Source: Rhizobium sp. Q54 (GTDB taxonomy: Bacteria > Pseudomonadota > Alphaproteobacteria > ATCC43930 > CGMCC-115725). From it: a stretch of DNA of 49,771 nucleotides. How positions within the stretch are numbered: position 1 is the first letter of the stretch; every line of letters starts with the position of its first letter. This document shows positions 1-49,771 of the stretch, one piece after another. The position numbers were made by a program, and so were the translations under genes. The notes under the pieces are model-generated. The model worked only from the letters and a program-made list of their open reading frames with translations, did not search any database and was not told where the DNA came from. Location: the NCBI GenBank assembly GCA_945861155.1, contig CAMATN010000022.1, positions 1 to 49,771 of the forward strand, read 5' to 3'.

Positions 1-56
1 AGGCCCCTCGTCGGGCTTGACCCGGCCGTTTGGCGAGCGATTGCCGTTTGTCGAGA

Positions 57-160
57 CCCCTCACCCGGCCCTCTCCCCGCAAGCGGGGGGAGGGGGACGC
101 ACATTCTCTCAAACGGGGTTCCCTCGCCCCGTTTACGGGGAGAGGGACAGGGTGAGGGGC
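57..160. repeat. Inverted GC-rich intergenic repeat
   Basis: Two arms face each other. The left arm reads cctcacccggccctctcccc and the right arm has its complement near 131-160 (gggagagggacagggtgagg with small differences). Each arm holds its own small hairpin, around gcaagc and gtttac. Related elements lie near 20.7, 23.6, 15.5 and 47.3 kb, so this is a dispersed family rather than a gene-specific terminator. The remaining bases of 1-206 show no gene. Confidence 0.7.
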
Positions 161-206
161 TGCTTGCCGCCGAGCTTAAGCGCCAGCGCCCGGCGCGACC
201 GGCAGT

Positions 207-530
207 TTACTTTTCGGTGAGTTGCCGGCGCGCTTCCTCTTCCGCGCGGGTCAGCTCGGTGCGCAGCTGCGGCTCGGAAAGCTGGATTCCCTTCGCGACG
301 AGATCGGCCTGGACCTTTTCGATGACGTCGCCGTCGCCTGGCCGCTCGAAATCGGCCTCGACGACGGTCCGGGCATAGGTATCCGCCGCTTCCCCCGCCG
401 GCATGCCCAAGCGCTCGGCGACCCATAATCCGAACAGCTTGTTGCGTCGCGCGGTGACCCGGAACGTCAGTTCCTGGTTGCGTTGGAATTCGGCCTCGTA
501 TCCTTTCTGGCGGTCCTCGAAACTCTTCAT
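207..530 (-). CDS. DUF1476 protein, zeta-type F1-ATPase inhibitor
   Basis: This 107-residue soluble, charged, helical protein matches the DUF1476 family. The Paracoccus denitrificans member is the zeta subunit that inhibits the alphaproteobacterial F1-ATPase. Visible family features are an N-terminal MKSFEDRQKGYEAEF stretch and a central LFGLWVAERLGM segment, followed by an acidic helical tail. The ATG start was preferred over an in-frame GTG two codons upstream because AAGGAGG sits about seven bases before the ATG and only one before the GTG. It lies 24 bases downstream of a small membrane-protein gene on the same strand. Family assignment is firm; the inhibitory role is by family knowledge. 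Confidence 0.85.
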   Translation of the reverse strand: MKSFEDRQKGYEAEFQRNQELTFRVTARRNKLFGLWVAERLGMPAGEAADTYARTVVEADFERPGDGDVIEKVQADLVAKGIQLSEPQLRTELTRAEEEARRQLTEK

Positions 531-554
531 GGTCACCCCTCCTTCGTGGCTGAT

Positions 555-920
555 CTATTGACGGTTATCGCGCGCAGTGCTGTCGCGCGACGCGGCGGTG
601 GCCGGCTCCTCACCGAACCAGTGCGGCCGGCGGTGCGCGGTCCAATCCAGCGTGCGGTCGCGCAACCGGCGCAGCGGCGGCATGTCCTCGGCCAACAGCA
701 GCAAGCCGAGCGGGATCATCCAGATACCGAGAATCGGGAGAATGAAGAGACAGCCGCCGAAGATGAACAAGAAGCCGGCCGGGATGCGCGCCCACCGCGT
801 CGAGGGTTGGCGCAGCCAGCGAACCGCGGCTCCCCACCGTACCGGCAGGCGGTCTGTCAGGTGTTCCAGCCGATCGTCGTGGCGCTGCGCGCCGCGATCA
901 TTGGGATCATGGTTCGACAT
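555..920 (-). CDS. Small membrane protein, PGPGW-like
   Basis: This 121-residue protein has one long hydrophobic hairpin at about residues 47-77 (IPAGFLFIFGG, then LPILGIWMIPLGLLLLA). The flanks are basic or polar, and the hairpin is followed by EDMPPLRRLRDR. That arrangement resembles the PGPGW family of putative transmembrane proteins, whose function is unknown. AGGAGC lies just upstream of the ATG. It sits between hslU and the zeta-like inhibitor gene on the same strand, so co-transcription with both is plausible. No catalytic residues can be recognised. Confidence 0.7.
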   Translation of the reverse strand: MSNHDPNDRGAQRHDDRLEHLTDRLPVRWGAAVRWLRQPSTRWARIPAGFLFIFGGCLFILPILGIWMIPLGLLLLAEDMPPLRRLRDRTLDWTAHRRPHWFGEEPATAASRDSTARDNRQ

Positions 921-961
921 AGTGCTCCTAAAGCATGGCGGGGAGCGCGGGACCCTTCAAG

Positions 962-997
962 CCTCGTCCCTTACAAGATCCTCGTCTCTTACAAGAT
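962..997. repeat. 18-bp tandem duplication at hslU stop
   Basis: Two adjacent 18-base units differ at one position (cctcgtcccttacaagat and cctcgtctcttacaagat). On the minus strand they contain the last two sense codons and the TAA of hslU, so a second in-frame copy of that end lies directly downstream of the first stop. Confidence 0.8.
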
Positions 998-2314
998 AAA
1001 GCGCGACAGATCGGCGTTCTGGGCCAGCGTACCGACCCGCTCGCGGACATAATCGGCATCGATCGAGACATGGGTGCCGCTCGGCTTGTCCGAGGCGGTG
1101 AAGCTGATCTCCTCGAGCAGGCGCTCGAGGATCGTGTGCAGGCGCCGCGCGCCGATATTCTCGACCGTGGCGTTGATCTGCTCGGCCAGCCGCGCGATCT
1201 CGTCGATCGCCTCGGGCAAAAACTCCAATTCGACGCCCTCGGTCGCGAGCAAGGCCCGGTATTGCTTGATCAGGCTGGCCTCGGGCTCGGTCAGGATGCG
1301 CCGCAAATCGGTGCGGTCGAGCGCCTTTAGTTCGACCCGGATCGGCAGCCTTCCCTGCAGCTCGGGCAGCAAATCGGACGGCTTGGCGAGATGAAAGGCG
1401 CCCGACGCGATGAACAGGATGTGGTCAGTCTTGACCGTGCCGTGCTTGGTCGCGACGGTCGTCCCCTCGATCAGCGGCAACAGATCGCGCTGCACCCCCT
1501 CGCGGCTGACATCGGCGCCGGTCATGCCGCCGCCGCGCTCGCTGCGCCCGCAGATCTTGTCGATCTCGTCGAGAAACACGATGCCGTTCTGCTCGACCGA
1601 TTGGATCGCCTCGCGGACGACCCGGTCCTGATCGAGCAGCTTGTCGCTCTCCTCGGCCATCAGCACGCGGTAGCTCTCCGAGACCGTCAGCTTCTTCGGC
1701 TTGGAGCGCCCGCCGAACGCCTTGCCGAAAATGTCGCCCAAATTGAGCATGCCCATCTGCGCCCCAGGCATCCCCGGGATGTCGAAGGTCGGCAGGCTCG
1801 CCGCGGCGCTTTCCTGGACCGTCACCTCGATCTCGCGGTCGTCGAGCGTGCCCTCGCGCAGCATCTTGCGGAATTTTTGCCGCGTGTCCGGGTTGGCGGT
1901 GTTGCCGACCAGCGCGTCGAGCACGCGCTCCTCCGCGGCCAGCTCGGCCTTGGCCTCGACCTGCTTGCCGAGCCGGGCGCGGGTCATCCCGATCGCGATC
2001 TCGACGAGGTCGCGGGCGATCTGCTCGACATCGCGGCCGACATAGCCGACTTCGGTGAACTTGGTCGCCTCGACCTTGAGGAACGGCGCCTCGGCGAGTC
2101 GCGCCAGGCGCCGCGCGATCTCGGTCTTGCCGCACCCCGTCGGCCCGATCATCAGGATGTTCTTCGGCAACACCTCCTCACGCAATTCGGGCGACAGCTG
2201 CTGGCGCCGCCAGCGATTGCGCAGCGCGATCGCGACGGCGCGCTTGGCGTCGTCCTGGCCGACGATGTAGCGGTCGAGCTCGGAGACGATCTCGCGCGGG
2301 CTGAACGAGCTCAT
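989..2314 (-). CDS. hslU: HslU, ATPase subunit of HslUV protease
   Basis: This 441-residue AAA+ unfoldase feeds substrates to the HslV peptidase in the cytoplasm. It opens with [16 protein letters not shown] and has the Walker A motif [13 protein letters not shown], followed by the I domain and then the Walker B FLDEIDKI. It ends in LSRFIL, the C-terminal tail that HslU inserts into HslV. Length is normal for the family. GGGAG and GGAG lie within 12 bases of the ATG. It follows hslV on the same strand, separated by 111 bases that hold a 72-base palindromic repeat. Its stop codon lies in an 18-bp tandem duplication. Confidence 0.97.
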
Positions 2315-2328
2315 GCTCCACTCCCGTC

Positions 2329-2400
2329 GTCATGGCCGGGCTTGTCCCGGCCATCCACGAAAAGAAACACGTGGATGCCCGGCACAAGGCCGGGCATGAC
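2329..2400. repeat. Palindromic repeat between hslV and hslU
   Basis: Two arms of about 31 bases (left arm begins gtcatggccgggcttgtccc, right arm begins cgtggatgcccgg) can fold back on each other. A second copy of the same element lies at 32137-32224 with a different loop. It fills most of the hslV-hslU spacer and could form a hairpin in the transcript between the two cistrons. Confidence 0.85.
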
Positions 2401-2425
2401 GCTGGAGGTTGCAGCCCGGAACATT

Positions 2426-2983
2426 CTATGCCGGCAGCTTTTCGAGGGTGATCTTGTCGTTGGTATAAACGCAGATCTGCGAGGCGATGGCCATTGCGCG
2501 CCGGGCGATCGTCTCGGCGTCGAGCCCGTCGATCTCTATGAGGGCGCGCGCCGCCGCCAGCGCAGAGCCGCCGCCCGAGCCGATGCCGATGATATCGTCC
2601 TCGGGTTCGAGCACGTCGCCGGTGCCCGACAGGATCAGCGAAACCTCTTTGTCGGCGACCGCCATCATCGCTTCGAGCCGGCGCAGATAGCGGTCGGTGC
2701 GCCAATCCTTCGCCAATTCGACACAGGCCCGGGTCAGCTGCCCGGAATATTGCTCGAGCTTGGCTTCGAGCCGCTCGAACAGGGTGATCGCATCGGCGGT
2801 GGTGCCGGCAAACCCGGCGATGACGTGGCCGCCCGCGAGCCGCCGCACCTTCCGGGCGTTCGACTTGACGACGGTCTGCCCCATCGTGACCTGGCCGTCG
2901 CCGGCAACGATGACCTCGCCGCCCTTGCGCACCGACAGGATCGTCGTGCCGTGCCACAGGATGTCAGCGGAGCCGTGTGTCAT
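2426..2983 (-). CDS. hslV: HslV, peptidase subunit of HslUV
   Basis: This 185-residue proteasome-like N-terminal-threonine peptidase forms the core of HslUV. The ATG giving [20 protein letters not shown] was chosen. An upstream in-frame start would add 15 residues not typical of the family. After removal of a 12-residue propeptide the mature enzyme would begin at Thr13 (TTILSVRK). The conserved [14 protein letters not shown] stretch follows, then GFAGTTADA and a [14 protein letters not shown] segment. It sits 51 bases downstream of a Rieske ferredoxin gene and upstream of hslU on the same strand. No strong ribosome-binding site is seen before this ATG, so the exact start is the least certain part. 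Confidence 0.95.
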
Positions 2984-3034
2984 AAAGCTGCATGTAAGGA
3001 GGGCGGGTGCGCCGTCAAGCGCGCCCACGGACCA

Positions 3035-3385
3035 TTAGGGCTCGGTCGGGCGCTTTACCAAGACCGTGTCCCCCTCGACCCGCACCTCGTAGGCCGCGAC
3101 ATCGGCCGATGCCGGGCCATCGACGAACTTGCCGGTGCGCACGTCGAAGAACGCATAATGCAGCGGGCACTCGACCAGATAGCCGTCGAGTGTCCCCGCC
3201 GACAGCGGCGCGCGCCGATGCCCGCACATGTCGCGGATCGCGTAGAATGTGCCCGCGACATTGGCAAGCAGAACCCGCTCCCGGTCGACCGCGACGCATT
3301 TCATGCCGCCGGGCGGGATGTCGGCGACGGTGCCAACGGGCACGAAGCCATCGGACGACGGCGCTTTGTTCGCATCTTCTGTCAT
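3035..3385 (-). CDS. Rieske [2Fe-2S] ferredoxin-like protein
   Basis: This 116-residue single-domain protein carries the Rieske cluster motif: Cys54-x-His56 and Cys73-x-x-His76, in CGHRRAPL and CPLHYAFFD. It resembles soluble Rieske ferredoxins that pass electrons to oxygenases. No membrane segment is present, so it is not the bc1-type protein. It lies 35 bases downstream of an amidohydrolase gene and may share its transcript; a partner oxygenase is not visible. The chosen ATG falls inside a short dispersed repeat (gtcattgcgag...), so the repeat supplies the start codon and there is no clear ribosome-binding site. Translation may be coupled to the gene upstream. Confidence 0.88.
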   Translation of the reverse strand: MTEDANKAPSSDGFVPVGTVADIPPGGMKCVAVDRERVLLANVAGTFYAIRDMCGHRRAPLSAGTLDGYLVECPLHYAFFDVRTGKFVDGPASADVAAYEVRVEGDTVLVKRPTEP

Positions 3386-3406
3386 TGCGAGTGGAGCGAC
3401 GCAATC
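3380..3406. repeat. Half copy of tgtcattgcgag repeat
   Basis: The sequence tgtcattgcgagtggagcga followed by cgcaatc matches one arm of the inverted repeat at 22041-22128. Only one arm is present here. Its complement contributes the ATG of the Rieske ferredoxin gene. Confidence 0.7.
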
Positions 3407-3420
3407 TCGATGGGACCGGG

Positions 3421-4569
3421 TCAATTCAGGTTCGTAAAGCCGAACATCTTGGCGGCGTTGTCCGAGGTGATCTTCCTGAGATCGGCCTCGGGCACCCCGG
3501 CGAACATGCGTTCGAGGAATTGCTGCGAGCGGGGCCAGGTCGCCTCGGCATGCGGATAATCGCTGCCCCACAGCATGTTCTCGACCCCGATGCGGTCGCG
3601 CAGCTGGACGCCGAGATCGTCTTCCATGAACTCGACGAACATGTTGCGCTTCCAATAATCGCTCGGCAGCATGCCCTCGCGCGATTTCCAGCCTTTGGTG
3701 AAGACCGGGCGTTCGAGATAGGTGAAGTCCATCTGCTTCAGCCAGTGCGGGATCCATGACGCCTCGTGCTCGACCGAGCCGATCTTCAACCGCGGATAGC
3801 GGTCGAAGACGCCGGCGAACAGCATCGCGCTCAGCGAATAGCGCACCCAGTAATCGGTCGTCGAGCGCCCGGCGCCGGTCAGTTCGCCGAGGTTCATCGT
3901 GAACTCGCAGCCGGGGACCCCGCCGCGCGGCGTGCCGATATGCAGCAGCAGCGGCATGTTGAGGTCCTGCGCGGTCCACCACAGCCGCTCGTAGATCGGG
4001 TGGCGATAGGGCTTGTCGGCCTGCGGCGACACCGGGATGAAACAACCGACCAGGCCCAGCCGCGACACCCGCTCCAGTTCCTGGCAGGCATCCTCGACAT
4101 CGTCGACGTTGAGCATCGCGATGCCCTTCAGGCGATCGGGGTAGGGCTTGCAGAAATCGGCGATCCAATCGTTGTAGACCCGGCAGATTTCCGACAGCAG
4201 CCGGCTGTCCGGCACGCGGTACCAGAACAGCCCCTGGCTCGGCTGCAAGACCGAGCCCCAGATGCCGTCCTCCTCGTTTTCGCCGATCATCGCATGGGCG
4301 TCATAGGCGCCCTTGCGCACGTCCTCCCAAACGCCGAGGAAATCGATCTGGGTCGGGTCCTCGAAGCGCTGACCGGCCTGCATGACCGCGCCCAACGTGC
4401 CGACCTGCTGGCCGTCAAGCATCCAGGCATCGTATTCGCGCCCGGCCGGGGTCCGGCGCCGCTCCATGACAGGCGCGCGGTCGCGGAATTTGGGGTCGAT
4501 GCGGTCGGCATACATGTCGGGCGGCTCGACGATGTGCGAATCGGCCGAGATGAGCTTGTAGGCTGACAT
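3421..4569 (-). CDS. Amidohydrolase family protein (amidohydrolase_2)
   Basis: This 382-residue TIM-barrel hydrolase belongs to the amidohydrolase-2 group of metal-dependent hydrolases and decarboxylases. Metal-site motifs are D10-S-H12-I-V-E15 near the N-terminus, a histidine in LLLHIGTP, and GSDYPHAEATWPRS near the C-terminus, whose Asp is the usual last ligand. The first motif is D-x-H rather than H-x-H, which is common in this subgroup. GGGAGG precedes the ATG. It is related in layout to the protein at 30947-32089. Substrate is not predictable; the neighbouring NIPSNAP and Rieske genes hint at a catabolic role. Confidence 0.9.
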   Translation of the reverse strand: MSAYKLISADSHIVEPPDMYADRIDPKFRDRAPVMERRRTPAGREYDAWMLDGQQVGTLGAVMQAGQRFEDPTQIDFLGVWEDVRKGAYDAHAMIGENEEDGIWGSVLQPSQGLFWYRVPDSRLLSEICRVYNDWIADFCKPYPDRLKGIAMLNVDDVEDACQELERVSRLGLVGCFIPVSPQADKPYRHPIYERLWWTAQDLNMPLLLHIGTPRGGVPGCEFTMNLGELTGAGRSTTDYWVRYSLSAMLFAGVFDRYPRLKIGSVEHEASWIPHWLKQMDFTYLERPVFTKGWKSREGMLPSDYWKRNMFVEFMEDDLGVQLRDRIGVENMLWGSDYPHAEATWPRSQQFLERMFAGVPEADLRKITSDNAAKMFGFTNLN

Positions 4570-4724
4570 CCGAGACCTCCCTATTCAGACCGGCCTATTC
4601 CAGACCGGCTAACCCGATTCCAGCGCCATCATATACGACAATTCCGGTTGTCCGAGAGCGATTTCCGAACATCGTTCAGAACGTCCCCTCGGCCGCGATT
4701 TCGCCGCATTTCGGCCGGTGAAGC

Positions 4725-4759
4725 CGGACCGGCCCGCTCCCGGGGAGCGGGCCGGTCCG
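4725..4759. terminator. Perfect 16-bp hairpin downstream of NIPSNAP gene
   Basis: The arms cggaccggcccgctcc and ggagcgggccggtccg pair perfectly around a 3-base loop. It begins 21 bases after the stop codon of the minus-strand NIPSNAP gene. No T-run follows on either strand, so it is not a classical intrinsic terminator. It may still pause or end transcription, or protect the 3' end. Confidence 0.5.
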
Positions 4760-4780
4760 CATTGCGGTGCTGGCTGGCGC

Positions 4781-5401
4781 CTAGTGCAGCGGCGAGAACG
4801 ATGCCGGGACCACCAGCATGTTCTGCTGGATCAGGGTCTGGCCGGGCTGCCCGCCCTTGGGCGGCCAGACGCCATCCTTGACGGCCTGGGCGCGGACCGC
4901 GAAGCGCTCGGCGGCGTCCTTATAGGCCCAGATGTGGCACCAGATATTGAGGTCCCCCAATTCCGAATGGCCGGCGAAGGCCAGCGGCGACCGCTTGACG
5001 CGCTCGCTGATCGCCCCGGCCCAGCGTTCGATCTGGGCGGGAATCGCGCCGGGCGCCAGCGTGTACATCCGGATTTCGTAAATGCCGCCGAGCTGGCGCG
5101 GCTCGAGCTTCGGCGAGAACGGCGCCGGGATAAAGACCTGGCTTTTCTGCTCGACGACGAATTCGCGAACATTTGGTGGCCAGCCCGCGAGCTTGGTGGC
5201 TTCGGCCCGCAGCCGGGTGCGCTCCTCGAGGTTCTCATAGGGCCAGACGTGGATGACCTGGTTCAACGGGCCGACCTCGCTGTGCCAGAAGGCGGCGAGC
5301 GGCGAGACCTTCGCGCGGATCGGCAAGGCTTGGGCGAACCGCTCCTCGAAGGTGGCGGTAGTGCCGGGCTGCAGCGTATAGGTGCGCATTTCGACGATCA
5401 T
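4781..5401 (-). CDS. NIPSNAP family protein, two tandem domains
   Basis: This 206-residue protein is built of two ferredoxin-like NIPSNAP (dimeric alpha/beta barrel) domains. The first starts MIVEMRTYTLQPG and the second IYEIRMYTLAPG near residue 105. Each has a similar xxGxLNQVIHxWPY / xxGDLNIWCHIWAY core. NIPSNAP proteins in bacteria are small stress- or catabolism-associated proteins without an established general reaction. The start is fixed by GGAGGAAA a few bases before the ATG. A longer upstream reading frame is Ala/Arg-rich and unlike the family. It is the first gene of a minus-strand run and is divergent from the small plus-strand genes. Confidence 0.9.
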   Translation of the reverse strand: MIVEMRTYTLQPGTTATFEERFAQALPIRAKVSPLAAFWHSEVGPLNQVIHVWPYENLEERTRLRAEATKLAGWPPNVREFVVEQKSQVFIPAPFSPKLEPRQLGGIYEIRMYTLAPGAIPAQIERWAGAISERVKRSPLAFAGHSELGDLNIWCHIWAYKDAAERFAVRAQAVKDGVWPPKGGQPGQTLIQQNMLVVPASFSPLH

Positions 5402-5569
5402 CGGGGTTTCCTCCGCTGGGGTTTGACCGCAAGACGCTAGCCCCCCCAGCGCATCGCGACAAGGCTTGCGCGATGGACCCAAGCGCGCTTCAGTGCGCGC
5501 GGCGGTTGCGCCACAGGCGGGTCGCGAGGACCCGCACAAGCCGCCCGCACAAGCCGATAGGGGAAGCAA

Positions 5570-5722
5570 ATGGACGTGATCCTGATAATAATCCTGATCG
5601 TCCTCCTGTTGGGAGGCGGTTTCGGCTTTTCGCGCTACGGCTACCGCGGTGGGATCGGCATCGGCGGCATTCTGCTGATCGTGCTGATCCTCTATCTGGT
5701 GCTCGGCCGCGGCCGGATTTGA
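5570..5722 (+). CDS. DUF3309-like 50-residue membrane protein
   Basis: This very short open frame encodes 50 residues with two hydrophobic segments (VILIIILIVLLLGGG and IGGILLIVLILYLVLG) joined by a Gly/Tyr/Arg-rich loop, FGFSRYGYRGGIG. That pattern fits the DUF3309 family of tiny inner-membrane proteins of unknown function. GGGGAAG lies 4-5 bases before the ATG. The next gene starts 26 bases downstream, so the two may be co-transcribed. It is easily missed because of its size. Confidence 0.75.
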   Translation: MDVILIIILIVLLLGGGFGFSRYGYRGGIGIGGILLIVLILYLVLGRGRI

Positions 5723-5748
5723 CGCATCGAGACGGGGAGGCCTTTACA

Positions 5749-6174
5749 ATGAAAATCAAGCGGATCGAGCATATCGCGATTGCGGTCGCCGACCTTGACG
5801 CGATGGCGGGAATGTTGCGCGACAAGTTCGGCATCGAGGTCGAATACAGCGAGGACCGGCCGGCGAGCCGCACCCGGCTCGCGATGCTTCCGGTCGGCGA
5901 GAGCTATATCGAGCTGTTGCAGGGATTGGCGCCGACCTCGCGCGCCGCCGAATGGGTCGCGCAGAAAGGGCAGAGCCTTTTCCATATCTGCTTCGAGGTC
6001 GAGGACATCGACGCCGCCTTGGCTGAACTGAAGGCGAAAGGCACGCCGCTGTTGAACGAGACGCCGATTATCGGCCACGGCAATTGCCGCATCGCTTTCG
6101 TCGACCCGAAAGCGACCGGCAACATCCTGTTCGAACTCGCTGAAATGCCGGCGGAAGGCGCCGACGTACACTGA
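5749..6174 (+). CDS. Methylmalonyl-CoA epimerase-like VOC protein
   Basis: This 141-residue vicinal-oxygen-chelate protein has the paired beta-alpha-beta-beta-beta modules of the family. Candidate metal ligands are His in IEHIAIAV, Glu in SYIELLQG, His in LFHICFEVEDID, and Glu in NILFELAEM. The FVDPKATGNILFELAE end closely follows methylmalonyl-CoA epimerases, which interconvert (2S)- and (2R)-methylmalonyl-CoA. GGGGAGG lies eleven bases before the ATG. MeaB, the chaperone of methylmalonyl-CoA mutase, is encoded 31 kb away in this window. A different VOC lyase function is possible. Confidence 0.8.
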   Translation: MKIKRIEHIAIAVADLDAMAGMLRDKFGIEVEYSEDRPASRTRLAMLPVGESYIELLQGLAPTSRAAEWVAQKGQSLFHICFEVEDIDAALAELKAKGTPLLNETPIIGHGNCRIAFVDPKATGNILFELAEMPAEGADVH

Positions 6175-6321
6175 TGCCAGCGGCGGGCCCTGGCCCGACC
6201 CGGGGTCTGGCCGCACCCTCGGCCATCTATGTTTTCAGATATAAATAATTACACGATATATCTGTTCGTTTTTCTCCCTGATCCTGTTCAGGCAAAGCAG
6301 CTCAATGGTGGAGAATGCTTT
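6175..6321 (+). promoter_or_regulatory. AT-rich leader of small exported protein
   Basis: The last ~90 bases before the gene are much richer in A+T than the surroundings, with gatataaataatt and cgatatatctg at 6238-6262. TATAAA is a possible -10 element, but no convincing -35 box is visible. GGTGGAGAA lies just before the ATG. Confidence 0.35.
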
Positions 6322-6699
6322 ATGTTGTTTAAACAACCCGTGATTGCCATGGCCGCCGCGGCTCTTTTTGTAGCGGTTGGCTCCGCACCGGTGTCGGCCC
6401 AGCAGAATTGCAACAGTCTCTATAACAGCGTCATGGGAGCCTATCAGACGATCGGCCCGAACTCGCCGCAATACGCCGAACTGGCCGGTTATTACAATGC
6501 GCGCTGCCTGTCCGGCTCGTCGATGCCGAATTCGCCCTATTCGTATCAGGCGCCATACGCATATCCCTACCAGCAGCCGGCGCTAGATCCGGGCGCCGCG
6601 ATTTTGGGCGGTGTCGTGGGCGGAATATTGGGTCAGGCCCTGGACGGCGGTCATCGGCGTCGCCACGACGACAATCGCTGGCATCATCGCGGCTGGTGA
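6322..6699 (+). CDS. Small exported glycine-zipper protein
   Basis: This 125-residue protein begins with a signal peptide (MLFKQPVIAMAAAALFVAVG, cleavage probably after SAPVSA). The mature part has two cysteines (QQNCN, ARCLS), a Tyr/Pro-rich stretch (YSYQAPYAYPYQQP) and a short glycine zipper (GAAILGGVVGGILGQAL). It ends in a His/Arg-rich tail. It is expected in the periplasm or outer membrane. Comparable small glycine-zipper proteins are widespread in Rhizobiales-type genomes without known function. The start was set at the ATG with GGTGGAG upstream; a longer frame would place a non-signal segment in front of the signal peptide. Confidence 0.75.
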   Translation: MLFKQPVIAMAAAALFVAVGSAPVSAQQNCNSLYNSVMGAYQTIGPNSPQYAELAGYYNARCLSGSSMPNSPYSYQAPYAYPYQQPALDPGAAILGGVVGGILGQALDGGHRRRHDDNRWHHRGW

Positions 6700-6779
6700 T
6701 GCGCTCTTCAGGCGAACGCCCGGTGCCAGGGACATAGGCGGGTCCGCAAGGCCGCCAGACTTGGATTATTTGCCGGCGT

Positions 6780-7967
6780 TTACTTGGCGACGTCCATCAT
6801 GACAGCGCGGGCGACCCGCACGATGCGGGCGCCCGCCTCGCGCAGGCGCGGCTCCGGGGCGCTCAGCGCGATCCGCAAATGCCCGGCCGCGCTGGCCCCG
6901 AACCCGTCGCACGGCAGCACCGCCACCCGCTCGCGCTCGAGCAGCAGCCGGGCAAAGGCGGCGGAATCGAGCCCGGTGCCGCGTATGTCGAGCAGCACGA
7001 ACATACCGCCCTCGGGCGGCACCACCCGGCAGCCCGGCGCCTCCCGCAGCAGCGCCGACAGCATGCCGGCGCGAGCCCGGTAGGCTTCGCGAAGGGCGGC
7101 GACTTCCGGCAAGTCGCGGCTCAGCGCGACCAGCGCGCCGTCCTGGATGAACGCCGGACCGCCATAGAACAGGCACAGCAACAAGTTGAACAAATGGCGG
7201 GCGAGCGCCGGCGGTCCGACCACCCAGCCGAAGCGGAAGCCCGGAATGGCGTGAGATTTCGACAGGCTGCTCACGACGACCGTGCGCTCGGCCATCTCCG
7301 GCAACGACCAGGCGCTGACATGCGGCCGGGCAAAAGCGAGGTCCTCGTAGACCTCGTCCGACAACAGCCACAGATCGTGCCGGCGGCACAGCGCGGCGAT
7401 CGCGGCGATCTCGTCCGGGGTAAGCACCGCGCCGGTCGGGTTGTGCGGGCTGTTGATCCAGATGACCCGGGTGCGCGGCGTCACCGCCGCGGCGATCGCG
7501 TCGAGGTCGGGGTGGAACCCGGTTTCGGGCCGCAGCGGCACCGTCACGATGCGCGCGCCGCTCGCGCCGATCACCGCGCCATAGGTGGCATAGATCGGCT
7601 CGGGGACGATGATTTCGTCCCCCGGCCCGGCGAGGCATTGCACTGCGCAATAGAGCCCGCCCTGGGTTCCCGGTACGACGGCCACATTGTCGGCGCGGCA
7701 GGCCTGGCCGGTGCGCCGCGCGACCCGTGCCGCGATTGCCTCGCGCACCGCCGGATAGCCGACGATTGGCGCATAGCCGGTGCGGTGCTGCCGCAGCGCC
7801 GCGACGGTCGCCTCGATGATTGCGGCGGGCGGGTCCTGGTCGGGGTCGCCGACGGTCAGGAAGATGATGTCCTCGCCGGAATCGCGCCGCCGCTCCCCGT
7901 CAAAATGGATTTCCCACGCCGCGGCGCCCTTTCCGGTGATCCGCTCGACAAGCGGCGCATAGCGCAT
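6780..7967 (-). CDS. Class I PLP aminotransferase, AruH-like
   Basis: This 395-residue fold-type I aminotransferase has the NSPHNPTG loop and DEVYEDL (Asp binding the PLP pyridine nitrogen). The Schiff-base lysine lies in SLSKSHAIPGFRFGW. The whole sequence, including RYAPLVERITGKGAAAW at the N-terminus and GPPALARHLFN, recalls arginine:pyruvate transaminase AruH of Pseudomonas; this is from memory of the family, not a search. The ATG of MRYAPLVE was chosen over an upstream Arg-rich extension. It starts 29 bases after the gamma-glutamyltransferase gene on the same strand, so the pair probably forms an operon for amino-acid recovery. Substrate is inferred only. Confidence 0.85.
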   Translation of the reverse strand: MRYAPLVERITGKGAAAWEIHFDGERRRDSGEDIIFLTVGDPDQDPPAAIIEATVAALRQHRTGYAPIVGYPAVREAIAARVARRTGQACRADNVAVVPGTQGGLYCAVQCLAGPGDEIIVPEPIYATYGAVIGASGARIVTVPLRPETGFHPDLDAIAAAVTPRTRVIWINSPHNPTGAVLTPDEIAAIAALCRRHDLWLLSDEVYEDLAFARPHVSAWSLPEMAERTVVVSSLSKSHAIPGFRFGWVVGPPALARHLFNLLLCLFYGGPAFIQDGALVALSRDLPEVAALREAYRARAGMLSALLREAPGCRVVPPEGGMFVLLDIRGTGLDSAAFARLLLERERVAVLPCDGFGASAAGHLRIALSAPEPRLREAGARIVRVARAVMMDVAK

Positions 7968-7996
7968 CGCGGTCTCCGCCTCGGTATTCGGCCTGA

Positions 7997-9826
7997 TTAG
8001 TATCCGGCAGCCGCGCCGGCGGGTCGGCGCGGGTCGTTGACCCCGACGAGAAGGCGGTCGGGGCCGATCGCGATCAGCTCGACCGCGCCCCACGGTGCTT
8101 GCTCGGCAAGAAGATGACCGCGGGACGCGAGCGCGGCGAGGGTCTCGGCCGAAAAGCCGCCGCGCTCGTGAAAAAGCGTGTCCGGCAGCCATTGGTGATG
8201 AAAGCGCGGCGCGGCGACGGCCTCCGGCGGGGTCAGACCGAAATCGACGATGTTCACGATCGTTTCGAGGACAGCGGTGGTGATGCGCGGGCCGCCGGGA
8301 CTGCCGAGCACCAGGACCGGCCTTCCATCCTGCTCGACGATCGTCGGGCTCATCGACGACAGCGGCCGCTTGCCGGGCGCGATCGCGTTGGCCCTGCCTT
8401 GCACCAGCCCAAACAGATTAGGCGCGCCCGGCTTTACCGTGAAATCGTCCATTTCATTGTTGAGCAGGAAGCCGGTGCCGGGTGCGACCATGCCGGAACC
8501 AAAATTTCCGTTCAGCGTATAAGTAATCGCGGCGGCGTTCCCTTCGCCGTCGACAATCGAATAATGCGTAGTCTCGGCGGGTTCATGAGGCGGGATGCCT
8601 GGCCTAAGTGTACTGGAGGGCGTGGCCTTGTCGGGGTCGATTGCGGCCCGGATCGCGGCGGCGTGGCCCGGCGACAACAAACGCGGGCGCGGGTCGGCGA
8701 CAAATTCCGGGTCGCCGAACGCCGTGTTGCGGTCGACATAGGCGTGGCGCATGGTCTCGGCCATCAGGTGAACGGCTTGCGGCGAGCGGTAGCCGAGCCC
8801 CGCCAGATCCCATCCCGCGAGGACGTTGAGCATCTCGCACAACACCGTGCCGCCGGCGCTCGGCGGCGGCGCCGACAGCACCCGATAACCGCGGTAGGAG
8901 CAGGTGACCGGCGCCGCTTCGCTGACCGTGTAGTCGGCGAAATCCTGCGCCGTCAGAACGCCGCCCCGCGCCGCAGCGGCGCGGCCGACCGCAGCGGCGA
9001 TCGGCCCGCGATAAAAGGCGTCGGGTCCGGTGTCGGCGATCAGCGCCAGCGTTTTCGCCAGGTCGGGCTGGACGAGGCGGTCGCCCGCGCCGTACGGCGT
9101 CCCGTCGGCGCGCAGGAAAATCCGCGCCGCCTCGGGATCGGCCGCGAGCCGCGGCGCCCGCGCCGCGATGATCGCGGCGTCGGCGGCGCCGAGCACAAAC
9201 CCGTCGCGGGCAAGCGCGATCGCCGGCGCCATCGCCGCGGCGCGGCCGAGCCGGCCGTATTTGGCGAGGGCGTGGTCGAGCCCCATCACCGTGCCCGGCA
9301 CGGCGGCGGCGCGGTAGCCGTAAAGGCTCGCCTCGCGCACAGCCTCTCCGGCAGCGTCGAGGTACATGCCGGGGGTGGCGGCGCGCGGCGCGGTCTCGCG
9401 AAAGTTGATAACAATCGGGCTGCCACCGGCCGGGCGGATCAGCATGAACCCGCCGCCCCCGATATTGCCGCAGCACGGGTCGACGACCGCCAGCGCATAG
9501 CCGACCGCGACGGCCGCATCGACGGCGTTGCCGCCGGCCTCCAGAATGTCGCGTCCGACCGCGCTCGCCGCGTGATGCGCGCTGACGACCATTCCGCGCC
9601 TGCCTTCGCCCAGGGATGAAGCGGCCGCGACGCCGGGGGAAAGCAGTGATGCCGGCAGCCCGACAAGAAAAGCGACAAGCGCTCCGAAAAGAGCATTTCG
9701 GTTGATAGCCCAAGAATACGTCAAGGTACGGGAGCCGCGGGCATCGCTTCGCGGCTCTGCGCGAGGGTGCGTCACCTTTGAAAAAGATGGTAAATTGATC
9801 AAATTTAACCACGAATTGTGATGCAT
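7997..9826 (-). CDS. ggt: Gamma-glutamyltransferase
   Basis: This periplasmic N-terminal nucleophile hydrolase cleaves glutathione and other gamma-glutamyl compounds. It has a signal sequence (ALFGALVAFLVGL...GVAAAS), the large-subunit start GMVVSAHHAAS, and ETTHYSIVDGEGNA. The first Thr of TTHYS is the autocleavage site and nucleophile in known GGTs. NNEMDDF, PLSSMSPTIV, GSPGGPRI and FHHQWLPD follow, all close to the E. coli enzyme. The start is uncertain: this ATG gives 609 residues but puts ~35 extra residues before the signal peptide, while a TTG at 9724 would give 575 residues starting at the signal. The AT-rich stretch at 9780-9820 could be the promoter, favouring the TTG. Confidence 0.92.
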   Translation of the reverse strand: MHHNSWLNLINLPSFSKVTHPRAEPRSDARGSRTLTYSWAINRNALFGALVAFLVGLPASLLSPGVAAASSLGEGRRGMVVSAHHAASAVGRDILEAGGNAVDAAVAVGYALAVVDPCCGNIGGGGFMLIRPAGGSPIVINFRETAPRAATPGMYLDAAGEAVREASLYGYRAAAVPGTVMGLDHALAKYGRLGRAAAMAPAIALARDGFVLGAADAAIIAARAPRLAADPEAARIFLRADGTPYGAGDRLVQPDLAKTLALIADTGPDAFYRGPIAAAVGRAAAARGGVLTAQDFADYTVSEAAPVTCSYRGYRVLSAPPPSAGGTVLCEMLNVLAGWDLAGLGYRSPQAVHLMAETMRHAYVDRNTAFGDPEFVADPRPRLLSPGHAAAIRAAIDPDKATPSSTLRPGIPPHEPAETTHYSIVDGEGNAAAITYTLNGNFGSGMVAPGTGFLLNNEMDDFTVKPGAPNLFGLVQGRANAIAPGKRPLSSMSPTIVEQDGRPVLVLGSPGGPRITTAVLETIVNIVDFGLTPPEAVAAPRFHHQWLPDTLFHERGGFSAETLAALASRGHLLAEQAPWGAVELIAIGPDRLLVGVNDPRRPAGAAAGY

Positions 9827-10099
9827 TTGTCTCAACCGCCAATTAGCTTCCCGACCTACCAAACGGCGCATTGCGGTCGTCTCCCCGCACAGCCGATCCA
9901 ATGAACATTTGCCGGCGCCGCGTTTACGATTTGCCGCACTTTCCGACGCGTTGTCGGCGGCCCGCGACAAACCGCGCGGGTGTCGGTATCGATCCGTTAA
10001 GTACCGCTACTGCAATCTGTCATCGGAATGCGATAGCGTCGACAGCTGATCGGGTAGTTCTCGGCTTTCGGCAGGTCCCTGTAGGAGGCAAAACCAGCG

Positions 10100-11791
10100 A
10101 TGTCATCTTCCCCGATCGCTAATCTCGGGATTGTCGGCGGCGCGGCGGCATCGGTCGGCCCGGGGCGACAGCATCTCGATGACATTGAGGACCAGGCAAT
10201 GGCGCGGCTCGCGACGCGGCAAGGTGAGGGCGATAGGCTCGCGGCGGCAGCGATCGACACGTTCGGGGGCAATGCGGCCGGGGGCAATGTGGTTGGCGGC
10301 AACGTCATCGAGCTCGATTCCCCGCAGCACCGACGTGGCGGCCTCAACGACCGGAAATTTTCGAAAACGCCGCGGATCAATCCGCGCGCCGTCGCGCTCG
10401 CGGTGCGCGTCGCCGATGCGCTGGTCATCGCCGCCGCGGGGGCCGTGGCGTATTGGCTTGAGCCCGGCTTTTCCTGGCCGATCGACCCGACGGCGGCATT
10501 CACCGCGCTTGCCCTGATGGCGATGCTGGTGCGCTCGCCCAATGCGGAGCCTCGCCTGCTGCACGATTCTCTGCGACGGCCATTGTCGCGGCGCCTGGCC
10601 GATTGCGCCCTGCGCACGCTGTTGCCTTTCGTCGTCGGCGTTCTGGTCCTGATTGTTCTGGTACCTGCCGGCAATGCGGTGCGAGCGCCGCTGACCCACT
10701 GGCTGACCCTGTGGGGAATGGGCGCGGTGGGCGGTATCTGCGCGGTGCGGCTCGGGCTCGCGGCCTTGACCGCGCAGTGGCGCCGCCAGGGGCGCCTCAA
10801 GCAGGCGGTGGCGATCTTTGGCACCGGCGATCTGGCGGAACGGCTGCTCGGGCGGTTGCGGCAATCCTCCCCCGATGCGATCGAGCTGGTCGGGGTGTTC
10901 GACGATCGTTCGCGCCGTCGCATCGCGAGCCCGGGTCTGCGCAGCCTGGCGGTCGGCACCTCGGACGATCTGGTCGCGCTGTCGCGCCACCGCGACATCG
11001 ACCGGGTTCTGGTCGCGCTGCCGCATTCGGCCGAGCAGCGGGTCACCGAGGTCTTGAAGAAGCTGCGCCAGATGCCGGTCGAGATCAGCCTCGCGCCTGA
11101 CATGGTCGGCTACAATCTCCCGTTCCGCGAATCCGACGAGCTTGCCGGCCTGCAGCTGGTCGAAGTCTACGGGCAGCCGCTGACCTTCGGGCAGATCCTG
11201 CTGAAGAGCGCGATCGACAAGACGCTGGCCGGCTTGGCCCTGCTCGCCGGCGCGCCGCTGCTGATCGCATTGGCGGTCGCGATCAAGCTCGACAGCAAGG
11301 GGCCGGTCCTCTTTCGGCAGAACCGCCACGGTTTTGGCGACCGGATGATCGGGGTCTACAAATTCCGCACGATGTACGCCGACATGGCCGATTACGACGG
11401 CGAGGTGCAGGCCCGGCTGAACGACCCGCGAATCACCCGGATCGGCCATTTCCTGCGGCGCTGGAGCCTTGACGAGCTGCCGCAGCTTTTCAACGTGCTG
11501 CGCGGCGAGATGTCGCTCGTCGGCCCGCGGCCGCATGCCGTCAGCATGACCGTCGAAGAGCGGCCCAACCGCGACATCGTGCCCGATTACGCGCTGCGTC
11601 ACCACGTCAAGCCGGGCATTACCGGGTGGGCGCAGGTCAACGGACACCACGGCCCGGTCGCCACCGAGGAGGATTTGCGCGCGCGCGTCCGCTGCGATCT
11701 CGACTACATCAACAATTGGTCGCTGTGGTTCGATTGCCAGATCCTCCTGCGCACCGTGAAGATCGTCCTCGGGCAGCGCCACGCTTATTGA
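10100..11791 (+). CDS. Polyprenyl-phosphate hexose-1-phosphate transferase (WcaJ-like)
   Basis: This 563-residue inner-membrane enzyme would start exopolysaccharide repeat-unit assembly by moving a hexose-1-phosphate onto undecaprenyl phosphate. After a low-complexity Gly/Asn-rich N-terminus (~95 residues) come four hydrophobic segments. A Rossmann-like CoA_binding_3 domain follows ([15 protein letters not shown]). The catalytic Bac_transf domain begins with the membrane-reentrant helix at [11 protein letters not shown], and then has [37 protein letters not shown] and [17 protein letters not shown] lies 11 bases before the ATG. It heads the plus-strand EPS cluster and is divergent from ggt. 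Which sugar is used cannot be told. Confidence 0.93.
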
Positions 11792-11917
11792 CGCCGGCCA
11801 GTTGACACCGAATTGACGCCCCTGGCGCGCAACCGGCTTGCGGCGCTTCGCCGAGTTCGGTGATAGTTCCCCACTGCCCCCATTCGATGCGGCCGGAGGG
11901 GAAACGGGAGCGCGGCG

Positions 11918-12598
11918 GTGAGGCTTGGGTGGCTGTTTTCGATTGCCCTGCTGGTGCTTGTCCCGCTCGGCGGGTGCGCGCCCTCCGCGCCCCGGTTGGC
12001 GGGCCCCGGTGTGTTTCCCGGCGGCGTCCCGATAACCGACGAGCATGTGCTGGCGCCGAACGACGAGCTCGAGGTCCGGTTTCCGTTCTACGCCGATCTG
12101 AATGACCGGGTCCTCGTCGGTCCCGATGGGCGCCTCTCGCTGCAGCTGGTCAACACGGTCCCGGTCGGTGGGCTGACGGTCGCCCAGGCGACCAGGCTGA
12201 TCAACGAGCGCTATGCCGGGGTGATACGCGAGCCGCAGGCGACGGTCACGTTGCGCACCTATGCGCCGCAGCAAGTCTTTGTCGACGGCTGGGTCAACAA
12301 TCCGGGGCTGGTGCGCAGCGACGTGCCGCTGACCGTGTCACGGGCGCTGGCGCAGGCGGGCGGTGCCAAAAGCGGCGCCCATACCGACCATATCCTGGTA
12401 TTGCGCCGCGGTTCCGACGGCAAACTCTATTACTATGAGGTCACGCTCGGCAATTATGGCGGAGCCGGCGCCGAGGATCCGCTCCTCAAATCCTATGACG
12501 TCGTGTATGTTCCGCAGACGGTTTTTGCTTCGGTGTCCGACTTTTTGGCCAATTACGTCAGGAATGCGCCACTCTATTTCCAGTATACAATTCGGTAA
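11918..12598 (+). CDS. Polysaccharide export OPX lipoprotein (Wza-type)
   Basis: This 226-residue protein belongs to the outer-membrane polysaccharide export family. It starts at a GTG with GGGAG upstream and has a lipoprotein signal ending in the lipobox L-G-G-C. The poly_export domain is visible (LAPNDELEVRFPFYADLN...VGPDGRLSLQLV...VPVGGLTVAQATRLI). An SLBB-like segment follows (QQVFVDGWVNNPG). It is shorter than E. coli Wza and ends soon after the SLBB region, so it may lack the C-terminal helix that forms the outer-membrane pore. It lies 126 bases after the initiating transferase and 48 before the Wzz-type gene. Confidence 0.92.
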   Translation: MRLGWLFSIALLVLVPLGGCAPSAPRLAGPGVFPGGVPITDEHVLAPNDELEVRFPFYADLNDRVLVGPDGRLSLQLVNTVPVGGLTVAQATRLINERYAGVIREPQATVTLRTYAPQQVFVDGWVNNPGLVRSDVPLTVSRALAQAGGAKSGAHTDHILVLRRGSDGKLYYYEVTLGNYGGAGAEDPLLKSYDVVYVPQTVFASVSDFLANYVRNAPLYFQYTIR

Positions 12599-12646
12599 TA
12601 TTGACGATGGCCGCTCGCGACCGCCTGGTATCCCAAGGACAACCGC

Positions 12647-14116
12647 ATGGCCGCTAACCCCTATGAGCTAACGACCCGCGAGCTCCTCAGCATCCTGTTC
12701 AAGGAATGGCGCAAGCTGGCTGGCGTCTTTCTGGGATTGGCGCTGCTGGTGATCGGCTATTCCTATACGTTGACGCCCTACTACGAGGCGACCACCCGGT
12801 TGCTGATCAAAAGCGGCCGCGAGTTTCAGGTGCGTTCCGATCCGAACCAGCCGATCGCCTCGGTCCCGTCCACGACAAAGCAGGAGATCGTCAATTCCGA
12901 GATTCAAATCCTGACCAGCCGCGACCTGATCGAGGCGGTGATCACCCGGATCGGCGCCGACCGGCTCTACCACGGCAGCGCCGGCTGGTTCACCTCGGAC
13001 GCCGGGGCTCTCGAGACGGCGGTGCGTCAGTTCTACGCCGATTTCAAGGCGATTCCGGTCGAATTGGCCAATGTCATCGAAATTACTTATCGCAACCCGA
13101 ATCGTGCTATCGCGGTCGAGACGCTCGATATTCTCGTCGACCTCTACCAGAAAAAGCACGCGGAGATGTTCAGCGATCCGCGCCACAAATTTCTCGAACA
13201 ACAGACCAAGCAATACGAGGATCAGCTTGACGCGGCGACCCGCAGCGTCACCGACATCAAGAACGCCAAATCGCTGTTCGATGTCGACACGCAGCGCGCC
13301 CGGCTGCTCGACGAACGCGCCTCGATCAGTACCATGCTGCAGCAACTGCGCAGCCAGTCGGTCGACGCCCGCCAGCGGATCGATTTTCTTAATGCCCGGC
13401 TGAAATCGACCCCGCCGCTGGTCGCCGCCGGCGACAGCCAGGCCGATGTCATCGAACAGGCCAAGGCGCGGCTGCTCGACCTCCAGGTCAGGACGCAACA
13501 GCTGCGCGAGCGCTATGTCGGCAACGTCAAGCCGTTGCAGGACGCCGAGCAGGAGATGGCCAGCGTCAGGCAATTCATCAGCGGCCCGGGTGCGGCGCGC
13601 AAATCATGGTCGCAGCGCAACACCGCCTACGACGACATGGTGGTCGCGCTGAACCGGGCGCAGGCCGACGCGGCGCCGCTCGACCAGCAGATCAAGCTGC
13701 GCACCGAGCAGGCCGCCGCGCTCGACGAGAGGCTGCGCAGCCTCGAAGAGGGCGGCAAGACGCTCGACGACGCGCAGCGCGAGCGCCGCACCCTCGAGGA
13801 ACTGGTCCGCACCTACCGGGGCCGCTACGAAGAGGCCCGGATGAACGCCGACCTCGACCGCGGCAATGTGGTCAGCCTCAGCGTCGTCCAGAAGCCCTCC
13901 GCGCCGGCGCGCGCGGCCGGACCGAGACACCTGCCCTACGGTCTGGCCGGCGTGTTGATCGGCCTCCTCGGCGCGGCTGGCGTCCTCGTCTACCTGCTGG
14001 TCTTCCGCGAGACGCTGATCACGGTCGAGAGCGTCGAGCGCATCATCGGGGTTCCGGTTCTCGCCTCGGTGCCGACCTCGCGCCGGCCGAGGAACGGCAA
14101 CCTCCAGGCCGCATGA
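12647..14116 (+). CDS. Wzz/GumC-type chain-length protein without kinase
   Basis: This 489-residue polysaccharide co-polymerase has a cytoplasmic N-terminus, a transmembrane helix near residues 24-43 (LAGVFLGLALLVIGYSYTL), and a long periplasmic part with coiled-coil helices at roughly 170-400. A second membrane helix lies at 430-454 (LPYGLAGVLIGLLGAAG). The tail ends GVPVLASVPTSRR with no Walker motifs. The kinase-like part is encoded separately two genes downstream, the usual split arrangement. AAGGAC precedes the ATG. Together with the OPX lipoprotein it should set chain length and span the periplasm. Confidence 0.92.
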   Translation: MAANPYELTTRELLSILFKEWRKLAGVFLGLALLVIGYSYTLTPYYEATTRLLIKSGREFQVRSDPNQPIASVPSTTKQEIVNSEIQILTSRDLIEAVITRIGADRLYHGSAGWFTSDAGALETAVRQFYADFKAIPVELANVIEITYRNPNRAIAVETLDILVDLYQKKHAEMFSDPRHKFLEQQTKQYEDQLDAATRSVTDIKNAKSLFDVDTQRARLLDERASISTMLQQLRSQSVDARQRIDFLNARLKSTPPLVAAGDSQADVIEQAKARLLDLQVRTQQLRERYVGNVKPLQDAEQEMASVRQFISGPGAARKSWSQRNTAYDDMVVALNRAQADAAPLDQQIKLRTEQAAALDERLRSLEEGGKTLDDAQRERRTLEELVRTYRGRYEEARMNADLDRGNVVSLSVVQKPSAPARAAGPRHLPYGLAGVLIGLLGAAGVLVYLLVFRETLITVESVERIIGVPVLASVPTSRRPRNGNLQAA

Positions 14117-14163
14117 CGCGTTCCGATTCGCCCGGCCGCCGCGGCTGATTGCGGGACCGCGCG

Positions 14164-15792
14164 ATGTACGAGAGCTTTTACGGCCTCACCCGCACGCCGT
14201 TTGCGGTCACCCCCGACCCGGCGATGCTGTTCATGAGCAAGGTGCATCGAGAGGCTCTGGCGACGATCATCTACGGGGTCGAGACCCGCAAGGGGTTCAT
14301 CGTCTGCACCGGCGAGGTCGGGACCGGCAAGAGCACGATCATCCGGGCGTTTTTCGACCAGACCAGCGCCGACGCGGTCAAGCTGATCTACATCTTCACG
14401 CCGCAGGTCACCCCGCTCGAAATGTCCCGGTACATCTGCGGAGAACTCGGGCTGGAGGACCCCGACAGCATTTTCGCCGCGGTCCCCCGGCTGCAGCTCA
14501 AATTGCTCGAGGAGTTCGAAGCCGGCCGGACCGTCGTCCTGATGATCGACGAGGCGCAGCTGTTGCCGCCGGAGACGCTCGAATTCCTGCGGCTCCTCAG
14601 CAATTTCGAAACCGACACCGAAAAGCTGATCCAGATCGTGCTGGTCGGCCAGCCCGAGGTCGACACGCTGCTGGCCCGGCCCGATATGCGGCAGGTCAGC
14701 CAACGCGTCGCGCTCCGGGCGAGGCTCGCCGCCTTCAGCGCCGAGGAAAGCGTCGACTATATCGAGCATCGGTTGCGGATCAGCGGCGCCGGCGAGCTTG
14801 CCCAGATCATGTCGCCGAGCGCGGCGTGGCTGATCGTCGAAGCGGCCGGCGGCATTCCGCGAATCATCAACATCCTCGCCGACAACGCGCTGATTGCCGG
14901 GTTTGCCGCCGGACAGCGCCCGCTGGGCAGCCAGCTCGCCGCCCGTGCCGTCGGCGAATTCCTGGGGAATTCGGAAGCCGCCGCCCCGGTCGTCCGGCAA
15001 CGCCTCGGCGCCGGCTGGCGCGCCGCCCGCCGCTTGCGCAGCGCGCTCGTCCGCGAGCAACGCGAGCCGGTCGAGTGGGACTCCGCCGTGCCGGCGGCGA
15101 CGCCACCCCCGGCGGCGCCCCTGGCAAAGCCGCCCGCCCCGCCAGGCGGCACTCCTGTTTGGCCGGGCCCGGTTCGGGCTCGGGTCGGCCCGCCCGCACA
15201 AAAGCCGTTCGGCAGGCGCCCGGCGCCCCGCCTTGACGCGACCCTCGCCGGGCCGAACGGCGCCGGTTGGGAGATCGCCCCCCTGGCGGCAAATGCGCCG
15301 GCAAATGCGGCGGCGCCTACAGCGGATTCCGGCGTTGCCTTCGGCACGCCGGCCTCGACAGCCGGGATGACCATCGTCGAACCGGTCGCGCAGCCCGTCG
15401 CCTTAGAGCCCGTCGTCGCGCAGCCCGTCGTGGAGCAGTCCCCGACATTGCCGTCCCCGCCCTTCAGGAGGGAGAGCGAGGGTCTCGTCCTCCCCCGCCT
15501 CGCCCCGACCGTCTCTGCCTCCAGCCCCCAGCCCTCCCTCTCGCGCAAGTGGAGGGTCAGCGAGGGACCCGGGACCGACCGTCGGCTCGATCGTGGTTCC
15601 GACGTCAACGACGCCGCGACGGTTGGGTCCCCGGTCGGCTCTCTTCCGGGTGCCGCCGAGGCTGCGCCGAACGGTACAACCATGCCTCCGGCCGCGGCTG
15701 ACCTGACCGAAGCCGCGGTACGATGGCCGGCCCTGTCGCGGGTTCGCTCAGGGCTGCAGGCCGTGCAGCGGCGCGACCAGAATCGGGTTTAG
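14164..15792 (+). CDS. ExeA-like AAA+ ATPase of EPS locus
   Basis: This 542-residue protein has an N-terminal ATPase domain of the ExeA/AAA_22 kind found next to EPS genes, including exosortase-type loci. MYESFYGLTRTPFAVTPDP opens it. Walker A is GEVGTGKST (Lys56), Walker B VVLMIDEAQLL, and LVGQPEV and SQRVALRARL follow. After about residue 275 the sequence turns into a long Pro/Ala-rich tail. Part of that tail (bases 15451-15570) is an intergenic-type palindromic repeat read in frame, as LPSPPFRRESEG...SASSPQPSLSRKW. The first ATG was taken; a TTG five codons upstream is possible. The tail is unlikely to be structured. Its exact role in EPS export is unknown. Confidence 0.88.
   Translation: MYESFYGLTRTPFAVTPDPAMLFMSKVHREALATIIYGVETRKGFIVCTGEVGTGKSTIIRAFFDQTSADAVKLIYIFTPQVTPLEMSRYICGELGLEDPDSIFAAVPRLQLKLLEEFEAGRTVVLMIDEAQLLPPETLEFLRLLSNFETDTEKLIQIVLVGQPEVDTLLARPDMRQVSQRVALRARLAAFSAEESVDYIEHRLRISGAGELAQIMSPSAAWLIVEAAGGIPRIINILADNALIAGFAAGQRPLGSQLAARAVGEFLGNSEAAAPVVRQRLGAGWRAARRLRSALVREQREPVEWDSAVPAATPPPAAPLAKPPAPPGGTPVWPGPVRARVGPPAQKPFGRRPAPRLDATLAGPNGAGWEIAPLAANAPANAAAPTADSGVAFGTPASTAGMTIVEPVAQPVALEPVVAQPVVEQSPTLPSPPFRRESEGLVLPRLAPTVSASSPQPSLSRKWRVSEGPGTDRRLDRGSDVNDAATVGSPVGSLPGAAEAAPNGTTMPPAAADLTEAAVRWPALSRVRSGLQAVQRRDQNRV
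15451..15570. repeat. Palindromic repeat inside ATPase coding region
   Basis: The stretch ccccgcccttcaggagggag followed by agcgagggtctcgtcctcc, and ccctccctctcgcgcaagtg with gagggtcagcgaggga, has the same C-rich/G-rich hairpin style as the intergenic repeats at 57-160 and 47266-47400. It is read through in frame with no stop. Confidence 0.7.
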
Positions 15793-15931
15793 GGCACCGC
15801 CCGGTTAACCTGATCCAGACCAATCGATCGACTTTATAGCGCCCGTTATCTATCGTCGGCATCCAGTGGCAGGGTTCGTCCAGCGGGCGCTTGGTGGCCC
15901 ATCGGGACGGGCAGTGGGAAGGCGGTGGCAG

Positions 15932-16666
15932 GTGAGCAGCGTCTATGAAGCCTTGCAGCGCGCGAGGCAAGGCGGCGGCGGGCCGGCGCCGCTGCGGCAG
16001 CCGGCGGCGCGCGACAACATCGAGCGCTCGCCGGTGTCGCTCGCTCCGGGTCCGCTGGCGACGCCGCTGGCGCCCCTGTTCGCGGCCATTCGGCCGCTGC
16101 TCGACAGCAAGGAGGGCGTTGTCCTGCACATCGTCGCCGCCACCGCCGGCGAGGGAGCCTCGACGATCGCCCGCGAATTCGCGATGCTGGCGGGCACATC
16201 GGGCCATCGCCGCACCCTGTTGATCGATGCCGACCGGCTCAACCCGCAGACTGCCCGCGCGTTCGATTGCGATACCGGACAGGGGCTGGTCGAGTTTTTA
16301 TGGGGCGGGCTCGACGGCGCCGATGTGGTGCAGCCGGTGGCCGGCACGCTGCTGTCGGTAACGTGCCTGATCGGCGAGCGCGGCCCCGCCTCGGTCGACG
16401 CCGACAGCCTGCGCGAGCTGTACGCCCGCTTGCGCGAGCAATTCGAGCTGATCGTTGTCGATTGCCCGCCGGTCGGCGAAGGTTATTCGGCCTTGCTGCC
16501 GGAGGCGGTTGACGGGGTCATCCTGGTCGTCCAGGCCGAAAAAACCCGCCCGGCCGTCATCGCCCGTGCCAAGGACCTCGTGCAGCAGGCCGGCGGCCAG
16601 GTGCTCGGCGCGGTGCTGAACCGGCGGACCAACTACATCCCGGAATTTCTGTACAAGCTGCTGTGA
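15932..16666 (+). CDS. CpsD/BY-kinase-like P-loop protein, Walker A Lys absent
   Basis: This 244-residue cytoplasmic protein has the layout of the CpsD/Wzc kinase domain: SSVYEALQRARQ at the start, a P-loop region, Walker A' LLIDADRLNPQ and Walker B LIVVDCPPV. The P-loop reads ATAGEGASTIARE, with Ala76 where BY-kinases have the lysine (GEGKST). The C-terminus holds only two tyrosines (NYIPEFLYKLL) rather than a tyrosine cluster. ATP binding or kinase activity is therefore doubtful; it may be a regulatory pseudo-kinase partner of the Wzz-type protein. A GTG start with GGAAGG upstream gives the usual family N-terminus and was preferred over an upstream ATG. Confidence 0.85.
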   Translation: MSSVYEALQRARQGGGGPAPLRQPAARDNIERSPVSLAPGPLATPLAPLFAAIRPLLDSKEGVVLHIVAATAGEGASTIAREFAMLAGTSGHRRTLLIDADRLNPQTARAFDCDTGQGLVEFLWGGLDGADVVQPVAGTLLSVTCLIGERGPASVDADSLRELYARLREQFELIVVDCPPVGEGYSALLPEAVDGVILVVQAEKTRPAVIARAKDLVQQAGGQVLGAVLNRRTNYIPEFLYKLL

Positions 16667-16733
16667 GCGCGGCGGGTCTACGGAATTAAAGCGTATGCGA
16701 TCGAAGTGCTCGTTCCGACAATCCTTCCCAACT

Positions 16734-16843
16734 GTCATCCCGTGGGCCTTCAGCCCACGGACTTGTTCCGTGGGGAAAGCCGGGATCCATGGGTCAACCG
16801 ACTGAGTGGCTGAGACGTGGGTCCCGGCCTCCGCCGGGACGAC
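16734..16843. repeat. Dispersed gtcatcccg repeat with hairpins
   Basis: The region begins gtcatcccgtgggccttcag with a small hairpin (gtgggc/gcccac) and ends in a second hairpin within gtcccggcctccgccgggac. It fills much of the gap before the glycosyltransferase gene. Reading it as protein gives the artefactual WVPASAGTT, which is why the upstream start of that gene was not used. Confidence 0.65.
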
Positions 16844-16928
16844 AAGATGTTTGTGGCATGATTGGCAGATCAGGACATTTGCCCGTGTTGCCCTGAATTA
16901 CCGCTTTTTAAAACCCTGTCCCCCTATC

Positions 16929-18179
16929 ATGTCCGCCATGAACTTGCCGACAAACCGCGCCCGGATCGCGGTTCTCAACCAGGGTTACATCCCGCATTAC
17001 CGGCTGCGGTTCTTCGAGCTGCTCGCCGAGCGCGGCGGCGCCGAGTATGTCGTCTTTCACGGCGCGCCGCCGTCCTGGGTCGGGGTCGAGGCGGCCAAGG
17101 GCCCGTTCGGCTTTGCCCAGCGCTGGGTGGACAACCGCGAGATCCGCGTCGGCCCGTGGACCGCGATTTACCAGCCGGTGGTCCGCGAAATCCTGACCGG
17201 CGGCTACGACGCGGTCGTGCTCGGGGCCGATCTGAAATTCGTCTCAAGCGTGCTCTTGGCCCTGCTCGCCAGATTGCGCGGTATCGCCGTGTTGTATTGG
17301 GATTTCGGGTATCACCCGAAGCGCGGCTTCAGTCACGGCACGAGCGCGCCCGGCGGCGTGATGGCGGTGGCGCGGCTGGTCAAGAACGCCCTGGCGAAAC
17401 TCGCTGACGGCTATCTAGCCTACACCAAATCCGGGGCGGAACGGCTGGCGGCAATCGGCTATCCGCCCGATCGCATCTTCGTGTTGCAGAACACGATCGA
17501 CATGACCGAGCAGCTGCGCCTCTACGATGCGGTGCAACAGCGGGAGCCCGAACAGATCCGCGCCGAACTTGGGGTGCGGCCCGATTCGACCATATTCGTC
17601 TATCTCGGCCGGCTCGTCGAGTTCAAGCGCGTCGATCTGCTGATCGAGGCGGTGCGCCGGATCGCACGCGACCGCACCACCGCGAAGCCGGTCGAGGCCT
17701 TGATTATCGGCAGCGGCCCACTCGAGGCGGACCTCAAGGAAATGGCGGCGGATGTCCCCGAGGTGCATTTCCTCGGCGCGCTGCCGGCCAACGAGGCGGT
17801 CGCATGCGCGCTGAGAATCGCCGCGGCGGCGGTCATTCCGGGCGCGGTCGGTCTCGCGGTCAACCATGCCTTCGCGCATGGAAGGCCGATGATCACCGGC
17901 GACAACGAGCTGCACGGCCCCGAGATCGAATACATCGTCGACGGCGAAAACGGCATGATCGTGCGGGGCGGCGCCGCGGAGTTCGCCGCCGCGCTCGCTC
18001 GCTTGGCCGATTCGCCCGAATGCCAGGCCAGGCTCGCCGGCGGCGCCCTCGACGCCCGCCAGGGCTTGCGCATGGAAACGATGGTGGAGCAGTTCGACAT
18101 CGGAATCCGCGCCACGCTCGAACGCCGCCGCCTCGGCAGACCCGGCAAGCGGCCGGCGGCATCGGCCGAAATCAAATAG
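16929..18179 (+). CDS. GT4-type glycosyltransferase
   Basis: This 416-residue cytoplasmic GT-B enzyme has an acceptor-side start (RIAVLNQGYIPHYRLRFFELL) and a C-terminal donor domain with FVYLGRLVEFKRVDLLIEAVRRI. ALIIGSGPL and the GPEIEYIVDGENGMIV segment follow, with the glutamates typical of GT4. It is the only glycosyltransferase in the EPS cluster apart from the initiating enzyme, so others must be encoded elsewhere. The start is one of two nearby ATGs (16929 or 16938); no strong ribosome-binding site separates them. The xylanase-like gene begins 11 bases downstream, suggesting translational coupling. Donor sugar is unknown. Confidence 0.88.
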   Translation: MSAMNLPTNRARIAVLNQGYIPHYRLRFFELLAERGGAEYVVFHGAPPSWVGVEAAKGPFGFAQRWVDNREIRVGPWTAIYQPVVREILTGGYDAVVLGADLKFVSSVLLALLARLRGIAVLYWDFGYHPKRGFSHGTSAPGGVMAVARLVKNALAKLADGYLAYTKSGAERLAAIGYPPDRIFVLQNTIDMTEQLRLYDAVQQREPEQIRAELGVRPDSTIFVYLGRLVEFKRVDLLIEAVRRIARDRTTAKPVEALIIGSGPLEADLKEMAADVPEVHFLGALPANEAVACALRIAAAAVIPGAVGLAVNHAFAHGRPMITGDNELHGPEIEYIVDGENGMIVRGGAAEFAAALARLADSPECQARLAGGALDARQGLRMETMVEQFDIGIRATLERRRLGRPGKRPAASAEIK

Positions 18180-18190
18180 GGACCGTTTCG

Positions 18191-19291
18191 TTGCTGTCTC
18201 GCCGGCAGTTTCTGCTCGCCGCCTCGCAGGCGGCGCTCGTCGCGCCGGCGCCAGCACAAGCCGCGCCGATTGCCGGGCTGCGCCGGATCGCGGCGTCGAA
18301 GGGCCTCCTGTTCGGCGCGATGATCCGCGGATCGGCGCTCGGCAAGGACCGCGCGCTGGCCGACATGGCGGCGCGCGAATGCAATCTGTTCGTCAGCCGT
18401 GCGATGCATTGGGATTACGTGGAGCCCAGCCGCGGCGTCTACGAATTCGCGCAGGTCGATGCCGATCGCGCCTGGGCCGAAGCCCACGACATGAAATATC
18501 GCGGGCATGCTCTGGTATGGGGCGAGCATGCGCCGGGATGGTTCAAGAAGCTCGGCGATCGCGCCGACGCGACCCGGGCGATGACCGATCACATCGCCAG
18601 GATATGCCGGCATTTCGCCGGCCGGATGCACTCGTGGGATGTCGTCAACGAGGCGATCAGGCCCGATCTCGGTCGCCCGGACGGACTCCGCCCTACCGCC
18701 TTTCTCGATCTGGTCGGTCCCGAGTACCTCGATATCGCGTTCCGCGCGGCGCGCGAGGCCGACCCGAAGGCGCGGCTCGTCTACAACGATTTCGACGTGG
18801 AACTCGATCTGCCATGGCACCGGCAGAAGCGGCGAACGCTGTTGGAGCTGCTCGACGGCTTCCGCAAGCGCGGCGTCCCGATCGATATGGTCGGGCTGCA
18901 AGGGCATTTGGAAACCGAGAAGATGCCCCATTTCGACGAGAAGGTGTTCGAGGGTGTGCTGCGCGAGCTGACCGACCGCGGCCTCGACATCATGATTACC
19001 GAACTCGATGTCATCGATCGCGGCGCACCCTCCGACATCGCGCGCCGCGATGCGCAGGTCGCCGCGGCCTATCGCCGTTATCTCGACGTTGCGCTGGCCA
19101 ACCGGGCGGTCAAGGCGGTGATCACCTGGGGCCTCTCCGACCGCGACAGCTGGATCACCACCGACCGCTATCCCCAGACAAAGCGCGCCGACGGGCTAAA
19201 GCCGCGCCCCTTGCCGTTCGATACCGATTACGCGCCGAAACCGGCCTATGTGGCGATTGCCGAGGCGTTGAGCGGGGCGCCGGCGCGCTGA
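18191..19291 (+). CDS. GH10 endo-beta-1,4-xylanase-like glycanase, Tat signal
   Basis: This 366-residue glycoside hydrolase family 10 protein has HALVWGEHAPGWF, the acid/base Glu154 in WDVVNEAI, and the nucleophile Glu271 in ITELDV. WGLSDRDSW near the end is the usual GH10 tryptophan motif. The N-terminus MLSRRQFLLAASQAALV is a twin-arginine signal, so the folded enzyme should be exported. The start is a TTG with GGGA ten bases upstream, 11 bases after the glycosyltransferase. Its place in an EPS cluster suggests trimming or release of the polymer rather than plant xylan digestion; that is inference. Its last 46 bases overlap the convergent PrpD-like gene. Confidence 0.92.
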   Translation: MLSRRQFLLAASQAALVAPAPAQAAPIAGLRRIAASKGLLFGAMIRGSALGKDRALADMAARECNLFVSRAMHWDYVEPSRGVYEFAQVDADRAWAEAHDMKYRGHALVWGEHAPGWFKKLGDRADATRAMTDHIARICRHFAGRMHSWDVVNEAIRPDLGRPDGLRPTAFLDLVGPEYLDIAFRAAREADPKARLVYNDFDVELDLPWHRQKRRTLLELLDGFRKRGVPIDMVGLQGHLETEKMPHFDEKVFEGVLRELTDRGLDIMITELDVIDRGAPSDIARRDAQVAAAYRRYLDVALANRAVKAVITWGLSDRDSWITTDRYPQTKRADGLKPRPLPFDTDYAPKPAYVAIAEALSGAPAR

Positions 19292-20649
19292 TCGGGCGGA
19301 GCGGTCATTCTCGCAAGCGTCGCGGCGCCGCCGGTTTCGAGCGCGGCGACGCCATTCCACAGCGCCGCGCCGCGATCCGGGAGCAACCGGCAGCACATTT
19401 CGAATTTGCTGCGGGCGGCGTCGGGCGATAGCGGACGGGTCGGGCTGCCGAGAACTTCGGCGACATCGCAGGCGATTGTGCGTCCATCGGCGAGATCGAG
19501 TTCGACCCGTTGCGGCAGCAGCGCGTTGGGGTCGGGGTTGCCGTCGGCGATCACGGCAAGGCGGCGGGCGAGCGCCAGCGTCGCGGGGTCGGCCATCGCC
19601 GCGTCGGCAAAATCATCGATTCCGATCGTCCCGCGCCGCAAGCACACCGCGCCGACATAGCTAAGGCAGAGCCGCGCATAGGCGCCGGTCATGCCCTCTT
19701 GCGGCGGGCGGCCGACCAGCCGATGAGTCAGCGGCGGCACCGTGAAACGCCCGGCCCGCACCGAGTCGGCAGCGATGCCATGCGCCGCGATCAGACGCCG
19801 CAGCCCGTCGATCCCGCCATGCGTCGCGCGGCCCGACGGGAACGGCTTGTGGCTCAATTCGCAGATCCGCCAGGAGAGGCCGAGTTCGTTGAACGGGGCC
19901 GGGTCGGCGGCGCCGTCGAACAGCGCGAAATAGCCGAACGGGCCGGAAATCGGCGCGCGCGGTCCGGGCATGCCGCGCCGCGCCAACTCGACTGCGGTCA
20001 CCGCAGCGCGCGCCGCGAACCCCATCTGCATCGCCAATTGCGGCGTCGCCTCGATATGCGCCTGCATCGTGCCGGCGCATTGTCCGTAATAGATCCCGAG
20101 CGCGTCGCGAGTCTGCGCCTCGTCGAGCCGCGCCAGAACGGCGAGCCCGGCCACCGCGCCAAAGCCGCTGCAATTGGCCGGCCGAAAAAACCTCATCGGC
20201 GGGCGCGAGCACAGGCCGAGCGTCACCGCGACGTCGATCCCGGCCGCGACCGCGCGCAACAGCTGCTCGCCCGAGATGCCGCCAAACATGCTCCCCTGGC
20301 GTTCGGCCCAGCCGAGCAATGCCGGCAACACCGCCGACATCGCGTGCACGACCGCGCCCTCGTAAACACAGTCGAATTCGAGGGCGTGCATCTGATAGCC
20401 GTTGACCATCGCGGCTTGGCCGAGCGGCAGGCGCTCGCCGCTGCCCCACACGTTCGCCTCGGCCGCGCCGCCCGAGGACGCCGCCATGTCGAGTACCTCA
20501 GGGCGCCACGGCGCCTCGGCGCCGGCGACGCCGACGCCGAGCGAGTCGGCGATGAAGGTCTTCGCCACGCTGCGCGCCGCGGCGGGCAGCGCGCCGTCTG
20601 ACACCTGCCTCAGGTAAGCGACGATCTTGTCGACAACCAAATCTTGCAT
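19246..20649 (-). CDS. MmgE/PrpD family protein (1)
   Basis: This 467-residue protein belongs to the family that includes 2-methylcitrate dehydratase PrpD and cis-aconitate decarboxylase. It has the helical start with VAKTFIADSLGVGVAG, then HALEFDCVYEGAVVHAMSAVLPALLG in place of the usual HALDFDD...HPS, and the SHKPFPSGRATHGGIDG region. The altered HALDFDD motif suggests a substrate other than methylcitrate. It is the last gene of a minus-strand run and overlaps the convergent GH10 gene by 46 bases at their 3' ends. Its start is followed upstream by a cluster of tandem and inverted repeats. Confidence 0.87.
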   Translation of the reverse strand: MQDLVVDKIVAYLRQVSDGALPAAARSVAKTFIADSLGVGVAGAEAPWRPEVLDMAASSGGAAEANVWGSGERLPLGQAAMVNGYQMHALEFDCVYEGAVVHAMSAVLPALLGWAERQGSMFGGISGEQLLRAVAAGIDVAVTLGLCSRPPMRFFRPANCSGFGAVAGLAVLARLDEAQTRDALGIYYGQCAGTMQAHIEATPQLAMQMGFAARAAVTAVELARRGMPGPRAPISGPFGYFALFDGAADPAPFNELGLSWRICELSHKPFPSGRATHGGIDGLRRLIAAHGIAADSVRAGRFTVPPLTHRLVGRPPQEGMTGAYARLCLSYVGAVCLRRGTIGIDDFADAAMADPATLALARRLAVIADGNPDPNALLPQRVELDLADGRTIACDVAEVLGSPTRPLSPDAARSKFEMCCRLLPDRGAALWNGVAALETGGAATLARMTAPPDQRAGAPLNASAIAT

Positions 20650-20659
20650 CGAGCCCTAA

Positions 20660-20887
20660 AGCCCCCACCCCAACCCTCCCCCGCTTGCGGGGGAGGGAGC
20701 GCGCCGTAACCTGAACTCCCCCAAGCGGGAGGGAGCGCGCCGTAACCTGAACTCCCCAAGCGGGGAGGGGAGCGCGCCGTAACCTGGACTCCTCAAGCGG
20801 GGAGGGGGCGCGCCGTAACCTGAGAGCCCCTCCTCCGCAAGCGGGGGAGGGAGGGACCCGCGCCGCAGGCGCGGGAGGGTGGGGGTT
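20660..20887. repeat. Inverted repeat enclosing a tandem array
   Basis: The left arm (gcccccaccccaaccctccc) and the right arm (gcgggagggtgggggttt) are complementary and enclose several ccgcttgcgg / cgcaagcg hairpins. The same left arm occurs at about 23543. The element fills the gap between a PrpD-like gene and the beta-lactamase-fold gene. Confidence 0.8.
20698..20842. repeat. Four tandem units of 36-37 bp
   Basis: The word agcgcgccgtaacctgaact (last copy starts with g, and units 3 and 4 vary at the end) begins at 20698, 20734, 20771 and 20807. Each is followed by an aagcgggg-gaggg stretch. The short unit, absence of distinct spacers and absence of cas genes exclude a CRISPR array. Confidence 0.85.
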
Positions 20888-20896
20888 TATCCAAGC

Positions 20897-22006
20897 TCAG
20901 TCGATCGCGGCGTGCACCAGATTGGCGATGCGGTCGAGGCGGGCCGAATGCCAGGGATCGGGCGCCACGAAGTTGGTGATGTAGGTGAACGACACGCCGC
21001 TGGTCGGATCGGCCCAGGAATAGGACGTGCCGGCGCCGCCATGCCCGAACGTCGCGGGTGCGGCCAGCGTGCCGAGCCCGCGGATCTTGTCGCTGTCGCC
21101 GCGGACATGCGGCCCGAGACCGCGATGCATCGGGATGCCCCCCATCTGGTCGTCGCCGCGCTCGCCGGTATGGTTGCGCGTCACGTAGGCGACGAGCCGC
21201 GGCGACAACAGCCGCACATCGCCGAGCCGGCCGCCGCCCAGCAGCGTCTGGTAGAACGCCGCCATGCCGCGGGCCGTCGCATAGCCGCCGCCGCTCGGCA
21301 GCCCGGCGGCCTTGAATTCCGCCGAGTTGTCGCGCGGCTCGGGCGCGTAGGTGTCGGCACACCGCGCCTGCTCGCTGGAGGGAACGCCGACAAAGATGTC
21401 GTTGGCCAAGCCGAGCGGCGCCAGCACCCGGTCGCGGATCACCTCGCGGTAATCCCAGCCGGTCACCGCCTCGATCACCATCGCCTGGGTCAGATGCGCG
21501 GCGCGCGCGTGATATTGCAGGCGGGTGCCTGGGGTCCAGTCGAGCGAGAAGCCGCACACTTCGGCGCGCATCCGGGCATGGTCGGTCCAGCTTTCCTGGC
21601 TGACGTCGCCGGAGGGGAACCCGCCCTGGTGCGTCATGACCTGCTGCAGGGTGATGTCGCCTTTGCCGCGGGCGGCGAATTCCGGCAGGTGGTCGCTGAT
21701 CTTGTCCATGAACGACAGGCGGCCTTCCTCGACCAGCGTCCACACCGCCGCGCTGGTCAGCACCTTGGTTTGGCTGAACAGCAGGAACAGCGTGTCGCCG
21801 CTCGCCGGCTGCCGTCCGCCCTCGGTCTTCGCCTCGCCATAGGAGCGGAACAGCGCCAATTGACCATGCCGCGCGAGCGCGATCTGCGCGCCGGGATAGC
21901 GGCTCTCTTCGATATGCTCGCGGATCAGCCGATCGAGATGCTCGAGCGGCTTCAACGCGAAGCCGAGGCTTTGCGGGTTGCTGGTGGGCAGCGGGTAATC
22001 GGACAT
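20897..22006 (-). CDS. Beta-lactamase-fold serine hydrolase
   Basis: This 369-residue protein belongs to the class C beta-lactamase/EstB-type esterase family. The nucleophile motif is Ser78-Q-T-Lys81 in LLFSQTKVL. The second motif is YHARA, a variant of the usual Y-x-N, and GHGGAG takes the place of the KTG box. No signal peptide is visible, which favours an intracellular esterase or amidase over a true beta-lactamase. TAGGAGACAACG precedes the ATG. It lies between two PrpD-like genes on the same strand, with repeats on both sides. Substrate unknown. Confidence 0.88.
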   Translation of the reverse strand: MSDYPLPTSNPQSLGFALKPLEHLDRLIREHIEESRYPGAQIALARHGQLALFRSYGEAKTEGGRQPASGDTLFLLFSQTKVLTSAAVWTLVEEGRLSFMDKISDHLPEFAARGKGDITLQQVMTHQGGFPSGDVSQESWTDHARMRAEVCGFSLDWTPGTRLQYHARAAHLTQAMVIEAVTGWDYREVIRDRVLAPLGLANDIFVGVPSSEQARCADTYAPEPRDNSAEFKAAGLPSGGGYATARGMAAFYQTLLGGGRLGDVRLLSPRLVAYVTRNHTGERGDDQMGGIPMHRGLGPHVRGDSDKIRGLGTLAAPATFGHGGAGTSYSWADPTSGVSFTYITNFVAPDPWHSARLDRIANLVHAAID

Positions 22007-22040
22007 CGTTGTCTCCTACGAGGAATTTCCTGTTTAGACC

Positions 22041-22128
22041 CTGTCATTGCGAGCGCAGCGACGCAATCGCGCGCCGATAGGGGCATCCCGACGAGATTGC
22101 CGCGTCGCTGCGCTCCTCGCAATGACAG
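22041..22128. repeat. ctgtcattgcgag inverted repeat
   Basis: The arms ctgtcattgcgagcgcagcg and its complement (cgctgcgctcctcgcaatgacag, with small changes) face each other around a ~40-base centre. The element lies between the beta-lactamase-fold gene and the second PrpD-like gene, whose stop codon is one base beyond the right arm. A half copy lies at 3380-3406. Confidence 0.85.
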
Positions 22129-22129
22129 T

Positions 22130-23515
22130 CTAGGCGGCGGCCAGACGGGCAATCGCACCGGCATCAGGCAGTTTGTCGAGCGTTTCGATGACTTGGCGCA
22201 ACTCGTGGGCGCGGGCGGCGCCCAGCGCCGGCTCGGCCAGCGCGTCGAACTTGGCGGCGAGCCGCTCGCCTTGCGCGGCGATGTCGGCGCAGGGGATGCC
22301 GGCGTCGTGGCGCGCCCGCAGCACCCGCCCGTCGTTCAGCGCGACCTCGATCTCGGCGGCGGCCTGCGGCCAGTCGTCCTGGAAGTCGAGCGTGACCTTG
22401 TCGCGCAATGCGACCAGCGCCGGGTCGGTCGCGGTGGCGGTGCTGTAGGCGGCAAGGCTCGCGGTATCGACGCCCGACAATGCCATCGCCACGGTCTGGC
22501 GCAGGCTGAACTTGGCTTCGAGCCCGTCGGTCGGCGCCGGGATGTTGCACACCATCGCGCAGCTCCGGTCGAGCCGCAGAATCACGTCCGCGATCTGCTC
22601 GGGGACGATGCCGTGCCGCTCGCGCGCCGCCTGCTGGCGCACCGACCGGGCGCTCTCGATCGGCCCGTGCGTCAGGTAGCAGGCGGCATGGTACTTGAAC
22701 AGATTGGCGAAGATGTGGAACCCATGCGGCGGGTCGGCGAGCGCCTTCTCGGGGTGGAAATCGGGGCCGTGCGTCAGCGCGAAACCCTGTTCGCATTCGA
22801 CGAGGTCGGGGCGGCTCGAAAACCCGCGCGCCGCGAGCCGCGCCGCCAACAGCCCGCTCTGCGACGCCTTGCCGGCATGGAACGGTTTGCACATCGTGCC
22901 GAATTGCGATTTGAGCCCGGCGGCTTGAGTCCCGGCGATGCCGAGCGCGCGCGCCGTCGCCTCGGCGTCGAGGCCGAGCAGGCGCGCGCAGGCCGCCGCG
23001 GCGCCGAAGACGCCGACCGTGCCGGTCGCGTGAAAGCCCCTGTTGTAATGGCCCGGCCGCAGCGTCGAGCCGATGCGGCAGGCGGTCTCGTAGCCGGCGA
23101 CAAAGGCGGCGATCACCTCGCGGCCGGAGCTTTGCCGCTGTTCGGCCAGCGCCAACAAGCCGGGCAGGATCGCGACCGAGGGGTGGCCGGGCATCGAGAG
23201 GTTGACGTCGTCGTAATCGAGCGCGTGGCCGATCGCGCCGTTGATCAGCGCTGCCGACAGCACCGGCAGCCGCGCGTTGTGGCCGATGACGCTGGCCTGG
23301 GCGGCGCCGCCGGCCTCGGCCAGTTCGTCGAGCAGGATATGGGCGAGCGGGTCGTCGGCTCCGGCCAGCGCCACGCCGCAATAATCGAGCACGCATTGCC
23401 GCGCCAGCGCCCGCACCGGTTCGGGCAGCGCATCATACGTGACCGCGCTCGCCTGTTCGGCTAGCAGCCGCGTCAACTCGGCCGACTGCGTACGGTTCAC
23501 CAGATCGCCGTCCAT
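22130..23515 (-). CDS. MmgE/PrpD family protein (2)
   Basis: This 461-residue protein shows the family motifs better than its neighbour: QCVLDYCGVALAG, GHALDYDDVNLSMPGHPSVAILP, RGFHATGTVGVFGAAAA, and CKPFHAGKASQSGLLAA. Family members dehydrate or decarboxylate tricarboxylic or related acids. No prpB, prpC or acnD lies nearby, so methylcitrate is not indicated. GGAGGAATAAA precedes the ATG. Enoyl-CoA hydratase lies upstream across a repeat, and the minus-strand order (hydratase, PrpD, hydrolase, PrpD) looks like a peripheral catabolic set. Confidence 0.9.
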   Translation of the reverse strand: MDGDLVNRTQSAELTRLLAEQASAVTYDALPEPVRALARQCVLDYCGVALAGADDPLAHILLDELAEAGGAAQASVIGHNARLPVLSAALINGAIGHALDYDDVNLSMPGHPSVAILPGLLALAEQRQSSGREVIAAFVAGYETACRIGSTLRPGHYNRGFHATGTVGVFGAAAACARLLGLDAEATARALGIAGTQAAGLKSQFGTMCKPFHAGKASQSGLLAARLAARGFSSRPDLVECEQGFALTHGPDFHPEKALADPPHGFHIFANLFKYHAACYLTHGPIESARSVRQQAARERHGIVPEQIADVILRLDRSCAMVCNIPAPTDGLEAKFSLRQTVAMALSGVDTASLAAYSTATATDPALVALRDKVTLDFQDDWPQAAAEIEVALNDGRVLRARHDAGIPCADIAAQGERLAAKFDALAEPALGAARAHELRQVIETLDKLPDAGAIARLAAA

Positions 23516-23537
23516 TTTATTCCTCCACGCCTATCGT

Positions 23538-23670
23538 CATTACCCCCACCCCAACCCTCCCCCGCTTGCGGGGGAGGGAGTGCGATGGTACTCGTCATAG
23601 CCTTGCCCCGACCCTCGCGGAACTGGTCATAGCCCTCCCCCGCAAGCGGGGGAGGGTTGGGTGGGGGTTT
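23538..23670. repeat. C-rich/G-rich inverted repeat
   Basis: The left arm (tacccccaccccaaccctcc) is complementary to the right arm (ggagggttgggtgggggttt). Each arm carries a further cccccgcttgcggggg or cccccgcaagcggggg hairpin. Same family as 20660-20887; it fills the gap between the second PrpD-like gene and the enoyl-CoA hydratase gene. Confidence 0.85.
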
Positions 23671-23674
23671 TTCA

Positions 23675-24469
23675 TCACCGCCCCATAAACCGCGGCTTGC
23701 GCTTTTCGTTGAACGAGGCGATGCCTTCGCGGCGGTCTTCGGTCGCGACCATGCGGTTATAGGCCTCGATCTCGAACATCATCGCGCTGCCCAAATCCAT
23801 CTGCAGCCCGTAATGGATCGAATGCTTGGCCTGGCGCACCGATATCGGCGCGTTGTCGGCAATGCGGCGCGCCGTTTCGAGGGTCTCGTCGACGAGGCGG
23901 TCGGCGGCGCAGAGCCGGTTGACCATGCCCCAGTCCAACGCGTCCTGCGCCGAGAACGGCCGCCCGGTCAGGATGATCTCCTTGGCGCGCCGCTCGCCGA
24001 CCGCGCGCGGCAGGTTCTGCGTGCCGCCAGCGCCCGGCATGATGCCGAGCGTCACCTCGGTCAGCGCGAAACGCGCGCTCTCGGCGGCATACAGAAAATC
24101 GCAGCACAGCGCCAATTCGCACCCTCCGGCATAGGCGGCGCCGTTGATCGCGCCGATGACCGGCACCGGACAGCCGATAAACGCGCGGATCATCCGCTCG
24201 AACAACAAATGCTGCGCCTGCCAGACCGCGTCGGTCATGCCCTGGCGTTCCTTCAGATCGCCGCCGGCGCAGAAGGCCTTGTCCCCGGCGCCGGTCACGA
24301 CGACAGCGCGATAGGCCAGCGGATCGGCGTTGACCGCGTCGAAGAATGCCAGCAGGTCATGTCCCATCTGCGTGTTCATCGCATTGGCGGCTTGCGGCCG
24401 GTTGAGGGTCAGCAGGACGAGACCGTCGCCCTTGTCCTCGACCCGCACCGTCTCGAAATGATGGTCCAT
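23675..24469 (-). CDS. Enoyl-CoA hydratase/isomerase family protein
   Basis: This 264-residue crotonase-fold protein has both oxyanion-hole segments, FCAGGDLKER and GAAYAGGCELALCCDF. The ALTEVTLGIMPGAGGTQNLPR region has Glu where classical hydratases place a catalytic Glu, and the C-terminus ends FNEKRKPRFMGR. It likely acts on a CoA thioester in beta-oxidation or a related degradation route. GGGAG lies about six bases before the chosen ATG; an upstream in-frame start would add 55 Arg-rich residues not seen in the family. It is divergent from the helicase gene, with about 155 bases between their starts. Confidence 0.92.
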   Translation of the reverse strand: MDHHFETVRVEDKGDGLVLLTLNRPQAANAMNTQMGHDLLAFFDAVNADPLAYRAVVVTGAGDKAFCAGGDLKERQGMTDAVWQAQHLLFERMIRAFIGCPVPVIGAINGAAYAGGCELALCCDFLYAAESARFALTEVTLGIMPGAGGTQNLPRAVGERRAKEIILTGRPFSAQDALDWGMVNRLCAADRLVDETLETARRIADNAPISVRQAKHSIHYGLQMDLGSAMMFEIEAYNRMVATEDRREGIASFNEKRKPRFMGR

Positions 24470-24624
24470 CGATCGCTCCCGGCGATTCGGGCGGCTGCCG
24501 CAACCGGCGCGGCGCAGCATGGGACGCAGGCCTTGTTGCGTCAATGCGGGTGGGCCGCGCTTGACAGCGGGATCGCGCTTGAACCGACTCGCCCCTATCG
24601 GAACGGAGGCTTCCCCTGCACGAT

Positions 24625-27600
24625 TTGCTTCCATCGGGTGTCGGTGCCCAACTGCCGTTCGACGAGACCGACATCCGCCGCTGTGTCCCCGGCGAACTCG
24701 AAAAGGGTCGCAGCTATCACCTGCGCGGCGCGGTCCGCGATCTGCGCGCTGAGAACGATGGCGGGGGCGATGGCGCCCGGCTTGTCGCCGAGGTCGAGGG
24801 TACGGCGCCCATTCCTTATCGGGTCATCGTCGAGATCCAGGGACGCCGGCGCGTCAGGCTTCTGGGGCGCTGCAGCTGCCCGATTGGCTGGAACTGCAAG
24901 CACGTCGCCGCGGTCCTGCTGCAAGCGATCGAAACGCCGCCCGCTGGGTTCGCCGGGAAGCCGGTCGACCCGTTGGCCGGACCGCTCGGCGCCTGGCTCG
25001 CGCAATTGCCGCGCCACCTCGCCGATGCCGCCGCCACCGCCGAAACGCTGATCTACCGGCTCGACCGGCCGAACAAAGCGGGCGGCTCCTTCACGCTCGA
25101 CGCGCGCATTACCCGCCCGCTCAAATCGGGACGCTACGGCGCCGGGCGCAGCGGCGCGCTAAGGGATATCGAAAGCAACCGGGCGGGATACGTCCAGCCG
25201 GACGACCGGCTGATCGCGCGGCTGATGCGCAACGCGTATTGGAGCGCGTCGGCGCTCCCGGACGACCCGGCGATCATGCGCCTTTTGATGCAACGCCTGC
25301 TCGCCACCGGGCGCTGCTGTTGGCGCGACATCAACGCACCGCCGCTGACCCTTGGCCCGGCCCGGCCCGGGGGCTTTGCCTGGCGCCTCGACAAGGACGG
25401 CAACCAGACCGTCGAGGTGGCGGTTGCCGGGGAGCCGGCCGGGGAGGGAGCGGCCGAAATCTTGCCGTGCGTCGCGCCGTGGTATGTCGATCCAACGCGC
25501 AATATCGCCGGGCCGATCGATTTCGCGCTGCCGGCGGAAATCGTCACCGGTTTTCTGCGGGCGCCGCCGGTTGCGCCGAGCCAGGCCGCCGCCCTGGCCG
25601 CCGCCCTGGCGCATGACTTCGCGGGCCTCGACCTGCCGGGACCGCGCACCGATGTGATCGAGGAGGTTCGGGCCGATCCGCCGATCCCGGTGCTGCGTCT
25701 GGTCAACCGCAAGCGCGCCTGGCGGTATGCCTATGGCCGCGCTCGCCCGGACGATTTGATCGACCTCGCCCTGCTGGGTTACGATTATGACGGGACCATC
25801 ATCGATCCGGCATCGTCCCCGCATGAGCTGCGCCGGGTCGTGGACGGACGGGTGCTGGTGCGCCGGCGCCACATCGCCGCCGAGCGCGCGGCGCACGCCC
25901 GGTTGATCGGGTTGGGGCTCCAGCCGGCGGCCGAGTTCACGAAAGCGAAGGGCGAAGGCAAGCTGATCGCGCTCGGCTTCCCCGACGATTCGGCGTCTTG
26001 GGCCGGCTTTCTCTACGAAGCGGTCCCGGCATTGGAACGGGACGGCTGGCACGTCGAGATCGACGACAGTTTCCGTCAGCGCGTCGTCGACGCCGGCGGC
26101 GAGTGGAACGCGGCGCTGACCGAGGGGAGCGGCTGGTGGTTCTCGCTCGACCTCGGGGTCGACATCGCCGGCGAGCGAGTGTCGCTGCTGCCGGTGCTGA
26201 CCTCGCTGCTGCGGCGGGTGCGCAACCTCGGCGCGGAGGGCAGCCTCGATGCCCTCGCCCATAATGGGGTGGTGTTCGGCCAGCTGGCCGATGGAAGGCA
26301 TATCGCGCTCCCGCTCGAACGCACCAAGGCGATCCTCGGGACCCTCGTCGAGCTGTACGATCCGCGAAGCCTGTCGCCCGGCGGCACCCTCTCGATCTCG
26401 GCCGGGGAAGCCTCCGCGCTCGCCGCGATCGAACAGGCGACCCGGCTGCGCTGGCTCGGCGGCGAGCGGCTGCGCGCGCTGGCCGAGCGGCTGCAGGCGT
26501 TCTCGCGGATCGAACCGGTCGCGCCGCCGGCCGGGTTGCGGACCCAGTTGCGCGGCTATCAGCAGCACGGGCTCGACTGGCTGCAGTTCCTGCGCGAATT
26601 CGAGCTCGGCGGCATCCTCGCCGACGATATGGGTCTCGGCAAAACCGTGCAGACGCTGGCCCATATCCTCGTCGAAAAGCGCGAGGGGCGGCTCGACCGG
26701 CCATGCTTGGTGGTCTGTCCGACCAGCGTCGTGCCGAACTGGTGCGCCGAGGCGGCGCGTCTCGCGCCGGAGCTGCGGGTCCTGTCGCTGCACGGTTCCG
26801 ATCGCGCCAGCCGCTTCGGCGCGATCGCCGACAGCGACCTGGTGCTGACGACCTACGCGCTGCTGCCGCGCGACGCCGACCGGCTGCTGGCGGTCGAATG
26901 GCATCTGGCGGTGCTCGACGAAGCCCAGGCGATCAAGAACGCGGCGACCAAGGCCACCCAGCTCGCCTGTCAGCTCCAGGCGCGGCACCGGTTGTGTCTG
27001 ACCGGCACGCCGGTCGAGAACCATCTGGGCGAATTATGGTCGCAATTCGCGTTTCTGATGCCGGGCCTGCTCGGCGATGCGAAGCGCTTCGGGCGGGTGT
27101 TCCGCACCCCGATCGAGAAGCGCGGCGACGGCGAGCGCCGGAGCGTCCTGGCGGCGCGGCTGAAGCCGTTCCTGCTGCGCCGGACCAAGGCCCTTGTGGC
27201 CCCCGAGCTGCCGCCCAAGAGCGAGATCGTCAGCCCGCTCGAATTGTCGGGGCCGCAGCGCGATCTCTACGAAACCGTGCGCCTCGCGATGCACGAAAAG
27301 GTGCGCCAGGAGGTCGCCGCCAAGGGCTTTGCCCGCAGCCATATCGTGATCCTCGACGCGCTGTTGAAGCTGCGCCAGGTCTGTTGCGACCCGCGCCTTG
27401 TCAAGCTCGCCGCGGCGCGCAAGGTCACATCGAGCGCCAAGCTGACGCATTTGATGGAGATGCTGCCGGCGCTGATCGAGGACGGCAGACGCATCCTGTT
27501 GTTTTCGCAATTCACCAGCATGCTCGACCTGATCAAGCCGGAACTGGTGGAGGCCGGGATCGATTTCGTCGAATTGCGCGGCGACACGAAAGACCGCACC

Positions 27601-27945
27601 GCCCCGGTTCGGCGCTTTCAGAACGGCGAGGTCCCGCTGTTCCTGATCAGCCTGCGCGCCGGCGGCACCGGGCTCAACCTGACCGCGGCCGATACGGTGA
27701 TCCATTACGATCCATGGTGGAACCCGGCGGTCGAGACCCAGGCCACCGATCGCGCCCACCGGATCGGCCAGGACAAGCCGGTATTCGTCTACAAGCTGGT
27801 GACGCAGAGCACGGTCGAGGAGCGCATGATCGAACTGCAGGATCGCAAGCGCGCGCTTGCATCGGGCATCCTCGACGAGCGCGAGGCCGCCGGGCCGCTG
27901 CTCGACACGGTCGATCTGGAGCGCCTGTTCGAGCCGCTGCCGTGA
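24625..27945 (+). CDS. SWIM-domain SNF2-family helicase
   Basis: This 1106-residue protein has an N-terminal SWIM zinc finger (Cys83-S-Cys85 ... Cys91-K-His93 in CSCPIGWNCKH), a long middle region typical of bacterial SNF2 proteins, and a C-terminal SF2 motor. Motor motifs include DDMGLGKT (Lys673), VCPTSVVPNW, VLDEAQAIKN (Asp765), LCLTGTPVEN, ILLFSQFTSML, LRAGGTGLNLTAADTVIHYDPWWN and ATDRAHRIGQ. It should be a DNA-dependent ATPase acting on nucleoprotein. The start is a TTG with GGAGG somewhat far (15 bases) upstream. It stands alone with no partner nuclease or methylase, so a defence role is not supported. Confidence 0.93.
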   Translation: MLPSGVGAQLPFDETDIRRCVPGELEKGRSYHLRGAVRDLRAENDGGGDGARLVAEVEGTAPIPYRVIVEIQGRRRVRLLGRCSCPIGWNCKHVAAVLLQAIETPPAGFAGKPVDPLAGPLGAWLAQLPRHLADAAATAETLIYRLDRPNKAGGSFTLDARITRPLKSGRYGAGRSGALRDIESNRAGYVQPDDRLIARLMRNAYWSASALPDDPAIMRLLMQRLLATGRCCWRDINAPPLTLGPARPGGFAWRLDKDGNQTVEVAVAGEPAGEGAAEILPCVAPWYVDPTRNIAGPIDFALPAEIVTGFLRAPPVAPSQAAALAAALAHDFAGLDLPGPRTDVIEEVRADPPIPVLRLVNRKRAWRYAYGRARPDDLIDLALLGYDYDGTIIDPASSPHELRRVVDGRVLVRRRHIAAERAAHARLIGLGLQPAAEFTKAKGEGKLIALGFPDDSASWAGFLYEAVPALERDGWHVEIDDSFRQRVVDAGGEWNAALTEGSGWWFSLDLGVDIAGERVSLLPVLTSLLRRVRNLGAEGSLDALAHNGVVFGQLADGRHIALPLERTKAILGTLVELYDPRSLSPGGTLSISAGEASALAAIEQATRLRWLGGERLRALAERLQAFSRIEPVAPPAGLRTQLRGYQQHGLDWLQFLREFELGGILADDMGLGKTVQTLAHILVEKREGRLDRPCLVVCPTSVVPNWCAEAARLAPELRVLSLHGSDRASRFGAIADSDLVLTTYALLPRDADRLLAVEWHLAVLDEAQAIKNAATKATQLACQLQARHRLCLTGTPVENHLGELWSQFAFLMPGLLGDAKRFGRVFRTPIEKRGDGERRSVLAARLKPFLLRRTKALVAPELPPKSEIVSPLELSGPQRDLYETVRLAMHEKVRQEVAAKGFARSHIVILDALLKLRQVCCDPRLVKLAAARKVTSSAKLTHLMEMLPALIEDGRRILLFSQFTSMLDLIKPELVEAGIDFVELRGDTKDRTAPVRRFQNGEVPLFLISLRAGGTGLNLTAADTVIHYDPWWNPAVETQATDRAHRIGQDKPVFVYKLVTQSTVEERMIELQDRKRALASGILDEREAAGPLLDTVDLERLFEPLP

Positions 27946-27999
27946 GGCTAGGGCGAGGAGGGTCTCGGATCAGGCTGGGGAGCCCTCTTCGGCGCTGAT

Positions 28000-28027
28000 C
28001 GTCATTCCCGCTTTCGCGGGAATGACG
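28000..28027. repeat. Short perfect palindrome cgtcattcccgc
   Basis: A 12-base arm and its perfect complement (gcgggaatgacg) surround a 4-base tttc loop between the convergent helicase and amidohydrolase genes. It may serve as a transcript-end hairpin but has no T-run; similar elements are scattered through many proteobacterial genomes. Confidence 0.75.
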
Positions 28028-28061
28028 GATCGAGGGTGCTCCGACCCTAAGTGAGCGTGCT

Positions 28062-29090
28062 CTAGGCGGCGGCGCTTTCGCGCCGCGCGGTCTTTACGAC
28101 GCGGGCGAGCATCGCAGCAGCATTGCGGTGCAGGATCTGCTCGCGCGCTTCCTCGCCGATCTGCGCGTCCGCGAGCGCCTTCCGGGTCCAGTCAACGCCG
28201 AACGCGCTGCCGTCGGTGCCGCACACGATGCGCTCGGCGCCGTACAGGCTCACGGCCGCCTCGATCGCGCGCGGGCCGAACGAGTTGCAATCGACGTACA
28301 CCTTCGCCTTCCGGAAACGCGACGACGGCAGCTCCTCGGTTGGCGTGTCGAGTAGGGAGCGGTGGTCCATGCGCTCGACTTCGTAGGGAATGTTGCCGCC
28401 CAGATTGTGGACCTGGATCGTCAAATCGGGGTAGGGCGCGAGGTAGTCGGTCAGAGACAGCGTCACCATCACCGAAGAGAGGCTCGCCTGCATGTCGAGC
28501 GTGCCGTTGCGGCGGCGCGAATTGTCGGTGTCGCCCGCGACCTTGGGGAAAGAATCGCCCGGCCGTGGGCCGTGATGGATGAAGAGCACCGCGCGGTGGC
28601 GGTTCGCGACTTCCATCAGCGGACGCATCGCTTCGGCGTCATCGCGTGTCAGGAAGGCGTTGCCCGGTATCTGCGCGCCGATCATGCCCGGCAGCGCGAG
28701 CGCCCGCTCGAGTTCGGCGGCGGCGGCGGAAATATCCGTCAGCGGCAGCGCGGCAAAGGCGGCGAAGCGGCCGGGATGCTCCTCGCAAATCGCCGACAGC
28801 CGGTCGTTGATGGTCCGGCACAGCGGCCCCGACACGTCCAGCGGCTGGGCCTCGACCCAGCAGAACGACCCCTGCAGCGACAGCACGCTGACCTCGACGC
28901 CCTGGCGGTCCATTCGCTCGAGGTGGAAATCGACGTCGTCGAAAGCCTCGGCGAGCGGCGCGTCGCCCATCCGTGCGGCCTTCAGCACCTCGACGCCGTC
29001 CGGGTTGCGCAGGATGCGCGGTTCCCTGGTTCGGGCGCGCAGGGCGTCGGCGACTTCGGCGGGCCTCCAATGGGCATGCATGTCGATCAT
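28062..29090 (-). CDS. Amidohydrolase_2 protein, ACMSD-like
   Basis: This 342-residue TIM-barrel enzyme has an N-terminal H-x-H metal motif (MIDMHAHW), LFIHHGPRPG, VHNLGGNIPYEVER and the closing CGTDGSAFGVDW with its Asp ligand. The layout matches amino-carboxymuconate-semialdehyde decarboxylase and related 2,x-dihydroxybenzoate-type decarboxylases. It differs from the two D-x-H amidohydrolases elsewhere in this window. GGGAGG lies ten bases upstream of the ATG. It is divergent from the isochorismatase-fold gene. Decarboxylase or hydrolase cannot be separated by sequence. Confidence 0.9.
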   Translation of the reverse strand: MIDMHAHWRPAEVADALRARTREPRILRNPDGVEVLKAARMGDAPLAEAFDDVDFHLERMDRQGVEVSVLSLQGSFCWVEAQPLDVSGPLCRTINDRLSAICEEHPGRFAAFAALPLTDISAAAAELERALALPGMIGAQIPGNAFLTRDDAEAMRPLMEVANRHRAVLFIHHGPRPGDSFPKVAGDTDNSRRRNGTLDMQASLSSVMVTLSLTDYLAPYPDLTIQVHNLGGNIPYEVERMDHRSLLDTPTEELPSSRFRKAKVYVDCNSFGPRAIEAAVSLYGAERIVCGTDGSAFGVDWTRKALADAQIGEEAREQILHRNAAAMLARVVKTARRESAAA

Positions 29091-29252
29091 GGGCGTGTCC
29101 TCCCTAAGTTGTCCGGCAGCTTAACCCGACCGCGGCCCGCCGCAAAGCATCCCGGCGCAAAGTATCCCGCCGATCTGCTTTCCGTCACCGAGCCGATTGA
29201 TTTCGTCCGCTGAGGGGTTAGGCTCATGCCCCTTGGAAAAGAGGAGGTTGCG

Positions 29253-29861
29253 ATGCCCGAACCCGAACGCATCGATCGGCGCCGGACGGCGCTGATCGCG
29301 TACGACGTCTGCCGGCGCGCGCTGACTCCGTCGGATCCGGCACGCCGGGCGGCGATGCGACCCGTGCTCGATGCCTGGGTGCAGATGATCGCGGCCGCGC
29401 GGGCGGTGGGCGTGCCGGTGATCTACACGACGCCCGTTAGCCGTGCCGATGGCGCCGATGTCGTCTTGCTGCCGACCGACCTTTCGGCGGAAACCGGCGT
29501 GCCGCCGCTCACCAACGGTGTCGAGGGCACGGCCGAGGCCGGCTTCCCGGACGAGATCGCGCCGGGCCCCTCGGATTACGTCTTCCTCAAGCGCCGGCCG
29601 AGCGCCTTCTATGGGACGGGCGTCGCCGAGCTGCTGCACATGCTGCGGCGCGACACCGTTATCATCGGCGGCGGCGCCACCAATCGCGGCGTCGAGACGA
29701 GCGTCCGCGAGGCCTTCAATTTCGACATCGCATCCATCGTGGTGCGGGAATGCTGTTGGAGCGGCGACGCGGCTGCCCAGGCCTACAGCCTCGACAAGGC
29801 GATGAAAATGTACGCGCGCATCCGGCGTCTCGAACAGGTCGTCGCCATGCTGCGGGAATAA
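29253..29861 (+). CDS. Isochorismatase-fold protein lacking catalytic Cys
   Basis: This 202-residue protein has the isochorismatase/cysteine-hydrolase fold with Asp18 (ALIAYDVCR) and Lys113 (FLKRRPSAFYGTG) of the triad. The third position reads ATNRGVETS, with Gly146 where nicotinamidase-type members carry cysteine. PhzD-type isochorismatases also lack this cysteine and act on a vinyl ether instead, so the chemistry may differ from amide hydrolysis. GAGGAGG sits five bases before the chosen ATG, ruling against an upstream in-frame ATG. The ketopantoate reductase gene follows after 63 bases. Confidence 0.88.
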   Translation: MPEPERIDRRRTALIAYDVCRRALTPSDPARRAAMRPVLDAWVQMIAAARAVGVPVIYTTPVSRADGADVVLLPTDLSAETGVPPLTNGVEGTAEAGFPDEIAPGPSDYVFLKRRPSAFYGTGVAELLHMLRRDTVIIGGGATNRGVETSVREAFNFDIASIVVRECCWSGDAAAQAYSLDKAMKMYARIRRLEQVVAMLRE

Positions 29862-29924
29862 ATACGAGCGGGCGCCGCGAGGCTCGCTGCGCGAGCTGAC
29901 AGACACAGCAAAGGAAAGAGCGAC

Positions 29925-30849
29925 ATGCGTCTCTTGGTGGTTGGAGCCGGCTCGACCGGCGGGTATTTCGGCGGACGCCTGGCCCAGGCCGGACGGGACG
30001 TGACTTTCCTGGTGCGTCCGCGGCGCGCGGCCCAGCTCCAGGCAGGCGGCCTGCAGATCGTCAGCCCACACGGTGACGTCACAGTGCGGCCGAAGCTCGT
30101 CACCGCGGATGACATCGATGCGCCTTACGATGCCGTGCTGCTGGCGGTGAAAGCCTATTCGCTCGATGCGGCGATCAAGGATTTCACCGTCGCCGTCGGG
30201 CCGGACACGACGATCATCCCGATGCTGAACGGCATGCGCCACGTTGACATACTGGAGGAGCGCTTCGGCAAGCAGGCGGTTGCCGGCGGTGTCTGCAAGG
30301 TCGCGAGCACCATCGATTCAGCCGGTCGGATCGTACAGCTCGCGAATTTTCAGGAACTCGCCTATGGCGAGAGCGATGGCTCGGTCTCGCCGCGGATGGA
30401 GGAACTCGACGCTTTCATGCAAGGCGCCGGGTTCGATGCTCGGCTGTCGCGCTCGATCGACTACGAAATGTGGGAAAAATGGACACTGCTCGCGACGATT
30501 GGCGGGATCAACCTGCCTGATGCGCGGAAATATCGGCGAGGTGGTGGCGGCGCCCGGCGGCGCGGCATTCATCCTGGGCTTTCTCGATGAGGTTGTCAGC
30601 GTGGTCAGCGCCGTCGGCCAGGCGCCGAAGCCGGCATTCGTCGAGGGCGCGCGGACGACGCTGACGACGCCGGGCTCGACACAAAGTCCGTCGATGTTTC
30701 GCGATCTCCAGCAGGGCAGCCCGATCGAGGCCGATCAGATCATTGGCGACCTGCTCGCGCGCGGCGGAAAAGCGGGCATCGCGACGCCGCTTCTCGCCGC
30801 CGCCTATGCGCACACATCCGTCTATCAGCGCCGGCTCGCGACATCATGA
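29925..30849 (+). pseudogene. panE: Ketopantoate reductase split by a +1 frameshift
   Basis: The first frame gives the NADP-binding start MRLLVVGAGSTGGYFGG, LLAVKAYS, PMLNGMRH and GGVCKVAST. It then runs into nonsense after LLATIGG near base 30501. The next frame continues exactly where the family would, with TCLMRGNIGEVVAAPGG and a helical C-terminus to SVYQRRLATS. Skipping one G in the ggcggga run at 30501-30507 restores a 307-residue protein of normal length. ApbA/PanE reduces 2-dehydropantoate to pantoate; several such paralogues act on other 2-ketoacids. Either the gene is newly inactivated or the base is a sequence error. Confidence 0.88.
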
Positions 30850-30946
30850 GCGGGAGCGGGCGAGGACATGTGCTGCTGAGCCACGGCCGGCGACTCATGA
30901 TAGAGTAGAGGCCGCGCCAATTTTGTGATCGATAGGGGACAACAAC

Positions 30947-32089
30947 ATGCAGTACCGACGCATCTCGGCCGATTGCCATCTCGACATGATCTGGCTGCCG
31001 CCCGATCTGTTCACCTCGCAGGCGCCGCGGGACCTCAAAGACCGCATGCCGTTCGTCACCGAGGGGCCGAACGGCAAGGAGTGGGTCGCCAAGAATGGCG
31101 CCTCGTTCGGCCTGGTCGGCGGCGTCGGATCAGCCGGACGCCTCTACGAACCCGGCAAGCAGCATCGGGCCGACCGCATGGCGGAAGCCGGTCTTTACGA
31201 AGACGGCTTGAAGGGAATTCGCCGTCCGGGCGACCCGGATCTGCGCGCGAAGGAACTCGACCGCGACGGCGTCGACGCCGAGGTCATCTACGGCGTGCTT
31301 GCCGCCGCGGCGAAGCTCAGCGATGCCGAGGCCTCGGCCGAGATGCTGCGCATCTACAACGATTTCATCATCGATTTCTGCAAGCACTACCCCGATCGCA
31401 TGATCGGCCTCGCCTGCCTGCCGTACGGCGATGTCGAGGCGGCGGCGACAGAGGTGCACCGTGTCGCCAAATTGGGGGTGAAGGGCGTCGAGCTATCCTG
31501 CTCGTGGGATATGCAGCCGATGTGGCATCCGAGCTGGAACTCGCTCTGGCAGGCGATCAACGAGACGCAGCTGCCGCTGCATTTCCACACGTTCCCGTCG
31601 GTCGATCCGAAGCTGCGGGCGGAAGTCAAAGGCGAATCGCTGCTGGCGCTGCGCTACAGCAGCATCTGCCTGTTCCAAATGACGCTGGGCAATATCCTGA
31701 CCGCGCTGGTGGGCGCGGCGGTGTTCGAGCGCTTCCCGAACTTGCGCGTCGTGTTCGGCGAGAGCGGCATCGGCTGGATCCCGTACGTGCTCGACCGCAT
31801 GGACTACGAGTATCAGGATCAATACCGCGAGATTAAGCTGAAGCTGCTGCCCAGCGAATACTGGCGTCGGCAATGCCGTGCGACGTTCCAATTCGACCGC
31901 ATCGGCACCAAGCTGATCGAGGATATGGGCGTCGAGACCCTGATGTGGGGCTCCGATTACCCGCATCCCGACGGCATCTGGCCGGATTCGTCAGAATACA
32001 TCGCAAAGCAGTTCGGCCATCTGCCGGCTGACATAACCCATAAAATCACCTGCGAGAACGCCGGCAAGTTCTATGGGCTGATCAACTAA
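30947..32089 (+). CDS. Amidohydrolase family protein (amidohydrolase_2)
   Basis: This 380-residue metal-dependent hydrolase is similar in layout to the one at 3421-4569. Near the N-terminus it has ADCHLDMIW (D-x-H). LHFHTFPS and FGESGIGWIPYVLDRMD follow, and the C-terminal WGSDYPHPDGIWPDS contains the conserved metal-ligand Asp. Some 70 residues of extra sequence after the first motif (GKEWVAKNGASFGLV...) are typical of this subgroup. GGGG lies nine bases before the ATG. A 97-base gap separates it from the broken panE gene. Substrate unknown. Confidence 0.9.
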   Translation: MQYRRISADCHLDMIWLPPDLFTSQAPRDLKDRMPFVTEGPNGKEWVAKNGASFGLVGGVGSAGRLYEPGKQHRADRMAEAGLYEDGLKGIRRPGDPDLRAKELDRDGVDAEVIYGVLAAAAKLSDAEASAEMLRIYNDFIIDFCKHYPDRMIGLACLPYGDVEAAATEVHRVAKLGVKGVELSCSWDMQPMWHPSWNSLWQAINETQLPLHFHTFPSVDPKLRAEVKGESLLALRYSSICLFQMTLGNILTALVGAAVFERFPNLRVVFGESGIGWIPYVLDRMDYEYQDQYREIKLKLLPSEYWRRQCRATFQFDRIGTKLIEDMGVETLMWGSDYPHPDGIWPDSSEYIAKQFGHLPADITHKITCENAGKFYGLIN

Positions 32090-32136
32090 GCAGAGTTCAC
32101 TTGATCGTGTCACAATTCATCGATCTGCCCCCTGTC

Positions 32137-32224
32137 GTCATGGCCGGGCTTGTCCCGGTCATCCACGATTTTGCGCCAGTAGATGTCCGAAGACGTGGAT
32201 GCCCGGCACAAGGCCGGGCATGAC
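32137..32224. repeat. Second copy of the gtcatggccggg palindrome
   Basis: The arms match those at 2329-2400 (gtcatggccgggcttgtccc on the left, cgtggatgcccggcacaagg on the right). The central loop is longer and unrelated. It lies between convergent genes. Confidence 0.85.
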
Positions 32225-32256
32225 GGGCATGTGTGTCTCATTCAACGAATCCCTGC

Positions 32257-32892
32257 TTAGGGCAGGCAATTTTCCGGGACAGCGAGCGCCGGGAACCCGC
32301 GATACTGGTCGCTGTGGTCGCCATTTTGGTTCGGCATCCCGGGTTTCGTCAGCAGACCGCGCGGCGCAATGAAACTGGATATGCGGCGGCGGGGCCGCTC
32401 GTGCCAGCCGATATTGAAGGCGGCGAGCTTCGGGAAGAATTGCAGCTCGCTGTAGGGCAGATGGTCGTGGATCCACCACGCCATCGCCTGCCAGGTGATG
32501 CCTTGGTCCAGGCGGTCGACCAGCCACGGCACGACCACACTGGTCATCGCTCCGATGCCGCCGTCTTGGCTGCGCTGGTCCCAGATATGCCGCCCTCGGT
32601 TGCGCTCATTCGAACCGCAGCTCTGAAAATGTGCGTTCCCGTAGGCGTTGACCTCCGGCGATCGGTATGCCGACCGGATCGCCAGCCGGCCGAATGTCGC
32701 CTGCAGGGGTTCGAGGAGTTGCTCGCAAAGCTGTCGGCCGGCGGCAATCGCGAGGTCGGGATCATCGGGCAGGTTGGCCATCCCGTTGATCGCCGCGATC
32801 TCGCTGTGGAGAAAATCGCGCATGAAAAACGACCGCGACAGCCGAACCCGCCCAAGGGCTTCGGCGCTTCGAACAGATTTGGGCATTTTCAT
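32257..32892 (-). CDS. M15-like peptidase-fold protein (uncertain)
   Basis: This 211-residue protein starts [20 protein letters not shown]. Its ATG overlaps the TGA of the 5-oxoprolinase gene by four bases (ATGA), a strong sign of translational coupling. Inside are [29 protein letters not shown] and [16 protein letters not shown]. The [10 protein letters not shown] and H-x-x-D pattern resembles zinc D-Ala-D-Ala carboxypeptidases of family M15, but not every metal ligand can be placed. No signal peptide is seen, which is odd for a cell-wall enzyme. An enzyme acting on a small peptide or lactam in the cytoplasm would fit the oxoprolinase partner; this is a guess. Confidence 0.7.
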
Positions 32893-35800
32893 TTTTCGTT
32901 CGGGGCACCATAGCCACCGCCGCCCGGCGTCTCGATGACAAACACATCGCCGGGCGCCAGTTCGGTCTTGTCGGTGCCGGTCATCAAATGGCGGCTGCCG
33001 TCTTTGCGCTCGACCCATTGGCGGCCGAGGGCTCCATCGGCGCCGCCGGCGAGCCCGAACGGGGCGATGTTGCGGCGCGACGAGACGATTACGGCGGTCA
33101 TCGGTTCGAGAAAGCGGATCCGCCGCACCGCACCGTCGCCGCCGCGCCAGCGTCCGGCGCCGCCGGAGCCGCGACGGATCGCAAACGCCTCGAGCCGCAC
33201 CGGATAGCGCAGCTCCAAGACTTCCGGGTCGGTCATCCGGGTGTTGGTCATGTGGGTGTGCACCGCCGAGACGCCGTCGAACCCCGGCCCGGCGCCGGCT
33301 CCGCCGCAGATCGTCTCGTAGTATTGGCGGGTCGCGTCGCCGAAAATGAAGTTGTTCATCGTCGCCTGGCTGCACGCCAGCGCTCCGACCGCGCCCAACA
33401 GCGCATTGACGACGGCCTGCGAGGTCTCGGTGTTGCCGGCGACGACCGCCGCCCCCGGCTGCGGCGACAGAAAGGTGCCGGGCGGGATCACCAGCCGGAT
33501 CGGCTTCAGGCAGCCGTCGTTCAGCGGAATGTCGCTGCCGACCAGGCAGCGCAGCGCATAGAGGACCGCGGAGCGGGTCACCGCCGGCGGCGCGTTGAAA
33601 TTGTCGTCGCGCTGAGCGCCGGTGCCGGTGAAGTCGACCGTCGCGGTGCGCGCCCGGTGATCGACGGTGAGGGCGACCCGGAGCGGCGAGCAATCGTCCA
33701 TCGTATAGGCGAACGAGCCGTCGCCGATCCGGTCGATCACCCGGCGGACGCTCTCCTCGGCGTTGTCCATCACGTGATGCATATAGGCGCGCACCACCTC
33801 CAGGCCGAAGCGGGCAACGACGCCGCGCAACTCCTGCACGCCCTTCTCGTTGGCCGCGATCTGCGCCTTGATGTCGGCCACGTTGACGTCGGGGCTGCGC
33901 GCCGGGTAGGTCGCCGATGCCAGCACATGGCGGAACTCGGCCTCGCGCAATTCGCCGCCATCGACCAACAGGAAATTGTCGAGGACGACGCCTTCCTCTT
34001 CGAGGGTGCGCGAGACCGGCGGCGTCGAGCCCGGGGTGATGCCGCCGATGTCGGCGTGGTGCCCGCGATTGGCGACGAAAAACAGGATGTCGCGCCCGGC
34101 GGCCCCGGCGGCCCCGGCGATGTCGAACACCGGGGTGATCACGGTCACGTCGGGCAGGTGAGTGCCGCCGTTATACGGGTTGTTGAGGGCAACCACGTCG
34201 CCCGGCTTCAAGGTGCCGCGCCGCAGCCGCAGCACGGTCTGCACGCTTTCGCCCATTGCGCCCAAATGGATCGGGATATGCGGGGCGTTGGCCACCAGCC
34301 CGCCTTCGGCGTCGAACACCGCGCAGGAAAAATCCAGCCGCTCCTTGATGTTGACGCTGAGCGAGGTGTTCTGCAGCACCGCCCCCATCTGCTCGGCGAC
34401 GTTCATGAACAGATTGTTGAACAGCTCGAGCAGCACCGGATCGGGTGTCGCACTGCCGGCGGCCATCCGTGTCGCGCGCGGCTCGACGCGGCGCAGCAGC
34501 ATATGGTCGAGATCGGTCACTTCGGCGCGCCATCCCGGCTCGATGACCGTGGTCGCGTTGGCCTCGCGGATCAGCGCCGGCCCGGCGATATGGTCGCCCG
34601 CCCGCAAACCCGTGCGGTCGAACACCGGCGCGACATGCTCGGCGCCGCTGGTCCACAGGGCGACCTGGTCCATCGCGTCAGGGCCACCGCCGGCGCGACG
34701 CGGCACCCGGATCTCGCGGACCGGCTCGCCGGCGGCGCTCGCCTCGACCGCCAGCGCCTCGACGACCAGTTTCCGTTCGGGCGTGGCAAAGCCGAACCGC
34801 GCGCGATGCGCCTCGGTAAACACCGGCACGACCCGATCGGGCGGGCCATAGGGCACGATCAACGCCGTATCGGTCCCCTGATAGCGCAGGTGAAGCATGT
34901 GCCGGATTTCGATCTCCTCCGGCTCGGCGCCCTGCGCTGCCAAGGCCGCCCTCGCTTCCTGCGCCAGCCGCGCGGCGAGCGCCTCCAGCCCGGCCATCTC
35001 GTCCGCCGCGAACGGCGCCTCGACGGCCTGCTCGCGCATGAATGTCTGGTCCGCGAGCCCCATGCCGTAGGCCGACAGCACCCCGGCGTAGGGGTGGATG
35101 AAAACGGTCTCCATGCCGAGTTCGTCCGCCACCAGGCAGGCATGCTGGCCGCCGGCGCCGCCAAAGCATTGCAGCGCAAAGCGCGTGGCGTCGTGCCCCT
35201 TCTGCACCGAAACCTGCTTGATCGCGTTGGCCATGTTCCCGACCGCGACGCGCAGGAACCCTTCGGCAACCGCCCTCGGGTCCTGGGGTTTGCCGGTGGC
35301 GGATGCGATCTCGTCGGCCAGGGCGGCGAATTTTGCCGCGACCACCGCGGTATCGAGCGGCTGGTCCGCCGCGGGGCCGAAGATCGCCGGGAAATGCGCC
35401 GGCTGAAGCTTGCCGACGCAGACATTGGCGTCGGTCACGGTCAACGGGCCGCCGCGGCGGTATGAGGCCGGCCCGGGATCGGCGCCGGCGGAGGCCGGGC
35501 CGACGCGGAACCGCGCCCCGTCGAAATCGAGGATCGAGCCGCCGCCGGCCGCCACGGTGTTGATCGCCATCATCGGGGCGCGCATGCGCACCCCGGCCAC
35601 CTGGGTCTCGAAGGTGCGCTCGAACTGGCCGGCGTAAAGCGCCACGTCGGTCGAGGTGCCGCCCATGTCGAAGCTGATGATCCGGTCGAACCCGGCGGCG
35701 GAAGCGGTGCGAGCCGCGCCGACGATGCCCCCGGCCGGACCCGACAGGATCGCGTCCTTGCCCTGGAAGCCCGCCGCGTCGGCGAGGCCGCCGCTCGACT

Positions 35801-36536
35801 GCATGAAATAGAGCCGCACGCCCTGAAGCTCGGCCGCGACCTGGTCGACGTAGCGGCGCAGGATCGGCGAGAGATAGGCGTCGACCACGGTGGTGTCGCC
35901 GCGCGGGACGAGGCGCAGCAATGCGCTGACCTGATGGCTGGCCGAGACCTGCGCGAACCCGGCCGCCCGCGCCAATTCGGCCAGGCGGCGCTCGTGCTCC
36001 GGATACTTCCACGCATGCATCAGCACGATGGCGCAGGCGCTGATGCCCGCCGCGCGCGCCTCGGCAAAGGCGCGGCCGGCGTCGGCTTCATCGAGCGCCT
36101 CGATCTCGCTGCCGTCGATGCCGACCCGGCCGCCGATTTCGACCACGCTCTCGTACAGCATGCTCGGCAGCCGGATATCGAGATCGAACAGGCGCGGCCG
36201 CGTCTGGTTGCCGATCCGCAATGCGTCCGCGAACCCGGGGTTGACCACCAGCAGGGTGCGCTCGCCTTGGCGTTCGAGCAGCGCGTTGGTGGCCACGGTC
36301 GTGCCCATCTTCACCGCCTCGACGATGCCGGGCGGGATCGGCGCCTCCAGCTTGAGGCCCAGCACCATCTTGATGCCGGCGATCGCCGCGTCGCGGTAGC
36401 GGCCCGGGTTCTGGCTCAGCAGCTTGCGGGTCGACAGGCTCCCATCGGGCGCGCGGGCGACGATGTCGGTAAACGTGCCGCCCCGATCGATCCAGAATTG
36501 CCAGCCGCCGTGCCCGGCTTCGTTGCGCCTTGTCAT
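32889..36536 (-). CDS. 5-oxoprolinase / HyuA-HyuB fusion
   Basis: This 1215-residue protein joins a hydantoinase A half, starting [19 protein letters not shown] with the ATP-site [11 protein letters not shown], to a hydantoinase B half. The B half starts near [20 protein letters not shown] and ends [13 protein letters not shown]. This is the architecture and length of ATP-dependent 5-oxoprolinase, which opens pyroglutamate to glutamate. Separate HyuA/HyuB pairs act on hydantoins instead. GGAGCGGCA precedes the ATG. The next gene is coupled by a four-base overlap. With the gamma-glutamyltransferase near 9 kb it would complete part of a gamma-glutamyl cycle, though the two are not linked. Confidence 0.93.
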
Positions 36537-36646
36537 TGCCGCTCCACGATCCGCTCGCCCGGTGCGTCAACCGGTCCGGCGTGCGCGTTGTCGGCAATTG
36601 ATCGGCTGGCCGCAACGAAAATTGGTCGCAACCGATCGAGAGATCG

Positions 36647-37642
36647 TCATGCCGGCAAAGGCGGGATTCCCAAAAACGCCGCGAGCAACAATCGCGCGGC
36701 GGCGGCGGGGGTGCGGGCGCCGGCGATGACCTCGCGCTCGATCTCGGCGAGGCGCTCGGCGACAGCAGGCGCGGCTCGGAACCGCTCGACGAGGCCGTCG
36801 CCGATCTCCGTCCACAGCGCGGCGCGGGCCTGCTCCGCACGACGATGCTGCCAACCGCCGTTCGCTTCGAGCACGGCGCGAAACCGCGCGACATCGTCCC
36901 ACACGGCGTCGATGCCGCTGCCGGTCAGCGCCGAGACGGCGCGCACCGCGACCTGCCATTCGGGAATTGCCGGGCGAATGAGGCGCATCGCGTTGGCATA
37001 TTCGGCGGCGGCGCGCCGCGCGTGGTCCAACAACGCGCCATCCGCCTTGTTGACCAGGATCAGGTCGGCCAGTTCGACGATGCCGCGCTTGATGCCCTGC
37101 AATTCGTCGCCGGCGGCCGGCGGCAGCACCAAGACGAACATGTCGACCATCTCGGCGACATTCGTTTCGGCCTGGCCGGCGCCGACCGTCTCGACGATGA
37201 CCGTGTCGAAGCCGGCCGCCTCGCAGACGAGGATCGCCTCGCGGGTACGCCGCGCGACGCCGCCCATTTCCACGCCGGCCGAGGAGGGCCGGATGAACGC
37301 CGCCGGGGCACGCCCGAGCTCGGCCATCCGCGTCTTGTCGCCGAGAATGGCGCCGCCGCCGCGTTTTGACCCGGGGTCGACCGCCAGCACCGCGATGCGG
37401 CGCCCGCGCGCGATGCCGTCGAGCCCGAAACGCTCGATCAGGGTCGATTTGCCGGCGCCGGGCGGCCCGGAAATGCCGATGCGGGTGGCGCCGCCGGTCG
37501 CCGGCAGGATCGCCTCGATCAGTCTTTCCGCCTGATGGCGGTGGTCCGGGCGGGTCGATTCGACCAGCGTGACGGCGCGGGCGAGCGCTCGCCGGTTGCC
37601 GCCGCGCAGCGCGGCGACGAGGTCGTCAGCGGCCACGCTCAT
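36647..37642 (-). CDS. meaB: MeaB, methylmalonyl-CoA mutase-associated GTPase
   Basis: This 331-residue G3E-family GTPase has the P-loop GPPGAGKSTLIE, VDPGSKRGGGAILGDKTRM, and the Walker B VIVETVGAGQAE. The G4 element is ILVNKADG, and the C-terminal helical dimerisation part ends LAAFLGIPPLPA. MeaB protects and reloads B12 in methylmalonyl-CoA mutase. The mutase genes themselves are not in this window, although an epimerase-like protein is. The 3' end runs through a tgccggcaaaggcgggattc stretch that looks like a dispersed repeat and encodes the last residues. It starts 21 bases after the ABC transporter gene stops. Confidence 0.93.
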   Translation of the reverse strand: MSVAADDLVAALRGGNRRALARAVTLVESTRPDHRHQAERLIEAILPATGGATRIGISGPPGAGKSTLIERFGLDGIARGRRIAVLAVDPGSKRGGGAILGDKTRMAELGRAPAAFIRPSSAGVEMGGVARRTREAILVCEAAGFDTVIVETVGAGQAETNVAEMVDMFVLVLPPAAGDELQGIKRGIVELADLILVNKADGALLDHARRAAAEYANAMRLIRPAIPEWQVAVRAVSALTGSGIDAVWDDVARFRAVLEANGGWQHRRAEQARAALWTEIGDGLVERFRAAPAVAERLAEIEREVIAGARTPAAAARLLLAAFLGIPPLPA

Positions 37643-37663
37643 TCCAGGATGACCGCGGGCCGC

Positions 37664-39523
37664 TCAGTTCGCGGCCAGCGCCGCTTCGCGCTCGGCCGCC
37701 TCCTGCTGGCGCGCCCACATCATCGCATAGACGCCGCCGCGCGCGAGCAGCTCGCGATGATGGCCGCGCTCGACGATGCGGCCGCCATCGAGCACCAGTA
37801 TCTGGTCGGAATCGACGACGGTCGACAGGCGGTGCGCGATGACGATGGTGGTGCGGTCGATGGCGACCTCGGCGAGGCTCGCCTGTATCTCGCGCTCGGT
37901 CTTCGTATCGAGCGCCGAGGTCGCCTCGTCGAAGATCAGGATGTCGGGCGCCTTCAGCACGACCCGCGCGATCGCGACGCGCTGTTTTTCGCCCCCCGAC
38001 AGCTTGAGGCCGCGTTCGCCGACCGTCGTGTCGTAGCCGTCGGGCAATGCCGCGATAAAATCGTGAATGCGCGCGAGGTGGGCGGCGGCCTCGATCTCGG
38101 CCGGGTCGGCGCCGGGCCGGCCATAGGCGATGTTGTAGTAGATCGTATCGTTGAACAGCACGGTGTCCTGCGGCACGACGCCGATCGAACGCCTGAGGCT
38201 GTCCTGGGTTACCTCGCGCAGATCCTGGCCGTCGATCAGGATGGCGCCGGCATTGGCGTCGTAGAAGCGGAAGAGCAGCCGGGCGATCGTCGACTTGCCG
38301 GCGCCGCTCGGTCCGACGATCGCAAAGGTGGCGCCGGCCGGCACCGTGAAATCGACGTCCCGCAGGATCGGCCGGCGTTCGTCGTAATAAAAATCGACAT
38401 GGCGGAAGGCGACCGTGCCGCGCCCGACCGCGAGCGGAGGCGCCGCCGGCCGGTCCTCGATCTCCGGCGCGATCTTCATGATCGCCATCATCTGTTCGAG
38501 ATCGGTCAGCGACTGCTTGATGTTGCGATACACCATGCCGAGGAAGTTGAGCGGCTGGTAGAGTTGCAGCAGGTAGGCGTTGACCAGCACGAAATCGCCG
38601 ACCGTCATCGTGCCGGCCGCCACCCCCTGCGCGGCGAGGACCATTACCCCGATCAGCCCGATGGCGATGATTACGCCCTGGCCGACATTGAGCAGCGCCA
38701 GCGTCGTCTCGCTCTTGACGGCGGCGCCTTCATAGGCGGTCAGGGCGCGGTCGTAGCGCGCGGCCTCGTGCGCCTCGTTGGCGAAATACTTGACGGTCTC
38801 GTAGTTCAGCAGGCTGTCGACCGCCTTGGTGTTGGCCTCGCTGTTGCGCTCGTTCATCTCGCGGCGGAAGCGAATGCGCCAATCGGTCACGAGGAAGGTA
38901 AAGGCAACATACGCGACGATCGTCGCCAGCGTGACGAGCGCGAAAGTCCAGCTGTAGAGCTTCCACAGGATCGCGCAGACGACAACGATCTCGAACACCG
39001 TCGGCACGACGTTGAACAGCATGAACGACAGCAGGAATTCGATGCCCGCCGTGCCGCGCTCAACCGCGCGCGCCAGACCGCCGGTGCGCCGTTCGAGATG
39101 AAAGCGCAGCGACAGCGCATGGATGTGCCGGAAGGTCGACAGCGCCATCCGGCGCACCGCGCGCTGGCCGACCTTGGCGAAAACCGCGTTGCGCAGCTCG
39201 TTGAAACCCTGCGAGGTGATCCGCGCCGCGCCATAGGCGAGGATGACCGCGACCGGCACCGCGATCAGGGCGCCGGGATCGGGCATCGAGAGCGCGTCGA
39301 CGGCATGCTTGTAAAAGAACGGGATCGTGATGTTGACCAGCTTGCCGGCGATCAGCAGCACCAGCGCCAGCACCACGCGGGCGCGCAGCTCGAGCGAATC
39401 GCGCGGCCACAGATAGGGGCCGAGCCCCTTCAGCGCGCGCAGCCCCTCGCCGAGACGCTCTTCAGGCTCCGGCAGACCGGAAACCGACGAGCGGCCGACC
39501 ACCCGGGCGCTTCTGGGGCTCAT
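37664..39523 (-). CDS. Atm1-type ABC exporter (ATPase/permease)
   Basis: This 619-residue half-transporter has six hydrophobic segments in its N-terminal ~350 residues, including YVAFTFLVTDWRIRFRREMN and NSEANTKAVDSLLNYETVKYF, both strongly Atm1-like. The C-terminal nucleotide-binding domain has Walker A GPSGAGKSTIARL, signature LSGGEKQR, Walker B ILIFDEATSALD and the switch histidine in IAHRLSTV. Atm1 and NaAtm1 export glutathione-linked sulfur or metal complexes. The ATG lies in a 14-bp tandem repeat; the other ATGs in that repeat are out of frame. The MFS gene upstream ends 43 bases before it. Confidence 0.93.
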   Translation of the reverse strand: MSPRSARVVGRSSVSGLPEPEERLGEGLRALKGLGPYLWPRDSLELRARVVLALVLLIAGKLVNITIPFFYKHAVDALSMPDPGALIAVPVAVILAYGAARITSQGFNELRNAVFAKVGQRAVRRMALSTFRHIHALSLRFHLERRTGGLARAVERGTAGIEFLLSFMLFNVVPTVFEIVVVCAILWKLYSWTFALVTLATIVAYVAFTFLVTDWRIRFRREMNERNSEANTKAVDSLLNYETVKYFANEAHEAARYDRALTAYEGAAVKSETTLALLNVGQGVIIAIGLIGVMVLAAQGVAAGTMTVGDFVLVNAYLLQLYQPLNFLGMVYRNIKQSLTDLEQMMAIMKIAPEIEDRPAAPPLAVGRGTVAFRHVDFYYDERRPILRDVDFTVPAGATFAIVGPSGAGKSTIARLLFRFYDANAGAILIDGQDLREVTQDSLRRSIGVVPQDTVLFNDTIYYNIAYGRPGADPAEIEAAAHLARIHDFIAALPDGYDTTVGERGLKLSGGEKQRVAIARVVLKAPDILIFDEATSALDTKTEREIQASLAEVAIDRTTIVIAHRLSTVVDSDQILVLDGGRIVERGHHRELLARGGVYAMMWARQQEAAEREAALAAN

Positions 39524-39551
39524 GCGGAGGGGCTCATGCGGAGGGGCTCAT
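39517..39551. repeat. 14-bp tandem repeat at ABC gene start
   Basis: The unit ggctcatgcggagg is repeated with a partial third copy. Each unit carries an ATG on the minus strand, but because 14 is not a multiple of three only the innermost one is in frame with the transporter. Confidence 0.75.
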
Positions 39552-39565
39552 AGTGGCAGGGCTCA

Positions 39566-40762
39566 TCAGGCTGGTCCCGGCGGGGGTTGCGGGCGCGGCG
39601 CCAGGGCGGCGGTCATGCCGCGCGGCACCCGCCACCCGATCAGCAACGCGCCCAATACCAGCACGGCCCCCCACAGGAACGGGCTGTTGGGGCCGAAGGC
39701 GGTGAACAGCCCTCCGGCGATCAGCGGACCGAGGACGCGCGACAGGCTGCCGACCGATTGCGCGACCCCCATGATTTCGCCCTGCTGTTCCGCCCCAGCG
39801 CTGCGCGAGATCAGGCTGTTGATCGAGGGCTGCATCGCGCCCATGCCGAGCGCCAGCGCGCTGACGGCGACGATCAGCGTCGGCAGCTCGCGCGCGAAGG
39901 GCATGACCAACAGCCCAAGCGCGATCAGCGCCAGCCCGGCAAGCATCAGCCGTTCTTCGCCGAACCACCGGGTCAAGGGGCCGATCAAGCCGCCCTGCAT
40001 CAGCGCCGACAACACCCCGACGTAAAAGAATACAAAGCCGGTCGAGCGCGGCCCCCAGCCGAATTGCGCGATGGCCCACCAGGCGAAAATCGTCTCCATG
40101 CCGGAAAAGGCGAGGGTCACCAGAAAAAACACACCGAGCAGCCGCGCCAGCACCGGCCGACTGAAGCTCGCCCGGGTGGCGGCGATCCGGCCGCGCGAGC
40201 GATATGTCCCCGGCGACGCGAGGCTTTCCGGCAAAATGAGGATGACGCCGACAAAAGCGGTGAACGACAGCCCGGCGGCGATCAGGCAGGGCGTCGCGAG
40301 GTCGGCGGTGGCGAGGTCGTCGCCGGCGATGACGCCGCCCAGCGCCGGCCCGATGATGAAGCCGAGCCCGAATGCCGCGCCGATCAGCCCCATGCCCTTG
40401 GCGCGATTCTCCGGCGTCGTCACATCGGCGATATAGGCTTGCGCGGCGGCGATGTTACCGGCACAGGCGCCGGCCAACCCGCGCGCCACGAACAGCATCC
40501 ACAGCTCGGTGGCGAAAGCGAGCCAGACATAAGCCAGCGCCGCGGCGGCCATGCTCGTCATCAGCACCGGCCGCCGGCCGACGCGGTCGCTCAACCGGCC
40601 CCATAGCGGCGCGGTCAGCATCGACATCAGCGAGTAGGAGGCGAACAGGCCCGTCATCTGCAGCGGCGAAGCGTGGAAGCGCTCGGCGTAGAACGGCAGC
40701 AGCGGGATGACCAGTCCGAACCCGACGAGATCGACAAAAACGATGAGGAAGAGGATGGGCAT
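39566..40762 (-). CDS. MFS transporter, TetA-like drug exporter
   Basis: This 398-residue protein has twelve hydrophobic segments of the major facilitator fold. The first helix MPILFLIVFVDLVGFGLVIPLLP, the motif-A loop GRLSDRVGRRPVL and the motif-C-like GLGFIIGPALGGV match the DHA1/TetA group. Many relatives export unknown small molecules, so tetracycline resistance is not implied. The ATG was preferred to a TTG 13 codons upstream because family members start right at this helix; neither has a good ribosome-binding site. It is the first gene of the minus-strand run and is divergent from the Flp pilin gene. Confidence 0.88.
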   Translation of the reverse strand: MPILFLIVFVDLVGFGLVIPLLPFYAERFHASPLQMTGLFASYSLMSMLTAPLWGRLSDRVGRRPVLMTSMAAAALAYVWLAFATELWMLFVARGLAGACAGNIAAAQAYIADVTTPENRAKGMGLIGAAFGLGFIIGPALGGVIAGDDLATADLATPCLIAAGLSFTAFVGVILILPESLASPGTYRSRGRIAATRASFSRPVLARLLGVFFLVTLAFSGMETIFAWWAIAQFGWGPRSTGFVFFYVGVLSALMQGGLIGPLTRWFGEERLMLAGLALIALGLLVMPFARELPTLIVAVSALALGMGAMQPSINSLISRSAGAEQQGEIMGVAQSVGSLSRVLGPLIAGGLFTAFGPNSPFLWGAVLVLGALLIGWRVPRGMTAALAPRPQPPPGPA

Positions 40763-41048
40763 GAAGCGTTGTTGATATCGCGCGGGCGCCACGCCGAACA
40801 AGAGGCGAGGTTGGAGGGCAGGAGCGGGGCTGTCGCCCAGGCCAGCGAATCGTCGTGGCGCGGTCCCACTCGATCAGGCGTCGCCGCCTTCCCGCGACAT
40901 CCGCTTTTATAGCTAAAGCCCGGCAAACTTGGCGCAAATTTGCCTTGCGGTTGGGGATGAATTTTTCTCGACACGGAACGGAATTAACCGCACCTTAATC
41001 CCGGCCGGGCTTTATTTGGGTCGCCCGAACAAACCTAGGAGCCTTCCA

Positions 41049-41237
41049 ATGAGCGTATTCAAGCACGTGATGGAGCAGAATTCGGTGTTCAACCGCTTGC
41101 TGCGTGACGATTCCGGCGCCACCGCGATCGAATACGGCCTGATCGCCGCCTTGATCGCCGTCGCCGCGATCGCCGCGTTCCAGCTCGTCGGCACCAACCT
41201 GAGCAGCATCTTCAACACCATCGCGGGCGATCTGTAA
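41049..41237 (+). CDS. Flp/Fap-type IVb pilin, orphan
   Basis: This 62-residue prepilin has a short charged leader (MSVFKHVMEQNSVFNRLLRDDSG), then ATAIEYGLIAALIAVAAIAAF. Glu and Tyr at mature positions five and six are as in Flp pilins, and cleavage should follow the Gly before ATAIEY. The last part, LVGTNLSSIFNTIAGDL, is typical. TAGGAG precedes the ATG. No tad/cpa secretion genes or prepilin peptidase lie nearby, so assembly must use genes elsewhere. A T-run hairpin follows 150 bases downstream. Confidence 0.95.
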   Translation: MSVFKHVMEQNSVFNRLLRDDSGATAIEYGLIAALIAVAAIAAFQLVGTNLSSIFNTIAGDL

Positions 41238-41282
41238 TCGCGCGCGGCGCCTGATTCGGCGTCGCTAACCGGCCGACCTCGC

Positions 41283-41313
41283 CGTCATTGCCGGGCGCGA
41301 CCCGGCAATGACG
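41283..41313. repeat. Perfect palindrome cgtcattgccggg
   Basis: Thirteen-base arms (cgtcattgccggg / cccggcaatgacg) surround a 5-base loop. It follows the pilin gene by 45 bases and has no T-run. It resembles the other gtcatt-type dispersed repeats in the window. Confidence 0.85.
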
Positions 41314-41385
41314 CAGCTTGGGGCGCCGCCATACGCGAGCGGTCGTGCAGGGCCTGTCCGATCGGGCCGTGACGCAATCGATTAG

Positions 41386-41425
41386 GCCCCGGTCGGCTGA
41401 CTAGCCCGGCCGGGGGCTTTTTTTT
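41386..41425 (+). terminator. Rho-independent terminator after pilin gene
   Basis: A GC-rich stem (gccccggtcggc with gcccggccgggggc, one bulge) is followed by eight consecutive T. This is the clearest intrinsic terminator in the window and probably ends the pilin transcript. Confidence 0.85.
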
Positions 41426-41590
41426 GCGTCGGCCGCGTTCCAACCCTGGCTCGATTGCCGCGCGGCCATGCCGATTCGCGCCGCTTGGGCTTGGCTTTCA
41501 AAAAATTTCGGACCACGCCTTGCCCGACCGAGGGTACGCGAGACTAGAATGGCTCGGGATACCTCGGCTCAGCCGGTAGGAGTGTGGGCA

Positions 41591-42472
41591 ATGCAGCTTG
41601 GCAAACTGGGCGTATGGGCGGCGATGGACGTGCTGACGGCGGCCGAGGGCGCCGAGTTCGCGCGCCGCGTCGAAGCGTGGGGCTATTCCGCGTTGTGGCT
41701 GCCCGAGAGTCGCGGCCGCAATGTGCTGGTTCATTCGTCGTGGCTGCTCGCCAACACAACCGACCTGATCATCGCCCCGGGGATCGCGAACATCTACGCG
41801 CGCGACGCGATGGCGATGGCGAACGGCCAGCGCGCCCTCGCCGAACAGTCGGGCGGGCGCTTTCTGCTCGGCATCGGCGTGTCGCACGCGCCGATGGTGA
41901 CGGGGCTGCGCGGCCATGATTACGGCAAGCCGGTCACGACGATGCGCGCCTATCTGAACGCGATGCTGGCCGCACCTTATCTCGCCCCCGACCCGCCGGA
42001 GCGCCCGCCGACCATCGTCGCCGCGCTGGGCCCGCGCATGATGGCGCTGTCCGGCGAGCTTGCCGATGGCGCGCATCCCTACAATGTTCCGCCCGAGCAC
42101 ACCGCCGAGGCGCGCCGCATTCTCGGGCCCGGCAAGCTGCTATGCCCCGAAGTCTGGGTGCTGCTCGAAACCGAGGCGGCCGCGGCGCGATCGGCGGCGC
42201 GCCAGGCGCTGGCCTCGTACATGCGGCTCGACAATTACGTCAACAACTGGCGCCGGCTTGGCTTTGGCGACGACGATCTGGCGGGCGGCGGGTCGGACCG
42301 CTTCATCGACGCCAATGTCGCCTGGGGCAGCGAGCAGGCGATCCGCAAGCGCATCGACGAGCATTGGGCCGCCGGCGCCGACCATGTGTGCATCCAATCG
42401 ATCAATCCCGACGGCTCGCGCCGGCCGGACGAGAGGGTGCTGGCGCTGCTCGCCCCCCGCACTCGGAGCTAG
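41591..42472 (+). CDS. LLM-class flavin-dependent oxidoreductase
   Basis: This 293-residue luciferase-like TIM-barrel protein starts MQLGKLGVWAAMD. It has ESRGRNVLVHSSWLLANTTDLIIAPGIANIYARDA, then RFLLGIGVSHAP and PTIVAALGPRMMALSGELADGAHPY, matching the probable F420-dependent group of the LLM family. FMN rather than F420 as the cofactor cannot be excluded. TAGGAG is placed about ten bases before the ATG, which decides against an upstream start. It is preceded by the pilin terminator and followed by apaG after 133 bases. Substrate unknown. Confidence 0.88.
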   Translation: MQLGKLGVWAAMDVLTAAEGAEFARRVEAWGYSALWLPESRGRNVLVHSSWLLANTTDLIIAPGIANIYARDAMAMANGQRALAEQSGGRFLLGIGVSHAPMVTGLRGHDYGKPVTTMRAYLNAMLAAPYLAPDPPERPPTIVAALGPRMMALSGELADGAHPYNVPPEHTAEARRILGPGKLLCPEVWVLLETEAAAARSAARQALASYMRLDNYVNNWRRLGFGDDDLAGGGSDRFIDANVAWGSEQAIRKRIDEHWAAGADHVCIQSINPDGSRRPDERVLALLAPRTRS

Positions 42473-42605
42473 CATGGCGCGCATCTAAGCCAGCGCGCCG
42501 ATGAGACCTCCACCTTGACGGGTTCCCCCTTGCCACCGACATTGTGAGCGCCGGGTTCGGGGACGATTGCCCGCGAGGGCACACAACCGCAAGGTTCCCT
42601 GAGCC

Positions 42606-42998
42606 ATGTATTCCGAAATTACCCGATCGATCAAAGTCACGGTGCGCCCGTTCTATCTCGAACAGCATTCCTCGCCCACCGACAATCACTATGTCTGGGC
42701 CTATCACGTGCGCATCGAGAACGGCGGCAGCGAGACCGTGCAGCTGCGCCGGCGCCATTGGCAGATCACCGATAGCCACGGGCGCCAGCAGGATGTGCGC
42801 GGCCCCGGCGTCGTCGGCGAGGAGCCCGTCCTCGCCCCCGGTGAAAGCTTTGAGTACACCAGCAGCTGCCCGCTGCCGACGCCGTCCGGCTTTATGGTCG
42901 GCGATTACGAGATGGAGACGCGGGCCGGCGAGAATTTCCTCGTGCGGGTTCCCGCCTTTTCCCTCGACACGCCGCAGCAGCCGACCCGGCTCAACTGA
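42606..42998 (+). CDS. apaG: ApaG (DUF525) protein
   Basis: This 130-residue beta-sandwich protein has the full ApaG pattern: [77 protein letters not shown]. ApaG is linked to Co2+/Mg2+ effects and Ap4A turnover in enterobacteria, but its biochemical role is not settled. AAGG lies about ten bases upstream. It stands in front of folE on the same strand. Confidence 0.96.
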
Positions 42999-43087
42999 CC
43001 GGACTTATTCAACTACCGGACTTAACTGCACCCCTACAGGGGAGGGAGCGCCGCTGGCGCCGTTCTCCTGTTGAGAAGGGAGACCAG

Positions 43088-43705
43088 ATGTCGATTTTTG
43101 CCGATTCGAGCCGCCGACCGTCCCGCGACGAGGCGCTAGAGGCGGTGCGCACGCTGATCCGCTGGGCCGGCGACGACCCCCAGCGCGAGGGCCTGCTCGG
43201 TACGCCCGACCGCGTCGTGCGCTCCTATGCCGAATTCTTCAGCGGCTATGACGACGACCCGGTGGCGCTGTTGCAGCGCACTTTCGAGGAGATGGACGGG
43301 TATGACGAAATCGTCCTGCTGAAGGACATCCGCTTCGAATCGCATTGCGAGCATCACATCGCGCCGATCATCGGCAAGGTCCACATCGCCTACCTGCCCA
43401 ACAACCGGGTCGTCGGCATCTCGAAGCTGGCCCGGCTTGTCGAAGTTTTCGCCAAGCGCCTGCAGATCCAGGAGAAGATGACGGCCCAGATCGCCAACAC
43501 GCTCGACGAGGTGTTGCAGCCCAAGGGCGTCGCGGTGGTGATCGAGGCGGCGCATCAATGCATGACCACGCGCGGGGTCCACAAGCCGGGCGTCAGCATG
43601 GTGACGAGCCGGATGCTTGGGGTCTTCCGCACCGATCCGACCACAAGGCGCGAGGTGCTGTCGATGATCGGCACCCCGGCCGGCGGGAGGGGCGAACACG
43701 TCTGA
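43088..43705 (+). CDS. folE: GTP cyclohydrolase I
   Basis: This 205-residue enzyme converts GTP to 7,8-dihydroneopterin triphosphate at the head of the folate/tetrahydropterin pathway. Active-site motifs are [23 protein letters not shown] with the zinc-binding Cys and His, [18 protein letters not shown], and the second zinc Cys in [20 protein letters not shown] lies before the ATG. The argE-like gene starts 20 bases downstream. Confidence 0.97.
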
Positions 43706-43724
43706 CCCCCAGCCCGACGCCCGA

Positions 43725-44879
43725 TTGGGGGCGGCGATCGAGATCCTCGATCGCCTGGTCGCGTTCGACACGACCTCCGCGCGCTCGAACCTCGAGCTGA
43801 TCGACTGGGTCGCCGATTATCTCGCCGGCTACGGCATCGCCGCGACCCGAAGCAGCGCCCGCGAGGGCAAAGCCAATCTGTTCGCGACGATCGGACCGGC
43901 GGGTCGGGGCGGGATCATCCTGTCGGGACACACCGATGTCGTGCCGGTCGCCGGCCAGGAATGGCACAGCGCGCCGTTTCGCCTGACCGAACATGACGGC
44001 CGCCTCCATGGCCGCGGCACGGCGGACATGAAAGGCTTCATCGCGCTCGCTCTGGCGCTGGCGCCGCTTGCGGCAGGCCGCGCGCTCAAAGTCCCGCTGC
44101 ATCTCGCGATCACCCATGACGAGGAGACCGGGTGTCTGGGGGCGCCGGCGCTGATCGCCGCGCTGCCGGCCGGAATCGCGCGGCCCCTGATGGCGATCGT
44201 CGGCGAGCCGACCTCGATGCAGGTGGCGAACCGGCAGAAGGGCTGTTCGTTCTTCCGCACCAGCGTGACCGGCCGCGAGGGGCATTCGAGCGCGCCCGAG
44301 CGCGGCGTCAACGCGATCTCGGCCGCCGCCGAGATCATCGCCGAGATCGGCCGCCTCGCCGCCGAGGCGCGCGGGCGGGCGCGGCCCGACAGCGGCTTCG
44401 ACCCGCCGCACACGACGCTGAGCGTCGGCACGATCGCCGGCGGCACCGCGGTCAACATCATCGCGCGCGAATGCAGCTTCGAGTGGGATTTGCGCAACAT
44501 ACCGGACGATGACGCGGCAGCACTCAAGGCGCGTCTCGACCGCTTTGTATCCACCGATCTGTTGCCGCGGCTGCGGGCGGTCTACCCGCAAGCATCGATC
44601 GATACCGAAACCGTCGTCGCCGTGCCGCCGCTGCTGCCCGCGCCGGGGTCGCCGGCCGAAGCGCTGGCCCGCCGCCTGACCGGAGCCAACACGACGACGG
44701 CCGTATCGTTCGCCACCGAAGCCGGGCTTTATCAGCAGGCCGGCATCCCGGCGATCGTCTGCGGCCCGGGCTCGATCGAGGTCGCGCACAAACCCGACGA
44801 ATACATCACCCGGGCCGAACTCGCCGCCGGCCAAGCCTTCCTCGACCGCCTCCTCGATTGGGCGACGGCCGGCGGATAA
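43725..44879 (+). CDS. argE: Acetylornithine deacetylase (M20 family)
   Basis: This 384-residue zinc hydrolase removes acetyl from N-acetylornithine in arginine synthesis. It shows LSGHTDVVPVAGQEWHS (metal His, Asp), GRGTADMKGFIAL (bridging Asp), THDEETGCLGAPAL (catalytic Glu-Glu), MAIVGEPTSMQVANRQKG and the dimerisation domain. IEVAHKPDEYI near the end supplies the last His. The start is a TTG 20 bases after folE; no better start in frame was found and no clear ribosome-binding site is present, so translation may depend on folE. Other M20 substrates cannot be fully excluded. Confidence 0.9.
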   Translation: MGAAIEILDRLVAFDTTSARSNLELIDWVADYLAGYGIAATRSSAREGKANLFATIGPAGRGGIILSGHTDVVPVAGQEWHSAPFRLTEHDGRLHGRGTADMKGFIALALALAPLAAGRALKVPLHLAITHDEETGCLGAPALIAALPAGIARPLMAIVGEPTSMQVANRQKGCSFFRTSVTGREGHSSAPERGVNAISAAAEIIAEIGRLAAEARGRARPDSGFDPPHTTLSVGTIAGGTAVNIIARECSFEWDLRNIPDDDAAALKARLDRFVSTDLLPRLRAVYPQASIDTETVVAVPPLLPAPGSPAEALARRLTGANTTTAVSFATEAGLYQQAGIPAIVCGPGSIEVAHKPDEYITRAELAAGQAFLDRLLDWATAGG

Positions 44880-44931
44880 CGGTCGCGGGCCGCATTGTGA
44901 ATCTATCTGCGATCACCGGGACCGCCGCCGT

Positions 44932-45042
44932 GCGTCCTTCGAGACGCCCGCGTTGCGGGCTCCTCAGGATGAGGTTCTTTCTAATTCTATCAAAGACATA
45001 TCCTCATCCTGAGGAGGCGCGGAGCGCCGTCTCGAAGGACGC
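44932..45042. repeat. gcgtccttcgagacgc inverted repeat
   Basis: The left arm starts gcgtccttcgagacgcccgc and continues ctcctcaggatgagg. The right arm carries the complement in the order cctcatcctgaggag, then ctcgaaggacgc, around an AT-rich centre (ttctttctaattctatcaaa). It lies between convergent argE and aminopeptidase genes. Confidence 0.85.
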
Positions 45043-45099
45043 GCGAATGATATTGCAGCCGGTCTTTTTGGGTTCGCTTGGAATCCTTCACCCGTTCGG

Positions 45100-46497
45100 T
45101 CACCCCGCGGCGAACCGCTCGGCGATGTGGGCGTAAAGGGCGCGCAGGGTCTGCGCCTCGGCGCCCTCGGGACGGCCGGGCCGGGCGCGGGCGTTCCATG
45201 CCATCACGTCGATATGCGCCCAGGGAATGCCGGGTGCGACGAATTCCTGAAGATACAGCGCCGCGGTAATGGCGCCCGCGTGTGGGCCGTCCGAGACATT
45301 GTTCAGATCGGCGACCTTGCTGTCGAGGAGGCGCCGATAGGGCCGCCACAGCGGCATCCGCCATAACGGATCGTCCTCGGCCGCGCCGGCGCCGACGAGC
45401 CCGGCCGCCAAACAATCGTCATTGCAGAACAGCGCCCCCAATTCGGGGCCGAGCGCGACTCGCGCGGCGCCGGTCAGGGTCGCGATGTCGATGAGGAGCG
45501 CCGGCTTTTCGGTCGACGCCTCGGCCAACGCATCGCACAGAATGAGGCGGCCCTCGGCGTCGGTATTGCCGATCTCGACGGTCAGCCCCTTGCGCGTCTT
45601 GACGATGTCGAGCGGCCGCATCGCGTTGCCCGATACGGCGTTTTCGACAAGCGGCAGCAGCACGCGCAGCCGCACCTTGAGCCCCGCCGACATGATCGCC
45701 TGCGCCAGCCCGAGGACGATCGCGGCGCCGCCCATGTCCTTTTTCATCATCTTCATGCCCGACGCTGCCTTGAGGTCGAGCCCGCCGGTATCGAAGCACA
45801 CGCCCTTGCCGACCAGCGTCACTTTCGGCGCGCGCTCATCCCCCCAGACGATGTCGACGAGCCGCGGCGCCCTATCGCTGGCCCGGCCGACGGCGTGGAT
45901 CGTCGGGTAATTCTCGGCGATCAGCGCGTCGCCCGAGATGACACGGTGCCGCGCGCCGGCATTGTCGGCGACCTGCACGGCCGCCTCGGCCAGCTCGGCG
46001 GGGCCGAGGTCCGAGGCCGGCGTGTTGATCAGGTCGCGGGCGAGACATACCGCGGACGCCAGCCGCTCGACCAGCCCGCGGTCGGTCCCCGATGGCCATA
46101 CCAGGCTCGCGCCGGCTGCTTTTTTCTTGTCGCGGTACAGGTTGAAGGCATAGGTGCCGAGCGCCCAGCCGAGCGCGATGCGAGAGGGATCGCCGCCCTC
46201 GGGAAGGGAATCGACCCGGTACGTGCCGGGCGGCAACGTCTCGGACAACCCGGCGAAGGCCCACATCGCCGCCTCGGCCTCCGCCATCCCGACCAGCACG
46301 CGGCCAAGCCCGCCGGCGGCGTCGGGGATCAGCGCCAGCCTGCCGGCCTCACCTGAAAACCCGGTCGCCGTGACCCAGCCGCGCTCGGCCGGGGCCGCCG
46401 TTTCACGCCACGCCGCGAGCCCGGCCTTCGACACCGCGACGACCGGCACCGCCGCCGCCTCGCCATTGCCCGCCTGATCGATCAGCGAAAACGCCAT
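45100..46497 (-). CDS. Leucyl aminopeptidase family (M17)
   Basis: This 465-residue dimetal aminopeptidase has VGKGVCFDTGGLDLKAASGMKMMKKDMGGAA in the catalytic domain, with the first metal-binding Lys and Asp. It also has the family signature NTDAEGRL and IDIATLTGAARVALG. The N-terminal domain is divergent, as in other alphaproteobacterial members. It should release N-terminal residues from cytoplasmic peptides. GGAGCAGGCA precedes the ATG. It follows the convergent argE gene across a repeat and is the second of two minus-strand genes after the methyltransferase gene. Confidence 0.94.
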   Translation of the reverse strand: MAFSLIDQAGNGEAAAVPVVAVSKAGLAAWRETAAPAERGWVTATGFSGEAGRLALIPDAAGGLGRVLVGMAEAEAAMWAFAGLSETLPPGTYRVDSLPEGGDPSRIALGWALGTYAFNLYRDKKKAAGASLVWPSGTDRGLVERLASAVCLARDLINTPASDLGPAELAEAAVQVADNAGARHRVISGDALIAENYPTIHAVGRASDRAPRLVDIVWGDERAPKVTLVGKGVCFDTGGLDLKAASGMKMMKKDMGGAAIVLGLAQAIMSAGLKVRLRVLLPLVENAVSGNAMRPLDIVKTRKGLTVEIGNTDAEGRLILCDALAEASTEKPALLIDIATLTGAARVALGPELGALFCNDDCLAAGLVGAGAAEDDPLWRMPLWRPYRRLLDSKVADLNNVSDGPHAGAITAALYLQEFVAPGIPWAHIDVMAWNARARPGRPEGAEAQTLRALYAHIAERFAAG

Positions 46498-46545
46498 TGC
46501 CTGCTCCGAGAGTATCGCTGCCAGATTGCCAACTATACGGCCACG

Positions 46546-47160
46546 CTATCCGGCGCCGAGGATCAGGAATACGGCGTTCTTCCAGAAATGGCTGCCGCTT
46601 TGCGGGAAATAGCTGAAAACCGCCGCGCCGCGCGCGCCAAACGGCGGCAGGTCGAGACGGAGCGGCCGCCAGTCGCCGAACCCGATATCGCGATTGGCCT
46701 GCTCGGCCGGTTCGATCGCATTGGTCAGCAGGGCAAAGCGGTAGCGCCCGGTGATCGCCGCGAGGTACCGCGCGACGGTGTCGTTCGGCAAATGCTGCAG
46801 CACCTCCTTGGCGACCAGAAGGTCCCCGCCCGGCAGATCGTCAAGCGACTGCAGCACGCGGAACGCGATCCCGGGCGCTTGGTAAAGCCGCGCGTTGCGC
46901 TCGACGATCGCCGGCACGACGTCGAGCCCGACATACCGAACCCCCGACCAGTCGATAAAGCGCGAGAACTGCCAGTCGCCGCAGCCCAGATCGGTGACCG
47001 ATCCGACCGAATTGGCCTCGATGAAGCGCGCCAGAAACCCACGATATTCGATCGTGTTGTTCGGGTGGGAGCCGGGACCCGACCCGTTGCTCCAGCGGTC
47101 TTCGCGGTAGATCGCCTCGAAAGCCGCCCGCATCGCGTCCGCATCGTCCATGCTTCCCAT
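46546..47160 (-). CDS. Class I SAM-dependent methyltransferase
   Basis: This 204-residue Rossmann-fold methyltransferase has the SAM motif SVTDLGCGDWQFSRFIDW, an acidic end of strand two in YVGLDVVPAIVERN, and LLVAKEVLQHLPND as post-motif. The substrate domain is short, so a small molecule or sugar is more likely than DNA or RNA. Two ATGs three codons apart can serve as start; GAGGCGGA precedes the first. It is transcribed toward the aminopeptidase gene 48 bases away. Confidence 0.85.
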   Translation of the reverse strand: MGSMDDADAMRAAFEAIYREDRWSNGSGPGSHPNNTIEYRGFLARFIEANSVGSVTDLGCGDWQFSRFIDWSGVRYVGLDVVPAIVERNARLYQAPGIAFRVLQSLDDLPGGDLLVAKEVLQHLPNDTVARYLAAITGRYRFALLTNAIEPAEQANRDIGFGDWRPLRLDLPPFGARGAAVFSYFPQSGSHFWKNAVFLILGAG

Positions 47161-47518
47161 TCCGCCTCGTGCCGTGCCACCCGCAGGCTGTGCCGCTCAA
47201 TCAGGCAGATCGTACAGTCTAAGCAGGTTCGTGGGTCGATACACAAACTGATCCGCAATACTCACTCCCTCTCCACCCCCTGGGGTGGAGAGGGTTGGGG
47301 TGAGGCGGGGGATTCCAGAGCGCTCGCCGATACCCACCTCACCCTCCCATCGCTGCGCGACGGGCCCCTCCCTCTCCCCCCTAAAGGGCGGAGAGGGAGG
47401 ATGTGCATTGGTCGAGGCAACGTTCTTGGCGGCGCGTATCGAGAGTGGGGTCGCGGGCGGCGCCGAACGCGGTAGAGTTCGCCATCGCGCGGCGATGCGA
47501 CGAGCGGAGGGCGGGAAC
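47161..47518. other. Divergent gap with C/G-rich repeat
   Basis: This 358-base gap separates the divergent methyltransferase and racemase-fold genes and should contain both promoters. The central part (47266-47400) is a repeat; the first 100 bases carry no recognisable gene. No confident promoter box could be assigned. Confidence 0.6.
47266..47400. repeat. Inverted repeat with ccctctcc arms
   Basis: The left part (ccctctccaccccctggggt then ggagagggttggggtgagg) forms one hairpin, and the right part (ccctccctctcccccctaaa then gggcggagagggagg) forms another. Same family as 57-160 and 15451-15570. Confidence 0.75.
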
Positions 47519-48247
47519 ATGATCGGCTGGAGGGCGAGGCTCGGGTTCATGGTGCCGCCGGGCAATCCGACGATCGAACCGGAGATGATGGCGCTCGCGC
47601 CTTCGGGCGTGTCGCTGCATTTCCACCGCATGGATGCCGGCGATGGGGTGCCGGGCGCGCTCGACAACCAGGACCAGCGCACCCGCGCGATGATCGACAG
47701 CCTCGATGCCGGGGTGTCGTTATTGGCGATGGTCAAACCGGACATCATCGTCGTCGCGCATACCGCGACGAGCTATTACCTCGGCCGCGAGCGCGAGGCG
47801 GCTCTGCTCGCCCGGCTGAGCGCCGCGACCGGAATTCGCATCGTCACCGCGTTCGGTTCGGTGGCGGCGGCGCTGGAGCGGCTCGGGGTGCGGCGGGTCG
47901 CGCTCGGCGCGCCCTATTCGGCCGAAACGACGGCGCAGGGCCGCGCGCACCTCGAAGCGCACGGCTTCACCGTCGTCAAATCGGACAATCTGAAGGGGGT
48001 CGCCAACATCTACGACGAGACCGCCGAGCGCGCCTACCGCCTCGCCCGCGACGTCGATGTGCCCGAAGCCGAGGCGGTGTTCCTCAGCGGCACCGGGATG
48101 CCGACCGTGGCGGTGCTCGACATGCTCGAACACGATCTGCGCAAGCCGGTGATATCGAGCGCCTCGGCGATGATGTGGCACGCCCTGCGCCGCTGCGGCG
48201 TCCGCCAGCCAATCCCCGGCCACGGCCGCCTGCTGACGTTGGACTGA
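47519..48247 (+). CDS. Asp/Glu racemase-fold protein lacking catalytic cysteines
   Basis: This 242-residue protein resembles the maleate isomerase/arylmalonate decarboxylase group of the Asp/Glu racemase superfamily: RLGFMVPPGNPTIEPEM, IVTAFGSVAAALERLGVRRVALGAPY and PVISSASAMMWHALRRCG. The two cysteine positions of the superfamily appear as HTATS (about residues 81-85) and Ser190-Gly-Thr-Gly. Neither has cysteine, so cysteine-based racemisation is unlikely. Whether it is a different enzyme or a non-racemising relative is open. GGAGGG lies eight bases before the ATG; a longer upstream frame reads through a repeat and was not used. Confidence 0.85.
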   Translation: MIGWRARLGFMVPPGNPTIEPEMMALAPSGVSLHFHRMDAGDGVPGALDNQDQRTRAMIDSLDAGVSLLAMVKPDIIVVAHTATSYYLGREREAALLARLSAATGIRIVTAFGSVAAALERLGVRRVALGAPYSAETTAQGRAHLEAHGFTVVKSDNLKGVANIYDETAERAYRLARDVDVPEAEAVFLSGTGMPTVAVLDMLEHDLRKPVISSASAMMWHALRRCGVRQPIPGHGRLLTLD

Positions 48248-48299
48248 GCCGGCCGCGCCGTCATCCGCCGGATGCGTCTAACAACGTGGAGCTATGGAA

Positions 48300-49771
48300 A
48301 TGGCGACGGACTCGGGTGGACGCTTCATCTTTATGATGCCGGACCAGAGTGTCCAGCTTGGCATCAACGACGGCACGAACCTGGTCGCGCCCCTGCCGGT
48401 CGAGGGCGCTTTGAACATCGAAGTGTTCACCTCGGTGCCGTTTGGCGCGCCGCTGCCGACGCTCAGCCCCGGCTTCCAGCAGGGCGTCATCGATCCCGGC
48501 GGGACGATTGTGGACGGTTTCTTGACCGGTGACCAGCTACAGCTCTTTGACGGCAATTATAAGGTGACCGACTCGATCACCGGCGACAACACCCCGGCGC
48601 TGATCCAGCTCAACTCGGGCAACCAGACGGTGCAGGGGGCCTTTGCTGACACGCTGATCGGCGGCAGCGGCAATCAACTCTTGCTCGTTGGTCGCGGCGG
48701 GGAATCGGTTGTCGGCGGCACCGGCGCTTACACGGTGCGAGGCGGCGTCGACGCCACGATCGTCGGCGCCGCGGACGCGACCGCCTCGACGACGGCGCAG
48801 ATCGTCTCGTTCGGCGCATTCGTCGTCGCGCCGTCGGCGGGGAATTACACGATATTCGGCGGAGTCGGCACGACGGTCACCGCGGCCGCCGGCAACGCTA
48901 ACCTCGCAATCACCGGCATCAGCCCCAGCTTTATCGACCTGACCGGCAATACTGGGACCGTCTTGATCACCTCGGGAAGCAATCAAACGGTCATCGCCGG
49001 CAGTGGGGCCACCAGCATCTTCGGCTCGGGGGGCGACTCGATCACCGGCGGCGCGGCCGGCACGACCTACATGGATGGCCAGGTCGGCAGCATGATCCTG
49101 GTGGGTGGCGCGGGCGGCAGCAACACGATCATCGGCTCGATCAACCCTGGCGTACCCTCCCGCCCGGATACGATCTTGGCCGGGGGCGCGGCGACCCTCG
49201 ATATTCAGGGGCTCGGCAAGGGCGATATCGTCGATCTGACCGGATCGACCGGCAGCGCCAGGGTCAACGCGCTCACCGGGCCGGCGGCGGACAATGCGAT
49301 CACGCTCGGCGCCGGGCCGGCCACGGTCTTCGGCGGCGTCGGCGACACGATTACCTTTGGCAGCGGCAACCAATACGTCGACGGCTCGGCCGGCGCCATG
49401 ACGATCCGGGTCGGCTCCGGCGGGGCGGGGGTGGTCGATACCGTGATTGGCTCGGGTGGCGGCGCCGACACGATATTGGGCGGGTCGTCGAGCCTCAGCT
49501 ACAACGCGCAAGTGGGCGGCAGCGGCGATCTGATCGATCTGTCGGGCTCGACCGGTAACGCCACGGTCAACGCGTTCAGCGCTGGCGGGGCCGACACGAT
49601 CCTGGCCGGCAACGGCAGCGATTCGGTGTGGGGCGGCGGCGGCGACCGGATCGGCGTCGGCAACAGCGCCGGAGCCGGCGGGACGCATCTCTTCGGCCAT
49701 TCGACCAACGCGCCCGGCGCCGCGATCGGGTTCGGCACCAACGATACCGTGGTCGCGACCAGCTACGACAC
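48300..49771 (+). CDS. Partial RTX-like glycine-rich repeat protein
   Basis: The frame is open from this ATG to the window edge (about 490 residues) and continues beyond. GGAG lies eight bases upstream of this ATG; another ATG two codons earlier is too close to it. The N-terminal ~105 residues (GGRFIFMMPDQSVQLGIND...) are not recognised. The rest is Gly/Asp/Asn/Thr-rich with RTX-like turns (ADTLIGGSGN, GGVGDTITFGSGN, GADTILAGNGSD). A segment D-L-T/S-G-x-T-G recurs at bases 48936, 49233 and 49536, giving units of about 100 residues. No signal peptide is present, which suits type I secretion, but the C-terminal signal is outside the window. Surface, adhesin or matrix roles are plausible. Confidence 0.8.
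   Translation, partial: MATDSGGRFIFMMPDQSVQLGINDGTNLVAPLPVEGALNIEVFTSVPFGAPLPTLSPGFQQGVIDPGGTIVDGFLTGDQLQLFDGNYKVTDSITGDNTPALIQLNSGNQTVQGAFADTLIGGSGNQLLLVGRGGESVVGGTGAYTVRGGVDATIVGAADATASTTAQIVSFGAFVVAPSAGNYTIFGGVGTTVTAAAGNANLAITGISPSFIDLTGNTGTVLITSGSNQTVIAGSGATSIFGSGGDSITGGAAGTTYMDGQVGSMILVGGAGGSNTIIGSINPGVPSRPDTILAGGAATLDIQGLGKGDIVDLTGSTGSARVNALTGPAADNAITLGAGPATVFGGVGDTITFGSGNQYVDGSAGAMTIRVGSGGAGVVDTVIGSGGGADTILGGSSSLSYNAQVGGSGDLIDLSGSTGNATVNAFSAGGADTILAGNGSDSVWGGGGDRIGVGNSAGAGGTHLFGHSTNAPGAAIGFGTNDTVVATSYD

Follow-up and report, generated by a model that had tools for sequence, protein, structure and literature searches.

A BY-kinase homologue without its Walker A lysine, probably a scaffolding partner of a separate PCP-2 protein in an alphaproteobacterial exopolysaccharide locus

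The exopolysaccharide (EPS) locus in the window (the whole stretch of 49,771 nucleotides that was analyzed) encodes a CpsD/CapB-like protein which, we conclude, is very probably a BY pseudokinase of the HfsB/EcpK type, encoded as a stand-alone protein and serving, independently of phosphorylation, as a scaffold for a separately encoded PCP-2 protein. The scaffold reading is supported by the sequence, by the clade to which the protein belongs, and by analogy with described systems. Judging from its residues, normal tyrosine autophosphorylation by this protein is very unlikely, because it has neither the Walker A lysine nor a tyrosine-rich tail. The initial annotation had proposed a kinase-dead, probably structural partner of the separate Wzz-type protein, and orthologues and a lysine-less clade now lend support to that proposal.

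The start of the gene (Table 1) is backed by an (S/T)xxYxALQRAR N terminus common to its three same-genus orthologues, and the translated product contains ATAGEGASTIARE. Its P-loop reads GEGAST, with Ala76 at the position of the Walker A lysine, exactly as first annotated in both numbering and coordinates. The accompanying statement that the Walker A' and B motifs remain holds for Walker B (LIVVDCPPV, with D177) and only in part for Walker A': of the DxDxR pattern of BY-kinases, D99 and D101 are kept, and Leu103 stands at the usual arginine. D101 itself varies within the genus: two of the three orthologues have Asn or Val there. The C-terminal tyrosine cluster is absent, as had been noted; the last 30 residues contain two tyrosines (Y235 and Y241), both lying within a conserved IP-type terminus, YIPEFLYKLL. 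The ring-interface motif EX2RX2R is largely lost, because in the alignment PLFAAIR replaces the EKFRGIR stretch of CapB.

Table 1. Coordinates of the features discussed, in positions of the window
Feature	Coordinates	Strand	Evidence or remark
WcaJ-type initiating phosphoglycosyltransferase (PGT)	10100..11791	+	TIGR03023, 416.7 bits, above cutoff of 410.75
OPX/Wza-type polysaccharide export protein	11918..12598	+	PF02563, E 9.2e-16
PCP-2 (Wzz/GumC-like) without kinase domain	12647..14116	+	PF02706, E 3e-11; TIGR03007, E 5.5e-33, below cutoff
ExeA-like AAA ATPase, P-loop Lys intact	14164..15792	+	PF13401, E 1.2e-25; TIGR03015, E 2.4e-70, 237 bits (cutoff 324.5); start is the first ATG, by choice; both searches used 14149-15789
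BY pseudokinase (CpsD/CapB-like, HfsB-type)	15932..16666	+	244 aa, GTG start
Ala76 codon GCC, in place of Walker A lysine	16157..16159	+	
YIPEFLYKLL C-terminal motif, replacing Tyr-rich tail	16634..16663	+	
Group 1 glycosyltransferase	16929..18179	+	PF13692, E 1.6e-19, search on 16923-18176; start codon by eye
Glycosyl hydrolase family 10 (GH10)	18182..19291	+	PF00331, E 3.5e-81; start provisional

The closest curated models for the protein were those of BY-kinases, namely, TIGR01007 (E 1.2e-22; 80.5 bits against a cutoff of 108.05), followed by TIGR03029 and TIGR03018, and a Pfam search returned no family at E 0.001 or better. Its sequence relatives in the PDB were VpsO, CapB, Etk, BceF, and Wzc, with weaker matches to MinD-type chains. 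Its domain is homologous to that of canonical BY-kinases (CapB, VpsO, Wzc, and the XrtA type of TIGR03018), from which it differs in having neither the lysine nor the tyrosine tail and in scoring below the cutoffs of all three models. An AlphaFold2 model computed from a four-row alignment had a mean pLDDT of 40.5, too low for it to serve as a structure.

As a single residue is substituted in a single draft assembly, the loss of the lysine could be a sporadic change, a sequencing error, or a sign of a decaying gene. We searched 61 genomes (the genome itself and 60 relatives; E up to 0.001) and found a match to the window protein in 47. At the lysine place, the three same-genus orthologues (74, 59, and 57% identity) have Ala, Thr, and Thr, respectively, so that none of them carries a lysine and the alanine is not sporadic among the homologues. 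The pseudokinase orthologue is carried by four of the eight same-genus genomes (G000 and G002 to G004), all of which also have the Wzz orthologue; no pseudokinase orthologue was found in the other four, three of which are less than 80% complete. In all six same-genus pairs, dN was lower than dS (dN, 0.18 to 0.41; dS, 0.73 to 1.22). The gene is thus under purifying selection, and the lysine place is taken mostly by Thr, Ala, Arg, or Ser across the clade; from these two findings we conclude that the loss reflects neither chance nor decay. The explanation by accident or decay, already refuted by the clade described below, is therefore extremely improbable. A plasmid search returned 273 records, every one of them below 60% identity and with less than 80% of the query covered.

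To place the protein among its relatives, a profile was built from 11 rows (the window protein and 10 relatives); of the 385 genomes searched in the class, 141 contained a match (E up to 1e-15). The tree set (E up to 1e-10, a minimum of 120 aligned letters, duplicates removed), drawn from these matches and from fetched regions, comprised 101 distinct rows, partly hand-picked. Rows left out were the ParA/MinD-type proteins of the same genome (L001 to L004) and L006, L036 to L039, L069 to L071, and L092 to L095 (repeats or PGT loci); a second HfsB-type sequence (L134) was dropped, probably through a split match. Setting aside four TadZ-type rows left 97 BYK-like rows, 55 with [GA]K[ST] and 42 without it, and these proportions are not prevalences, since the profile was built from lysine-less members and part of the row set was hand-picked. 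Three of the 42 lysine-less rows (L025, L028, and L030) do have a lysine aligned at this column, outside any GK[ST] motif.

In a maximum-likelihood tree from which the lysine column and the C terminus had been excluded, the window protein fell within a clade of 37 rows (support, 89/80), which together with two lysine-bearing rows forms a branch of 39 (97/91). GK[ST] is absent from 36 of the 37 members, and the lysine place is occupied by Thr (12 rows), Ala (7), Arg (5), or Lys (4), and by other residues, Ser among them, in the remaining 9. The GEGAST and GEGTST forms, raised in the initial annotation as a possible conserved subclade, both belong here. Stand-alone and long (>500 aa) forms occur side by side in the clade, and at one place (L086, the same as row L046) PCP and BYK-like matches lie within one reading frame. 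Ten members (L055, L057, L140, L142 to L145, L025, L028, and L030) form a subclade with 100/100 support, with reading frames of 532 to 783 aa (some cut by locus edges), P-loops almost erased, and tails such as IPRAIYRWL. The sole GK[ST] member, L052 (G392), a 285-aa protein on a long branch, combines a GEGKT P-loop with an IP-type tail and may represent either an intermediate or a regain of the lysine. The lysine has also been lost outside the clade, for example in L149 and in two proteins encoded near a TIGR03015 ATPase, L122 and L123 (G077 and G301). The latter two have the P-loop GAGVTTTAA (Lys to Val) and lie outside the IP-tail clade, and their loss is apparently independent of it.

TadZ/CpaE proteins were also considered as an identity for the window protein, as they resemble it in carrying A, T, or V at the P-loop lysine place. 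The four TadZ-type rows formed a separate outgroup clade (100/100) and have another function, and the candidate was rejected. The same genome encodes one such protein, L005 (G000:C2:11831-12286), with the P-loop RGGVGTTTAA, likewise lacking the lysine; it and the other outgroup rows are presumably TadZ/CpaE pilus proteins.

Loss of the lysine goes together with a distinctive C terminus. A loose IP-type pattern ([YFHSV][IVL]Pxx[ILMVWA], sought within the final 30 residues) is present in 35 of the 42 rows without the lysine versus 1 of the 55 with it; a strict one ([YFH]IPxx[LI]Y) is present in 22 versus 0 of the same rows, and the mean number of tyrosines in the last 30 residues is 1.5 versus 4.5. 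On the tree, the lysine state needs six changes and the tail motif two, and the association is mainly a property of one clade, because there are so few independent events; the Fisher p of 2.9e-18 is overstated for the same reason. An independent-pairs test of lysine against tail yielded four pairs on starred branches and six on all branches, too few for significance. The available portion of the EcpK paper (PMC12004946) does not describe this C-terminal IP motif or a clade joining it to lysine loss. A broader proposal, speculative and rather unlikely in our estimation, is that the IP-type C terminus defines a large clade of pseudokinases in Alphaproteobacteria, with stand-alone and long, probably PCP-fused, forms. 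In place of a tyrosine latch that can be phosphorylated, such a terminus would provide a permanent latch locking the PCP ring, and polymerization and export would then run without phosphorylation cycles, perhaps by means of nucleotide occupancy or an extra ATPase.

Among the nearest described counterparts is HfsB of the Caulobacter holdfast system, whose PCP is HfsA. A search for HfsE-like PGTs in the 385 sampled genomes of the class, using a family that among 14 controls matched only Caulobacter vibrioides, gave its best matches in G315 and G102 (624 and 608 bits; cutoff, 750). In both genomes, a stand-alone BYK-like gene with a GEGVST or GEGTST P-loop lies no more than about 4 kb from the HfsE-like match, beside PCP and OPX genes. 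The G315 protein (L133) is HfsB by synteny, and the comparison is with this protein rather than with C. crescentus HfsB itself. It shares 29% identity with the window protein by BLASTP (E 3e-17) and was placed in the same 37-row clade, and the P-loops read GEGASTIAREFAMLA in the window protein versus GEGVSTVAREYARLA in the HfsB type. Like the window gene, the HfsB-type genes of G315 and G102 stand alone near a kinase-less PCP and an OPX gene, and their products have V or T for the P-loop lysine and no tyrosine-rich tail. The HfsA-type PCP tail, MPVLAVAP, also resembles the GVPVLASVP found in the tail of the window PCP. Unlike in the window protein, where the terminus is YIPxxLY, the HfsB-type C terminus is YRPPAFLKR, and the two hfs-like regions showed no ExeA-like ATPase, in contrast to the window locus. 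According to the EcpK paper, HfsB is without catalytic residues and stabilizes HfsA, and EcpK of Myxococcus xanthus is a pseudokinase that is important for EPS and binds its PCP, EpsV (PMC12004946). As described there, EcpK has lost all Walker motifs, whereas the window protein keeps Walker B and most of the P-loop, and EcpK, unlike the window protein, is not encoded beside its PCP; the likeness is drawn from that description, with EcpK lying outside our tree.

By analogy with EcpK/EpsV and HfsB/HfsA, the fold, PCP binding, ring assembly, and phosphorylation-independent function of the window protein are most likely those of a scaffold. The neighboring PCP-2 has a cytoplasmic tail of about 36 aa (boundary set by eye) containing IIGVPVLASVP, and the pseudokinase most likely docks on this short tail. 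Its conserved C-terminal helix would sit against the base of the transmembrane helices of the PCP, and the pseudokinase would in this way hold the ring that couples Wzy polymerization to export through the OPX protein.

Such a scaffold may retain some role for nucleotide, as Walker B and D99/D101 are kept. A refinement compatible with the scaffold reading is that the protein is kinase-dead yet still binds nucleotide, with ADP or ATP occupancy switching the PCP ring. Gly73, Gly75, D99, D101, and D177 are all present in the window protein, and Wzc K540M, in which the same lysine is lost, is reported to be octameric in a structure solved with ADP and Mg (PMC8285477), so that in Wzc lysine loss is compatible with both ring assembly and nucleotide binding. 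Nucleotide independence, which the initial annotation had entertained, is for this reason not established by the missing lysine. Against the occupancy switch, the remaining motifs decay in lysine-less rows, with D101 of Walker A' kept in 10 of 42 (versus 54 of 55 lysine-bearing rows) and D177 of Walker B in 29 of 42 (versus 54 of 55), and L143 to L145 have no recognizable P-loop. We therefore regard the switch as doubtful.

Another possibility is that the adjacent ExeA-like ATPase has taken over control of the PCP, leaving the CpsD-like protein as an adaptor only. The ATPase does have its P-loop lysine, as annotated, and the residue is number 56 if the ATG at 14164 is the start. All four same-genus carriers of the pseudokinase also have an ATPase orthologue, the ATPase lies nearby in three more regions from the same bacterial family (L076 to L078), and in Sphingomonas LM7 the AAA+ ATPase PrmE is reported to be needed for promonan EPS, next to a BY-kinase called genuine (PMC11340318). 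We examined 38 regions around TIGR03015-type ATPases, from 64 places listed, with the window's own place and that of the lysine-less G008 lying outside the 38. A BYK-like gene was present in 26 of them, with the lysine in 24 and without it in 2 (L122 and L123); adding the window and G008 makes the lysine-bearing share 24 of 28. Conversely, among 19 hand-picked lysine-less regions, the ATPase was present in 4, and of the other 15, 9 are uncut by a contig edge and 6 end at one. Two of these six are from same-genus genomes that encode the ATPase elsewhere; in G002 it lies on the same contig, beyond the fetched region. Because of this distribution, the ATPase neither follows nor needs lysine loss, and the suggestion in the initial annotation that control had passed to it is not borne out, nor is its role as a substitute for the kinase; we consider a transfer of control improbable. 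The ATPase may nevertheless be a regular partner in the same bacterial family.

The genes of the locus run in the order WcaJ-type PGT, OPX, Wzz-type PCP, ExeA-like ATPase, pseudokinase, group 1 glycosyltransferase, and GH10. The promonan locus prmA-Q of Sphingomonas LM7 shares with it the WcaJ-type PGT, Wza, AAA+ ATPase, Wzz, CpsD/CapB-like, and GH10 genes, although its CpsD/CapB-like protein, PrmG, is termed a genuine BY-kinase by its authors, unlike the window protein (PMC11340318). A GH10 gene lies downstream of the pseudokinase gene both in the window and in L075 (G019; 8348-9472), directly so in L075. Despite the ATPase, which scores below the TIGR03015 cutoff (Table 1), an XrtA/PEP-CTERM EPS system is unlikely, because no exosortase match (TIGR02602) was found in the draft genome, with a weak control in which 1 of 14 genomes matched and none exceeded the cutoff.

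We also searched for kinases and phosphatases in the genome, a 226-contig draft that is 96.87% complete and from which genes may be missing. TIGR01007 gave four matches in the draft, none over the cutoff: the window protein and three weaker ones, one of which reads GKGGVGKTT, presumably a MinD-type P-loop. The draft yielded no match to the LMW-PTP (Wzb-type) phosphatase family, which matched 11 of 14 controls, and none to the CpsB/CapC family, which matched 1 of 14. These results fit the pseudokinase reading. The absence of a phosphatase is not a rule, because an LMW-PTP match is present in 8 of 12 further genomes, the same-genus carrier G002 among them.

In the standard model, cycles of tyrosine phosphorylation are essential for PCP-2 proteins. 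Proteins of a clade that has lost both the lysine and the tyrosine tail, here in a draft genome that also shows neither of the two known phosphatase families, offer natural systems for testing how these machines run without phosphorylation. The pseudokinase idea itself has already been published (PMC12004946). The C-terminal IP signature may in turn serve as a sequence marker for finding further pseudokinases and systems of this kind.
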